Part shown: one piece after another, positions 1 to 64,000 of the stretch | Numbering within the stretch: position 1 is the first letter of the stretch | How the letters are laid out: the number at the start of each line of letters is the position of its first letter | DNA from: Cheilinus undulatus | Lineage: Eukaryota > Chordata > Actinopteri > Labriformes > Labridae | Reading direction: 5' to 3' | Assembly (NCBI RefSeq): GCF_018320785.1 | Contig: NC_054873.1 | Span: forward strand, 29,912,196-29,976,195 | Length of the DNA: 64,000 nucleotides | Notes under the pieces: generated by a model | Database searches by the model: none | What the model saw: only the letters and a program-made list of their open reading frames with translations | Told to the model about the DNA's origin: nothing | Program-made: the position numbers and the translations under genes

Positions 1-3000
1 TGGGGAATTACACTTACATTTCACACATTAACCATGTTTCAGAGCGCTTTGTTGTTGCAGTGATGGCTTTGGAAAAATAAACAATAATGCGTACATAGCA
101 TAAAATCTCCATAAACAAGACCACAGGTATTTGCATCACTTCCTACATAGAAATACGCATCATTACATGTTGGGCATAACAGTTCACATGATTCTTACGT
201 GTCCCTGCCCAATAGCGCAACCCAATCACACACACACACACACAACAGGAAGTGGCATATTTTCCTGGGAATTCTTGTTTATTCCTCGTCTTGTTAGCCA
301 TTAGCCTGCACAGGTAATATTGTGTTTATCTGTTTTCTTCAAGTCTGTTGTAGCACTTGAACCCACCACCACCACCCCTCATCGGAGGACAAATAAAATC
401 TATGCTGTTAACACTATAGAATCCAGGATAGCGCCAGCGCTACCATTAGCATATTCATTTTTGATTGTCAGTAGATTTCAAACCGGATAAGATAGATTGA
501 TCATTTTCTTTGCATACAAAATCTGGGGAATTACACTTACATTTCACACATTCACCATGTTTCAGAGCGCTTTGTTGTTGCAGTGATGGCTTTGGAAAAA
601 TAAACAATAATGCGCACATAGCATAAAATCTCCATAAACAAGACCACAGGTATTTGCATCACTTCCTACATAGAAATACGCATCATTACATTTTGGGCAT
701 AACCGTTCACATGATTCTTACGTGTCCCTGCCCAATAGCGCAACCCAATCACACAAACATTCACAAAAGGATGTGGCATATTTTCCTGGGAATTCTTGTT
801 TATTCCTCGTCTTGTTAGCCATTAGCCTGCACGGGTAATATTGTGTTTATCTGTTTTCTTCAAGTCTTTTGTATCACTTGAACCCGCCACCACCCCCCCT
901 CATCGGAGGACAAATAAAATCTATGCTGTTAACACTATAGAATCCAGGATAGCGCCAGCGCTACCATTAGCATATTCATTTTTGATTGTCGGTAGATTTC
1001 AAACCGGATAAGATAGATTGATCATTTTCTTTGCATACAAAATCTGGGGAATTACACTTACATTTCACACATTCACCATGTTTCAGAGCGCTTTGTTGTT
1101 GCAGTGATGGCTTTGGAAAAATAAACAATAATGCGTACATAGCATAAAATCTCCATAAACAAGACCACAGGTATTTGCATCACTTCCTACATAGAAATAC
1201 GCATCATTACATTTTGGGCATAACCGTTCACATGATTCTTACGTGTCCCTGCCCAATAGCGCAACCCAATCACACAAACATTCACAACAGGATGTGGCAT
1301 ATTTTCCTGGGAATTCTTGTTTATTCCTCGTCTTGTTAGCCATTAGCCTGCACAGGTAATATTGTGTTTATCTGTTTTCTTCAAGTCTTTTGTATCACTT
1401 GAACCCGCCACCACCCCCCCTCATCGGAGGACAAATAAAATCTATGCTGTTAACACTATAGAATCCAGGATAGCGCCAGCGCTACCATTAGCATATTCAT
1501 TTTTGATTGTCGGTAGATTTCAAACCGGATAAGATAGATTGATCATTTTCTTTGCATACAAAATCTGGGGAATTACACTTACATTTCACACATTCACCAT
1601 GTTTCAGAGCGCTTTGTTGTTGCAGTGATGGCTTTGGAAAAATAAACAATAATGCGCACATAGCATAAAATCTCCATAAACAAGACCACAGGTATTTGCA
1701 TCACTTCCTACATAGAAATACGCATCATTACATTTTGGGCATAACCGTTCACATGATTCTTACGTGTCCCTGCCCAATAGCGCAATCCAATCACACAAAC
1801 ACGCACACTTACAACAGGATGTGGCATATTTTCCTGGGAATTCTTGTTTATTCCTCGTCTTGTTAGCCATTAGCCTGCACAGGTAATATTGTGTTTATCT
1901 GTTTTCTTCAAGTATGTTGTAGCACTTGAACCCACCACCACCCCCCCTCATCGGAGGACAAATAAAATCTATGCTGTTAACACTATAGAATCCAGGATAG
2001 CGCCAGCGCTACCATTAGCATATTCATTTTTGATTGTCAGTAGATTTCAAACCGGATAAGATAGATTGATCATTTTCTTTGCATACAAAATCTGGGGAAT
2101 TACACTTACATTTCACACATTCACCATGTTTCAGAGCGCTTTGTTGTTGCAGTGATGGCTTTGGAAAAATAAACAATAATGCGCACATAGCATAAAATCT
2201 CCATAAACAAGACCACAGGTATTTGCATCACTTCCTACATAGAAATACGCATCATTACATTTTGGGCATAACCGTTCACATGATTCTTACGTGTCCCTGC
2301 CCAATAGCGCAACCCAATCACACAAACACGCACACACACAACAGGAAGTGGCATATTTTCCTGGGAATTCTTTTATTCCTCGTCTTGTTAGCCATTAGCC
2401 TGCACAGGTAATATTGTGTTTATCTGTTTTCTTCAAGTTGTATCACTTGAACCCACCCCCCCTCATCGGAGGACAAATAAAATCTATGCTGTTAACACTA
2501 TAGAATCCAGGACAGCGCCAGCGCTACCATTAGCATATTCATTTTTGATTGTCGGTAGATTTCAAACCGGATAAGATAGATTGATCATTTTCTTTGCATA
2601 CAAAATCTGGGGAATTACACTTACATTTCACACATTCACCATGTTTCAGAGCGCTTTGTTGTTGCAGTGATGGCTTTGGAAAAATAAACAATAATGCGCA
2701 CATAGCATAAAATCTCCATAAACAAGACCACAGGTATTTGCATCACTTCCTACATAGAAATACGCATCATTACATTTTGGGCATAACCGTTCACATGATT
2801 CTTACATGTCCCTGCCCAATAGCGCAACCCAATCACACAAACACGCACACTTACAACAGGATGTGGCATATTTTCCTGGGAATTCTTGTTTATTCCTCGT
2901 CTTGTTAGCCATTAGCCTGCACAGGTAATATTGTGTTTATCTGTTTTCTTCAAGTCTTTTGTATCACTTGAACCCGCCACCACCCCCCCTCATCGGAGGA

Positions 3001-3732
3001 CAAATAAAATCTATGCTGTTAACACTATAGAATCCAGGATAGTGCCAGCGCTACCATTAGCATATACATTTTTGATTGTCGGTAGATTTCAAACCGGATA
3101 AGATAGATTGATCATTCTTTTTGCATACAAAATCTGGGGAATTACACTTACATTTCACACATTCACCATGTTTCAGAGCGCTTTGTTGTTGCAGTGATGG
3201 CTTTGGAAAAATAAACAATAATGCGCACATAGCATAAAATCTCCATAAACAAGACCACAGGTATTTGCATCACTTCCTACATAGAAATACGCATCATTAC
3301 ATTTTGGGCATAACCGTTCACATGATTCTTACGTGTCCCTGCCCAATAGCGCAATCCAATCACACAAACACGCACACTTACAACAGGATGTGGCATATTT
3401 TCCTGGGAATTCTTGTTTATTCCTCGTCTTGTTAGCCATTAGCCTGCACAGGTAATATTGTGTTTTTCTGTTTTCTTCAAGTCTTTTGTATCACTTGAAC
3501 CCGCCACCACCCCCCCTCATCGGAGGACAAATAAAATCTATGCTGTTAACACTATAGAATCCAGGATAGCGCCAGCGCTACCATTAGCATATTCATTTTT
3601 GATTGTCGGTAGATTTCAAACCGGATAAGATAGATTGATCATTTTCTTTGCATACAAAATCTGGGGAATTACACTTACATTTCACACATTCACCATGTTT
3701 CAGAGCGCTTTGTTGTTGCAGTGATGGCTTTG
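1..3732. repeat. Tandem satellite array, unit about 511-533 bp
   Basis: Seven full head-to-tail copies and a partial eighth are visible. Each begins with TGGGGAATTACACTTACATT, at 1, 534, 1045, 1566, 2093, 2608, 3135 and 3662. Copies look more than 95% alike; length differences come from a short CA-rich tract and a C-rich tract inside the unit. The last copy breaks off after about 70 bp (GTGATGGCTTTG) and joins the next array. The array probably continues left of the window. A 62-codon ORF in one copy (2223-2411) is not open in the others, so I see no coding potential. Confidence 0.97.
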
Positions 3733-6211
3733 CTTAAATAACGGAAGAATATGCACCAATTTCCAACTACTCTGTACAATAATAGCTATTAAAACTTGGA
3801 AAAAAAGTCTTTAAATAGACTATACCATAAAATTTAATTTAGAATCACTAAGGTGTTGTTACTGAATTGAGCATATACACACAAAAATCTGTTTCATTGT
3901 TTTAAATAATTCCCCCAATATGTTCAACAACAAATGCAGTGAATACTTTGTTTTCAGATCCAACATGATTTATTTAGCCACAAAAAGCAACCAAAAACAT
4001 AAAAGACTGAGCTGCTAGCTTAAACTAATATTTTAGCTTACCTTGCAACCCCGGAGTGAACGTAACTCTCTAAATGTCTGGCTGAATAGGTTCAGACCAG
4101 CGGGTCTCCTCTGTATACCTGTGTACAGCGTCAGACCAGGGGAAATCCCCTATACAGCGTCAGACCAGGGGAAATCCCCAACAGACGGAAGCGTTCTAGA
4201 ATTAATCTCTACCAATCACAAACCTGATTGAATCCTTACATTTTACATCCATATGTGTCACCGCCCTTTCTTAATAACACTGCTTGCTTCAGTCACGGAA
4301 GAATATGCAAACAAAAATCCATTTCACTATTTTAATAAAATCCCCCAGTTTTTTCAACAACAAATGCAGTGAATACTTTGTTTTCAGATCCGGGGTTGAA
4401 CAGGCCCCAGCTTGTGTCCAGGTAGTGCTACCCTACTTGCCCCCCCCCTTCCCTCCTGAGCCACAGCCACCTCGATGTCACTTCTGCTGCGTCAGTGGCC
4501 ATTTTGATGTCACCGCCCTGTCTTAACAACACTGCTTGCTTAAATAAAGGAAGAATATGCACCAATTTCCAACTACTCTGCACAATAATAGCTATTAAAA
4601 CTTGGAAAAAGAAGTTTTTAAATAGAATATCACAATAAAATTTAATTTAGAATCACAAGGGTTTTGTTACTGAATTGAGCACATAAAAACAAAACTCCGT
4701 TTCACTTTTTAACTAAATCCCCCAATATGTTCAACAACAAATGCAGTCAGTACATTTTACCAAACAAACATGATTTGTTTAGTCACAAAAAGCAAACAAA
4801 ACATAGAAGACCGAGCTGCTAGCTTAATTTAACCTTTAGCCTTTCAGCATTTAAACAGAATATCACCACGCAATGTTATTTAGAATCACTGAGGTGTTGT
4901 TACTGAATTGAGCACATGCACACAAAATCAGTTTCACTATTTTAATAAAATCCCCGTTTTTTCAACAACAAATGCAGTGAATACTTTGTTTTCAGATCCA
5001 ACATGATTTATTTAACCACAAAAAGCAACCAAAAACATAAAAGACTGAGCTGCTAGCTTAAACTAATATTTTAGCTTACCTTGCAACCCCGGAGTGAACG
5101 TAACTCTCTAAATGTCTGGCTGAATAGGTTCAGACCAGCGGGTCTCCCCTGTATACCTGTGTACAGCGTCAGACCAGCGGAAATCCCCTATACAGCGTCA
5201 GACCAGGGGAAATCCCCGACAGACGTAAGCGTTCTAGAATTAATCTCTACCAATCACAAACCTGATTGAATCCTTACGTTTTATGTCCATATCTGTCACC
5301 GCCCTTTCTTAATAACACTGCTTGCTTAAATAACGGAAGAATATGCACCAATTTCCAACTACTCTGCACAATAATAGCTATTAAAACTTGGAAAAAGAAG
5401 TCTTTCAATAGATTTTCACAATAAAATTTAATTTAGAATCACTAGGGTTTTGTTACTGAATTGAGCATATAAAAACAAAACTCCATTTCACTTTTTAACT
5501 AAATCCCCTAATACGTTCAACTGCAAATCCAGTTAGTACTTTTTACCAACCAAACATGATTTATTTAGTCACAAAAAGCAAGCAAAACATAGAAGACTGA
5601 GCTGCTAGCTTGATTTAACCTTTAGCATCGCAGCATTCAAACAGAATATCACCACGCAATGTTATTTAGAATCACTAAGGTGTTGTTACTGAATTGAGCA
5701 CATGCACACAAAAATCAGTTTCACTATTTTAATAAAATCCCCGTTTTTTCAAAACAAATGCAGTGAATACTTTGTTTTCAGATCCAACATGATTTATTTA
5801 GCCACAAAAAGCAACCAAAAACATAAAAGACTGAGCTGCTAGCTTAAACTAATATTTTAGCTTACCTTGCAACCCCGGAGTGAACGTAACTCTCTAAATG
5901 TCTGGCTGAATAGGTTCAGACCAGCGGGTCTCCTCTGTATACCTGTGTACAGCGTCAGACCAGCGGAAATCCCCTATACAGCGTCAGACCAGGGGAAATC
6001 CCCGACAGACGTAAGCGTTCTAGAATTAATCTCTACCAATCACAAACCTGATTGAATCCTTACATTTTACATCCATATCTGTCACCGTCCTGTCTTAATA
6101 ACCCTGCTTGCTTCAATAACGGAAGAATATGCAAACAAAAATCCGTTTCACTATTTTAATAAAATCCCCCAGTTTTTTCAACAACAAATGCAGTGAATAC
6201 TTTGTTTTCAG
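3733..6211. repeat. Higher-order tandem array, unit about 786 bp
   Basis: The landmark GGAAGAATATGCACCAATTT recurs near 3741, 4550 and 5335, and the block around AACCCCGGAGTGAACG recurs near 4048, 5086 and 5872. The second and third copies are clean 786-bp tandem repeats; the first is rearranged. A shorter motif inside the unit (AACAACAAATGCAGT followed by an ACATGATTTATTTAG-like stretch and GACTGAGCTGCTAGCTT) occurs twice per unit, once in a diverged form, so the unit is itself a dimer. Two segments (4284-4526 and 6110-6211) carry the 3' end of the adjacent LINE. Confidence 0.9.
4391..4505 (-). mobile_element. Short 3'-end fragment of the adjacent RLE-type LINE inside the tandem array
   Basis: The segment starts at the junction AGATCC/GGGGTTGA and runs through the C-rich tract to GTCAGTGGCC. 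It matches the LINE 3' end at 6213-6335 almost base for base, after which array sequence resumes (GATGTCACCGCC). Both copies share the same left junction and about 100 bp of left flank, so one insertion followed by duplication or unequal exchange is simpler than two insertions at one base. No coding capacity. Confidence 0.75.
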
Positions 6212-6253
6212 ATCCGGGGTTGATCAGGCCCCAGCTTGTGTCCACAGGTAGTG

Positions 6254-6870
6254 CTACCCTACTTGCCCCCCCCCCCCCCTTCCCTCCTGAGCCACAGCCA
6301 CCTCGATGTCACTTTTGCTGCGTCGGTGGCCAACTTGATGGCCCTTCACTGGCTGGCTCCTGTGATGCCCAGCATCTTGTAGGCCCTGCAGAGGGATTGG
6401 CCCACAAATCCTCGGCATCCCACTTCGATGGGTTGGCATCTTGCCACTGCTCTGGCACTCCTCCACTAGCTCCAAGTACTTTGCCCTCTTCCTCTCTTGG
6501 GCCTCCTGCTTTGGTCCTCCCATGGCACAGTGAGCTCCAAGAGAATTACTTGCTTGGATGCTACCGAAGTGAGGACGATGTCTGGCCCTGCTGTTGTCTT
6601 GGCGACCGCTTCTGGGAACTTCAGCTGCTTCCCCAGATCAACTTTCAGCTCCCAATCACGCACCATTGCCAACAGGCCAAGGGAGGTGTTTCAGGCGGCT
6701 GCTGTAGACTTCTCCCCAGCTCTGACGAAAGTGATGGTGGTCTTTACTGGGCAAAGGCTCTTGCTGTGGCTGATCCCACTGCAGTTAGAGTCTGCTATGG
6801 CCTTCAGGGCCTGATCGTGTCGCCAGCAGTAGCGCCCTTAGCCCAGGGCTCTCAGACAGCAGCTAAGGAT
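6254..6870 (-). pseudogene. Restriction-like endonuclease domain of the RLE-type LINE
   Basis: Reading down the - strand one sees ILSCC, WRHDQALKAIAD, DWELKVDLGKQLKFP, then PDIVL and KQVILLELTVPWE, then ERKRAKYLELVEEC. These are the conserved landmarks of the C-terminal PD-(D/E)XK-type endonuclease of RLE LINEs, which nicks the target DNA. A frameshift separates the VPWE part (6672-6466) from the KYLELVEEC part (6523-6254), and stops occur near 6850. Not functional. Confidence 0.7.
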
Positions 6871-6871
6871 G

Positions 6872-7895
6872 TGTCACAGGGTAAAACCCTGTTTCTTTCT
6901 TTTTCTCTTAGTTCTGGTGGGGAGCACTCAGTCCAAACAGCAGAAAGGCAAATTCAAGGTGTGCAAAACATACAGTTTATTAAAAGCAAGCCACTTAATT
7001 AAAACCAGTACAAAGGGCCACAATTAAAAGTCTCTTTTTCTAAAACCAGTGTCCAAGTCTTCTTGTAAGGGGTCCCAGGAGAGGCTGAGTCCAGGGAATG
7101 GCCGGTGCAGAGCCTGAGTACAGAAAGTCACGTTAAGGATTGGGTTTCCGTTCTTTCAGTGGCAGCAATCCTGTACACATAGACTACATAAATAAAAAGG
7201 CTACAAGTCCATCAGCTCTGGGTCTTCCTAATTAATAAAAACACAAACTATAAATCAAGCAAGGCAACTCAGATTTAAAAGCACAACACAAAAAAAAACT
7301 ACCCAGGCTTGTAGTTCCTCTGCATAAAAACAGGTCAAATGCAGTCTTATGTGTAGCAGATGTTCCTTAAAGCCAAGAAGAATAAGGAGAGGTACTCAGC
7401 TGGTAGGAGAGGGGAAGCGTACTTCACCTCTCCACGTGTCACACAGCGCCTCCTCTCCAACCGATTCGCTGCTGAGGCACCGCCGTCGTGTGTCACCAGG
7501 TCCCGCTGTCCCCTCGGTTGGCGTCTCCCACACTGCCGTCCTCCTCGTCCTCGGTCCGCGTGCTATCACCTGCACCCCCTCGATCACTGGCTGCTGCTCC
7601 AACCTGATGGTTCTCTCCTGCTGGCTGCGCCTGTGTCTTCAACGTCTTCTGGCCACGTTTCTCCGCTCTGCTCTCGCTCTCCCCTGGCGTCCTCTCGCCT
7701 CCGTTCTCTTACACACCTGTGTTCAATCACCCCTCTCCCAGAGAGAGAGCCCACACCCCTTAAGTGCGTGCATCTGACGCACTCTCCCAGTGCAGACAGG
7801 TGTTTTAGATGAGAAATTAGACCATGCGCACAGAAGGGGGGGGTTCACTCACGCAGGAGAAGAAAAGCAGTCTCACACATACACACCTTGTGACA
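6872..7895. mobile_element. Nested 1.02-kb TIR element inside the LINE
   Basis: The left end TGTCACAGGGT and right end ACCTTGTGACA form an imperfect inverted repeat. The 4-bp sequence GATG flanks both ends (6868-6871 and 7896-7899). Removing the element and one GATG rejoins the LINE coding sequence across the EHI/LSCC break in its zinc finger. No transposase is recognisable inside, so this is a non-autonomous DNA transposon. The family is not identified; the 3-4 bp duplication leaves PIF/Harbinger-like and others open. Confidence 0.75.
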
Positions 7896-8405
7896 GATGT
7901 GCTCCAGGGTTCCTTTCTTCTGGCAGAGGGGGCAAGCTGGTGTCTCCGCCTTTCCCCAGGTGAAGAGGTTAGATGGGCTCTGCAGCACGTCGTAGACCGC
8001 CTGGATCAAGAATTTTATCCAGTGGGGTTCAGCTTTCCACAGCTCAGTCCATGTGACCTTGCGCTCCACAGCTTGCTCCCATCTCGTCCAGGCTCCCTGC
8101 TGCCGCATTCTCACCATCTGGCTGGCCCGCTTCTCCTCTACTCCTGCTCGCACCTCCTCAAGGATCAGTGACCTCCTCTCTTTCCCCTGTGCCTTGTCAT
8201 AGAGAGGTGTTCTGCTGCTACCTAAGCCAGCTCTTCTCTGTGCCACTGTGCCCACCAGCACCCTTTGCCATAGCCTTGACTCTGCAATATCCAGAGCCTC
8301 GGCAGCACTCCACTTACGTCCCCTCCTGACCTCGATCCCAGCCTGGGTGACCTTTGGGTCACTGGACTCCCGGTATTGAAGCAGCTCCCTGGACCGAGAT
8401 ACCAT
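7845..8405 (-). pseudogene. Post-RT region and zinc finger of the RLE-type LINE
   Basis: This 186-codon block follows the RT block in a shifted frame. It contains RKWSAAEALD, a long basic helical stretch with QQGAWTRWE, and the start of the C-terminal finger (ACPLCQKKGTLEHI). Right after EHI the frame runs into the nested TIR element. The missing half of the finger (LSCC...GRY.WRHDQ) is found at about 6868-6800, on the far side of the insertion. This confirms one interrupted element rather than two. Confidence 0.75.
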
Positions 8406-8437
8406 GAACTCCTTGCTCAGGCTGCTGATGGGGAGCT

Positions 8438-9394
8438 TCAGCTTGTTGTTCTGCCCGTACAGAGCATAGCCTGAGCAGCATCGCTGCTATGCGGCAGTCC
8501 CAGCCACCTGCAGAGAAACCTGCTGACCCTCATCTCAAAGCCTTCCACTGTTGAAATGAGGACTTCATAAACCAAGAGGGGCCAGAGGATCCGAGGGAGA
8601 ATACCATGCTGGTAAATCCAGGCCTTGAACTTGCCAGGGAGGCCAGACTTGTCCACCGCAGCTAGCCAGGTCTCCAGCTCTTGGTTGGTTGCTTGTGTGG
8701 AGGCTGCATCTCTCAGGCTGCAGTTGAGTACCTTCCCCAGGCTCTTCACCGGTTCCTCGGTGAGTGATGGTACCTTGGTGGTGCCAAGTGAGAAGCAGAA
8801 CTTGCCAGTCACCTTCCCTTTCTTCAGCACAAGAGACCTCGACTTAGCTGGTTTGAAACTCATGCGAGCCCAGGAGATCAACTCTTCGGGGCCGTTCAGG
8901 ATCCACCTGCAGCCTGGAACAGATGTAGTTGTCACCGTCAGGTCATCCATGAAGGCTCGCATGGGTGGCTGTTGGACTACAGACTTGGTGAGGGGCCCCC
9001 TACACTGAACTTCCGCAGACTTCACCAGCATGTTCGTGGCAAGTCCAAAGAGGATAACCGAGATCTTACATCTGGTGATGGTCCCCTTTTCAAGCTTGTG
9101 CCAGTCGGAGGTTGTTGATCCGGAAGAGACTCTCAGGCTGAAGTTGGCATAGTAGTCCAGGATGAGGTCTCTGAACTTTTCCGGGATGTGATGTCGGTTC
9201 AGTGCCTCTTCAACAAGCTTGTGGGGTATGGATCCGTAGGCGCTGGCAAGGTCCAGCCACAGCACAGCCAGGTCCCCCTTGTTCTCCCTGGCTTCCCTGA
9301 TAAGCTGAGTGACCATGCCCGTGTGCTCCAAACATCCAGAGACCTTCAGGATCCCTCCTTTCTGGACCGAGGTGTCGATGTAGGAGTTTTTCAA
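8438..9394 (-). pseudogene. Reverse transcriptase domain of the RLE-type LINE
   Basis: This 318-codon open stretch is the largest surviving coding block of the LINE. It carries the RT palm: the LDLASAYGSIPH region (motif A aspartate), a GTITRCKIS segment where related copies have GIITGC, and FMDD (motif C, catalytic aspartates kept). A thumb-like region ends in LCRWLGLPHS. The frame is lost upstream near 9400 and downstream near 8437, where the following block (8405-7845) is in another frame. It would copy element RNA at a nicked target, but no full-length protein can be made from this copy. Confidence 0.8.
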
Positions 9395-10545
9395 GAGGTA
9401 GTCTGTCAGTCACCTAGTGACGAGGCTGATGAAGATCTTCCCCTCAGCAGTGAGATGGTTTGGAACTGACCGATGTTCTGAGACTTTTCCTCCTTTGGGA
9501 TCCACACACCCTTTGCCTGTCTCCACTGGTCTCCTACCTTGCCCCTCCTCCAGATCACCTTCAGAATCTTCCAGAGCCTGTGGAGTAGCCTGGGGCAGTT
9601 CTAATATACCTTATAAGGTACTGGGCCCAGGAGCGGAGCTTGCTCTTGCCCTCTTGACCACCTGGATCTCCTTCCCTTTGGCCTCCTTCCCGTCGAAATC
9701 CAAAGTTGGTGCAGGTGGGTCAATCAGGGACCTACAGGGGCCCAGGTCTTGCTCTCTTCATTCATCGCTGTAGGTCTCCCTGAGGTGGTGGTCGACCTCG
9801 GCTTTGGAGCAGGCGAGTTGACAGCTGCGCTTCTGCCCTAGCAGCTGTTTGGTGAACCCAAATGGATTTGCTAGAAAGGCAGCTCGCTTTCTGGACCTCT
9901 CCCTCCTCCTCCTCCTCCTGTGCCACTGGGCCCTCCTCAGGGTCATCAGCCTCTTGCAGATTATGCTGCATAGCTCCACCAGAGGTCCCCTGTCCTCTTC
10001 ACTGGCCGCCTTGAACTGCTGCCTCAAACTCTTCAGCTCCTGTCTGAGCTCATGGATCTTACTAGCTCTGTTGTTCATGGTGTCGGGTGGCTTTGCTGTA
10101 CGCTTCTCCTCTAGCCTGAACCTCTCTGTGGCAAGGCTGATGATGATCGTGGTCAACGTCTTGAGGCGTCGTTCAGCTTCCCCTCTGGCAGTTGCTTCCA
10201 GGATGGTGTTGGCGTCTTCATCGAACTGGAGCCACTCTTTCTCCTTGCTAGCTTGGGGCCACTTCACCTGATGGTATTATGATGTCCTGTGTACATCTGG
10301 TGGTTGCATCACTTGGAGGCTCTGGGCACTGTGGGGTGACTCCAGACCTGGCTCCTCCTGCGTCTTACCAGGCGTAATTCCTGCGCGCTGTGACTCTGGA
10401 ACCTTCTGCACACACTTCATCTTGGCCTAGTGGATCCACAGGCCATGTCGGTTCTTGCATATCTTGCCACATACACATTCCATAGTCATCGTCATATTTC
10501 CATTGCCATGTGTCGACATCCTTTGGTCCGTCCGGTTGGATCCCC

Positions 10546-10849
10546 CCCCCCCCGAATCCCTGGGGGTATTGACTAGTTTACAAAAAAAAACCAAAAAAAA
10601 CTTAAATCTACATTTTCAGACTCTTTAACAAACAGAATCACAAGACATAAGCTAAAGATCTATGAGGGTGGGAGGCAGTTCACATCAAAACTGCCGTTCT
10701 GGGAGGCTATTCTGGCATCCTGCAAAGGAATTCATGCAGAAACTCTCCAAGAACTCACAAGTTCAATGGATGCAAGAATTGTGATCATGATATCAAAGAA
10801 GTTGTCTTTATGTTAACATGTAACTTGGACTGTTAAGATGTTACCTGTT
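10546..10849. other. Non-coding spacer between the LINE and the nested repeat cluster
   Basis: A C-run (10543-10553) and A-rich tracts (10582-10602) mark the 5' side of the LINE. The rest is unremarkable AT-rich sequence in which I recognise no gene. Confidence 0.5.
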
Positions 10850-11356
10850 TGGTAACACTTTATTTGAAGGCGTATTCATAAGACTGACATTACACTGTCA
10901 TTATCATGACATTACACCTGTCATTAACATGAATAGGGCTTCATGAATGTGTCATTAAGTGTCATTCCGTAAATTATGACACCTTTCCCGCAAAGTTGAC
11001 ATTGTTTGGGAAGGTATTGTTATGACAACCTGACATAAGGGAAGGACAAAATAACTTACCTATGTCTTTGTCATGACAACTTGACATAAGGGAAGGAAAA
11101 AAGACCTACCGATGTCATTGTCATGACGCTTGACATTAACTAGGATAAAATAACCCCCCCAATTTTATTAAGAGTGCATACAAATGGAAATGGGATTCAT
11201 TCAACATAAAATATTTGGGTGTGGTTCTGACAGAAGATCTGACTAAATTGTTCAATGCTAATTATAGCCCTTTACTCTTAAAGATTTAAACAGATTTGCA
11301 AAGATGGAACACCATTCCTTTTATTTGGAACCTAAATTCTTGTATAGAGTCGATCA

Positions 11357-13057
11357 AGCAGTACGCTGTCAACACCTTGTATGGTGGAGATAGCACGCTG
11401 TTGACCTCAACTTGGGACATTGTGGGTCGGTGGAAGGAATACTTCGAAGACCTCTTCAATCCCATCGACACGCCTTCCGATGGGGAAGCAGAGCATAGGG
11501 ACTCAGGTGTGGGCTCTTCTATCTCTGGGACTGAGGTCGCCGAGGTGGTCAAAAAGCTCCCCGGTGGCAGGGCCCTGTGGGTGGATGAGATCCACCCTGA
11601 GTTCCTCAAGGCTCTGGATGTTGTAGGGCTGTCTTGGTTGACACACCTTTGCAACATCGCGTGGACATCAGGGACAGTGCCCCTGGACTGGCAGACTGGG
11701 GCGGTGGTCCCCCTCTTTAAGAAGGGGGACCGGAGGGTGTGTTCCAATTACAGGGGGATCACACTTCTCAGCCTCCCCGGTAAGGTCTATCCAGGGGTCC
11801 TGGAGAGGAGAGTCTGTCAGATAGTCGATCCTCAGATCCAGGAGGAGCAATGTGGTTTTCGTCCTGGTTGTGGAACAGTGGACCAGCTCTACACTCTCGG
11901 CAGAGTCCTAGAGGGTGCACGGGAGTTTGCCCAACCAGCCTACATGTGTTTTGTGGACCTGGAGAAGGCATTCGACCATGTCCTGCGGGGAATCCTGTGG
12001 AGAGTTCTCCAGGAATATGGGGTACCGGACCCCCTGATAAGGGCAGTTTGGTCCCTGTACGACCAGTGTCAGAGCTTGGTCCGCATTACCGTAAGTAAGT
12101 CGGACTCGTTTCCGGTGCGGGTTGGACTCCGCCAGAGCTGCCCTTTATCACCAGTTCTGTTCATAACTTTCATGGACAGAATTTCTAGGCGCAGCCAGGG
12201 CGTTGAGGGCGTCTGGTTTGGTGGCCTCAGGATTGGGTCTCTGCTTTTTGCGGATGATGTGGTTCTGTTGGCTTCAACAGGCCGTGACCTTCGGCTCTCA
12301 CTCGAACAGTTCGCAACCGAGTGTGAAGCGGCTGGGATGAGAATCAGCACCTCCAAATCTGAGGCCATGGTCCTCGGTCAGAAAAGGGTGGAATGCCCTC
12401 TCCGGGTTGAAAATGAGACCCTGCCCCAAGTGGAGGAGTTCAAGTATCTCAGGGTCTTGTTCACGAGTGAGGGAAGAATGGAGCGAGAGATCAACAGGTG
12501 GATCGGCGTGGCATCTGCAGTAATGCGGTCTCTGCACCGGTCCGTCGTGGTGAAGAAAGAGCTAAGTCGAAAGGCGAAGTTCTCAATTTACCGGTTGATC
12601 TACGTTCCCACCCTCACCTAAGGTCATGAGCTGTGGGTTGTGACCGAAAGAACGAGATCACGGATACAGGCAGCTAAAATGAGTTTCCTCCACAGGGTGT
12701 CTGGGCTCTCCCTTAGAGATAGGGTGAGAAGCTCGGCCATTCGGGAGAGACTCGGAGTAGAGCCGCCGCTCCTCCGCATTGAGAGGAGCCAGATGAGGTG
12801 GCTCGGGCATCTGGTCCGGATGCCTCCTGTACGCCTCCCGGGTGAGGTGTTCCAGGCAAGTCCCACTGGGAGGAGACCCCGAGGAAGACCTAGGACACGC
12901 TGGAGAGACTATGTCGCTCGGCTGGCCTGGGAACACCTTGGGATCCCCTGGGAAGAGCTGGACGAAGTGGCTGGGGAGAGGGAAGTCTGGGTCTCCCTGC
13001 TTCGGCTGCTGCCCCCGCGACCCGATCTCGGATAAGCGGAAGAAGATGGATGGATGG
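11357..13057 (+). mobile_element. Rex3: Rex3 (RTE-clade) retrotransposon, 5'-truncated, 1.70 kb
   Basis: The copy has a perfect 13-bp target duplication, ATAGAGTCGATCA (11344-11356 and 13058-13070), and a short GGAT tail, as Rex3 has. It contains TGGCAGACTGGGGCGGTGGT and a QSCPLSP-coding stretch. These correspond to the two sites commonly used to amplify Rex3 from fish genomes, which supports the name. Only the RT and C-terminal part is present; the N-terminal endonuclease was lost by 5' truncation. The clean duplication and nearly open frame suggest a recent insertion. Confidence 0.9.
11359..13035 (+). pseudogene. Rex3 reverse transcriptase ORF with a single nonsense codon
   Basis: The frame is open from the truncation point to 12618, stops at TAA (12619-12621), and continues in the same frame to the natural stop at 13035. 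Motifs in order: LPLFKKGD-like (VVPLFKKGD), NYRGITLLS, CGFRPG, FVDLEKAFDHV (motif A), GLRQSCPLSPVLF (motif B, with S where G is usual), LLFADDVVLLAS (catalytic FADD intact), EFKYLRVLF. After the stop come ERSQMRWLGHL and GRPRTRWRDYV. The stop falls where relatives read PTLTYGHELWV, so one TAT-to-TAA change explains it. The first residues of the open frame upstream of 11357 belong to the host L1. Confidence 0.88.
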
Positions 13058-13394
13058 ATAGAGTCGATCAGGATGAATATCCTCCCGCGTCTACTGTATT
13101 TATTCCAGTGTTTACCAATTTGGATACCACAGAAGCACTCTTCCCAATTGTTTTTTTTTTTTGTTTTTTTTTTTTTTGTTGTAATTAAAAACTTAAAAAA
13201 AAATAAAAATTACCAAAAAAAAGAGTAAAAATAACCCCCCAATTTTGTCATTATGACAACTTGACATTAACATGTCATAACAGACCTGTTCATCAAAGTT
13301 CAAGAAACAATTTAGTTTTATCTGTTAGCATAAAATTAACCTGTCATACATGGTTGGACCTGACATAGATTGTCATTGGACCATTATGACAGTG

Positions 13395-13795
13395 TAATGA
13401 CTCATTTTTTTTACCTGAAGTAAAGTGAGACACTATGGACCAGTTATAAAGAAATTATTAAGTGTTATGACAGTCAAATGATTTTAAAACAGCGCGATGA
13501 CTCATTTCTTAGACCTGAAGTAAAGTGATACACAATGGACCAGTTACTAAAAATTTACTGAGCGTTATGACACAGTCAAATGATTTTACAACAGTGTAAT
13601 GACTCATTTCTTTGACCTGAAGTAAAGTGAGACACTATGGACCAGTTATAAACAAATTATTAACCGTTACAACACAGTCAAATGATTTTATAACAGTGAA
13701 ATGACTCGTTTCTTTGACCTGAAGTAAAGTGAGACACTATAGACCAGTTATTAAGAAATTATTAAGGGTTATGACACAGTCAAAATGTATCATAT
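13395..13795. repeat. Minisatellite, about four copies of a 102-bp unit
   Basis: The word CCTGAAGTAAAGTGA occurs at 13414, 13514, 13616 and 13718, spaced 100, 102 and 102 bp. Between occurrences the unit reads GACACTATGGACCAGTTAT, then a stretch containing GTTATGACACAGTCAAATGA. Copies are about 90% alike. The array is an internal expansion of the MITE-like repeat. Confidence 0.9.
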
Positions 13796-13857
13796 TATTA
13801 CTTTTACAAAAGTAACATCAAAGTCAGGAAACTACTATTTTCTATTATTATACTTAT

Positions 13858-13894
<37 letters not shown>
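13858..13894. repeat. Poly(A) tract
   Basis: A run of about 35 A residues directly right of the MITE-like/minisatellite repeat. It could be the tail of an unrecognised retroposed copy or simple slippage. Length is likely unreliable in assembly. Confidence 0.9.
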
Positions 13895-13895
<1 letters not shown>

Positions 13896-13985
13896 ACAAG
13901 ATTACTTCCACAGAGGGCCCCAGCATATTCTTTACTGTACTTGGGTTAAAACAGAATCAAAAAAGTTTATTTCAAACTTTTTTTT

Positions 13986-14345
13986 CTACTTGACTTGATA
14001 TTTAACATAACAGAATATAATTTTGAGGTTAATCTTCAGTGACTCAGGAGTGCGATGTCGCCTGATTATACACTTATAGTTTTGCCATGCCCAACCAGTC
14101 TCTGGGTCAACAAAGTTCTTTTTATGGCAGACAGAATACAGGCCATATCCATACCAGGAAAGCGGACCCTTGTAGGCACGCCATTCATCTGTGAGAATGG
14201 ATGTTCTGGGTCTGATATGTCTTCGAATGTGGCTGATAAGGGTTTGCCTTGATCGGTTCCTGATGAGTCTCAGAATGGGTCTTCTGGAATTACCATCAAC
14301 CTCCAGCATCCCAAAAACCCACTGGCAATCACTGCACCAAGTGTT
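13986..14345 (-). pseudogene. Merlin-type (IS1595-like DDE) transposase fragment
   Basis: The ORF reads on the - strand from a WCSDCQWVFG stretch upstream of the first ATG (14309) through RRPILRLIRNRS, a TLISHIRRHI helix, ILTDEWRAYKG and KKNFVDPETG. The pattern WVFG...V.DRS..TL...I...I..G..I.TD.WR.Y...H..NFVDPETG is that of the IS1595/ISXO2 family, whose eukaryotic branch is Merlin. The second aspartate (TDEW) is kept. Past ETG the sequence no longer shows the usual T..IE..W block, so the final catalytic glutamate appears to be lost. N-terminal zinc-ribbon half not found. Inactive fragment. Confidence 0.72.
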
Positions 14346-14349
14346 TCCA

Positions 14350-17300
14350 CAATGGCCATGATGGTACTAAGAAAAGGAAAGAAAAAATACAAATCCTTGA
14401 ATTATCCACTAAAGACCAAAATCAAATTATTGGTTGATAAAAAATAAAATATAATCAACAGATCAATCAGTAATGAAAATTGTCATTAGTGCCACGCCTT
14501 TTTAATGCTCCCATTTGTAGTTCCCTGTAACTGAGTCCATGAAGTTAAGATTATGTTGTATTTAGTAATTGTGGCTACAATGCACACCTTTTTATCCCAT
14601 TTTTGCACTCTGCAGAACTGCAGGAGCAATACACCAATAGTCCTATAGTGTGGTATGGGTAGGGCACCGAGTTTATAATCTTAAAATTACCAATATGAGC
14701 CCCAGGACAATAACACCGCAGAGGAGTCTGTGTCTTTTGTCTTTCCATCTGGCCACCTAATCATCCCTCCGTGTAACTGGCCAATGATTCCCTCCCTCTC
14801 CACCTCAGGCCAGTGTGTGGTGAGCGTTCTGGCTGAAGTGTTATATTGTTGTATGCTGTTATGTTAAAGACACTGGAAGTGATGTTTATTTATCTGTTTA
14901 TTTTTTCAATAAGATAAGTGTTAAACAGCTCTAAAATCCAACAGTAATCATCAATTGAGAATGTTTGGACAGTTAACGTCAGACCCTGTGCTCTGCAGGC
15001 AATAGAAACTAAATTTCCTGGTATCCTGTTCCCAGTTTCAGGAGAGAACTCAACACATTCCATGGAATAAGCACAGAATCAAATGAAGTGAAGACTGTGT
15101 AGACTCGTAATTGTCTGTGGTCTAACTTCCTGTGGCCAAGTCTACCTATTCTAGTGTGTGGAGGTCTGTCTCCTGATTGGATAAAGTGGGAACGGGATAT
15201 TGGAAAATGTCATTTCTTTTTCCTGCAGGGTGGAGGGGTTGGGCACAGCCATGTACATGACCACACTATATGAGAGAAGAATATTGTGGAGTTATCTAAT
15301 ACTTAATATAAGTAAAAAAAATAGAAAGTTTACCTTTTGTTTGTGGGTAAAACAACACCACCAATTTTCATTCCTCTCGCCCTCAGCAGCTTGAGGCCAG
15401 CAAATCACACTTTCAGTCATAAAAATGAAACATCAGCAGGTGACAAGAATTCCATGAATTCATGTTAGCAAAACTTTAGCAGAAACATTCTTCTTTTTTA
15501 TACAATTATATTTACAGACATCTAGTATATAATGCAACAACCTTTTTAAGAACTTTTGTCATTCTTGTCAGTGTCTTGAAACTTGCTGCAATCCCCTGGG
15601 TAATCATGGCAAGTTGCTTTAACTGCAAGCCTTGTGCCTTGTGCAAACCCAAAGAAGAGAGAAGTCAATTAGAAACCTGACTGGAGTCACTTGAACTTGT
15701 ACTGTTGTTTCAATAGAGGCATGGACTACATCATGGCCTGTCATTGAATTAATGTGAACGTAAACCAAAATCAAACAGTACAACAGTATGCAAAACAAAC
15801 AGAAGCTTTATTTTTCTGCACAGCAACATTAGGTGGAAAATGCCAGCAAAGCTACCACAATAAAAAGAAATTAAAAACAAAAAAAATGACTCAAGGTTTT
15901 AAAGTCCAGCAATAACTCCTAAAGTGAGTTCTGTGTATACCAATAAGCCCCAGAGTCCCTAAAAAGGAAATAGAGAAGCAGATCTGAATGAGACAGAACT
16001 AATGCTAAGTTAAAGAATTGAACCAATACTGTCCCTTTAGAGATATTTAATAAAATTACAGCATTTCTTTGAACAAGAAAGAAATAGTAAAAGTTGGTGA
16101 AAACCTTTCCCTAATTTTTCAGCAAATTCCAGTAACAGAATTTTAGTGTGATAGTGATAAAAGTGGCTTTAAATGTTGAAATCATAAGGGCCTAATGCAA
16201 AGTGCATAACGAGAAACATTATCAGGGACAGTGACTGAGCCTCTGGTTGGCTGAATGGTCCAATAATTATTTTTTCTACATAAGCTTAGAGGCAAAAGAA
16301 ACTAATGTATAATCATGAATAAAATTTCTTAAAAAAAAAATTCCAAACTTTTCCAGGCCTGAAAAAAACACAATTACAAATCACATTACTTTTCAGGGTT
16401 TCATGACCATGGGAACCTGTTAGGCTCACAGTGACAGTGTTTGAACAACCTCATATGATCTCACCTCAGTTGAACCTATTCTCTTTAGTTACAGCTTCCT
16501 GAAGACGGTGTGGCAGACAATGCAAACACTTTGTGTAAAGGATACAAGTGGGATTATTCTGACCTTTCCTTTTCTCATTTTTTTTCTCTGTTTTAATTAT
16601 TGTTTAAAACACCTCCATACATAAAGGCAAATTTTAAGTCCTATTTAATATTGTCACTGGGTGGTATGTTAGTTTAAAGTGAGCCGAGTTGCTCGATTCT
16701 TATTCAAGTTATAAGCTTTTAGTTTATTAAATTACTGAATATCCATTTCAAGAACTAAATTTTCACTTTGCACCAAAAACAGACAGAAAATCATAAATAA
16801 ACAAATCATAAAGTAAACTAGTACACAAAATTTGAAAACAGTCCGATAGTAAAGTACCTAATTTTGCAAGTCACAATAAGCATTAACTATTAGCAAACAC
16901 ATTTTCACAACATTAAAGGCAGGAACTTAAGTCGACAAGATTAAAATATTGAGCTTCCATTATTGTACATGCTACATCTTCTAATCATTTTTACCCAAAT
17001 TGTTGATTCTATTTCCTTTAATTTTGTGTTTTGAATACTTGTTTACTTTTTGCTCATCTGTGAGAATGAAGGCTCCCAGATAGCCATCTCATTAGTACTC
17101 GATTTAGAATATTAAAATGACTGTGATTATTATGAATGTATCAATAATATTTAACAATAGTTCATATAATAGTTCTGTGGATTGTTGGGATGCCTACTAA
17201 AACAGCAAATTCAATATAGGGTTGGATGAAAAAAAAACACTGAAAAAGAGTTCATACATGTAGAAGGCAACTTTCTCAAAGTCATATAATGCAATTGAAT

Positions 17301-18160
17301 GACTATCTTCTGAATCCTGACAACAATTCTTGGCTGAAAAATAGTGTTTTTAAAAAGGACAAACAGATTTTGTAGGACATACATTAGGTCTTACTGCTAA
17401 GAAATTGTATGTTGTAAAGGATATTTCCCAGGATGGGTCTTCAATAATAAATACATATGCATAACTTTTTTTTTTTTTAAATAAAACAAATGGCTACATT
17501 TGATTTGTTTCATAGTAAATACTCTTACCTTAAAATGAACTCAAGCCATTTCATCAAAGTGGTGTGAGACCTGAAAAAGATCGATCCTCTACGTTCTGAC
17601 AGAGGGGAAGCTTTATGATGCTTGCATAACCTGAGGAAAAACAAGACAGACGCAAGACGCTGAAAAAAATTATGTGCACAGTGGTCCCTTTAGAAGTGGG
17701 TATACTCTATTTAGACAAAAAAGAGTGAATATATTCCGTATACCTTCATATACCCTGCACAACTCTAATGTAAAAATATCACATTATTCAGGCTAAATTA
17801 GCTTGATCGTATTCTGGAAGTTGTCCAAAAGCTCGCATAGAGTAATGCTAATTTCAGACTTGTGGCTCCTTAATAAATAAGGATCAGTTTCCCAAAATCT
17901 AATTCACCTATTACTCCCTCCCCGGTGGGGTGGAGACACGGTGAGGCAAAGCATTGGCTTTGCTACGTGTGGAAGTCATGGCAGAGGGTGAACACTCCTT
18001 CCAGCATTGTGAGTATTCTCACTACAATTCACTGTCTTCCTCTCTGTTACGCTCCGACTCGTCTCCTCAACCGGCGTGCGTCTTACAAACTCGATAAACT
18101 CCAAAACTTTGAATAAGTCACTCATGTCTGCCATCTCCTGGTGTAAAGTGGTAACAGCGC
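14350..18160. other. AT-rich non-coding stretch, no gene recognised
   Basis: I read both strands and found only short, non-homologous ORFs and A/T-rich tracts. No exon with convincing splice borders, no RNA gene, no named repeat. The 64-codon ORF at 15200-15394 has no recognisable feature. Confidence 0.5.
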
Positions 18161-18395
18161 AGACCTCTGCCATTAGCCCTATCTCCCAATAGTACAGAAT
18201 CCTCTAAAAAATTCCTGGATCCAGATAATGATCCGGATCAGTCCCAAAATCTAATCAATTCTTCCTTATGCCATTTCTGACATTTTCTGAAAATTTCATG
18301 ATAATCCATGACTTTTTGAGTTATGTTGCTAAGAAACAAACAAACAAACCCACCCAATCACATAACTTCCTTGGTGGAGGTAATAAAGCTTGTTA
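18160..18395 (+). repeat. Dispersed repeat, copy 1
   Basis: The segment begins with CAGACCTCTGCCATTAGCCC, continues through CTGGATCCAGAT.ATGATC and TTTTTGAGTTATGTTGCTAA, and ends with CACATAACTTCCTTGGTGGA followed by GGTAATAA. It shares most positions with 22745-22972. The CATAACCTCCTTGGCGGAGG-like ending is common in animal genomes as part of a retroposon 3' region. I do not assign a family. Confidence 0.75.
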
Positions 18396-18819
18396 CTGCT
18401 TATTCCTTCTGTCACTCATCCCTTCTACAACTCTACAACTACAGCCTGCCCCCCAAGTGAGGGCATGGGTGTCTGTGGAAACACAAACTATTTTGGGGTG
18501 TAGTGTACCGAACCATACCAAACCGTACTGAATCAAACCAGACCCCCTGATGGAAACCCAGCTTTAGTTTAAGCACAACTTGCTCCCTTAGTCCTCCACC
18601 ACGGATGTTTAGGTACCTGGGGGTGAAGAGGTGACAGGCAGGTCAGACACAGACCGCGGTAATCAGCTAGGAGACAGACACAGGTCTGCTTAGTGGCGAT
18701 TCTTTTTTAAAAAGCTGGCAAATGTTAGTTAAGATAAAACCAAAATTGTGAGTACATGCTGCTATGATGAACTGTCTTTACACCGAACCACAATGAGTCT
18801 TAAGCAAGCGGCAACCTCC

Positions 18820-19345
18820 AGTCCTGAAAAATGAAGCCAATACAGAAGTGCAAAAAATTGCAATACGAGTGTCCACTTGAGGCTAGCTGCAGGAACACCA
18901 AAAGTCCCGTCTGGACACCTGTTAAACAGCCAGTTTTGACACTAGAAATAAACTGGTTTACAGCCTGGTTCAAAACACCAAACCTGTCTCATTAGCTAGT
19001 GTCTTATTGTGCTCCCACTGTACGGGGGGTGAATTTTTTTGTAACACGATCGTTTGGATTGTATTTAGGATGAAAGCTGATTGGCGCATCTCATTTGATT
19101 GACAGATAGCTCGGCAGGCAGATGTTCCATTTCTGTCAACCTGAATGCTAGCTAGCAGGCTGACAGGAAGAGGCGCTTAGTGGGCGGGCTGTTAGGTTGA
19201 TCCAAAGTTCAGTTGAGACCACTATTTCAACATGGAAGCCTCCACGGATTGGCTTCAAGAGCCGTTTTAGTCCGCCTATTGTAAGCAGACGACTGACGTC
19301 ACACAGAGTTTGTCCAATTCTTTCTACAGTCTATGGTCTTAAGTA
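18820..19345 (+). repeat. Dispersed repeat, inverted partner of 25980-26720
   Basis: Two blocks match the other copy in reverse complement. One lies around 18850-18990 (AATTGCAATACGAGTGTCCA, CTTGAGGCTAGCTGCAG, TTTTGACACTAGAAATAAAC). The other lies at 19190-19340 (GGTTGATCCAAAGTTCAGTT, GAAGCCTCC.CGGATTG, GTAAGCAGACGACTGACGTC, CAATTCTT...AGTCTATG). The 80-codon ORF here matches a 66-codon ORF in the other copy only because the DNA is the same repeat. Family unknown. Confidence 0.8.
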
Positions 19346-20009
19346 CTGCCTTCAGGCAAAGAACAGCTTTGCTAATGTTAGCAAAGACTCTAACAACAAC
19401 ACGGGATCAAGCCATGGTCATACCACTCTCCTTAGCTAATTCAGGACAGTTATCTTCTTAAGCTGCTCAGAAAAATGCTGAAAAGTGCTCCAAAACTTTG
19501 AACAAGTCCTGTTTGTTAACAATATTAATACAGTGTAGAAATCTGCGGCGAAATTAGCAAAACTGAATATAATATAATATAATATGATGCATTCAGGTAA
19601 CCTAAGTAAATTAGATGACTATGTTATGATGTGCTCAAGTGTTACAAAAAAAATGGGAAAATTTAGTTTTTGATGAGAAACTTCAATAAATACAGTTGTG
19701 AATATGTGTTTATATTTGAGGGATATACAATAGATGTGACAGACAGAATCATAGCTTTTTAACTGAAGCACTACTCAGCTAAGACCACTTGTAGATTAAA
19801 TATTTGCCTTTATTCTGTCTTTCCACCAAACTATAGAAAGTATTAATAGTGGTATCGATAAGGACTCAGATCAGCTCTTTCAATGTGCTGTTCATAGAAT
19901 TAGAAGAATAAAAAGATATCTAAAAACATAAAAATATGAAGAAAGAAGCATGAAGAAATTACTTAAATAGAAGCTGTCAGACAAAGTGAAGTAGGCTACA
20001 AGATCTCAG

Positions 20010-20180
20010 AAAGAAACACATCATGCTACGATCCGATGAAATTCAAGAACAAATGAGAAACAAAGTGATTGAAATCTATCAGTCTGGAAAAGGTTACAAA
20101 GCCATTTGCAAGGCTTTGGGACCCCAGCAAACCACAGTCAGAGGGGGCAAATACTTTTTCACAGCACTGTGTATGAAATG
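20010..20180 (+). mobile_element. Remnant of a Tc1-like transposon (deleted)
   Basis: The bases read through CTACGATCCGATGAAATTCA and code for a helix-turn-helix start typical of Tc1 transposases: a KVIEIYQSGKGYKAICKALG stretch, then QQTTVR. After about 110 bp the sequence jumps to GGGGGCAAATACTTTTTCAC and AGCACTGT, the terminal repeat of such elements. The catalytic part has been deleted. Confidence 0.7.
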
Positions 20181-20844
20181 AGAATAAAAGATAATGAAAG
20201 GTAATAAACATTACAGTCCATTAAATCGCCAGTACATTTACAATTTGCATTATTTATCATACATTGCACAGAGAGCATTTTGGCCTATTATACTACTGTA
20301 AAACACAATTGATGGCTCTTGTTTGACATGGAGGCTTTTATTTTGAAATGCTCACCTTTCCCAATGAGTCACATGATTTCCTTTTCCTCAAGTATTTCAT
20401 TAAATGAGGTGCAGTGGTGTTATCAGTCTATTCCAGTTTATGGTTCAGGTGAACCATGTCAATGTCCCTTCAGATGACCCCTCCCAGACAAGAAATGTGC
20501 TATAGTGAAATAATAATAAAGATAAAAATGATAATAATAATTAATTTAATAAAAAATAAGAGGTTGCTTTTAGTTTGGTCATGTTTGAAATGTAAAAATT
20601 ATAGTTTTTAGTCAATTTACAAACAGCCCGAATCTTTAAGGTGAGGCAATAACAACAGGATATGTTATTATTTTAGTGTATTTAGTCATTGATTATTTAC
20701 AATTTAAATTTACTGTGATGGACTTATAGGCACAGCGCAGTCGTATTTTATGTACTTACAGATAACCTTTGCACCTTGTCTTTTATCGACTTTCTAAATA
20801 ATAAGAAATTTATGAATGACATTGAGGGTTGAGAGCGGAAATGC

Positions 20845-20915
20845 AGCACCACGTGACTCCAACTCAGTTTCCCGCCTGTATTCGTAATGACTAATTTAGG
20901 ACCCGGAAACTGCAG
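20845..20915 (+). promoter_or_regulatory. Candidate promoter: E-box, E2F and ETS motifs
   Basis: Within 65 bp lie CACGTGAC (from 20850, an E-box of the USF/TFE type), TTTCCCGCC (20868-20876, a perfect E2F core) and ACCCGGAAAC (20901-20910, an ETS site). Such a cluster in otherwise AT-rich DNA is typical of a TATA-less housekeeping promoter. The nearest + strand gene is the sirtuin, with coding exons from 32406. Linking the two is inference. Confidence 0.5.
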
Positions 20916-21257
20916 CAGAGTGGGAGCTCTCTCGCTACAAATGTAACAGTCGTGGCTGCGTGAAGATAAACAGCCCTCACTTAAGAAGAAGACACGTTTA
21001 CTTCCTCTTCAGCACAGGTGGACCTGACTACAGCGGCCTGTGGATAAATGCAAACGCTTAACGTTTAACAGCAGTCTCCTTCTGCATGTGCACATCACCT
21101 GCCTCCTGTCCTGCATTCAAAAGGTTCGCCGTCTGGAGAGAGGTACCGAATGACAGAGCTGTTTACACTAACAATAGCATTGATATTTCTGGCAGCAGAC
21201 GGGAAGAGAGGGAAATGGAAGAACAGCAGTAACAATGTATTTCTGCAGAGTGGAGCT

Positions 21258-21363
21258 ATGTTACTTTACAGCTGCTGCAATGAAAATGTTTGGCTAAAGT
21301 CCAGTTTTACTGTCCCAGCACCGAGTTTCACACGGAGTCTGATACTATCACATAGCAAAACCA
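21258..21363 (+). CDS. Candidate first coding exon of the sirtuin (mitochondrial presequence?)
   Basis: An ATG at 21258 (G at -3) opens a frame with one acidic residue and many S, R, K and hydrophobic residues in the first 35 codons (MLLYSCC..., FTRSLILSHSKT). This composition suits a mitochondrial targeting peptide. A splice donor A/GTATAAGT follows 21363, leaving phase 1. The acceptor TGCTGACAACAG at 32397 also needs phase 1. The join would code S-V-G-M and continue into the known exon. An in-frame ATG at 21150 would add 36 residues. Evidence is limited to position, phase and composition; there is no homology. The exon could also be spurious or untranslated. Confidence 0.35.
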
Positions 21364-21419
21364 GTATAAGTCGGAAATCAAAAGGCTGTTTTCTGAAGGA
21401 AAGCCTCAAATGACGAGAG

Positions 21420-22740
21420 AAGGACTATTAGGAAAAATCGTTCTTTGATTGTTATATTTTATTTCTAGGGAAAGAAATATTCATGCACTTAAAAAATACA
21501 CTTTTATAAAGCCATTTCGATGGATGTAGTAATTGTCACATCTAGCCGATGTATCTTTGTTTTAAAATAAGATCAATACATATACAAAACCACAGCTTGC
21601 TTCGTAATCAGACTTAACAGCATTGCAAGGAAGCACTTTTATCATATAGAGACAGTTAAAAAAACCTAGGAAAATCAAAGTATCAAAATAATAACAACCT
21701 TTATATCTGATAATCAGAAACATCAAATCACTTTCACCAACTTAAGGCACCCTTTTTTCCATTCAATAACTATCCACAACTCTTCATGCTGATAGGGTTT
21801 CACAGCATATTAATATTGGCAGATATTTTCCCAAAATGTTGATTATTGGTATCAGCAGATCTGAAGATTTTCTCTTGGCATACACAATGCTGGGTTTTTG
21901 CCTATGTCTCATATGCTGAAAATTGCAGAATATTTTCTATCCAATACCAATACTGATACTGAAAAGCAGTTCAGACCTAAAACATCCCACTTTATTATCC
22001 TCAATTTAAAAGTTAAACTGAACAAATTAACATATTTATCTTCTTTAAACACACTTTAAAGTCTAAATAATGATTATGAATAAAGAAAAGACTTAAGCTG
22101 AAGTAAGTCTGTTGGTCCAGCCTAAAACTCCACAATGTTTTTGTTCATACAGCCAATATTTACCCCTGATACAGGCAGATTTTTAAAGCCAAACTATCAG
22201 TGGTAAATACTGGCATACATTTTCATACATGCAATACCGATAATTCACTTTTTAAGCTAATATCTGCCAATAACTATTTCACACCGATTACATCATTCAT
22301 CGCTAAATTCCACAGCTTTTTACAAATGATATATCAGCTGTGAATATTGTTTTATATCAGCTCTAAATATGCTATACAAATAAGTTTGTAATAGTTATTT
22401 AATTTTTCCTCGTGGTCTGCTGTCATTAAGACCTCTTCTGTCTTTGCTTTAGACAGCAGATCAGGTGCGGTGAAAATCCTAATGCATGTTTTTCATGTGT
22501 AAATGTTTACTAACATACAGGCTTAACCAGTTTTCAGAAAAGTACTCAATTACTTATAGATTTTAAAGTAATAGTAGAGACACCTAAGTAAAGAAAAACA
22601 TTGCTAGAAGTCCTCCATTTTCAAATTTACCTTAGCCAAAATACAAAAGTATAAACATCAAAATAAATCTAATACCATAAGGAATGACTGAAAAAGAATG
22701 TTCAATTCAGAATATATAAATAAACTAGAAAAGCACTCAG
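21420..22740. other. AT-rich non-coding stretch, no gene recognised
   Basis: No exon-like segment or recognisable repeat. If 21258-21363 is exon 1, this is the beginning of an 11-kb first intron. Confidence 0.5.
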
Positions 22741-22744
22741 AGAG

Positions 22745-22972
22745 CGTAGACCTCTGCCATTAGCCCTATCTCCCAATAGTACAGAATCCTTTAAAACATT
22801 CCTGGATCCAGACGGTGATCTGGATCAGTCCCAAGATCTAATCAGTTCTTCCTTATGCTATTTCTGACATGTCCTGAAAACTTCATGAAAATCCATTCAT
22901 AACTTTTTGAGTTATGTTGCTAAGAAACTAACAAACCCTGCTGATCACATAACCTCCTTGGCGGAAGTAATC
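22745..22972 (+). repeat. Dispersed repeat, copy 2
   Basis: Same order of landmarks as 18160-18395: GACCTCTGCCATTAGCCCTA, CCTGGATCCAGACGGTGATC, TTTTTGAGTTATGTTGCTAA, then CACATAACCTCCTTGGCGGA. The two copies differ by scattered substitutions and small indels, so they are independent insertions, not a recent duplication. Confidence 0.75.
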
Positions 22973-23974
22973 ATTATTGGATTATATTATAGTATTGATT
23001 AAGTACAAATTACATCTTTTGTATACTGCTGCCTGTAAGTGTTGGGAAATATGCATATATGTTTACTTAATTTTAGGTTATGTCAGTTATGATAATATAC
23101 AATAATTCAGTTATGTAAACTTTGTTGAAGTAATCTGAATTTAGAAAGTTACTAGTTGAGTAACAACTGCACTTTTCAAATAATTTAACATAGTGTAAGA
23201 ACAGAAGTTATTTTTCCTCTGAAATGTTATAAGAAAGGTCAACTTAAACGGCAGAAAATGGCTTGGTACACAGAACTACACAGAACGAACCATAATAACA
23301 CAGCTATCTCATAAGCCAGTATAAGTGAGCACAGTGTGGATGCTGATGGGTTTCATGTGCAGTGAGGTAAAGTTGCCAACAGGTGGCAGCATAGCGTCAT
23401 CTTGGCTTATCCTCAGCACAGGGGTTCCCAGTCTTCTTTCCTCTAGAGCCCACTAGTGCTGGAAAGTTAAAGCAGTTTCAGTGACTGTTTAGGCTTTCAG
23501 TGATAATGAAAACAAAATAATTGAGATGAAACAATGAATGTGCCCCATGCTGTGTTATAATAGTTTTGTCTTTATTTTGTCACATGTGGTGAATATTTCA
23601 GCCAGTAAATGTGTTTCATAATCTTTATCTTAAAATCAATGGAAATAATCTGTGATGTTGATCGTTTGCCATAATCAAGGCAGCCTTAGAGCCCACTCTC
23701 CTTGTATGTAGTAAAAGTGGAACCCCCCTCCCCATGCCCCCCCTGAAAGGGATGTTTTGAAAAATGGACAACATTTGATTGTTTTCACTGAAAGAAAACA
23801 CATCAGAAATTGCCTCCCTACCTCTTCTGACCTACAGGGTTTTGCTCTAACTATCCAGTAAATATATTGTCATGATTTTAGTTATGAAATAATTCAGCTT
23901 CTGTGGAGCGATAGAAAAGTTTGAGACGCCCAACAACTTTTTTAGCTACCAGGCTAGCTCGGTTAAAAACAGGT

Positions 23975-24150
23975 AGAAGTAGGCAGTTTTGCTCAGTTGG
24001 TAGAGCAGGCGCCCTCATATATAGAGGCTATACACACTGGTTGCAGTATTGATTCCAGGTCTTGGCGCTGTTTGGTGCATGTCCTCCCTGACTCTCTCCC
24101 CATGTTTCCTGTCGCTCTTGAGCTGTCCTGTCTGAATAAAAAGAATGGTC
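23975..24150 (+). mobile_element. tRNA-derived SINE
   Basis: The head TGCTCAGTTGGTAGAGCAGG is an A-box (RNA polymerase III) of tRNA type and a B-box-like TTGATTCCAG follows about 45 bp later. The body contains GTTTGGTGCATGTC, CTCTCTCCCCATGTTTCCTG and CTGTCCTGTCTGAATAAAA, the usual body and tail of teleost tRNA-SINEs. It is decayed and unlikely to be transcribed. Confidence 0.8.
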
Positions 24151-24619
24151 ATAAAATTATCTGTTAAAAAACATGAAGACTTGGGCTTGTATTATAACTA
24201 ACATTTAACAAGTAAACAACATTTTGATACAGCGTATAGGCAAAGTAGAATGCCATGCAGAAATCTTGACCGGCCCAGTGAGTGAAATGTGTAATTTTGA
24301 GCTTTTTTTTGCTGCTGTACAACCATTAAGTCAATACATATAAGAGATTTAAAATGGTTATGAAACAGACTGGTAATAATATGATAATCTAAAAAAGCAT
24401 ACGAGACCATCAGCAATAAGATTTCTAAGTTTTGCTTTCTAAGAGACAGAATGTGCTGTTCACAAACAATCATTTCCTCACAGGAGTTTTAAAGCTGATG
24501 ATTTTCAAAACAAGCTGTTTTGACTTGTTCTGTCTCAGGCCTCATCCTGCCTTTTTAACATTTTTATTACAGGGATTGGTCCTTTTTTAAGTCTATGTTT
24601 TGAGTCCTTGTCCTCTTTA

Positions 24620-25070
24620 GAATATTCTCCTCGGCCACACAAATAACATCAACATCAGCAGAGAAGTTCCAGGATGAGAGGAGAAGAGCTCGGCTCCTCT
24701 TCCTCTGCGGTGTGAGCAAACGATATACAAACACCAATTAGGACTGGCTGCTTTGTGTCAACAGGCAGTGCAACAAAGATGCTACACACAGCGATATGTC
24801 ATTAGTGAGCAGGTGGGGACTGAGGGCTGAGAACTGTTGCCTCTCCAACTAAGTAATGAAGAGGTTTCCATGACAACCTGGCTGCCCATCGCCATCCCTG
24901 TGTGTGACGGGCAGCCGAGATCAAAGTCTGCTGTCCTCAATTCTGCTGTGAGTGGAGGGTTAAATGGTGGGGTTGTAGGGGAAAAGCCCCTCATTAAACT
25001 TAACCATATCTGCTTTAAGACACCACTGACTGTTACTCCAGCAGACCGCTGCTGTGAGCCTTAAACCAGG
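24620..25070. promoter_or_regulatory. GC-richer block with an RFX X-box-like motif, candidate enhancer
   Basis: This 450-bp block stands out from the AT-rich surroundings and shows no repeat signature. It holds GTTTCCATGACAAC (24864-24877), close to the palindromic RFX X-box GTTNCCATGGNAAC, a TCF/LEF-like AGATCAAAG near 24917 and homeobox-type AATTAG. A 75-codon ORF (24837-25064) covers part of it but resembles no protein I know. rfx4 sits in the same locus, so an RFX-bound element would make sense, but the link is speculative. Confidence 0.3.
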
Positions 25071-25979
25071 ATCTGATGAAGGATTTAAGTATTATAGCAT
25101 TGGACCACCAAACTGAACCATCAGTAAAGTTATGTTAACATCACCGATCAATTCATTAAGTATACATTTTCAACTGCTCATTATCTCAAACATCTGATCA
25201 GCCAATCACACGGCAGAAACCAGTGCATTTAGGCCTGTAGACACGGTCAAGGTGATCAGTTGAAGGTCAGACTGAGCATCAGGATGGAGAAGAGAGGTGA
25301 TTAAGGGACTTTGAGCGGGCTTGTTGGTGTCCTGACATGCCTTTATGTTGTTTACACCAGATCCTGACCCTACCATTCAAATATTGCAGCAGAAAAAAAA
25401 GACTGATAAGAGCAGGCGACATTTTTCCAATCTTCTATTGTCCAATTTTGGTGAACCTGTGTGAACGGTATTCTCAGTGTCCTGTTGTTAAGTGGCAGGA
25501 GTGAGTCTTCTGATGCTGTAGCTCATCTTCTTCAAGGTTCAACATACTTCTGCATACGTTGGTTGTAAGGAGTAGTGATTTTAATTCATGTTTTGTACTG
25601 TTCTGGCTGTTCTCCTGTGACTTCTGCCATCAACAGTGCATTTTTGCCCAAAGAACTGCTACTCTCAGGATTTTCTCTTTTTTTGGATAATTTTCTGTAA
25701 ACACTAGAGATGTTTGTGCATTAAAAATCGTGTTGGATCAGCTGTTTCTGAAATATTCCCGATTCCCCGTTCTTCCCCATTCTGATGCTCGAGTTAAACT
25801 TCAGAGGGTCGTCTCTTGATCATGTCTGCAGGTAACCTTACAAAGCAGACTGATATTTCCGTGTTTCTCACTGGCAAATCCATCTTGCAAAGCTCCCATC
25901 CAAACAGTTTCAGTCCAGTGTGAAAGTGACAGGACCAATTAGCGACGAGGGGCAGTACTTTCAGGTGCGGCCGAGTCGT

Positions 25980-26720
25980 GAGGTAAGCAAGCAGCAACTA
26001 TAGACTGTAGGAAGAATTGGACAATCTCTTTGTGATGTCAGTCGTCTGCTTACAATAGGCAGACTCAAACAGCTCTTGAAGTCAATCCGCAGAGGCTTCC
26101 ATACTGAAATCATGGTCTCAACCGAACTTTGGATCAACCTAACAGCCCACCTACTAAGCACTTTGACCCCCCAGGGGGGGCACCAAAGATCTCAAGGGGG
26201 GGCACAAGGCCTTGTCTGCTTTGAGGCTGCCAAAAATAGATTTGCAAATATTGACTAAAACCATGATAAAACTGTTATCAAGCAGTTCATGCAAAGGTCT
26301 TTAGATAATAAAATCAATCGTAGGCCTCTTTTTAGGGTTTTATCAGCGAAACAATTCAAATCTTTGTTCATTTTTGGCGTCAGTGTGTCACTTTTTCTTC
26401 TCTCCTGGGTCCTGGGGGGGCTCCGCTTTTCTTAGGTGCATGTAGGGGGGGCTCCGAGGAAAAATGGTTGGGAAACACTGATCTAAACAATTGTGGTACA
26501 AAAAAAAATCAGCCCCCCTACAGTGAGAGCACATGAAGATATTGGCTAATGAGACACGTTGGTTTATTTCCAGTTTATTTCTAGTGTCAAAACCGGCTGT
26601 TTAACAGGTGTCCAGACAGGACTTCCAGTGATCCTGCAGCCAGCCTCAAGTGGACACTCGTTGTATTGCAATTTTTTGCACTTTGCGGGTTTTTCTTTTC
26701 CTGAAAAGTGGTAACCTTGG
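25980..26720 (-). repeat. Dispersed repeat, inverted partner of 18820-19345, with an insert
   Basis: Blocks at 25996-26155 and about 26560-26690 are the reverse complement of the two blocks in the 19-kb copy. A G-rich segment at about 26165-26485, absent from the partner, separates them. A third, more decayed relative lies near 59690-59990 (CTTAAGTGGACATTC, TTTTTTGCACT). Such a large inverted pair 6.5 kb apart could form a hairpin or drive inversion. Confidence 0.75.
26165..26490. mobile_element. hAT-like MITE inserted in the dispersed repeat
   Basis: The right end GGTTGGGAAACACTG is the complement of CAGTGTTTCCCAACC, a common terminal sequence of non-autonomous hAT elements in vertebrates. 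The body is rich in GGGGGG runs (CCCCCCAGGGGGGGC, GGGGGGGCTCCG). The left end is poorly conserved and no 8-bp duplication is certain, so the limits are approximate. Confidence 0.45.
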
Positions 26721-26729
26721 AGATATCAG

Positions 26730-28830
26730 CCTAAAAAAGTCTCCAAACAGGCCTGGGCTGTTTTTAAATAAAATCAAACAGGGTGTTTTAATGATTCTTT
26801 CACCTGATGAGCATTTTCCCTTTGATAGAGCTGTTTAAAAACCGTGCTCACTACTGGCAGATTTAAAAAAAAAAAAAAAAAAACTATACATTTTAATTTA
26901 GTTTTTTTACTTATTCCAGACTGACTCTTACTTGTTTTGGCTTTTGCTCTCAGCCTGTAGTGTTGTAAATGGATTATCCTGACTGTTTGGGGGGTAACGG
27001 TGAGCACTGAGGTGTGCCCAGTGTTGTAGGGCAGCTCTAATTAGATAACTGTAACCCTCATATGAGCAGCGACACTGCTGGTGGTCCCGTACTGGGACAC
27101 TCTGGGCTTGGCTTTTTGACTGTGGAGAGCAGCGGGAACAAGCACAGTGAAAGGCATTACAGGGTGAGGGGGGTCTCTTAAATCCCTTTTAAGCCTTTTG
27201 TCATTTATACAGGGATTTATTTATCATTAATGAATACTAACAGCACAATTTGGTCAGATAAAAAAATTGACATTTTCAAAATAAAATTGATCTTTGATTA
27301 AAAATAGTCACCTTTGACATATATGATCTTACTTTTAATATAAATTCAAAAAATCAACTCAATCAACCAGTTTGAAGTTGTTGCTGAAGTCTCATAAATT
27401 TCACGCTCTAGAGCATCACTACTATGTTATAATTTTTCTTGTTCAGTAAATGAATGATAACTGAGGGGGTTCTTTATCTGTTGTATTAATTCATCTGATT
27501 TTACTCTTATTTTCTTAATTTAGTTAATTTCAGATGAATCAGTCTGTCAGCCTGACTTTCCTGTAAACAGTAACTTTTGGAGATTTGACTGGACTTTTCC
27601 CATCATGTACAGCTTCACTCCACTGTCTGTGTGAGACCTTAATAACTGTGCTGCTGATTTATTGCCTGTACACAGCAGTATCCTTTTTTTTTTTTTTTTT
27701 TTTTTCCTTTTTAAAGAGAGGTTCCCGGACAAAAGTGGAGACCGTCGCTCCCTCTCCCTCCTGTTGTTTTTAATAGTTCCTTAGGATGTGCAGGGAAAAG
27801 CACTGAGGTAATTGGGGGAGACGGGGGCCGCAACCTTTAAGAAGGCAAAGTGAAATGAATGAATTCTAAAAGGAAAGTTTGGGGAGTGTGAGGGTTTTAA
27901 GATGGCTTTGTTGAAGCTTTTATGAAATTAGATTTAAATAGGCTACAGTTTAAGCTTGGTAGGGATGAACTTAGGCCTGGGTGATATGGCCTAAAAATTG
28001 ATTCCCTGATGTTTTTTTTTTTAAATTTGATATATGATTTTAAACATTTTTTCCTATCCTTGTTTAAAAAACAAACACAAATGACCAAAAACAGAAAAGC
28101 ATGTTTTTCTTTTATTTTATGAATTAAATGTAAAAAATACCTGAATAACTGAATTTTCCTCTTGAGTAAGAGCAAGCTGTAATTTGGTCTCAAAAATACA
28201 CCTTTTAACTGCAAGGAGAGTTTACATCAACACAGAAAGGCTGTAATTATTTGCAGAAACCTGTGATGGCATACAGAATTCATGTTTGAGCATAACATGA
28301 AAAGAATGTTTTTATTTTTTTTCATTTCTGTATGTTCCATATTGTGTTAACGCTCCTATAGTTTTAGGTTTCACTTCTACAGTGCTGAGGTGAGTCAAGC
28401 TGTAATTGACTACACCTTATTTCCCATTGGGGATGGTCACAGTAAAAGCCCTTAATAAATAACAATAGCTACAGACTTTTATTGTGAAGGAATTTTTGAA
28501 AGTAGCATTTTTATCATTGTTCAGCTAAGTTTCTGCAACGCTACTGGCGACTTTCTGCAAAGTGCAGTGTTTACAGCTGCATCTCTTCATACGTCCCTGT
28601 CCCATTTAACATCACAGCTCGCTTCTAGGACTGAGCATGGACTTTTTAAGCCAGTCAGGAGTTTAAACACATTTCAAACTGCTGTTTAAGTGGAATCACT
28701 GCAGCGCTGAGCTAAAAACAAACCATGGCAACCCAGTTTGTGTTAAAGCCCCAGACAGGCCGACAGATAAGCTCTGCAAAGTGAACATGGTCCTTATTAT
28801 TATAGACATTAAACTAAGAGAGGGAATAAA
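26730..28830. other. AT-rich non-coding stretch with short homopolymers
   Basis: Contains A-runs (about 26865-26883) and T-runs (about 27686-27706) and a GC-richer block around 27000-27180. A right half-site resembling an X-box (CCATGGCAAC, near 28723) is present. No coding exon or named repeat recognised. Confidence 0.45.
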
Positions 28831-28839
28831 GAAAATGCA

Positions 28840-30020
28840 CTTAATTGATTTACCATTTGTACCTGGAATGTAAATGGACTAAAAGAAGGTGTTTAAAAAA
28901 AAAAAAGGTTCTGGGTCATCTAAGAAAAGGTCTCATCAGATGTTATCTTTCTGTAAGAACTTCACTTTAAAACTGGTGAAATACAACATCTTAAGAGACA
29001 ATGGGTTGGAGAAGTTTTTGAGTCCACTTTTACATCCTGTAGCGGAGAAGTTGGGATACTAATTAATAAAAAACATCCCCTTTAAATTAAATTCACAATA
29101 TGCAGACCCAGAAGGTAGATACTTGGTCATAAAATGTGTCATTTTTGGAACTACATATACATTGATCAATATTTATTATCCACCCTTATCAGATGGATCA
29201 TTTTTATGTAAAATACAGAAGATACTTGATATGTCTCCTACAGGAATCATTATATTAGGAGGCGATGTGACTGAATAATATCTTTTAGTATAAAGGACAG
29301 TTCACATAATAAAAGGAAAGTACAACCACCCACACATCTAGTAGAATTTCTGTCAAACGAATTGCAGGATGTGTGGAGGGTAATGCATCCCAAGAATAAA
29401 GATTCTACCTTTTATTCCCATGCTCAAAAATCATACAGCCAAATAGATTACATTTTCCTATCTAGTAGAGGATTAGGAAGTGTTAACTTAACTAAAATTC
29501 ACAATATAGTCATTTCAGATCATGCTGCAGTGACACGTCAAATGAACCAAAAACATTTAACCGATATGTAGAATTTCAGAATTACATTAAAAATCATATT
29601 TAGATATTCATGAATACAAATATTGACAACACTACAATTAAAGACAGACCTCAGATGGACATTATTTGGGATGCCTTTAAAGCGTATATTAGAGGAGTAT
29701 CCTTTTCAGTAAAAAAGAAAAAAGAATTAGACAGAGAGATTGACTAAGTGGAAAAATCCATGGAATTTCTTTGGAATGTTCATAAAAAGACTAATTGCAT
29801 CAGTGATTTAGAGACACTGCGAAAACTACAACTAGAATATGACAGTCTGTTACTTAAAAAAGTTCAGGATATTAAACAGAACACAAATAAACTGTCACAT
29901 ATATCTGCAAATAAGACGGAGAAACAGCTAAGCAATTTGGTCAAAAAATAGTAAGAAATATGGTAGTTCTAAAGGACAAACTCTCAAATAAGACAATAAT
30001 GGATAATAAAATAAATGACA
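28840..30020 (+). mobile_element. Degenerate L1-type LINE fragment: endonuclease region of ORF2
   Basis: Across three frames one can follow an APE endonuclease: TWNVNGLKEG at the start, KKVLGHL, GILINKK-like and YYPPLSDGSF segments, IIILGGDVTE (where GGDFN is expected), SYSQIDYIFLS and finally VISDHAAVT (the SDH catalytic motif). The last piece, near 29750-29950, is the ORF2 region after the endonuclease. Several stops and frameshifts interrupt it and the RT domain is missing. It lies in the inferred first intron of the sirtuin. Confidence 0.8.
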
Positions 30021-32397
30021 GATTAGTGGCAGTTACGTGGCTGCTTTTACTGCTAGAGCAAAACTTACTGCTGACTGGACTCAGAATAACTCATCTCTTT
30101 GCTAGCTAATGGCTGCGTCATGCCTTGCGTGGGCTCTACAGCTGAACGCACCCATTTAAAAACTGGTAATGACGGTGATGCAGAAGTCCAATCCGGGGCA
30201 GAATTTTCACAGTTGACAGTACTGATACTAGTTTACTGCCCAGTGCCCACCACTAGATTTCAGTGCTATTGACTGCTTTAAGTGTGTTTGATGGATGTAG
30301 TGGTCTTGTCAACTCCGTAGTGAGACACACTTCGCACAGGCCTAGATGAACTCTCATCTTTTGCAAAGAAAACTAGAGAAGCATGAATAATTGTGATTTT
30401 AAAACGTTTTATGAACCTTGTGCCGTGATACATATATTGCAAGATAAATTAATGGTATCATTAATCCCAGCAGGCCTAGCCTAAGAATCAGTTTTATCAA
30501 TAAATTATATCTTTGGAGAGCTGAGGTTTTGAAAAATGAAAAACTATTTTTTTCTAAAACATTCTCTGCTGTTCCTCTCAGCTTTGCAAATTTGAGTACA
30601 GGTAAACTGGTTGGAAACACCTGGTCAAAATGAGAAACATCTGAGCGTTCCTCGTTGTGGATTGAACAAGTTTAAGAATTAATTTATTCCTAGGTCTATA
30701 AAGATCTTAAAGAGTAGCAAATAAGGCAGGAATGGCAATGAACTGGACTGTGATTTCTCCTGCAGTTTTCTAGTGGTGCTCTCAGGATTTAATAGTATTT
30801 ATATTCTAGATTTTTTTTAGGGGAATTATTTATTGATACTAAATGTCTTATGTCAAAGTGTTTTTCATGTGTAATCTGCTGGTGTTGAGTATTGTCTATG
30901 GCTGTAGCATGGTGGAAGAGCCCAAGACAGATATCTTACTCTGAGACAATGAAGTCGATCTTATCTTGTAGGGATGCACAATATGATCAGTATGATATCA
31001 GTATTAGTAAATACTGGGTCCTAAAGTTCATTATTGGTATCAGCAGAAATGAACATTTCTGATTTTTCTATTTTGACTGTAAATACGGGCTATGTACAAA
31101 TAATTTGTGGAGTTTTAGGTTGGAACAACTGAAGTCTTTTTCTTTGTTCATCCTCATTCCTTAAATCGGTGGTTCTCAACTGATCAGGCATCGAGACCCA
31201 CCGCCACCTCTTTATGAGAAATCTTGACCTAAATTCCTCCAATGTTCAACAACTCATTCATTTATTTAATAAAAGAAAGACAAGTTTGGACCCTAAATGG
31301 AACAAAGCATGATTGAACAAAGAGATGTGATACTGTAGGAGAAACATGTTTTAAAAGCAATGCTAAAGCATTTTTAATTTCTTCATCCACTTGTGATTGC
31401 TCTTTGGATCAATAAACTTGTTACTAATACCCTCGTTCTCTCTACTACTCCTACTACTACTATTTTAAGGTCACACAGCCTTAATTAGCAGTTACTATTT
31501 TATCCTAATCTTTATTTGAAGAATAATTCACAGTTTTTTCTATATTATCTCATGACTTTGTTTTCTGCTATTTTCCTTGGCTGGTGACCCCTCGCTCTCC
31601 TCCCCTCGTGTCCCTCCGGAGGGCGATAAGATGCTGCTGGACAGAAGCTTGTCTTATCTCCCTGCTGCCCTCTAAAACAGTCATGTTTTATGGGTTGTAG
31701 CTCTTTTGTCTCCTCGTTGGCTCCCTGATCACTCACACTCATTCCTCATGGAAGTTGTTAGAGGGCCGAGAATAGCTTTGGAAGAGGAGCCCCCTCCTCC
31801 TCCTCTCCCTTCTTCTTCTTCTCCTCCTCTGTTCCCTCTTTATTGAATCCCTCCTCCATATCATTTATCTCTGCACCCCCTTGTCCCTTTCTCCCTCATT
31901 TTGAAGGGGCCGTCAGGGGGCATCCTCTTTTCTTTCCCAGCTGGGTTTGTTGACACACAGTCAATCTACGGATCCCTTTCACCTCTGCCACCCCTCTTTT
32001 TTCACTTTCACCCCTCTTTACACTCTCCCCTCCGCTTTTCCTGAACAGTAAAGCTGCCACAGCTGTGGACTGTATTAGCATAGCTGCTGAGGGGCAGAGG
32101 AGGGGGTTGCTAAATATATTGCAGCCATTACCTTTTGTTCAACAGTCGACGGTTTTAAAACATTTCAGCTTCTCTGTGTGCAAAGAGAGCCAGAAGTAAA
32201 GGATGATTTCAGTGTAACAGCTTTTTAAATATGGGACACAGGAGATGGAGCAGTGTGGAAACAACTCAATAGCTAACTGGCCAAAAAAGAAGCAAAAATA
32301 GAAAATAGCACGCAATGAAGTCTGCATTTTCCACCCCAAACAAAGGAAAAACATAAGTGTTACAACAACTAATCCTTTTTTCTCTTGCTGACAACAG
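30020..32397. other. Non-coding DNA upstream of the first certain sirtuin exon
   Basis: Includes a lone hAT-type end (GGTGGTTCTCAACTGATCAG near 31168) and a pyrimidine-rich stretch at 31780-32040. I see no CpG-rich promoter immediately upstream of 32398, and the acceptor at 32397 argues that at least one exon lies further 5'. Confidence 0.5.
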
Positions 32398-32405
32398 GTG
32401 TTGGA

Positions 32406-35400
32406 ATGAACAAGTCCAGGTCCAGTTGGGATAAAGTCTCCCATACCCCAGTTAGCAGGATAACCCGCAGCTCCAGCACTCAGGCCCGACACGTTGGCCC
32501 AACAGAGAGCAAGGACCCGGGTCCAGGTACATATGGAAAACAAAGGAAGAAGCAGACAGACTCTGCTCTGGCCCAGGACCTGAGTCAAATGAGCGTGAGC
32601 GGCCAGGACGCTAGGTGAGGAGACATTACGTACACCATTTAAAAGAACATAGTTCAATTAGTTTAACATATCACATAACTGCATTAGCTCCAGTTATAAA
32701 ATGATCTTTTTGTCAAAAAAGGAATTATGTCTTCTTATAAAAGTTTATCTGCAAATCATCATTTTAAAAGGTGGTCTTTTCTAATGCCCTGCCTACCTGT
32801 GATAAATAGCAGTTAAATGTTTTAAGGGATATTTCAGTATTTTTGAAACTGGTTGTATGAGGTACATGCCAATGGCATAGCCTCCAGTGATTTCAGTGTG
32901 AGTTGCCCCTTTGAGAAGTACCCGCCTCAGCATATTGTCATACCCTCATCAGCTGTCTGGGTCTGCGAGCTTTGACAAAGAAATGACAACAAACTTAGCT
33001 AAAACCACTTATTCCAGGGCCACTTCAACAGCTGACACAAAGTGTTCAGAAGGTAAACATTGGGCCAACTGTGACTTGTCTAATTATCAGCCATTATAAT
33101 AATAAAACCACCAAAAATTTACTTGGATGGCAAATTTTCCCTTTTTTCATGTCTTCTGGTTGGGGTTTATTATTATTATGTTTTTTTCAATTTACTCTGA
33201 TAAAATTGAAGAAGGTCCGTGAAACCAAGTAAGGCAGGGAGCTCTGGATGGAGAGTGATGCAGACTGCTGGCATCTGTGAGTTGCTATCCTCGATCAGAA
33301 TTAACCTGAAGAAGTGTTGTGAAATCAGTAGCTTGGGCTCGCAGTTTGCACAGCTACACCACAAGGTAACTTGGGATCTCTCCTACAAACCAGTCTACTC
33401 TAAAGTTTCTCTCCTCTTTCTTTCTTCCCACCGAGTTTCCATCTGTAGAAGTTCCTCTGTATACTCTGGCTCATTATGATATCCCATCATATCCACAGTA
33501 AACAGCATGTAGCTGGTAGGTTAAGCTCTCATTGCAAAATAGTGCCAAACACAGAGGCTTTCTGGGGTGAAAAAAATAGCACTATAGCGTACAATTCATC
33601 CAGCGTTGTATTCCTTGCCAGTTTTTGCCTGAAACTTGGTGTATTACACGGAGAAAGTGTACCTGTCTGTAGCGCTGTATATGCTAGCTTCATTGCCAGA
33701 GTCTTCTTTAAGAGGCGATGCACACTGATATCACTGGAGGTTTATGCTACTACTATTGTACCTTATGCATCCAAACTTCCAAATTTACGACTTGTATAGA
33801 AATTTTCTAGTCTTATCACTCAAAATGCGACATACTGCATGTCACTTTTAACCATTTACACCAAATTAACACACGGATGACAGAGAAATGCTATGCAACA
33901 TGCTGATAAATATCCCATTCATACCCATTCACACCTGTACCTTCAATCACCTTATGCTTGAGAGATGCCCCAAAAACACTTCATTTCTTTGTGTACCATT
34001 TGGCCAGAAAGTATAGCATTACATAAATCAATGATTAGAAGACAAAACATCAAGTAGATAAAAAATGTACATAAATGCAGTTCAAAGCCTATCAATTCAA
34101 CTTATTGTATACATTTCATCATTCAAAAGAAATATGAATAAATGTCTCAATTCAAAAAATGCTACTTAATACAGAAGATATTTCTGCAAAAACTGTTTCC
34201 TGTTTATTACCTGATGTGAAACAAGACTTGAGACTAGGACTTCCCAGCTCTGCTATTAGCTCTGTGCAGCTGTGTAAAATGCTAACATCAGCATATTAAT
34301 ATATCAATGTTTATCAGCTTTAACATTTTAGCATCATATTTTAAATCACTGGCATTAGAACTCTTGCCTTGTTCATATGAGGACTTGTGAGGTTTATTTT
34401 TTAATTTTTCCTTCACCTTTTTTTTGTTTGTTTTCACAATGAGTGCCATAATCAGCATAAAAAAGTGTTTTTAAAAAGTGTGCTGCCGGCTTGTTGTGAC
34501 TCTTGCTTTATAATCAGCTGCTTATTTATAGTGATGTTTTTTTTCTTGTGTTATTTCTTGACCTGCTCTTCAGGCAAGGAAAAATGTCCAAAGATGTTCG
34601 AAGTGCTCCGGTGCTGGCCTGTCCATCCTCTGAGTCCAGATCAGATCCATGTAAGCCATCTGCTGTAAAGTCCTCATCTCAGGGCGGTTTGGCCTCTGTG
34701 GCTCGGCTGGTGAAGCTCGGTCGCTGCAAGAAGGTGGTGGTTGTGGCTGGAGCAGGAATCAGCACCGCCAGTGGCATCCCAGACTTCAGGTCTGTTTCTC
34801 TCTAACATCATCTTTATCTTTTAACTCAGCTATCAAGTGGGACTGAACCTGTAAAATTTAAAGTTGAGAACTGTACAGTGAAGATAGTAGTAGTGTTTGT
34901 CACCTTTCTTTAAATATTTACCAAGTTTTACCAAAAAGCCCATTGAAGTTCTTGCGCATCTTTGTTTTCAGAACTCCAGGAACAGGTCTTTATGCCAACC
35001 TGGAAAAGTATGACATCCCATACCCAGAGGCTATTTTCAACATTGACTACTTCACCAACAACCCGCAGCCTTTTTTCTCTCTGGCAAAGGCTCTTTATCC
35101 CGGCAGCCACCGACCAAACTACATACACTACTTCATCCGCATGCTTCACCACAAAGGCCTGCTGCTCCGCATGTACACACAGAACATCGACGGACTGGAG
35201 AAGTGTAAGTGACAAGCTTTGACAAGCTGGACCTTCCAGACGCAGGTGTCTTTATACTGCAATCACTTGAGAGACATTTGCTGCACTCGGGTGATCTTTT
35301 CGCTAATTGTGAGACTACTAAAACCAGTTGACTGGACCTGTGTTTAATTGGGTCAGTCACTTTAAAGGGGGTGATTATTTACACAGTCACTTATACTTAT

Positions 35401-38307
35401 TTTACCACCTTATATATTTATATTTAATTGACTTTTGAATTTACTTTGTAAAATCTGATTTCACTTTGATATTAAAGAGGGTTTTTTAATTTTTTGTCAA
35501 AACAGCCAAATTTATATTATTGACCTTAATTGATGTATAAAAACAATCAAGGGGGTGCATATTTTTTATACACAGTGTAAATAAACTCTGAGTTTCTCTG
35601 AGCATTTCAGCAAACCTGAGTCTTCTTGCGCATATTGAAGAGGTGGAGTGAGTTGTATATCTTTATATATATAAACCAGTCTGCTCTCAGTTCGTTAAAT
35701 TTCAAAATCTGCTGGTGGCAAACTATTACATGGGATAAAAAAAAAAGTAACAGAAAAATCCAAACTCAAATCAGCACAGCCTCGGCTACATATACAGAAA
35801 AAAACTGTTAAATACAATCACACAGGGAATGGGTAAATTTATGATTTCAAAACAGAATGAAGTAAGGATAAATCTTAACTTTTGAATTGCAGATGAAATC
35901 AGTACTTGAACAGGCAAAAAGAGGATCGGTGCCATAAAATGATTCCTGAAAGCTTTTTATTGAGACTCTAGAAACACCTTGTTGCTCCTTCACTGTTTTT
36001 TAGATGACCTCTTTGTAGTTTCAGTCATAGAAACAAAGCCTGTTTGCCTTTTCAATGATGCGGGGACATTTTGAGTTAAATAGTTTTTATGCCCATCATC
36101 TGGAGATGAGCTGGATCTGTTCATAATTTTCCTTTCTCATGTGTTGGTAACATCTTGAAGATTTGACAGTCAACTGGCTCTTTGCTACCTTAACAATGTC
36201 ATACATTCTTGTTGTCTTTCTTCTGGTCTTATTGTCAATATGCAACATGTAATCATTTTTTTCAGTGTGTGGCATCCCGGATGACAAACTTGTAGAAGCT
36301 CACGGTAGTTTTGCCACAGCTTCCTGTCACCTGTGCTACACTGCGTACCCTGTTGAAGATGCTAAGGTATATCTCTGACAGTTAAAAACCTTTCCCTGTA
36401 AAGACAGTTACTCTCTGCCTCCACTCTTCTCTATACACCTCAGTAATGCTTCCTTTATCTTTGTTTTGCAGCTTAAAATAATGAGCGACACCATTCCCAT
36501 ATGCTCATTCTGTGCTGCTACTGTCAAACCTGATGTGGTGTTTTTTGGAGAGGATCTTCCACAGAAATATTTCCTGCACACTAAAGACTTCCCTAAAGCA
36601 GACCTGCTTATTATCATGGGCACATCTTTACAGGTATCACTAACACATCTGTTTGTTTTTTTTTAAATAGGTTCATAGGACTAGTTGCAAGAAGTCAAAC
36701 CTGCAGCTCGGTTTATTTAAACCATGATATTATTATTATCATTAGTACTATTTTTATTATTATTATGTTTTTTTTGTTTGTTTGTTTTTTTTCAGATTGA
36801 GCCATTTGCCAGCCTGGTGAACACAGTGCGCTCTACTGTGCCTCGTCTCCTCCTAAATCGACACGCTGTGGGTCCCTTTGAAAAGGTCCCTTTGCGCAGA
36901 GGAGACCACATGGAGCTGGGTGACCTGGCAGACACGGTGCGGAGGTTTGCTGAAATGCTTGGCTGGAATGATGAGATTGAAGAGCTGATGAGAAGTCAGG
37001 AGGCAGTGGTGGGTCCCCACTCAAACACCTTACGCTGCGATAAATTTATGTTAAATCCAGGGGAAAAGGTCTTGTCTATGCACTTTGTACGTGTATTACA
37101 GGAATTGTATTATTAGGGAAAAAAACAACTTTATTTTACAAAGCACAGACAACCTTGTCAAGACAGAAGCTTAAATGTCACATTAATGGGACGTGCATAT
37201 AAATGATGTAGTAGTTAACTCCTCTGTATTTGTCAGACTCACAGCAGTGAAGGCTGGTCCAGTTGTAGCAGAGATTTCTTCCTTTTTTTTTATCTTACAT
37301 TATTTTCCTAATAGAATTCTGTTTCATTACCACTAAGATATTAACTCCTTTTAAAGCTGGGTTAAGGTCTCATGTATGTCATACTAGAGGCTCCATCGTA
37401 GCATCAAGATGTTCTCACCCAGGCGATAACAAAGAGAGCAAAAATGGACAGTTTTGCCTATAAGCTACAGTACAAAACAATACAGTACCACACACTTGGG
37501 AGTTCCACTTGAACTACACTGTAAGGACAGAAGTATTTGGCTGCCTGACCATTACACCAACAGAGACTGTAATGACAAAGTATTCACAAACATTTACTTC
37601 AATCTGTAATTGGCCCTGCTTTTGCCGCTGTTATAGCCTCGACTCTTCTTGGAAGCCTTTCCATAAGATTTTGGAGTGTTTTTGTGGGAACATGTGCCCA
37701 ATATGACAATATGATATGCTACATGGGGCCAGCAATGATAATAAAGCTCTCCAATAATTTCTACAACATGAGATCTATTACTAAACATTCATATCATGTT
37801 TGATCCTGATATCTGAGTAGCTGAAGAAAACAGTTGACTTTGAGAAGGATTAGGGAATTTATTCAGTGCATACTAGTTTCAGTTTCATGTCTTACTATGC
37901 TTCATCTTTTAACCTCTTTGTAACACCATCTGACAGTATCCTTCTCAGTTTATCCCACTGTTTTATGCTCGGGACAGTTGACTTCTGTCCATACTAAAAA
38001 AAAACATCCATATTGGTCACCTCTGATTCAGTAATTGCACAAGAATTAGGAGGAAAAATACATTGCCATATTGATATTTTGCTCCACCCCTGCATATGCT
38101 TATAGTTACTTTCCCTCTCTACAGAGCATCCCTCCTCTGATCAGCAGCCTTCCATCAGTGAGCGAAAACGCCCCTTTGCAGAGCAGAGGAACTTCTGAGA
38201 CGAGCAGGTCTAGACCAGGGGCTCATAGAGCAGCTAGCAGTGACAGCGAGGGCACAGACTCAGAGACGGACAGCAAGAGCTCTGTGTCATCCAGCCGCAG
38301 CAACTGA
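32406..38307 (+). CDS. sirt3.2: SIRT3-class sirtuin (SIRT3.2 lineage inferred), NAD-dependent deacylase
   Basis: Sirtuins remove acyl groups from lysines using NAD+; the SIRT3 branch acts mainly in mitochondria. Exons: 32398-32614 (first in-frame ATG 32406), 34574-34789, 34972-35204, 36266-36366, 36472-36633, 36796-37008 and 38125-38307. Every junction is GT/AG and every phase fits, giving 438 residues. Motifs: GAGIST (129-134), [22 protein letters not shown] (from 211), EAHGSF with catalytic His232, zinc cysteines 240/243/264/267, [26 protein letters not shown]. The PYPEAIF, LLINRD-like and LGWxxEM-like blocks point to SIRT3 rather than SIRT2. The last exon adds a Ser/Asp/Glu-rich tail (379-438) not found in human SIRT3. 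The N-terminal 69 residues are basic and Ser-rich; a further 5' exon is likely. The name rests on the rfx4-ric8b neighbourhood. Confidence 0.9.
35360..35585. repeat. Decayed Tc1/mariner-type terminal repeats in a sirtuin intron
   Basis: AAAGGGGGTGATTATTTACACAG and, 200 bp on, TCAAGGGGGTGCATATTTTT followed by ATACACAGTGTAA resemble the ends of teleost Tc1-like elements. No transposase remains. Limits are approximate. Confidence 0.4.
37510..37705. repeat. Tc1-like terminal region in the last sirtuin intron
   Basis: The stretch contains GACAGAAGTATTTGGCTGCC, TGACCATTACACCAACAG and CTCTTCTTGGAAGCCTTTCC followed by AAGATTTTGGAGTG. These words are typical of the inverted-repeat region of a teleost Tc1-like transposon. 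Only one end is present. Confidence 0.6.
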
Positions 38308-38699
38308 CAACGAACGTTTCATAAACCACAGGAAATGTTCCAAGTCTCCTACCTTCACACCAAGGCTGTTCTCCTGTTAACCATGTGGAGTTTTTGTCAC
38401 CTTATATATGGTTGTAGGTGTGTGGTTGACCGGTTGTGGATGTTGAAGATAAAGTTGCATGAGATGTCTTATCTCTTTATGTTGAAGTCACAGTATGAGT
38501 CATGTTCATGCCATGTTGATACTTTAACCTAAGGCTCCTTTCACAGTTAAATGGGCATAAAGCACTTAGTAGAGGCAGGGTCCACCCAAAACACTAGAAA
38601 GTAAATATGTACCCTGTAAAATATGTTTCTGCAGATGATTTATACGTCAGTAAACGTATTGTTTTATATCTGCACAACACATTGTTTTAAACAGTATTT

Positions 38700-38705
38700 A
38701 ATAAA
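38700..38705 (+). terminator. Polyadenylation signal of the sirtuin gene
   Basis: AATAAA lies 393 bp after the stop codon, in TATTTAATAAAAGTATTG, with a T-rich stretch just downstream (38716-38740). This predicts a 3' UTR of about 410 nt. Confidence 0.6.
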
Positions 38706-39332
38706 AGTATTGAGTCATTTTTATCTCCTTTTTTTACTTTTCACACATACAGTATGGAACAAAATGTGACAAATGTACTTGATCTCCATTTTTATTTCAG
38801 AGAAAGCTTCACTAAATAAAACACGGTGTGTGCTATAAACAGTGAAGTGTGCAAAAGGGACAAAACAAGACATATTCTCTCCAAACAGAGAAGTAAGCAA
38901 CATGCATCTGATTTATGATTATTGGAGAAAACAGGCATTCACGCAGGTAAACTAGCTAAGAGCTGCAGGACAAATCAAAGGTAAAAAACCTGAAGACACA
39001 AGTGGACAAACATAAAAAATGGCAGATTACTATCAACATTTTGTCAGTTATACCTTGGCCTTAGCACTGAAGTTGTTCTTGAGGCTTGTGGTGAAACCAC
39101 CTCAGTAAGACACTTGATGTGACACATCTGTATATCCAACCAACTCATGGCTCGCCATGTGGGAAAGGAAAGGCGTTTCAGAGAGATGATTAAGACAGGA
39201 GAAGTTCTTTTTTTTTTTCTCTCTACTGATCTGGATTATCCATGTGAGCAGGGAGTAGGAATGACTCAGATCAGGTTTAAAGTCTGCTTCAATATTAAAC
39301 AAGTGTGTGTGAAATAGTATTAAAAATTCTTT

Positions 39333-39680
39333 AAAGTAGTGGTTCTCAACTGGTCTACCCTCAGGGCCACCACTCCCTCTCAGTTTAGAACTTACAACCC
39401 AATTTTCTGCAAATCACATGTATTTCATGAAAAATGTTGCAGTTTAGACCTCAGATGGAAAAAAGGGTGACTGAACAAAGAACAGAGAAGAACATCTTTG
39501 TTATTGAGATGAGTGGAGATCTCCAGAAAACTAACTAAACTGACTCATTATGGCAAAATAAATTAAAAAAAAAAAAGATGCGGGTCCACTGAGGGCTTCC
39601 ATACACTAGCCTCTTTGCCTGAACAGCTCTATCACCAACTTTTGGGTCCCGACCCACCAGTTGAGAACCATTTATTTTAA
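39333..39680. mobile_element. hAT-type MITE between the convergent genes
   Basis: The left end TAGTGGTTCTCAACTGGT and right end ACCAGTTGAGAACCATTTA are inverted repeats of a widespread non-autonomous hAT family. Flanks CTTTAAAG and TTTTAAAG fit an 8-bp target duplication with one change. The 340-bp body has no ORF. Confidence 0.75.
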
Positions 39681-40626
39681 AGATGTACTCTGGTTTTAAA
39701 GAAGTACTCAATTTCTCTCTGATTTAAATGTACAAATGATCAGAAGCAGGGTTCTGGGGCTAGATATGCTGTCAATAGTAGCAGCTAATTTGAAATCAGG
39801 TAGATTTAACAAAAACCTAATTATATCAACATATACATTTTTTCAAATTTATACATACATGAGTAAACTTGGGCATTAACACAAAAAATGATTTCCAATC
39901 ATGCAGATTTGGCAACAGTTAACATTGATTTAGCAAACAATCACTGCAGCTTCAAACATTTTTTGTGACTTTTTGTCAAACAAAAAAAAAACCCAGTTCA
40001 CTATCATCCATAAAATGTTGAATCCTTCCGTTTAGAGTCTTAAATATATTTTATACCTGGTCATCCCTGCAGTCCATACAAGAGTAGCCTAATATAAACC
40101 AAAGATTTAATGTTAACAGTTTCAATGAATTCATGTTTATAATGTGCACTTCAGTTCTCATAGAAAAACAAACTGAACAAAAATCAAAACATCAGAGATA
40201 AGAAGTATTTTAAAAAAGTGAAAAAGCACAAAAGGAATGATGATTCAATTACACTTAAACCATAACAGTGTTTTTAACATAACATGATTCATCATGACAA
40301 TTATATTATTAACTCTGAAGGTGCAGCAGTAACCATGGAGGCCTCCTGTTAATTACAATGTAACTGCAGAGACAGAGTCTACTTTCACTTTAAGCTATGA
40401 CCTGGCCTCTGTAGTTTCCTCTGACCAGATGAGCTGTGTCCCAGTTCAGACCAGGACCATAAAAAAATCATATATCTGGACTGTATACCTCACCAAACAC
40501 CAACCAGGCTCTGCATTTATGTCTGATTTAGGCTCTGAAAGGGATGCTGCTTCGTCTCATATCGCTTAGTAGATAAAAGACGTGTTGAGATGGTTCTTAT
40601 ACACCAAAAAAATGGAAATCTGTTGC

Positions 40627-40641
40627 TTTATTTACTTTATT
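40627..40641 (-). terminator. Candidate polyadenylation signals of ric8b
   Basis: Two TTTATT words (AATAAA on the - strand) at 40627-40632 and 40636-40641 lie about 470 nt past the ric8b stop codon. No closer canonical signal is seen. The sirtuin and ric8b transcripts would thus end about 1.9 kb apart. Confidence 0.4.
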
Positions 40642-41103
40642 AACCTGATTTTAAATTTTCATACAAGGAGTAATCAGTGGTTGGAGAATGTATGATTTAA
40701 ATGAGACTTACCCAGGAGGGTGTGATAAGTGAGGCAGAATCTAACTTGATTATCGAAGTATTGATACACAACCTCTAAAATTATGGGTTATCTGCCGGAT
40801 GTGCTGTATTTTCCTCATTTGATTAGTCACAAGAAAAAGTCATTTTAAACCACAAAACTTGTTCCAGTCACAAGCAAGGGCACCTTACTGTTGATACAAG
40901 TTGAAAAAAAAAATCCTATAGTTTTCAGATCCACACTTTGTACTGATATCAATTTAATTATTTAAGTCAATAGTGTGCAATTTATCAGTCGAAGTGTGAA
41001 TCCTCTGAAGATCGCTCCTTTAGACTGAGAATCAGCTCCTTGAATTGGGACACAGCTTTAGGTATTGTAGGACCTGGTGAGCTCAGCCTGGATGTTCAGT
41101 GCA

Positions 41104-42805
41104 CTAGTCAGAGTCTGATCCCGAGTCATTCACATGCGGATCAGTTAGAGTCTCCTCAAGAGGTGCCAACGTCCCATCCGGTCGGACTCCCATCGGTCGG
41201 ATGACGTTCTGCCTGTAGACAGGAAAAAAAAAACACTGAAGGATATCCGCTTTTACTGTAGGGAAATGTTAATTAAACTCGCAGTACATCAACTTGGTTT
41301 AGACTTTCATGGGAAACAATATTTTCTTAGAAGGTCTTTCACTTGTACATCTTCTCTCTCTCTTACATTCAGAGCTCAAGGACCCTCACTCCATAACCCC
41401 ACCCCCTTCAGTGACACTCACCCCAGTCAAGCCATCCTCTCTCCCCCTCTGCCCTCCTCCCCTCTCCTGTGGCAGTTTAATTACAGGATCAGCGCTCTGA
41501 CTAATCTCCTCAAAGCCACGGCTACCCCTTCATCCTAATCCAATTATACCTGCACTGAGTGTCACCACTCCCTCTGAGATGATTTATCAGAGAATTATCC
41601 ATCAGAGATTTAAAAGGGAGCCATTTACATTCATTTGAAAGAGATTTAAATCAAAATGGATGTGTAATACCTGCTGATTCCTGCAGTTAAATTTGACTTC
41701 CCCCGGGAAAACTAAAGGTTAAAGTCTTTGAAAGGAGACTTGTTGTACACCTACAACCACAATTAGTATGCGTTACTCTAAAATACTTATATTAGTATAA
41801 TTTTAGTGATGAAACCTTAACAAAGGTCCAAGCAGTCACCGGTCAAAGTCAGCAAGTAAACAAAACAAACAACAACATGTGACATCATATATCCTGATTA
41901 GAGCAAAAAAAAAACATCCCCTCTGAGCACCGCATGATGAAGGACTGGGGGTTGTAGGGAGAAGAGGGGGCGGTGCAGAATATTTGCTAATTGGAGGACC
42001 AGTTAAGCAGTTAGGAGAGCACATTCTTGCTAGGCTCTGACCGATCTCCTGAGAGGCTGTGCTCCACCATCATCACATCTCTTTTACCGATGGAGAGAAA
42101 AAAAGAATCTTTTTCCTCTGGGTGCACGTGCCTCATTACAGCTCAACCCCCTTTTTTGGCTTTACAATGACAGGGCCAGCTTTCTATGACTCCACAATTG
42201 TTCACCCACGCATCTTCTTCCGTATCCACGTTCCGCCAAAATCGCTTTGTCTACTTTTGCCTCTGTATCAGTCTGATCCCTGTCAGACGAACAAACGACT
42301 GACTCCTCAGAATGAAAAGAATAAAGTCAGGATGTGTTATTAAAAGGCTGAATGCGGCACATAAAAGAACCAAGGCCGTGTGTGCCAATTAGGTGATAAT
42401 TAACGTGGCAGCGGTGATGATGCTACGGTGGCGTGCCAGCAGCCTCCAGCTGAATGCTGCGGCACGCTGAAGTCCAGGACTAATTGAGGCTTCGGCTAAC
42501 GGAGAGAGATTCTTCCTTTGATAAGTCAGTTGGCAAGGAGCCTCTCACGGTTACCTTTGTCCTGACGTTGTGCTCGACTAACATTAGCCTCTGCTCACTA
42601 AGGAAAGGTCAAAAAAGTACAGCAGAGGTTTATGCAGAGGAAACAATGAATAAAATCAATCACTTGGGCTGAAAAGCAGACAGAAAATGGTAATCATATT
42701 AGTCCAGCCTTTGTAAATGGAAATACTTCAGAATGTTGTTAAAACATCTTATTTGTTGTTTTGTAAGAAGGATATCTGAAAACATCTTAAAAAGTCATTC
42801 TTCTG

Positions 42806-42856
<51 letters not shown>

Positions 42857-45800
42857 AAATACAGAAAAAGAATGACTGGAGCCTAAACTGCAAAAACTCT
42901 GATATAATGCTGAGGATTCAGACCTCAGAGCATAAAATCATTTTTTGTGAAGATTTACAGAAAAACATTTGAACATTTTCAGCATTTTCCTAAAAGCTAC
43001 AGGTCTCACTCGAATCAAAATTATCTTTTACTTTTATCAAATGATCACAGATGAGTCACAACTTCTATTTTTTTTTTCCTTATGCAGCCAAAATTAATCT
43101 GATTATCAGGTGGATGAGCCAAAGTTGTTAATGTAAAGGATGTAGCATGTAGCTAACAGCTAGCCATATTTAGCTTATTTACTCTGAAATTATGTTATAC
43201 TGCAAAAGATTTTTGAGTTTTGAGAGTGGAGGCTCTGGATGCTGATGAATCTGTTAGTGTGTAGTGTGCTGTGTTGGTCATCTTGTTGCACACCAAACAC
43301 TAGAAGAACAAAACATTTAAACCTGTCATCATTTGTCGTCCTGCATTTAAAATTGGTTAATATAAAAAAGATCTTTTAGTGTGAGCCAGGCTTTACGTGC
43401 TAAATATCACATTGGAGTCTCTCCAAAGCGACTTGTACAGCCTTTCGTTGTACCTTCCTACTTCCAGCTCCAGTCACATCTCTATGGTAAATGACTAGAA
43501 TTAAAAGTTTCCTATAAAGTTGTGCTTTTAAAACAACTTAATAGTAATGTTTCTAAATAGTCCTATAGTGCCTTGATATGTTTTCTTTCATAACAAAACT
43601 ATGTGTTCAGCATATAAATTTACCTTGTTAACTTGTCAAACATATTGGCGAGTATATTTGCTTCATACTCCTTCTGTTCCTCTGTCATCTCTTCAATTGG
43701 GTTTGGCATCGGCTCCTCAACGTGACCAGTGATGGGGTTAATGCTGGGACAAGAACAGGAGATATTTTAATGTATAGAAGCCTCAATAACATATTCAAAG
43801 ATCATCAGCACATACACACTACTATATTGAACAACATTACTACAGACTGTCAGTGTATTGAGTTTAGTGCAGTACTCACAAAGGTTTTGCAGTTTTGTAC
43901 TCCTCAGTGTCCGAGTCTTCATCCTCAGAGTACTGAGTCTCTCCTCTCCCTCCAGCAAGAAGTCCACGAGCCACCAAGAGTCCTGCTGCGTTTCCATATC
44001 CTGTGTACTTCAACAGGTTGTCCACTGCAAAAACACAACACAAACGCACAGGTATGACGATTGCATTACCTCTGAATGTGCACCACTTTATCAGTTTCAT
44101 CCAAATATGCACCGAATTTCTGGTTAAACACGCTGATACTTCCGCGTCTGCTCACTGCAGCCTCACTCACCGCTTTCTTTACACAAGACAAAGAGAAACT
44201 CTGCAGCCGTCTGCTTCACTCCCATATCCACATGTGTCATAAGGCGAACCAGTTTGTTTCTGACAGTGCTACCAATCTCTGGTCTGTTCTTCACATCCTT
44301 CAGCGGAGGGAGTACCTGAAATACAAATTATAAGCAGTCCAGATTATTGGTGTTTGGGCCATGACACCTTGTCACTGGCTTGTCAACACACACAAACATA
44401 AATGCTACTAAATTGCTATAAACGTAATTCAAAAGAGTGACATTTACTGTTTGTTTCCTTTACCTGAGCTTTGATATATCTGCGGATCTCCCTGTGGTGT
44501 CTAGATCCTTCAGTCATTAGGCTGAGCACCGGAGTCAAACCCTCTTTGTAGTTGGAGCCCTGCTTGAAGTGAAAAAAACAAAACAAAACAAAGACTAACA
44601 CTTTACAAGCTGGAATAGTGGCTGGTTTTAACCCATAGTTCCTACACTGGTGTTACAAAGGACTACAAAGTTTATTTATACAGTATGTGCATAATTTTAT
44701 TAGTTCACTATGGACACGCAGCAGAAAGTGAATGTTACCTTGTCAATCCTTTTCTCCATGAAGTCTAGTAACACCTGAACTGCATCCAGGTTTTTTCCTC
44801 CATATTTCTCTTGTCCTCCCTGGACAGGAAGGTCAATCAGCACGTCCAGGCACGGCACAGGCAAGTTATTCAGCAGGTTGACAGCATGGCTGGAGACAGA
44901 AAAAAATTTTACTACCTTTAAGTATTACTGCCAGTACAATAATCAATGTCAAACCATTACTTTGTGCATTGCGTACTTTATTCTTTAACTGTTGTTTCTA
45001 CTCTATTCTACTTACCAGCATTATACCCTATTCACTTTAGTTATCATATATTTTATGTTTATAAATTTCACACATACAGTTCTTTTCTGTGTTACTTATA
45101 CATTCTATAAGAAGTGGTAAAAGTTCAGTTACTCTGGTTAAAATTTACATAAGAAGTATTGTTTTGGAAATCTATTCAAGTAAAAGTAAACAGTATTTAA
45201 TTCAAAGTTCACTTTAAGTACTGAGTAGAAACTCAGGAGTTGTACATAATAGTAATGCCACTGATTTTTTGGAGCAACTTGATGCCAGAATTTCCTTTGG
45301 GATTAAATAAAGTTCCATCATTTGAAGGAGTCTGCATAAGATTGACACGACACTGTCATAATCAAGAAATGACAACTGTCATTCACACAAAGGAGACTTT
45401 ATCAATGTTGTCATTTAAGTCCCTGTAAAAATGGTAAAGAAAAAATCTGTATTTTAGGGTTGTTGTTTGACAGGCCACTGTGCCATGAAATAAATCAAAT
45501 CACAAGAAAACTATGATATCAAGGCAGTTACAGTGAAAGATGTGGAGACATTTTTCAGGTCACTCAGCACTTGAAGGGGGTAAATATTTGATACATTTAA
45601 AATTGCAGAAAACTGCAGATTTAATAATGCTGCTTTTAATTGGGACATGTATTGATTAAAAGTGTTCACTGACTACTTTTTATGAAAACTTAAAGAAGTC
45701 AATAAAAGACAAAAAAACGAGAAAGCATGTCTAGAGAGAAGGCTTTTGAAATGACAAAGTTCAGGAAATAAATTTGTGTCTTGAAAAGCGTAGATAGTGG

Positions 45801-48800
45801 GAATCTTTTAAATATTACAAATCCTTCCACCCTCAGTAAATAAAGAAATATATTTTGGCCTGGAAAGACAATTTTATTGAAATCCACTGTACAGCAAGGC
45901 TTTGATGGGCAATATACAGGTACAAAAAAAATTAGAATATCATGAAAAAGTTTAATATTTTTTGTCAGAAAAGTTCTAAGGCCCACATATCCCATAGGGT
46001 TGAGTACTGGGTTCTGAACCAAAAATTACATCAGGCAAAACAGAAGAATAAGTTTGATTATTGCCACATGTGATGTTTTGGGCCCTAGCTCTTCATCAGA
46101 CATAAGCCAGTTTTTGTCATTCGTTCCAGAAAGTGAAACCCATATATTATATAGACTTATTACACATAGAATAAAATATATCAAGCCTTTATTTCTTGAA
46201 ATTTTGATGATTATGGCTTATAGATAATGAAAACCCAAAGTTCAGTGTCTCAGAAAATTAGAATATTACATAAGATCGATAAAAAAGGATACTTAAAACA
46301 GAAATGTCGGGCTTCTGAAAAGTATGTTCATTTCTATGCACTCAGTACTTGGTTGGGCCTCCTTTTGCATGAATTACTGCATCAGTGCGGCATGGCATGG
46401 AGGCGATCAGCCTGTGGCACTGCTCAGGTGTAATGGAAGCCCAGGTTGCTTTGATAGCGGCCTTCAGGTCATCTGCATTGTTGGGTCTGGCGACTCTCAT
46501 CTTCCTCTTGACAATACCCCATAGATTCTCTATGGGGTTCAGGTCAGACTGGCCAATCGAGCACAGTAACACCATGGTCATTGAACCAGCTTTTGGTATC
46601 TCTGGCAGTGTGGGCAGGTACCAAGTTCTGCTGGAAAATGAAATCAGCATCTCCATAAAGCTTGTCAGCAGAAGGAAGCATGAAGTGCTCTAAAATGTCC
46701 TGGTAGATGGCTGGGTTGACTGTGGACTTAAGAAAACAAAGTGGACTAACACCAGCAGATGCCAGGGCAGCCCAAATCATCACTGACTGTGGAAACTTCA
46801 CACTGGACTTCAAGCAACATGGATTCTGTGCCTCTCCACTCTTCCTCCAGACTCTGGGAACTTGCATGCAAAATTTACTTTCATCTGAAAAGAGGACTTT
46901 GGACCACTGAGCAACAGTCCAGTTCTTTTTCTCCACAGCCCAGGTAAGACGCTTCTGACGTCTCTGGTTCAGGAGTGGCTTGACATGATGAATGCAACAT
47001 TTGTAGCCCATGTCTAGGATTCATCTGTGCGTAGTGGCTCTTGATGCGCTAACTCCAGCCTCAGTCCACTCCTTGTGAAGCTCCCCCAGATTCTTGAATG
47101 GATTTTGCTTGACAATCCTCTCAAGGTTGCAGTTATCCCTTGTGCTAGTGAATTTTTTCCTACCACACTTTTTCCTTTCACTCAACTTTCTATGAATATG
47201 CTTGGATACAGCACTCTGTGAACAACCAACTTCTTTAGCAATGACCTTTTGTGGCTTACCCTCCTTGTGGAGGGTGTCAATGACTGTCCTCTGGACATCT
47301 GTCAAGTCTGCAGTCTTCCCCATGATTGTGTAGCCTACTGACCCAGACTGAGAGACCATTTAAAGGCTCAGGAACCCTTTGCGGGTGTTTTGAGTTAATT
47401 AGCTGATTAGGGTGTGACACCATGACTCCAATATTTAACTTTTTTTTTTTTTTTAATAACATTCTAATTTTCTGAGACACTGAATTGTGGGTTTTTATTA
47501 CCTGGAAGCCATAATCATCAACATTTCAAGAAATAAAGGCTTGAAATATTTCACTCTGTGTAATGAGTCTATATAATATATGGGTTTCACTTTCTGAAAT
47601 GAGTGACAAAAATAATTGAACTTTTTCATGATATTCTTATTTTTTGAGATGTACCTGTATGTTTATGAATATGACTGAATCAGGTTTGGTGAATCTCATG
47701 TTTTAGATAGAGGTAAATAGATGTAATTCACTGATTCAAAATGGGGAAACTGGTGCTAAAGCAGCAGGTTATTAATGCAAATAAGCAAGATGCAGATAAT
47801 GAACAAATATATACAACCAGAAATTTAAAGTGTCATTATTAATTAATTATTGTGTATGTATATAGTAATCATAGAGATAAAATTAAAAAAGCTGCAGTTT
47901 TGTAAACAAATACAGTCATTAGATGAGCTAAAGTGCAAATACAGGGTGCAGAATCCACAAATAACATGAAAATGTGATAAAATTGATTAATCAGATCCAT
48001 TGACCAGCTGATATTAAAACATGCAAAAGGATGAAATGTGTAAACTTTTCAGAAGTAAAATGGAAGGCAGTAATCAAGCATTTATCCTGCTCATATTCTG
48101 TAATAAAACTCCAGCACACTAAATAGATCAGGCTGTAACACCTGCTCTGTCACACACTTAAAACTACATCATGTTGGTTAACAGGCCAAACTCCAAGGAC
48201 CAGATCAGCCACGGAAGAAACACTTTACATGACACTGTTTGAATATCAGTCCAGGGCCACACATTCTTGGCATTCCTGCATACAATTATCCAGGAGGAGA
48301 ATGTGTTGGTGCAAAGTTTAAGAAAACGTTAAATTTTAAAGAAGAAACTTGAAGCCTGTGACTGGAGTTTTGCAAACAAGTCTTACATTAGATGGAAGTT
48401 GCACTCTGATAACTTGCATGTAAGTCACAGTAGGCGATTTACAAGAAAGTGCATGAATACAACTTAGCTGAATATATGCTGTGAGCTTGTCTGAGCAAAG
48501 GAAGTGATGTCAGAGTCTTGCCTGAACAGCAGTCAGGGTCCGACATTAACGGTTGCCCGAATGCCCCGGGCAACTTCAAAAAGCCAACAGGCAAGCAAAA
48601 CTTGTAAGGATTTGCCCGATCGGGCAAGCACGACTCTGAGCTTTTCTATTCATTAATTTTATTATTTTCCTCTCTCGTTTCTGTTACTACGGAGCCCCTG
48701 AGTAGCCAGATGCAGTGTGTCGCTGCCTCCATTGGCTGAGCGTATCTGCTGACATGCAAACAGCTGCACAAACTTTAACTAAAAACCTTTATGAAGGTAA

Positions 48801-51800
48801 ACTCTGTCATCAGTAAAGATTCACGGTAGGTCACATCAATAAATCTGTTACACAAACAAAGAAGACAGGCTTTAACTTCCAAATTTAAAGGTTTATTATT
48901 TCAAATCCGTATTTTATTACCGTCGGATGCACTCAACAGAGGAACGTGTGTAAAGAAGAGAGCAGAGGAAGTCTGCCGGTGGTGCGTCTCTTCAGTTTGC
49001 TCATTAATTGAGCTGTGCTGTTGTGTTTAATCTGAAGCTTCCCATTTCCTCGTTTTAACTTTTTCTCCAGCCACATCCTCCCGATGCTCTCTATCACCCA
49101 GATCTTTGGACAATTATGCCAATGTGTGTCATCAATGAGCATAACACACACAGTTAACACGTGCAAATAACGTAATATCTAGTGAAAGTTGTCCAAATGT
49201 GGCTGTTTTATTTGATCTTTAATGCACTAATGATCATAAATATTGTCAGAAGAGCAGACATTTAAAACCAAAGCTCCAAAATGAGGCAGGGTGTTATGAT
49301 GTGTCTGGAGAGCTGAAGATGTGAGGCAGGGCTGGTTTTAGTCATTAGGAGGCCTAGGGCAAGTACTAATTTGACGCCCCTCCCCCTTTAGCTAAAGAAT
49401 TAATAATGACTGGAAAAAAATGAGAAAAGCATCTCTTTCATGTTAATAAAGCCACAGAACTCCAGTAAATGCCCCAATGTGAGATATAAACACCCAAATA
49501 GCCAACCATCATTTATCATTTTCTTTGAAAAGCATCTCAGAGCTCAAACTCAGCACATTCTAATATCTTAAAAAATCTTTAGGCCAGGTGGAACTTTCAT
49601 AACGCTGGTGTTGGGCCAAAGATTGGTATCTCCAAAATGATCACTTTTCAGGGAATGAGTGGTTTATAATTTATAAAAATGATATAAATATGATTTATAA
49701 AAACAAATTAAAATCATGAAAAATTGAGATACAAGGTTTTAGCCTGATGTCAGTGATAAATAAAATAATTTATTGTCATTATCAGTGACATATTGGTTCT
49801 TCTGACTCTATACAGACATTTGTATCCCATTTAACCTCATAGTTATCCACCAATCCACTGTTTTATTTAATTTTAACTACAGATTAACTATCTATTATCT
49901 ACCTTACATTCCCGGTTTGGATTGTGGCTCCCACTAAAGTATTTTTTAGACAATGTGGCTCTTTGGTAGAATAAGGTTGAGTATCACTGGTCTGTTACAG
50001 TTACTGGGTGGAACTGTGAAATAGCATGTTAAAGGGGGACTATGCAGTTTTGGGGAAGACATTTTTAATCAAACAACAAAAATCTTAATTGGTTGATTTT
50101 CACGTGTCGGCAAAATTTCTTCAGTTTCATGATGAATAAACCAAATAAACACAGAAGAAAAGCACCATTTTATACTTGGTGCATATGTAGCAGACCCCAC
50201 CACCTCTCTAGTGTCAGTGTTTTGCTGACCTCATTTTCCTCTGAGAATAGCTGGTTTCATCAGTTATGAAAAAAGTATTTCTGACTTTGTATTATTACCT
50301 TATTAGTATTGTAAATATGAAATTCATGAGTTTGAATTTCTTTGGAAAACAGCCTGGTGCAGCTTTCACATTGCACTGATCTGTACAAAATAGAATACAA
50401 TTTTCAGTGGGCTAACACATAGCTAATAAATACAGTTTTCTTAAAAAAAAAATGAAGTGTTGTGTATTGCTTTCCACAGTCGACAGGCAATGGATTTTAG
50501 TTCTAGGTATATTGTGAGCAAAATGAATGCACTTGACAGCCAGAAAAAGTACCTCCTGGACAGGGCAAGTAGGAATTTAGATGGGGAAAGTAGATTGGGG
50601 AAGTACTTGCCCTGAAGGGCAAGTAGGCAAAAACCTTAACGTCGGACCCTGGCAGTATTTCAGTGAATAATGAGTAAAAGACACATTAAAAACTCTGCAT
50701 ATTAAAGAAATAATTTCATCCTTGTTTTGGTTTTCTTTTGCAGCTAGCAGAAAGTAAAGTCCCTTCATATAATGTTGATGATGTAGCTTTTAGTGAATGA
50801 AATCAGTGAAGAGCAGAATCCCCACCTGTGTGCTTCCTCTGTTTTCTCCTCTGTCTCGGTCTTCTGCATCAGAAGGTGACGCAAGATGGCAACTATGAGT
50901 CGAAACTGGTGGTCATCCTCCTGTCAAATTAAGGATATCAAAACATGACTATCAAGGGCTCAACTTTTCAAACAGTTAAAAGTGAAGCAGAGACACAAAG
51001 GTAAAAATTAGAAATTACTTAGATAATACTGATTAAAAGCTACATAGTTACACAGAAAGAATAGCATGGGCTTTTCCAAAGAGTGATGACTTAATTTTAC
51101 TGAGTTGTTGAAGTGTTAGGATGTTGAGAATGCCTCCCCACTGTCACACTGTCATGACTTACTCACACTGCAAGCCTTAGTGCTCAATTCCAATTGTTTG
51201 CTCAGATCCGAATTCTTTGTTTGGCTTTTCCCATTAACCATTATGTGGCCTTGATTAGATATCTGTGTAAACTGGTCATGGTCCTAAACTGACCCACATG
51301 TACTAAAGCAGAGACATTAGCAAAGACATTGTAGCATGACATACTTTCAAGCACAAGTCGGTTGCAAAACCACTTAACTCTGCATTGTAGAGAAGAATCA
51401 TCCCAAACTCTCTCTGTCCTTACACTGACAACCTCCATCACAGCTGTCTTACAAGTTTGTTTTCATTGACTGTGAGTGACGTTCCCTGCTGCCTTTCCAG
51501 CAAGCACAGAACTACTACTGGTGTCAACCAATAGCGATGTCTAGGGGGTTGTCTATACCTTGCATTAACATCCACTTTGGACACTGGGTAGTTGGCTGCA
51601 CCAGGTGAAAGTCACATTTGCCATTTAGCAAATAAGCCCTGAAGGGTATCGTTCAAATCAATTAAAGAATGACAATCTACAAGGCTGGATCATACTTTCT
51701 GCTTAATGGCAGACAACCAAAGATCACCAGAGGTGAATGGGAGGTCTTAAACCACCAAACTAATCTGAATGAAGGCATCCCAGACTACCCTTGTATGCTG

Positions 51801-54017
51801 TTTGAGTTACCAGATATCAGTGTATCATTTCAGATATCATGTAGCATTTACATCTGCAATGTTAACAGCATAATTTCCAGGTCCATAACATTCCTCAAAA
51901 GCACCAGTTTCTCTGTTGAAGCTTTGTTTCCACAGATGACAACAGGTTATAAAATGGCTTCACTCTGGCTCACTTCAGGTGTAGGAGCCAAAAAAATACA
52001 TCTTCATGTGATTTTCTTGTAGTTTTGAAAGTGGAATGTGTTGTATTGTTTTTTCTTTGGGTAATTTTTGGCTTGGAGAAACCTTTATGAAGCAGTATAA
52101 CATGGACACATGTTAAGGTTTTGCATGAGCTTATCAAGTTTATCAGGTTTATCAGGTTTGTTTAAAAAAGGAGTTGTTTAGTGGTTTACCAGCAATTAAG
52201 ATTTTGCCAGTTTTCAAAAATTCTATATTGATGTGTAAAGGCTAAATAGATGTGGTGTAAAACAATAGCTGTACCCAAGACCTGTTTATGAGGACTTTCC
52301 CCCACATTTGATATTTAATTTCACTATAATTGTCTTGGCTTCACTTTTCCTTTATGTGCTAAACTGGTTGCACTGCTTATTACACAATGCATTCATGTTC
52401 CTGAAACTGTGGTTTTACATGTAATACAGTTGCCTCTATTTTTTCCTCTTCGTCATGAAGCACTCGATTTAAAAAAAACCATACATGTTAGGTGTTAAGT
52501 ATCCTCAGATGGACATTTACAAGACAAATAGTATTCGTATATAATATGAATTTTCTTGGGATCAGGTGTATGATCTTTGTAGTCCATTGCACTTGAATCA
52601 GCGACTGATCCTATGGCTGAATCAGACATATTTGGTGTCTGGTGATATTCCTGACCTGCTGTTGACCCCTTAGTGCAAAAAATCTTACTCTTTCTATAAT
52701 CTAACTCCTAAATTTAAGATTGGCACATCACACTCACCTCACCACGAGTGCATGATAGCGTGAGGTTGAATGCAGCTTTGAGTGCCTCCATCGCCCGCTC
52801 ATTATCCTCTGCAGGCAAGGGTAGGGCCTGAGGGTCTGGCGGGGCCGCTTCATATGGACCAACCCAGCGCACGTCCAAGGTGTGCTCCAGCACCTCTGTG
52901 AGGAGTTTCACAGCATGGCACTCTCTCCTTAAAACCCCTCTCAAATCAGGTCTCAGGGCAGAGAGCAGGAAAAGAAGGCGCAGCGTGAACAGGCCGACTT
53001 CGTGGTTCCATGTGCTGGCTGTATGCAGACTCTTGCAAAGGCCATGGGCCAGCTGCACGTCTACGCTGACCTGCTGAGCTGCAGGACTGTTGAAAACCAC
53101 ATTGCATAGGCACTTTAAAGCCTCCACAACCACCCTCTCCTCCTCCTCTGTCTGGGTGTCTTCCTGACAATTTTTCTGATTGTCGTCCCCCTCCTCTCCG
53201 GTGTGCAGTCTAGCCATTCGCCCCAGGATCAGCATACCCTCCCTGGTGGCTACAGGTGAGAGGACATGTTTGTCTCTGGACAGGATGCGGAGTGTCTCTA
53301 GACAAGTCCTCTGACAGCTGGGCTGTACCTGCCTCCCAAGTGCTGTCAGCACACTCTGACACAGTTTCTAAAATGACCAGGAGTGACAGATTATAGATTA
53401 CCACATAACTGGGATGCCATATTCATGTAATATACTATTACTCAGAAAATCATACTCACACTACGCAGGGTTTCTTCCTTTTTCTCAAAGTTAAAGGTGA
53501 GGCTGTTCTGGAAAATAAAAAGAAGGTGCACAGTGAGGATGAAAACACTGCAGACTGCTATTCAAAGACATATTTACCATGTTTACTTACAAGAAAATTC
53601 AGTCTCTTTGACGACATCATCTTGATGTTGCTTATATTTGTTAATACTATTGTTTAACTCCACATTAATATGGTTTGCAAGCAGTGCCGATAGCATTAGC
53701 AACATTACCTTAGCGATATAAAAAATATATTAAAATCCTAGATGCCTCTTTCAAATATAAAGTGAGAAATGTTTTATGACGCATATTTAGAAACAGAAAA
53801 CAATGATAAAGTCTCAGCCAAGCTGTGTTTGAAGCTGTGAGGCTTGCTCAAAGCTGACTGTTTAGCTAAGAAGCTAATGTTAGCATCGCTGTTTGTTTTG
53901 GTTGACGTAAAAAGGGAGAGACCCGCGACTCACCTCTCGATTATACTGCTGAAGAAGATTATTGGTTTCCTCCTCGTTGGTATTTTCAAGCTGAGACAAG
54001 ATGCTGTTTAAGTCCAT
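41104..54017 (-). CDS. ric8b: Ric-8B, G-protein alpha-subunit chaperone and guanine-nucleotide exchange factor
   Basis: Ric-8 proteins fold nascent G-alpha subunits and act as exchange factors in the cytosol and at the membrane; Ric-8B serves mainly Gs/Golf. Exons on the - strand: 54017-53934, 53509-53462 (approximately), 53367-52738, 50920-50826, 44889-44739, 44559-44464, 44315-44171, 44024-43880, 43743-43624 and 41212-41104. All phases agree, giving 540 residues. Landmarks: [113 protein letters not shown] (CK2-type sites), [19 protein letters not shown] and a final SGSDSD. The FNS, RDK and EEPMPNPI signatures match RIC8B rather than RIC8A. An acidic loop (residues about 101-122) is longer than in human. 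The 6-kb intron between exons 4 and 5 carries transposons. Confidence 0.95.
42360..42500. promoter_or_regulatory. Candidate conserved non-coding element in the last ric8b intron
   Basis: About 140 bp of GC-balanced, non-repetitive sequence has dense homeobox-type cores: CCAATTAGG, GATAATTAACG, GACTAATTGAGG. Between them lies GGTGGCGTGCCAGCAGCC, whose GCGTGCC pairs with GGCACGC further on. No splice sites or ORF explain it. This composition is typical of vertebrate developmental enhancers, and rfx4 is a neural developmental gene next door. Conservation cannot be judged from one sequence. Confidence 0.3.
42811..42852. repeat. (AT)n microsatellite
   Basis: About 21 uninterrupted AT units in a ric8b intron. 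Confidence 0.97.
45220..45440. repeat. LINE 3'-tail-like sequence and a GTCAT-rich repeat piece
   Basis: GAATTTCCTTTGGGATTAAATAAAGT resembles the 3' end of L2/Rex1-type LINEs. The adjoining part (CACTGTCATAATCAAGAAATGACAACTGTCATTC) echoes the MITE-like repeat at 10850. Both are short and degenerate. Confidence 0.4.
45968..46119. mobile_element. 152-bp insert in the left inverted repeat of the Tc1-like element
   Basis: The word TTTTTGTCA occurs at 45959-45967 and again at 46111-46119. The sequence between has no counterpart in the right inverted repeat, which runs on without a break. Removing it restores the match. So a small element inserted with a 9-bp duplication after the transposon landed. 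Its body includes TGATGTTTTGGGCCCTAGCT and CTTCATCAGACATAAGCC. Family unknown. Confidence 0.7.
46342..47359 (-). pseudogene. Tc1-like transposase, disabled
   Basis: N-terminal part: a paired-type helix-turn-helix ([12 protein letters not shown]..., [17 protein letters not shown]). It ends at TGA (47023-47021) where an arginine codon CGA is expected. The same frame continues through [19 protein letters not shown] (first catalytic Asp), VMIWAALAS and [11 protein letters not shown]. In that last motif the second catalytic Asp of the usual QQD is Asn. A one-base shift after VLDWPV then moves to [11 protein letters not shown] (third catalytic residue Glu) and the end near 46342. Three independent lesions: nonsense, D-to-N and frameshift. 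Confidence 0.9.
48534..50651. mobile_element. 2.1-kb TIR element without recognisable transposase, in a ric8b intron
   Basis: The left end CAGGGTCCGACATTAACGGT and right end ACCTTAACGTCGGACCCTG are inverted repeats. GCAGT flanks both sides (48529-48533 and 50652-50656), a 5-bp duplication. Subterminal sequences mirror each other as well (TTGCCCGATCGGGCAAG near the left, TTGCCCTGAAGGGCAAG near the right). No transposase motif is visible in 2.1 kb, so it is non-autonomous or internally decayed. hAT-like is possible but not proven. Confidence 0.75.
50927..52737. other. ric8b intron 3, no further gene seen
   Basis: Between exon 4 (ends 50920 on its 5' side) and exon 3 (52738). A 117-codon + strand ORF at 51669-52022 resembles no known protein and lacks splice partners. 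I treat it as chance. Confidence 0.5.
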
Positions 54018-55755
54018 GGTGGCTTTGTGCTGAAAATGGTGTTAGGTTGCGTTTAGATGTGACCAGTTAATGTTGTGGAGCTAGCTTGCTAGCTGGCAGG
54101 CTAGCTGTGAGTGCTACAGTCAGATCGGCTGTCAACGGCAGGGAAACTCCCCTCACTGTCTCCATCACAGACAGGAAAGACTGCTCCACCACCGAGTTCA
54201 TCCTGAATCTTTCAATAGAACTACCTACATTAACCAGAAGTTTTTATAACACAGTAAAGCAGGTCTGATAAGTAATGGAGTAGGGATCTGAGTATGAATA
54301 GATAAATAAATCAGATTAAGACAATTAAAACGTTTTTGCTCTTTCTGATTCATTTGTATGGAAGCCCGAAGGAGATGTCTAAAATATTTTTATCACCTCA
54401 TTTCCCTGAGTCGCCTTCATTTCTGTCATTTTTTCATTAAACAAGTATTAAGTTATCATTGAGAAACCAGTAAAAATAAAAAATAAAAACAATTTGAGTA
54501 ATGTTAACACGTGATGGATTATCATAAACAGGCTGTAATTTGCCCCAGACTGGCGCTCAAACTTTAAACCGATCCAACTAAATAAAAGAAATGCTCAACA
54601 AAGAAAACATAAATCACATGAAATATAATGAGTAGGAGTTGGTGCATGCTGACAAGGGGTTTACACTTTGGAGAAAACACCAAGAATCAACATGTTAAGG
54701 TCCCATAAAGGGAAATTTACAGCTTAAACACATATAGGACAGTAATTGTTTGACCCATAAATTTTGCTTTTCTACAGCCAGTTTATCTCAACAATTTTAT
54801 CAGAACACATAAGACCACTTCATGTTACAGAAGGTCATCAGAACACAAATAAACACTTCTAAGGCATGGTGTATAGTCTTCCTTTGGAGAAAAACAGGCA
54901 CATGGTGAAAAGAGAGAATAGCTTAGCATGATAGCTAACTTGTTTACAGTTATTGTAGCAAAATGCCTTCTTAACCAGATCCTTGACAGGAGCTACCTGG
55001 TGGCCATACCAATCCTACTTTTAATAAGTTTGGTTTAAAATGGATTTAGCTTCATCAATAACACTCTCAAATAATAACAAAAAAAAACACCACTGATAAA
55101 AAAAAAGTATTAAAAGCCTTTTAAGACATTTTAAATCATTGGAATGGTGAGCCATTCTGATTGGCCCAACAGCTCAAAGTCGGGCAGCCCTTCTGAGATT
55201 TTCCCAAACTCCAGACAACAAGTCCTTCACTAATGTGAACACATTGATGTATATTTTATATCCATACAGATATTAAAGTTCAAATCCAGACTTATTTAAA
55301 ATATTTATTTATTCACACAACATTCAGTGTTAAAGACTTGGATCAGAAACAGCCTAGCAAATGCATTCACCTCTATCACACTATTTTCTAATTTTTGCAG
55401 TCTTAAAGTACTGATTTTTCAAAGAAAAATCCACCCTGCCCATCTACATTTATGTGGTTCCTAAGGGGCAACCACATAAAGGTTTGGATCCACATGTTTG
55501 GAGCACACAGGGCATGCACAAGGGTTTTCTGTTTCATGGTTGGTAATTTTCTGTGGAAAACAAAAAAACTTTGAACGCTTTCCAACTAACCTAAAATTAT
55601 GCTATCCCATCCAATGATTGATATAAAACAACTTAATTCCAAAGATCAATACAACAAAAAAATAAAACATTGGTTTTATTGCAGTAGAACTTCATTGCAA
55701 ATTAAAGAGCAGTTTTATATATTTGGCATTTATATGACCTTACTATGAAAATGAA
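54018..55755. other. 5' flank of ric8b, intergenic
   Basis: The region just upstream of the ric8b start (54018-54260) is GC-richer, with CTAGC words and a few CpGs, and probably contains the promoter and 5' UTR. A CRE-like TGACGTAA lies at 53903 in intron 1. Beyond 54300 the DNA is AT-rich with no recognisable exon. Confidence 0.45.
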
Positions 55756-56318
55756 CAAATCTGGGTTTTGACTTCATTAACATCCCTCCCCTGCAACACT
55801 TTCCAGTTCCTCCTGAGGGATTCCAAGGCGCTCCCAGGCCAGATGGGATATATAATCCCTCCAGCAAGTTCTGAGTCTTTCTTGGAGTGTCCTCCCGATA
55901 GGACATGCTCAGAAGACCTCCACAGGAAGGCGCCCAGGAGGCATCCTGGATGCCCAACCACCTCAACTGGCTTCTTTCAAAGTGAAGGAGCAGCGGTTCT
56001 ACTTCGAGATCCTCTCGGATGTCCGAGCTCCTCACCCTATCTCTAAGGCTGAGCCCGGCCACCCTCCTAAGGAATGTCTTTTTGACTGCTTGTATCCGCG
56101 ATCTCATTCTTTCGGTCATTACCCAGAGTTCATTACCATAGATGAGGGTTGGGACATTGATCGACTGGTAAATTGAAAGCTTTGCCTTTCAGCTCAGCTC
56201 CCTCTTCACCTCAACAGTACGGTACAGTGCCTGCAAAACTGCTGACGTTGCACCAATCCACCTGTCAATCTCACGATCCATTCTACCCACACTCGTGAAC
56301 AAGACCCTGAGATACTTT

Positions 56319-56960
56319 TTTTTTTTTTCCAATCATATTGTTATTGGGGGTTTTTCAAATTAAAACAAACATATAAACAAAAAAGAACATGAACAGGGCA
56401 GCTCAGACAATTTACAAAAGGACACACTACTAGGAAATAAAAGATACGCAAAACAGGTTGTACATATTACATATGTTACAGGTGGACCAAGAAGATTAAA
56501 ACGTAAGTTTATCGGTTTGGCACCCCTCATTCATATTTGCTGACAAGTCAGTCCCATTATGGCTATATTCAGGGTAAGGTGCAGTCATTGATCCTATGTG
56601 TCCTGGTTGACAGTGTCACTTCTGTTAAGGATCCCACAGTTAATGTGTTGGCTAGGTTGGGATCAATATACTGTAGATACAGATCCCAAACCTTGTAGAA
56701 GGTATCAGTTGTTGAGTGCAGCATACATGTAAGAAACTCCATGGGCATACACTGCATGATGATTTTGTGCCAGTGTTTCTTCGTTGGAGGCTTCTCCTTA
56801 ATCCAGGATAACAGAATGTTTTTCCTTGCAGCATATGTTAAAAGGTTAAACAGACGTTTGTGATGTCTATTGACAAGCTTCCTATCAGGAAGGCCAAGAA
56901 TAAGGCAAACAGGGTCTGGCTCAACCTCCACGCCAAATATTATACTCAGCTGCTCTACTA
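56319..56960 (-). mobile_element. L1-type LINE 3' end inserted in the Rex3 copy
   Basis: The poly(T) run after 56319 is the poly(A) tail on the - strand. The ORF at 56931-56569 reads as the last part of L1 ORF2 (LLTYAARKNILLSWI, WHKIIMQ, LTCMLHSTTDTFYKVWDLYLQYI). Flanks AACAAGACCCTGAGATAC and AACGACCCCGAAATAC are diverged copies of the target duplication. Joined, they restore the Rex3 EFKYLGV...FTS region. About 0.64 kb, 5'-truncated. Confidence 0.85.
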
Positions 56961-58325
56961 TACCCGAACGACCCCGAAATACTTAAACTCCTTCACTTGG
57001 GGCAAAGACTCACTCTCCACCCAGAGGGGGCAACCCACTGTTTTCCGGCAGAGGACTATGGCCTCAGACTTGGAGGTGCTTATTCTCATACCAGCCACTT
57101 CACACTCCTCAACAAACTGCTCCAGAGCCTGCTGGAGGTCCCCAGCTAAGGAAGCCAGAAGAACCACATCATCAACGAACAGTAGTGATGAAACCCTGCG
57201 CTCTCCAAACTGGAAACCCTCCTCCCACTGCCATGACCGTGCCTTGAGATCCTGTCCATGAAAATCACAACCAGCATTGGAGACAAGGGGCAGCCTTTGC
57301 ACACCAGGAACATGGACGACTTTGTGTTAAGGATGCGGACACAGCTCTCACTTTGGTTATACAGGGACCTGATGGCATGCTGCAGCCCGTAGTACCTCCC
57401 ACATGCACAAGTCCACAAATGACATATAGACTGGATAAGCAAACTCCTATGCTACCTCAGGAGCCCTGCGAGAGTAAACAGCTGGTCCATTGTCCCACGA
57501 CCAGGACAGAATCTGAATTGTTACTCCTGAATATGAGCTTCGACAATAGGACGGAGCCTCCTTTCCAGCACCCTAGAGTAGACTTTCCCCTGGAGGCTGA
57601 GTAGTGTGATACCCTGATAATTGGACCCTCCAGTCCCCTTTTTTAAAAATGGGAACCACCACCTCCGTCTGCCAATCCATAGACACTGTCTCAGACCTCC
57701 ATGCCACATTGCAGAGACGTGCCATCCATGACAGCCCAACAACATCAAGAGCCTCCAGCATCTCAGGTCAAATCTCATCAATACCTGGCACCTTGCCACT
57801 GGGGAGCTTTTTGACCACCTCAGTGACCTCTACCAAGGATATAGCTGAGCTTTCCCTTAGATCCTCAGACTCTGTCTCCTCCTTGGAGAACATCTTAGAC
57901 AGGTTCAAGAGTTTCTGAAAATGTTCTTTCCACCACTCTTGGGTCAGCAGTTCTCCACCCCTGCTTGTAACAGCCTGAGCCAAGCTCAGCTTTCCCCTCC
58001 TGAGTTGTCAAACAGTTTTCCAGAACACCTTTGGGTCCAACCGAAAGTCTTTCTCCATAGCCTCCCCAACTCCTTCCACACCTGGATTTTTACTTCTGCA
58101 ACAGCCACAGCTGCCACTTTCCATGCCATCCCGGACCTGTCAGCTTCTTCCAGATACCCCTGGGCTAACCAAGCCCGAAAGGCCTCTTTCTTCAGTCTGA
58201 CGGCTTCCCTCACCACTGCCATCTACCAGCGGGTTCTAGGGTTGCCACCAGGACAGGCACCAATGACTTTCTTGCCACAACTTGTAGCTGCTGCTTCCAC
58301 AACAGAGGCTTTGAACATGGACAAC

Positions 58326-59155
58326 TCAGACTCCATGTCCCCAGCCTCGTCCAGGATGCACAAGAAGTTCTTCTGGCGGTGGGAGTTGAAGACCTCCAGA
58401 CAGGGGCTTCCACAGGGGTTCCCAGTTCTTCTGCACTACACGTTTAGGTTTACCAGGTCTGTCCGTGTGGCTCCCCCGCCATCTGATCCAACTCACCACC
58501 AAATGGTGATCAGTTGACAGCTCCACTCCTCTCTTCTTCCGAGTGTCCAAAACACACGGCCGCAGATCTGACGAAACAACAACAAAGTTGATCATCTGTC
58601 TTTGGCCTGGGGTGCTCTGGTACCAAGTACACTTATGTGCATCCCTCTGTTCAAACATGGTGTTCTTTATTGACAGTCCATGGTTTGCACAGAGGTCCAA
58701 TAACAAAGCACCACTCAGGTTCAGATAAGCCAGGCCATTACTCCCAGTCATACCCCTCCAGGTGTCTCCGTCATTGCCCACATGGGCATTGAAGTCTCCC
58801 AGTATGACAAAGGAGTCCCCAGGAGGCACCCTTTCCAGGACACAACCAAGAGACTCCAAGAAGGCCGGATACTTTGAACTGCTGTAAGGTGCATATGCAC
58901 CTACAACAGTCAGAGCTTTCCTCCCCGCAACCTGAAGCTGCAGGGAGGCAACCCTCCTGTGCACAGGGGAAAACTCCAACACAAAGGCTGCCAGCTGGGG
59001 GCTTGTGAGTATCCCCACACCCGCCCACCGCCTCTCACCCTGGGCAACTCCGGAGTAAAAGAAAGTCCAGAGCTGATGCTGTGCATGGAGGAGGGCCAAA
59101 GTATATTTAGCTGGTAACGCTCCACTTCCTGCACCAGCTCCTGCTCCTTCCCCAC
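58326..59155 (-). pseudogene. Rex3 APE-type endonuclease domain
   Basis: An open 257-codon stretch with the fold landmarks [20 protein letters not shown] (metal/catalytic loop), HKCTWYQ and TDHHLVV (catalytic SDH region, here TDH). In Rex3 it nicks target DNA ahead of reverse transcription. The usual D in QIDFVVVSSD-like context reads MINFVVV, a change in a normally conserved position. The frame breaks after 58326 toward the RT part. Confidence 0.8.
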
Positions 59156-59689
59156 CAGAGAGGTGATGTTCCTAGAACCAGTCCATGTTGCCCGGGGACA
59201 GTACTCCTGGGCCTCCGCCCTTGCCTGCCTCGGAAATATATTTTTTTTAATGTGATTTTCAAAACACTGAATTATTCAGTGTTTATCAAGTACCTTCTGA
59301 ATGAATCAGCTGTGTTTTAGATAGATATCCAGATGTTTTTAATTTTAATATTCTGGTTGATTTTTCTTTTAACAAACATGTTGCACAGATAAAGTAAGTG
59401 TATACCTGTGTGTTTTAAGAAGGGAGCTGTCATTACAACCTCAGGATCAGAGTGTTTTGTTGACGTGTCAGCACACACTCAGCTGACAGAATCCGCCAGC
59501 ACAACCAGAATCTGCAATCTTTATCTGTAACCTTCAACGGATATTGATATTGACACTCAGGTCAGGTGATTAAATCATATTAGAGGATTGTCATTTTTCA
59601 CATTGCTGTTAACAAGGGTTCTGTATTCAAAGTGGTGCTTGTGAATCCTGCATTATTCTGTGGAGACACATGGGATCCATATGCCAATG

Positions 59690-59995
59690 ACAGACTATAA
59701 AACATGGGCGTAGTTACAGTAACTTGATCCAAGTTGTGAGGCCCATAGAGGTTGACTTCCATATTGGAACAACTGCCTCCCTTTTGGTGAATCTAGAAAC
59801 AGGCCTTATACCACATCTGTTAGTCAAATATCCCAAGCCCCAATTAACGACTAGTCTCTGAATCAGACTGTATAAGTTTATTTTTATTGTTATAACAGGT
59901 ACTCTTATAAGGGCCTTTATGAAGTTTCCTTAGTTTTATCAGTGAGCCTTAAGTGGACATTCAGAGAACTGCAGTTTTTTGCACTCTGTTTTGGT
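59690..59995. repeat. Third, decayed copy of the 19/26-kb dispersed repeat
   Basis: The words CTTAAGTGGACATTC, GCAGTTTTTTGCACTCTG and AACTTGATCCAAGTTGTGAG follow the order and spacing seen at 26560-26720, but with many changes. Orientation is that of the 26-kb copy read on the + strand. Confidence 0.4.
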
Positions 59996-61500
59996 CGTGT
60001 GGAGGATGTCACTTGTTTCCAATAAACACAAACCTCAGCAGGGGTCAGAGGTCAAAGGTTACGGGACAGAGGTGCAGTGACCCCTTCACAGCAGGACGAT
60101 TACTCTATAGAAATGTAATTCTTTCTGCAGTGTGGGTCCTGTGTTAGTAGCCCAACCCATCCCCCCACTGTTGTCACCACTTATAGAGAAAGTAAGACTT
60201 GGCTAGAAAACTTCCACATCAAAACATAAACAGAATATTGAGGAGGATCATTAAAGAATGCTGTGAGGATCTTTCAGTTTGCTGCAATCTTATCGGCCAT
60301 TGTGGATCTTTTATTTTTGCCGATTTGTCTTTTCAAATACATTTTATTAAAATAAAAATCTTATTGTTTTGATTCTAACAGTTACTTGTAAAAAATGTTT
60401 GACACTGTAAAGGTGAAAATGTCTGTTCATGCAATCTGCTCCAACTATCCTGATATGACACCTGCCCTGCCTGAGTTGTTTAAGATATTTAAAAAACAGA
60501 GAAATCATTAATTTTCTTGTTTGGTGTCTTTTTCTCTTTTGTAGCCCATAAAGAGGCATCAGTACATTTCAGTCATTTTTCAGAAATAAACGAGCTAAAA
60601 ACTCCACACAGGAGTTTTAAAAGAAAGTAAAAAATAATCTAAGTAATATCTACCTAATATAGGGCTTTGAATTCTTTTAATCAACAAAAACTGCCCTATA
60701 TTCATGCACTGAAGGTAGAGAAAAAAATTGGGCTGTCAGCCTTAATATGATTAATTAAGGTACATAATTAGCCTAGCTTTTTCTTAATCACATTATCTGC
60801 ATGCTTTATTGTCCCTTTCAGAACACTTTGGCTGAGCCTCTGCAATGTTTCTCTACAGCCACAGAGATTTAAAATAAGTCCACTGTTCCTCTGTGTCACT
60901 TTTCAGTTTAAGAAACTCACAATAAAAAGAAAGAAGTCATCTACACCTTGTGTTATGCAACATTTCACTTCTTTGCTGTTCCTTTTATTCTGTTTAAATT
61001 CATAAAAATGTCCTTTATCTGAGGTGAAGTTAATATCATAAAAATATGTTCAGAGTTCCTCATTTCCATCCTCATCAGCACATCTATTAATCTTAGTTTA
61101 AAACAGAACTAAAATTCAGAGTAAAATCAAGAGTTTTAGAAGCAAAATGGGGAGATTAAACCAGATCAACCACAGAAATTTTGAGGTCTATCACAATCGT
61201 TTTAACCGTTTGACATCCCTAGATAATGGTAATTCAAGACTGAACTCCACAGCTGAGTTTAAAAGTGATAACTAGAACAATAAAAACAAGATTTTTTAAA
61301 AGACTTTTTACTAAATATGTGAACCCGTTAGCTTATGATATGATGAACTTTGAAACTAAAATTGGAAAGAGAATAAAATAAATAAGACAATCAGGCAACT
61401 CATTGTTTTAAATTGAGAAATTATTTATGTGGCATTTTTTCCCACATACACATCAGTTTCCACTGTGATAGTTCGACAGTTACCACAGACAGTTTCCAGT
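59996..61500. other. Intergenic AT-rich DNA
   Basis: Nothing recognised beyond A/T-rich tracts and chance ORFs. Lies between the rfx4 3' end and the Rex3 copy. Confidence 0.5.
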
Positions 61501-61503
61501 GCT

Positions 61504-62430
61504 TTTATTTACAGAAAAGTGACTAGATTCCATGTTACTGTACACTTTGATATTTCCCTTTTTTTAATAAATACCCATAGGGTAATAGGTCCTCAGTAGC
61601 TTTGAGTGCATTATAAAACACACAACCCTAGGTTAATGCGTCTCTTACTAACCATACAAAACAGAGAAAACAAAGTACCAATTGTAACATAGAAAATAAA
61701 GGATACACCATGTTACAAAGTTACAGAATACATACTTTATATATATATTTATATTTACATTGTACAGTTTTTTTGAGTCACAGCATTCAATCATTAAAAA
61801 AACTCAAAATAAAGACACCTAAACACAGCACTCAGGAGTTTGTGTCTTTCAGTGTTTTGCTTTGTACCACAGTGTGTACCTGGTGTCCTAAAAGAACATT
61901 AAGGCAGTACAGTTCATCCACAATCTGCAGCAAACTAATGTGCTTTGACAAGCCCACGATGAGATGCTGCTCTCTGCAGAGTGACAAGAGGAGACAGCCA
62001 TGTCACTGAGATTGTAAAGGAGTCAGTGACAGCTACCAGCGTGCAGATCTTGCAGTCATAAAACAGACTGATGCTGCGTGCTCTCACGTGGAGACAGAGG
62101 AGGGAAACTGGCAAAGGAGTACATTCCTTAAAGCAAAGGCACAGCTTGGCAGCAGCATTGCACTCATGATTTTGCTGCATGTTGTGACAATCTACATGAT
62201 TCAAACTGAAATTTTTACCCCAGCAGTGAATTAAGACATTGATTGTTGAAATTTCACTAAACCTCTGCACAAACTATACAACAATCAGCAGGGTATTCTC
62301 AAATTGTCAGTACATCCTCACCATGATTCCTAATATCTTGCATTGGTACGCCTCACTATCTGCTCCTCCTTTTTTGACTTAAATGATTGGAAATGTTCAA
62401 AAACTTTGCATTTGGCAGGAAGGTCTCCAG
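61504..62430 (-). other. Probable rfx4 3' UTR with polyadenylation signal
   Basis: From the rfx4 stop codon (62433-62431) the - strand runs about 925 nt to TTTATT (AATAAA on the - strand) at 61504-61509. There is no long ORF and no repeat in between. The end is inferred from the signal only; a longer UTR is possible. Confidence 0.4.
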
Positions 62431-62703
62431 TTATTTGGCCCAGCCGGTGGTGGCCTCTCCATTAATGTAGGCAAAGCCAGGGAAATGCTGCGAGTGTTCA
62501 TACTCTGAGTTCCTGCGTGAGCCCAGAGGAGAATACATGTCTCCAGAGGTGGCATAACGGGATGAATGCATAGGTGGGCTGGTGTAACAGCTGTTAGCTG
62601 GGGACACGTCTGGCCACCGAGGGGCAACAGGTGCAGGGTGCAACCGAGGAGTGCTGCCCATCAAGCAGGGCTCCATGCGAGACATCTGGCCATTCAGCTG
62701 GTA
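62431..62703 (-). CDS. rfx4: RFX4 transcription factor, last coding exon (partial gene)
   Basis: RFX4 is a winged-helix transcription factor that binds X-boxes and controls ciliary and neural-tube development. Only the C-terminal exon lies in the window: 90 codons in phase 0 after the acceptor CCATAG (62704-62706), ending in TAA. It reads [36 protein letters not shown], then [14 protein letters not shown] and [17 protein letters not shown]. The last part matches the distinctive end of vertebrate RFX4 almost residue for residue. DNA-binding and dimerisation domains are encoded upstream, beyond 64000. The gene runs in the same direction as ric8b, as in human. Confidence 0.95.
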
Positions 62704-63421
62704 CTATGGAAAAGAGAAAGGAGAGGACACAAGTTAGAGATCTAGTTATTCATGAAACAAACAAAAAATAAACAGGTGAAGAAGAGGACATAAGTTGGGG
62801 ATCTAGTTATTAACAAGACAGGCAAAAATAAATGATGAACTGGTAAAGCTTCAGGAAATTATCTGCCCTATCATAATTTTGTGCCAACACCTCACCTTGT
62901 TCCAATTTTGAAAACAGTACTGTTTGTTATTGACCTACTTAAAAATCAGAGTACTGATGTCTGTTTTAAGATTTGGACTTCTATTTCATTTTACATATCA
63001 TATATGTGAACTTTTATTGTGCTTTGTAAATTTTCTATGCATTGTGTTGTCTTTCATCTGGATCTAGAGTATGTAATGAAAGTCTGGATTGAACTTAAAT
63101 GTGTTTTAAAATCCAAACATTTTCAGTTTTCTATTATAGAGACTGAGAAAAAACATCCAATTAATACATTTAAGTAAGTAGAATAATTTCACGTCTCATG
63201 TTTGCATGAAAATAGATCAATAAAGACAAAGGATTTCTGAATGTAATAAGAGCTTTCCAAATTCTTCTACTGTAAGCAATGAAATGTTAAACAGGATGCT
63301 GATATGAAAAAAAAAACTCTTCAACAATGAAGAAATGCTGATACAAATGCAATTAAAGCGTATCTTTCAATTCGACAGGGGGGCCGGAAAATCTAAAAAA
63401 TCGAAATCTAATCTTTTTTCT

Positions 63422-63459
<38 letters not shown>

Positions 63460-64000
63460 TAAATTTCCAGAGGATTTTTTAAAAATAAATTTTTCAATAA
63501 TTCTGTCTTTATTTATAGAAAAGAACAGTGACAGAGCCGGAAACAGGGATGAAAGAGTGAGGGGGATACATGTGGGTGAGGAGCCACAGGCCAGACCTGA
63601 GCCCAGGACAGACAGGTGCTTCTAAACCACTTGGCCATCTACGCCCCAAAATTGTTATTTTCATTCTGATTTTTTGGACTGAACATCTACTGAATGTGTA
63701 CTTAGTCACTGAAATACCTTTTTTTGGTTTTCAAGGCAACAGCATTTTTGGAAATGCAATTTATAGTGCAGATTAAGTTTAACTGATTCTAGTTACATTA
63801 CACTTCCTTGACATGTACATTCCCCTGTATGAGTCTGAGAACAATAATGTTGTGACTTAAATCTGACAATTACAGAGGTTCAGCAGAAGTTCTCTGCTGC
63901 TCTTTGTGCTTTTATTCATTCAAGAATTAATAAAAGTCGAACACAGATAAATCAGAAGAGAGCTATGGTGTAAAAATGACTGGGTTTAGTGTGGCTTTGT
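62704..64000 (-). other. rfx4 intron
   Basis: AT-rich intron DNA upstream of the last rfx4 exon. It contains a poly(A) run (about 63429-63457) and a SINE. No further exon is recognised before the window ends. Confidence 0.6.
63505..63648 (-). mobile_element. tRNA-derived SINE in the rfx4 intron
   Basis: On the - strand the head reads GGGGCGTAGATGGCCAAGTG then GTTTAGAAGCACC, a tRNA-like 5' end. The body has CCCTCACTCTTTCATCCCTG then TTTCC, and the tail has AATAAAG. The body resembles that of the SINE at 24 kb. The B-box is decayed. Confidence 0.65.

Follow-up and report, generated by a model that had tools for sequence, protein, structure and literature searches.

The sirtuin lineage SIRT3.2 was named by Opazo et al. 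(2023, Mol Biol Evol, PMC9897032), who describe it as having apparently disappeared in the amniote ancestor, with other jawed vertebrates retaining it. In their account the elephant-shark protein is mitochondrial, carries out NAD+-dependent deacetylation of a SIRT3 substrate peptide and raises ATP when overexpressed, and six residues of the catalytic domain are diagnostic of SIRT3.2 (their fig. 6). A study of fish sirtuins (PMC11172991) gives the locus order tmem263/sirt3.2/ric8b/rfx4/polr3b, reports a psmd13/sirt3.1 block, links the split of SIRT3 and SIRT3.2 to the second round of genome duplication, predicts mitochondrial targeting peptides for the Sirt3 paralogues of sea bream, renames the sirt3 of gilthead sea bream sirt3.2, and records a duplication of sirt3.1 in some percomorph fishes. 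In the usual synteny of SIRT3.2, POLR3B follows past RFX4, and MTERF2 and CRY1 past TMEM263.

Here we describe a sirtuin gene in a 64,000-nucleotide stretch of the genome of Cheilinus undulatus (the window). The gene is a SIRT3 paralogue. We consider it very probable that it is the orthologue of SIRT3.2, an early-vertebrate paralogue of SIRT3, most likely encoding a mainly mitochondrial NAD+-dependent protein-lysine deacetylase. A sequence-only reading of the window had put forward the same name and pointed to a survey of such a lineage, kept in fishes and amphibians and lost in amniotes. The survey is real (PMC9897032); it calls the amniote loss apparent and has the other jawed vertebrates retaining the gene.

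Gene model and catalytic domain

The seven coding exons (32406-38307, plus strand; Table 1) join into 438 residues in one frame, and all six introns have GT-AG borders. Six canonical introns in a single frame, together with an alignment to sirtuin-3 over residues 108-375, argue against a chance gene model. The complete seven-exon sirtuin with SIRT3-type motifs that had been read from the sequence is confirmed. An AATAAA lies 3' of the stop, at 38700. The acceptor-like AG shortly before the first ATG makes an extra 5' exon likely; it is probably untranslated and less probably coding. In the predicted tail encoded by exon 7, 24 residues are Ser or Thr. By eye, an alternative end is also readable: with the last intron kept, exon 6 continues for 35 more residues to a stop.

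Table 1. Features of the window (positions are those of the 64,000-nucleotide stretch)
Feature	Position	Strand	Description
Sirtuin coding exon 1	32406..32614	+	N-terminal region; open frame, GT donor; AG 8 bases 5' of ATG
Sirtuin coding exon 2	34574..34789	+	GAGIST...GIPDF(R), NAD-binding segment; GT-AG, in frame
Sirtuin coding exon 3	34972..35204	+	Ends at TQNIDGLEK; 233 bases, as in sirt3.1
Sirtuin coding exon 4	36266..36366	+	EAHG histidine and first zinc CxxC; 101 bases, as in sirt3.1
Sirtuin coding exon 5	36472..36633	+	Second zinc Cxx[16 protein letters not shown]; 162 bases, as in sirt3.1
Sirtuin coding exon 6	36796..37008	+	End of catalytic domain; 213 bases vs 210 in sirt3.1
Sirtuin coding exon 7	38125..38307	+	60-residue Ser-rich tail and stop; open frame after AG acceptor; predicted
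ric8b, convergent neighbour	41107..54041 (approximate)	-	Ric8 Pfam matches at about 43.6-53.3 kb; Synembryn-B better than Synembryn-A
Likely last coding exon of rfx4	62434..62703	-	Open frame

The Pfam SIR2 domain (PF02146) covers residues 129-310 with an E-value of 6e-56 and a score of 189.7 bits, against a curated cut-off of 24. The protein was compared with 177,635 distinct PDB sequences. Among the best 60 of 102 matches, the closest relatives (best E-value per protein) are sirtuin-3 (4e-109), sirtuin-2 (2.5e-87) and sirtuin-1 (5.6e-55), all of which we take to be the human proteins; sirtuin-3 outscores sirtuin-2 by about 72 bits. The motifs GAGIS, TQNID, EAHG and two CxxC pairs can be read in the protein. 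EAHG, CHLC and CSFC align with sirtuin-3; the catalytic histidine and the four zinc cysteines are present.

A separate sirt3.1 in the same genome

A PF02146 profile search of the genome produced 15 matches, which we sorted into eight loci by their similarity to the window protein and to SIRT3: sirt3.2 in the window, sirt3.1 (C1), sirt1 (C6), sirt2 (C2), sirt4 (C3), two sirt5-like genes (C7 and C13) and a sirt7-like gene (C4). The sirt1 and sirt2 assignments are backed by PDB searches, and the sirt4, sirt5 and sirt7 labels are presumptive and follow sequence motifs. No sirt6 was seen in this search, which scores best candidates only.

The catalytic exons of sirt3.1 occupy about 710.4-719.3 kb of C1 on the minus strand. 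What we take to be psmd13, recognised with a psmd13 query, starts beside it at 724.4 kb and runs in the other direction. This locus agrees with the psmd13/sirt3.1 block reported for fish (PMC11172991), and also with human 11p15.5, to which a published table assigns both SIRT3 and PSMD13 (PMC1459182). A sirt3.1 without the GAGIST exon was considered and ruled out, as the exon was located, about 7.4 kb 5' of the following exon; the intron that follows it (C1, about 712 kb) contains, by eye, short tandem repeats with a unit of about 28 bases.

With the borders of sirt3.1 set at canonical sites under guidance from the window gene, exons 3, 4 and 5 have the same lengths in both genes and exon 6 differs slightly (Table 1). 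Exon 2 measures 110 bases in both when counted from the aligned residue rather than from the exon start, and this segment is 54% identical over 37 residues. The likeness in exon lengths further supports a SIRT3-type assignment of the window gene. The matched pieces of the fish's own sirt2 break at positions other than the borders of these two genes.

Over the catalytic domain, sirt3.1 matches human SIRT3 at 196 of 267 residues (73.4%), whereas the window protein matches sirt3.1 at 151 of 269 (56.1%) and human SIRT3 at 154 of 267 (57.7%). We built a maximum likelihood tree (LG+G4) of seven sequences: the window protein, which is the single SIRT3.2 included, sirt3.1, human SIRT3, and SIRT2 and SIRT1 proteins. 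It joins sirt3.1 with human SIRT3 (support 95.9/95) and leaves the window protein outside. It is therefore sirt3.1, not the window gene, that groups with human SIRT3 as the mammalian orthologue would. Joining the window protein to either sirt3.1 or human SIRT3 gives a p-AU of 0.045 and a KH/SH value of 0.058; the AU exclusion is marginal and the KH/SH tests do not exclude these alternatives, so that the tree alone is moderately strong. Within those statistics, the claim of the sequence-only reading that the gene is paralogous rather than orthologous to mammalian SIRT3 stands.

Three other origins were weighed. The window gene could be a recent, fish-specific duplicate of sirt3.1, arising from the third-round duplication or from a segmental one, rather than the old SIRT3.2. 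The exon structure common to the two genes and the KH/SH value of 0.058 for their grouping are compatible with such an event, and duplicates of sirt3.1 are on record in some percomorphs (PMC11172991). Against it, sirt3.1 is nearer to human SIRT3 than to the window protein; the grouping also has a p-AU of 0.045, and the flank of the window gene, with ric8b and an RFX gene, is that published for SIRT3.2. We regard a recent duplication as very unlikely. A direct orthology of the window gene with mammalian SIRT3, after a move to a new place, is barely credible: sirtuin-3 is its best PDB match among the best 60 of 102, but this genome has in sirt3.1 a better match to human SIRT3. The neighbour of sirt3.1, psmd13, is listed with SIRT3 for one human BAC (PMC1459182), and the tree already unites sirt3.1 and human SIRT3 with the window protein outside. 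A SIRT2-type identity, to which the 113/190 (59.5%) and 113/193 (58.5%) identities with SIRT2 give some appeal, being over shorter cores and as high as the identity with SIRT3 over the whole domain, is just as hard to credit in view of the lead of sirtuin-3 in PDB scores, the split of the window protein and the SIRT3s from the SIRT2s and SIRT1s (93.8/93), and exon lengths that follow sirt3.1 while the fish's own sirt2 breaks elsewhere.

The ric8b neighbourhood and the ric8a question

The neighbours of the window gene point to SIRT3.2. As had been read from the sequence, it converges with ric8b, which lies on the minus strand with its stop 2.8 kb from the sirtuin stop and scores better with Synembryn-B (2.5e-172) than with Synembryn-A (9.2e-138 at best). 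Beyond ric8b, the open frame near the right end of the window resembles the C-terminus of RFX4. An exon for an RFX DNA-binding domain (C9:29993843-29993974, minus strand) lies 17.6 kb past the right end of the window on the strand of ric8b; it is the weakest of 10 matches and above the cut-off. The proposed rfx4 neighbour is present as an RFX gene, which we take to be rfx4. Together with the position in the tree and a second SIRT3 in the genome, the flank of ric8b and RFX, as in the published locus, upholds the name SIRT3.2; orthology of the window gene with SIRT3.2 of other species is inferred.

The other flank differs. All three matches to the TMEM263 family map to other places (C9:25.84 Mb, C9:37.20 Mb and C3:50.56 Mb), and a TMEM263 query found no match in the window or in the 30 kb to its left. 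We read this flank as rearranged, and the rearrangement seems to be local. Adjacency to TMEM263 belongs to the usual synteny of SIRT3.2; it describes the locus rather than the protein and does not settle the identity. Repeats occur along the window: about seven tandem copies of a unit of ~520 bases at 1-3600, seen as repeated reading frames, and, by eye, frames like the reverse transcriptase/endonuclease of non-LTR retrotransposons at 6-13 kb and 55.7-59.2 kb and Tc1/mariner-like transposase fragments in a ric8b intron (46345-47359, minus strand).

The sequence-only reading went further, suggesting that SIRT3/RIC8A and the window gene/ric8b look like products of one ancestral tail-to-tail pair and expecting a second SIRT3 beside ric8a. 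The second SIRT3 exists, on C1, but it adjoins psmd13. A Ric8 Pfam search of the genome gave 13 matches, spread over three loci (the window, C9:35.26 Mb and C20:18.72 Mb). C1 has none of them, and a 70-kb region around sirt3.1 gave no tblastn match to Ric8A or Ric8B; conversely, the PF02146 search has no SIR2 match near C9:35.26 Mb or on C20. The gene at C9:35.26 Mb is nearer to Ric8A, its best exon being 83% identical to Ric8A against 68% to Ric8B (tblastn with the PDB Ric8A and Ric8B sequences); in the PDB search its fragment scores nearly equally with Ric8A (5.8e-7) and Synembryn-B (1.8e-6), and tblastn separated the two better. A third, more diverged Ric8 gene at C20:18.724-18.729 Mb has mixed likeness. 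By tblastn, one of its exons prefers Ric8A (60% vs 49%) and another slightly Ric8B (114 vs 106 bits), while a fragment of it in the PDB search gave four matches to PPR proteins and matched Synembryn-B (0.00076) better than Synembryn-A (0.049).

With sirt3.1 adjoining psmd13 and no Ric8 match nearby, the ancestral pair rests on the human arrangement at 11p15.5, where we presume the order and orientation of RIC8A, SIRT3 and PSMD13. The three genes are listed for one BAC at 11p15.5 in a published table (PMC1459182); another row of the table repeats them with a second BAC at 19q13.31 and looks like a shifted row. The main texts of PMC9897032 and PMC11172991 do not name RIC8A, and our literature search found no paper treating RIC8A, RIC8B and SIRT3 together. 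One ancestral SIRT3-RIC8 pair is a plausible idea that draws no support from this genome, which lacks a ric8a-linked sirt3. The absence of this linkage does not refute the SIRT3.2 identity, since sirt3.1 has kept the psmd13 side. If real, the parallel between SIRT3-RIC8A and SIRT3.2-RIC8B would be a small point that could favour origin by genome duplication.

Predicted function and comparison with described sirtuins

The window protein is predicted to be a deacetylase. By the established class I sirtuin mechanism, NAD+ and an acetyl-lysine peptide would be held between the Rossmann fold and the zinc module, and with the histidine of EAHG as the base the reaction would yield nicotinamide and O-acetyl-ADP-ribose besides the deacetylated protein. 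If the window protein resembles its elephant-shark counterpart, as is probable, it acts chiefly in mitochondria, alongside sirt3.1.

The N-terminus has no obvious presequence. It is rich in Ser and Arg, with 6 K/R, 1 D/E and no Leu in the first 30 residues, and the top hydrophobic moment of 18-residue segments starting at residues 1-45 is 0.54; these values neither show nor exclude a presequence. Conceivably, SIRT3.2 in this fish lineage, having a phosphorylatable Ser-rich C-terminal tail and no strong presequence, is partly cytosolic or nuclear and divides the labour with a mitochondrial sirt3.1. We think such a division unlikely and prefer the mainly mitochondrial enzyme.

The window gene appears to be a typical and well-preserved representative of an already known gene, on a branch published in 2023, and adds one more genome to the evidence for an eighth sirtuin branch of jawed vertebrates, lost by amniotes. 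Data on fish 'Sirt3' may therefore come from a paralogue of human SIRT3 rather than from its orthologue.

Among described sirtuins, the window protein shares with SIRT2 the class I core, at 58.5-59.5% identity over the shared part, and differs in that SIRT2 has the lower PDB score and in the places where the pieces of the fish's own sirt2 break. With SIRT3 and sirt3.1 it has in common the catalytic domain, the zinc cysteines and, for the fish's own sirt3.1, exon lengths and phases; it differs in an identity of only 56-58% and in its locus, psmd13 being the neighbour of sirt3.1. These alignments were made directly to SIRT3 and SIRT2, and the comparison with SIRT3.2 is by locus, length and published description. 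Unlike the published SIRT3.2 locus, that of the window gene is without an adjacent tmem263, and unlike the elephant-shark protein of 372 residues (PMC9897032), the window protein has 438 residues and a 60-residue Ser-rich tail. The extent of the N-terminal region is similar: the SIRT3 alignment of the window protein begins at residue 108, and the modelled domains of shark, coelacanth, salmon and gar SIRT3.2 begin at 95, 113, 114 and 115 (PMC9897032). Like SIRT3.2 as published, the window gene has ric8b as its neighbour, followed by an RFX gene (in the published case rfx4), shares its genome with a separate sirt3.1, and takes a position sister to SIRT3.
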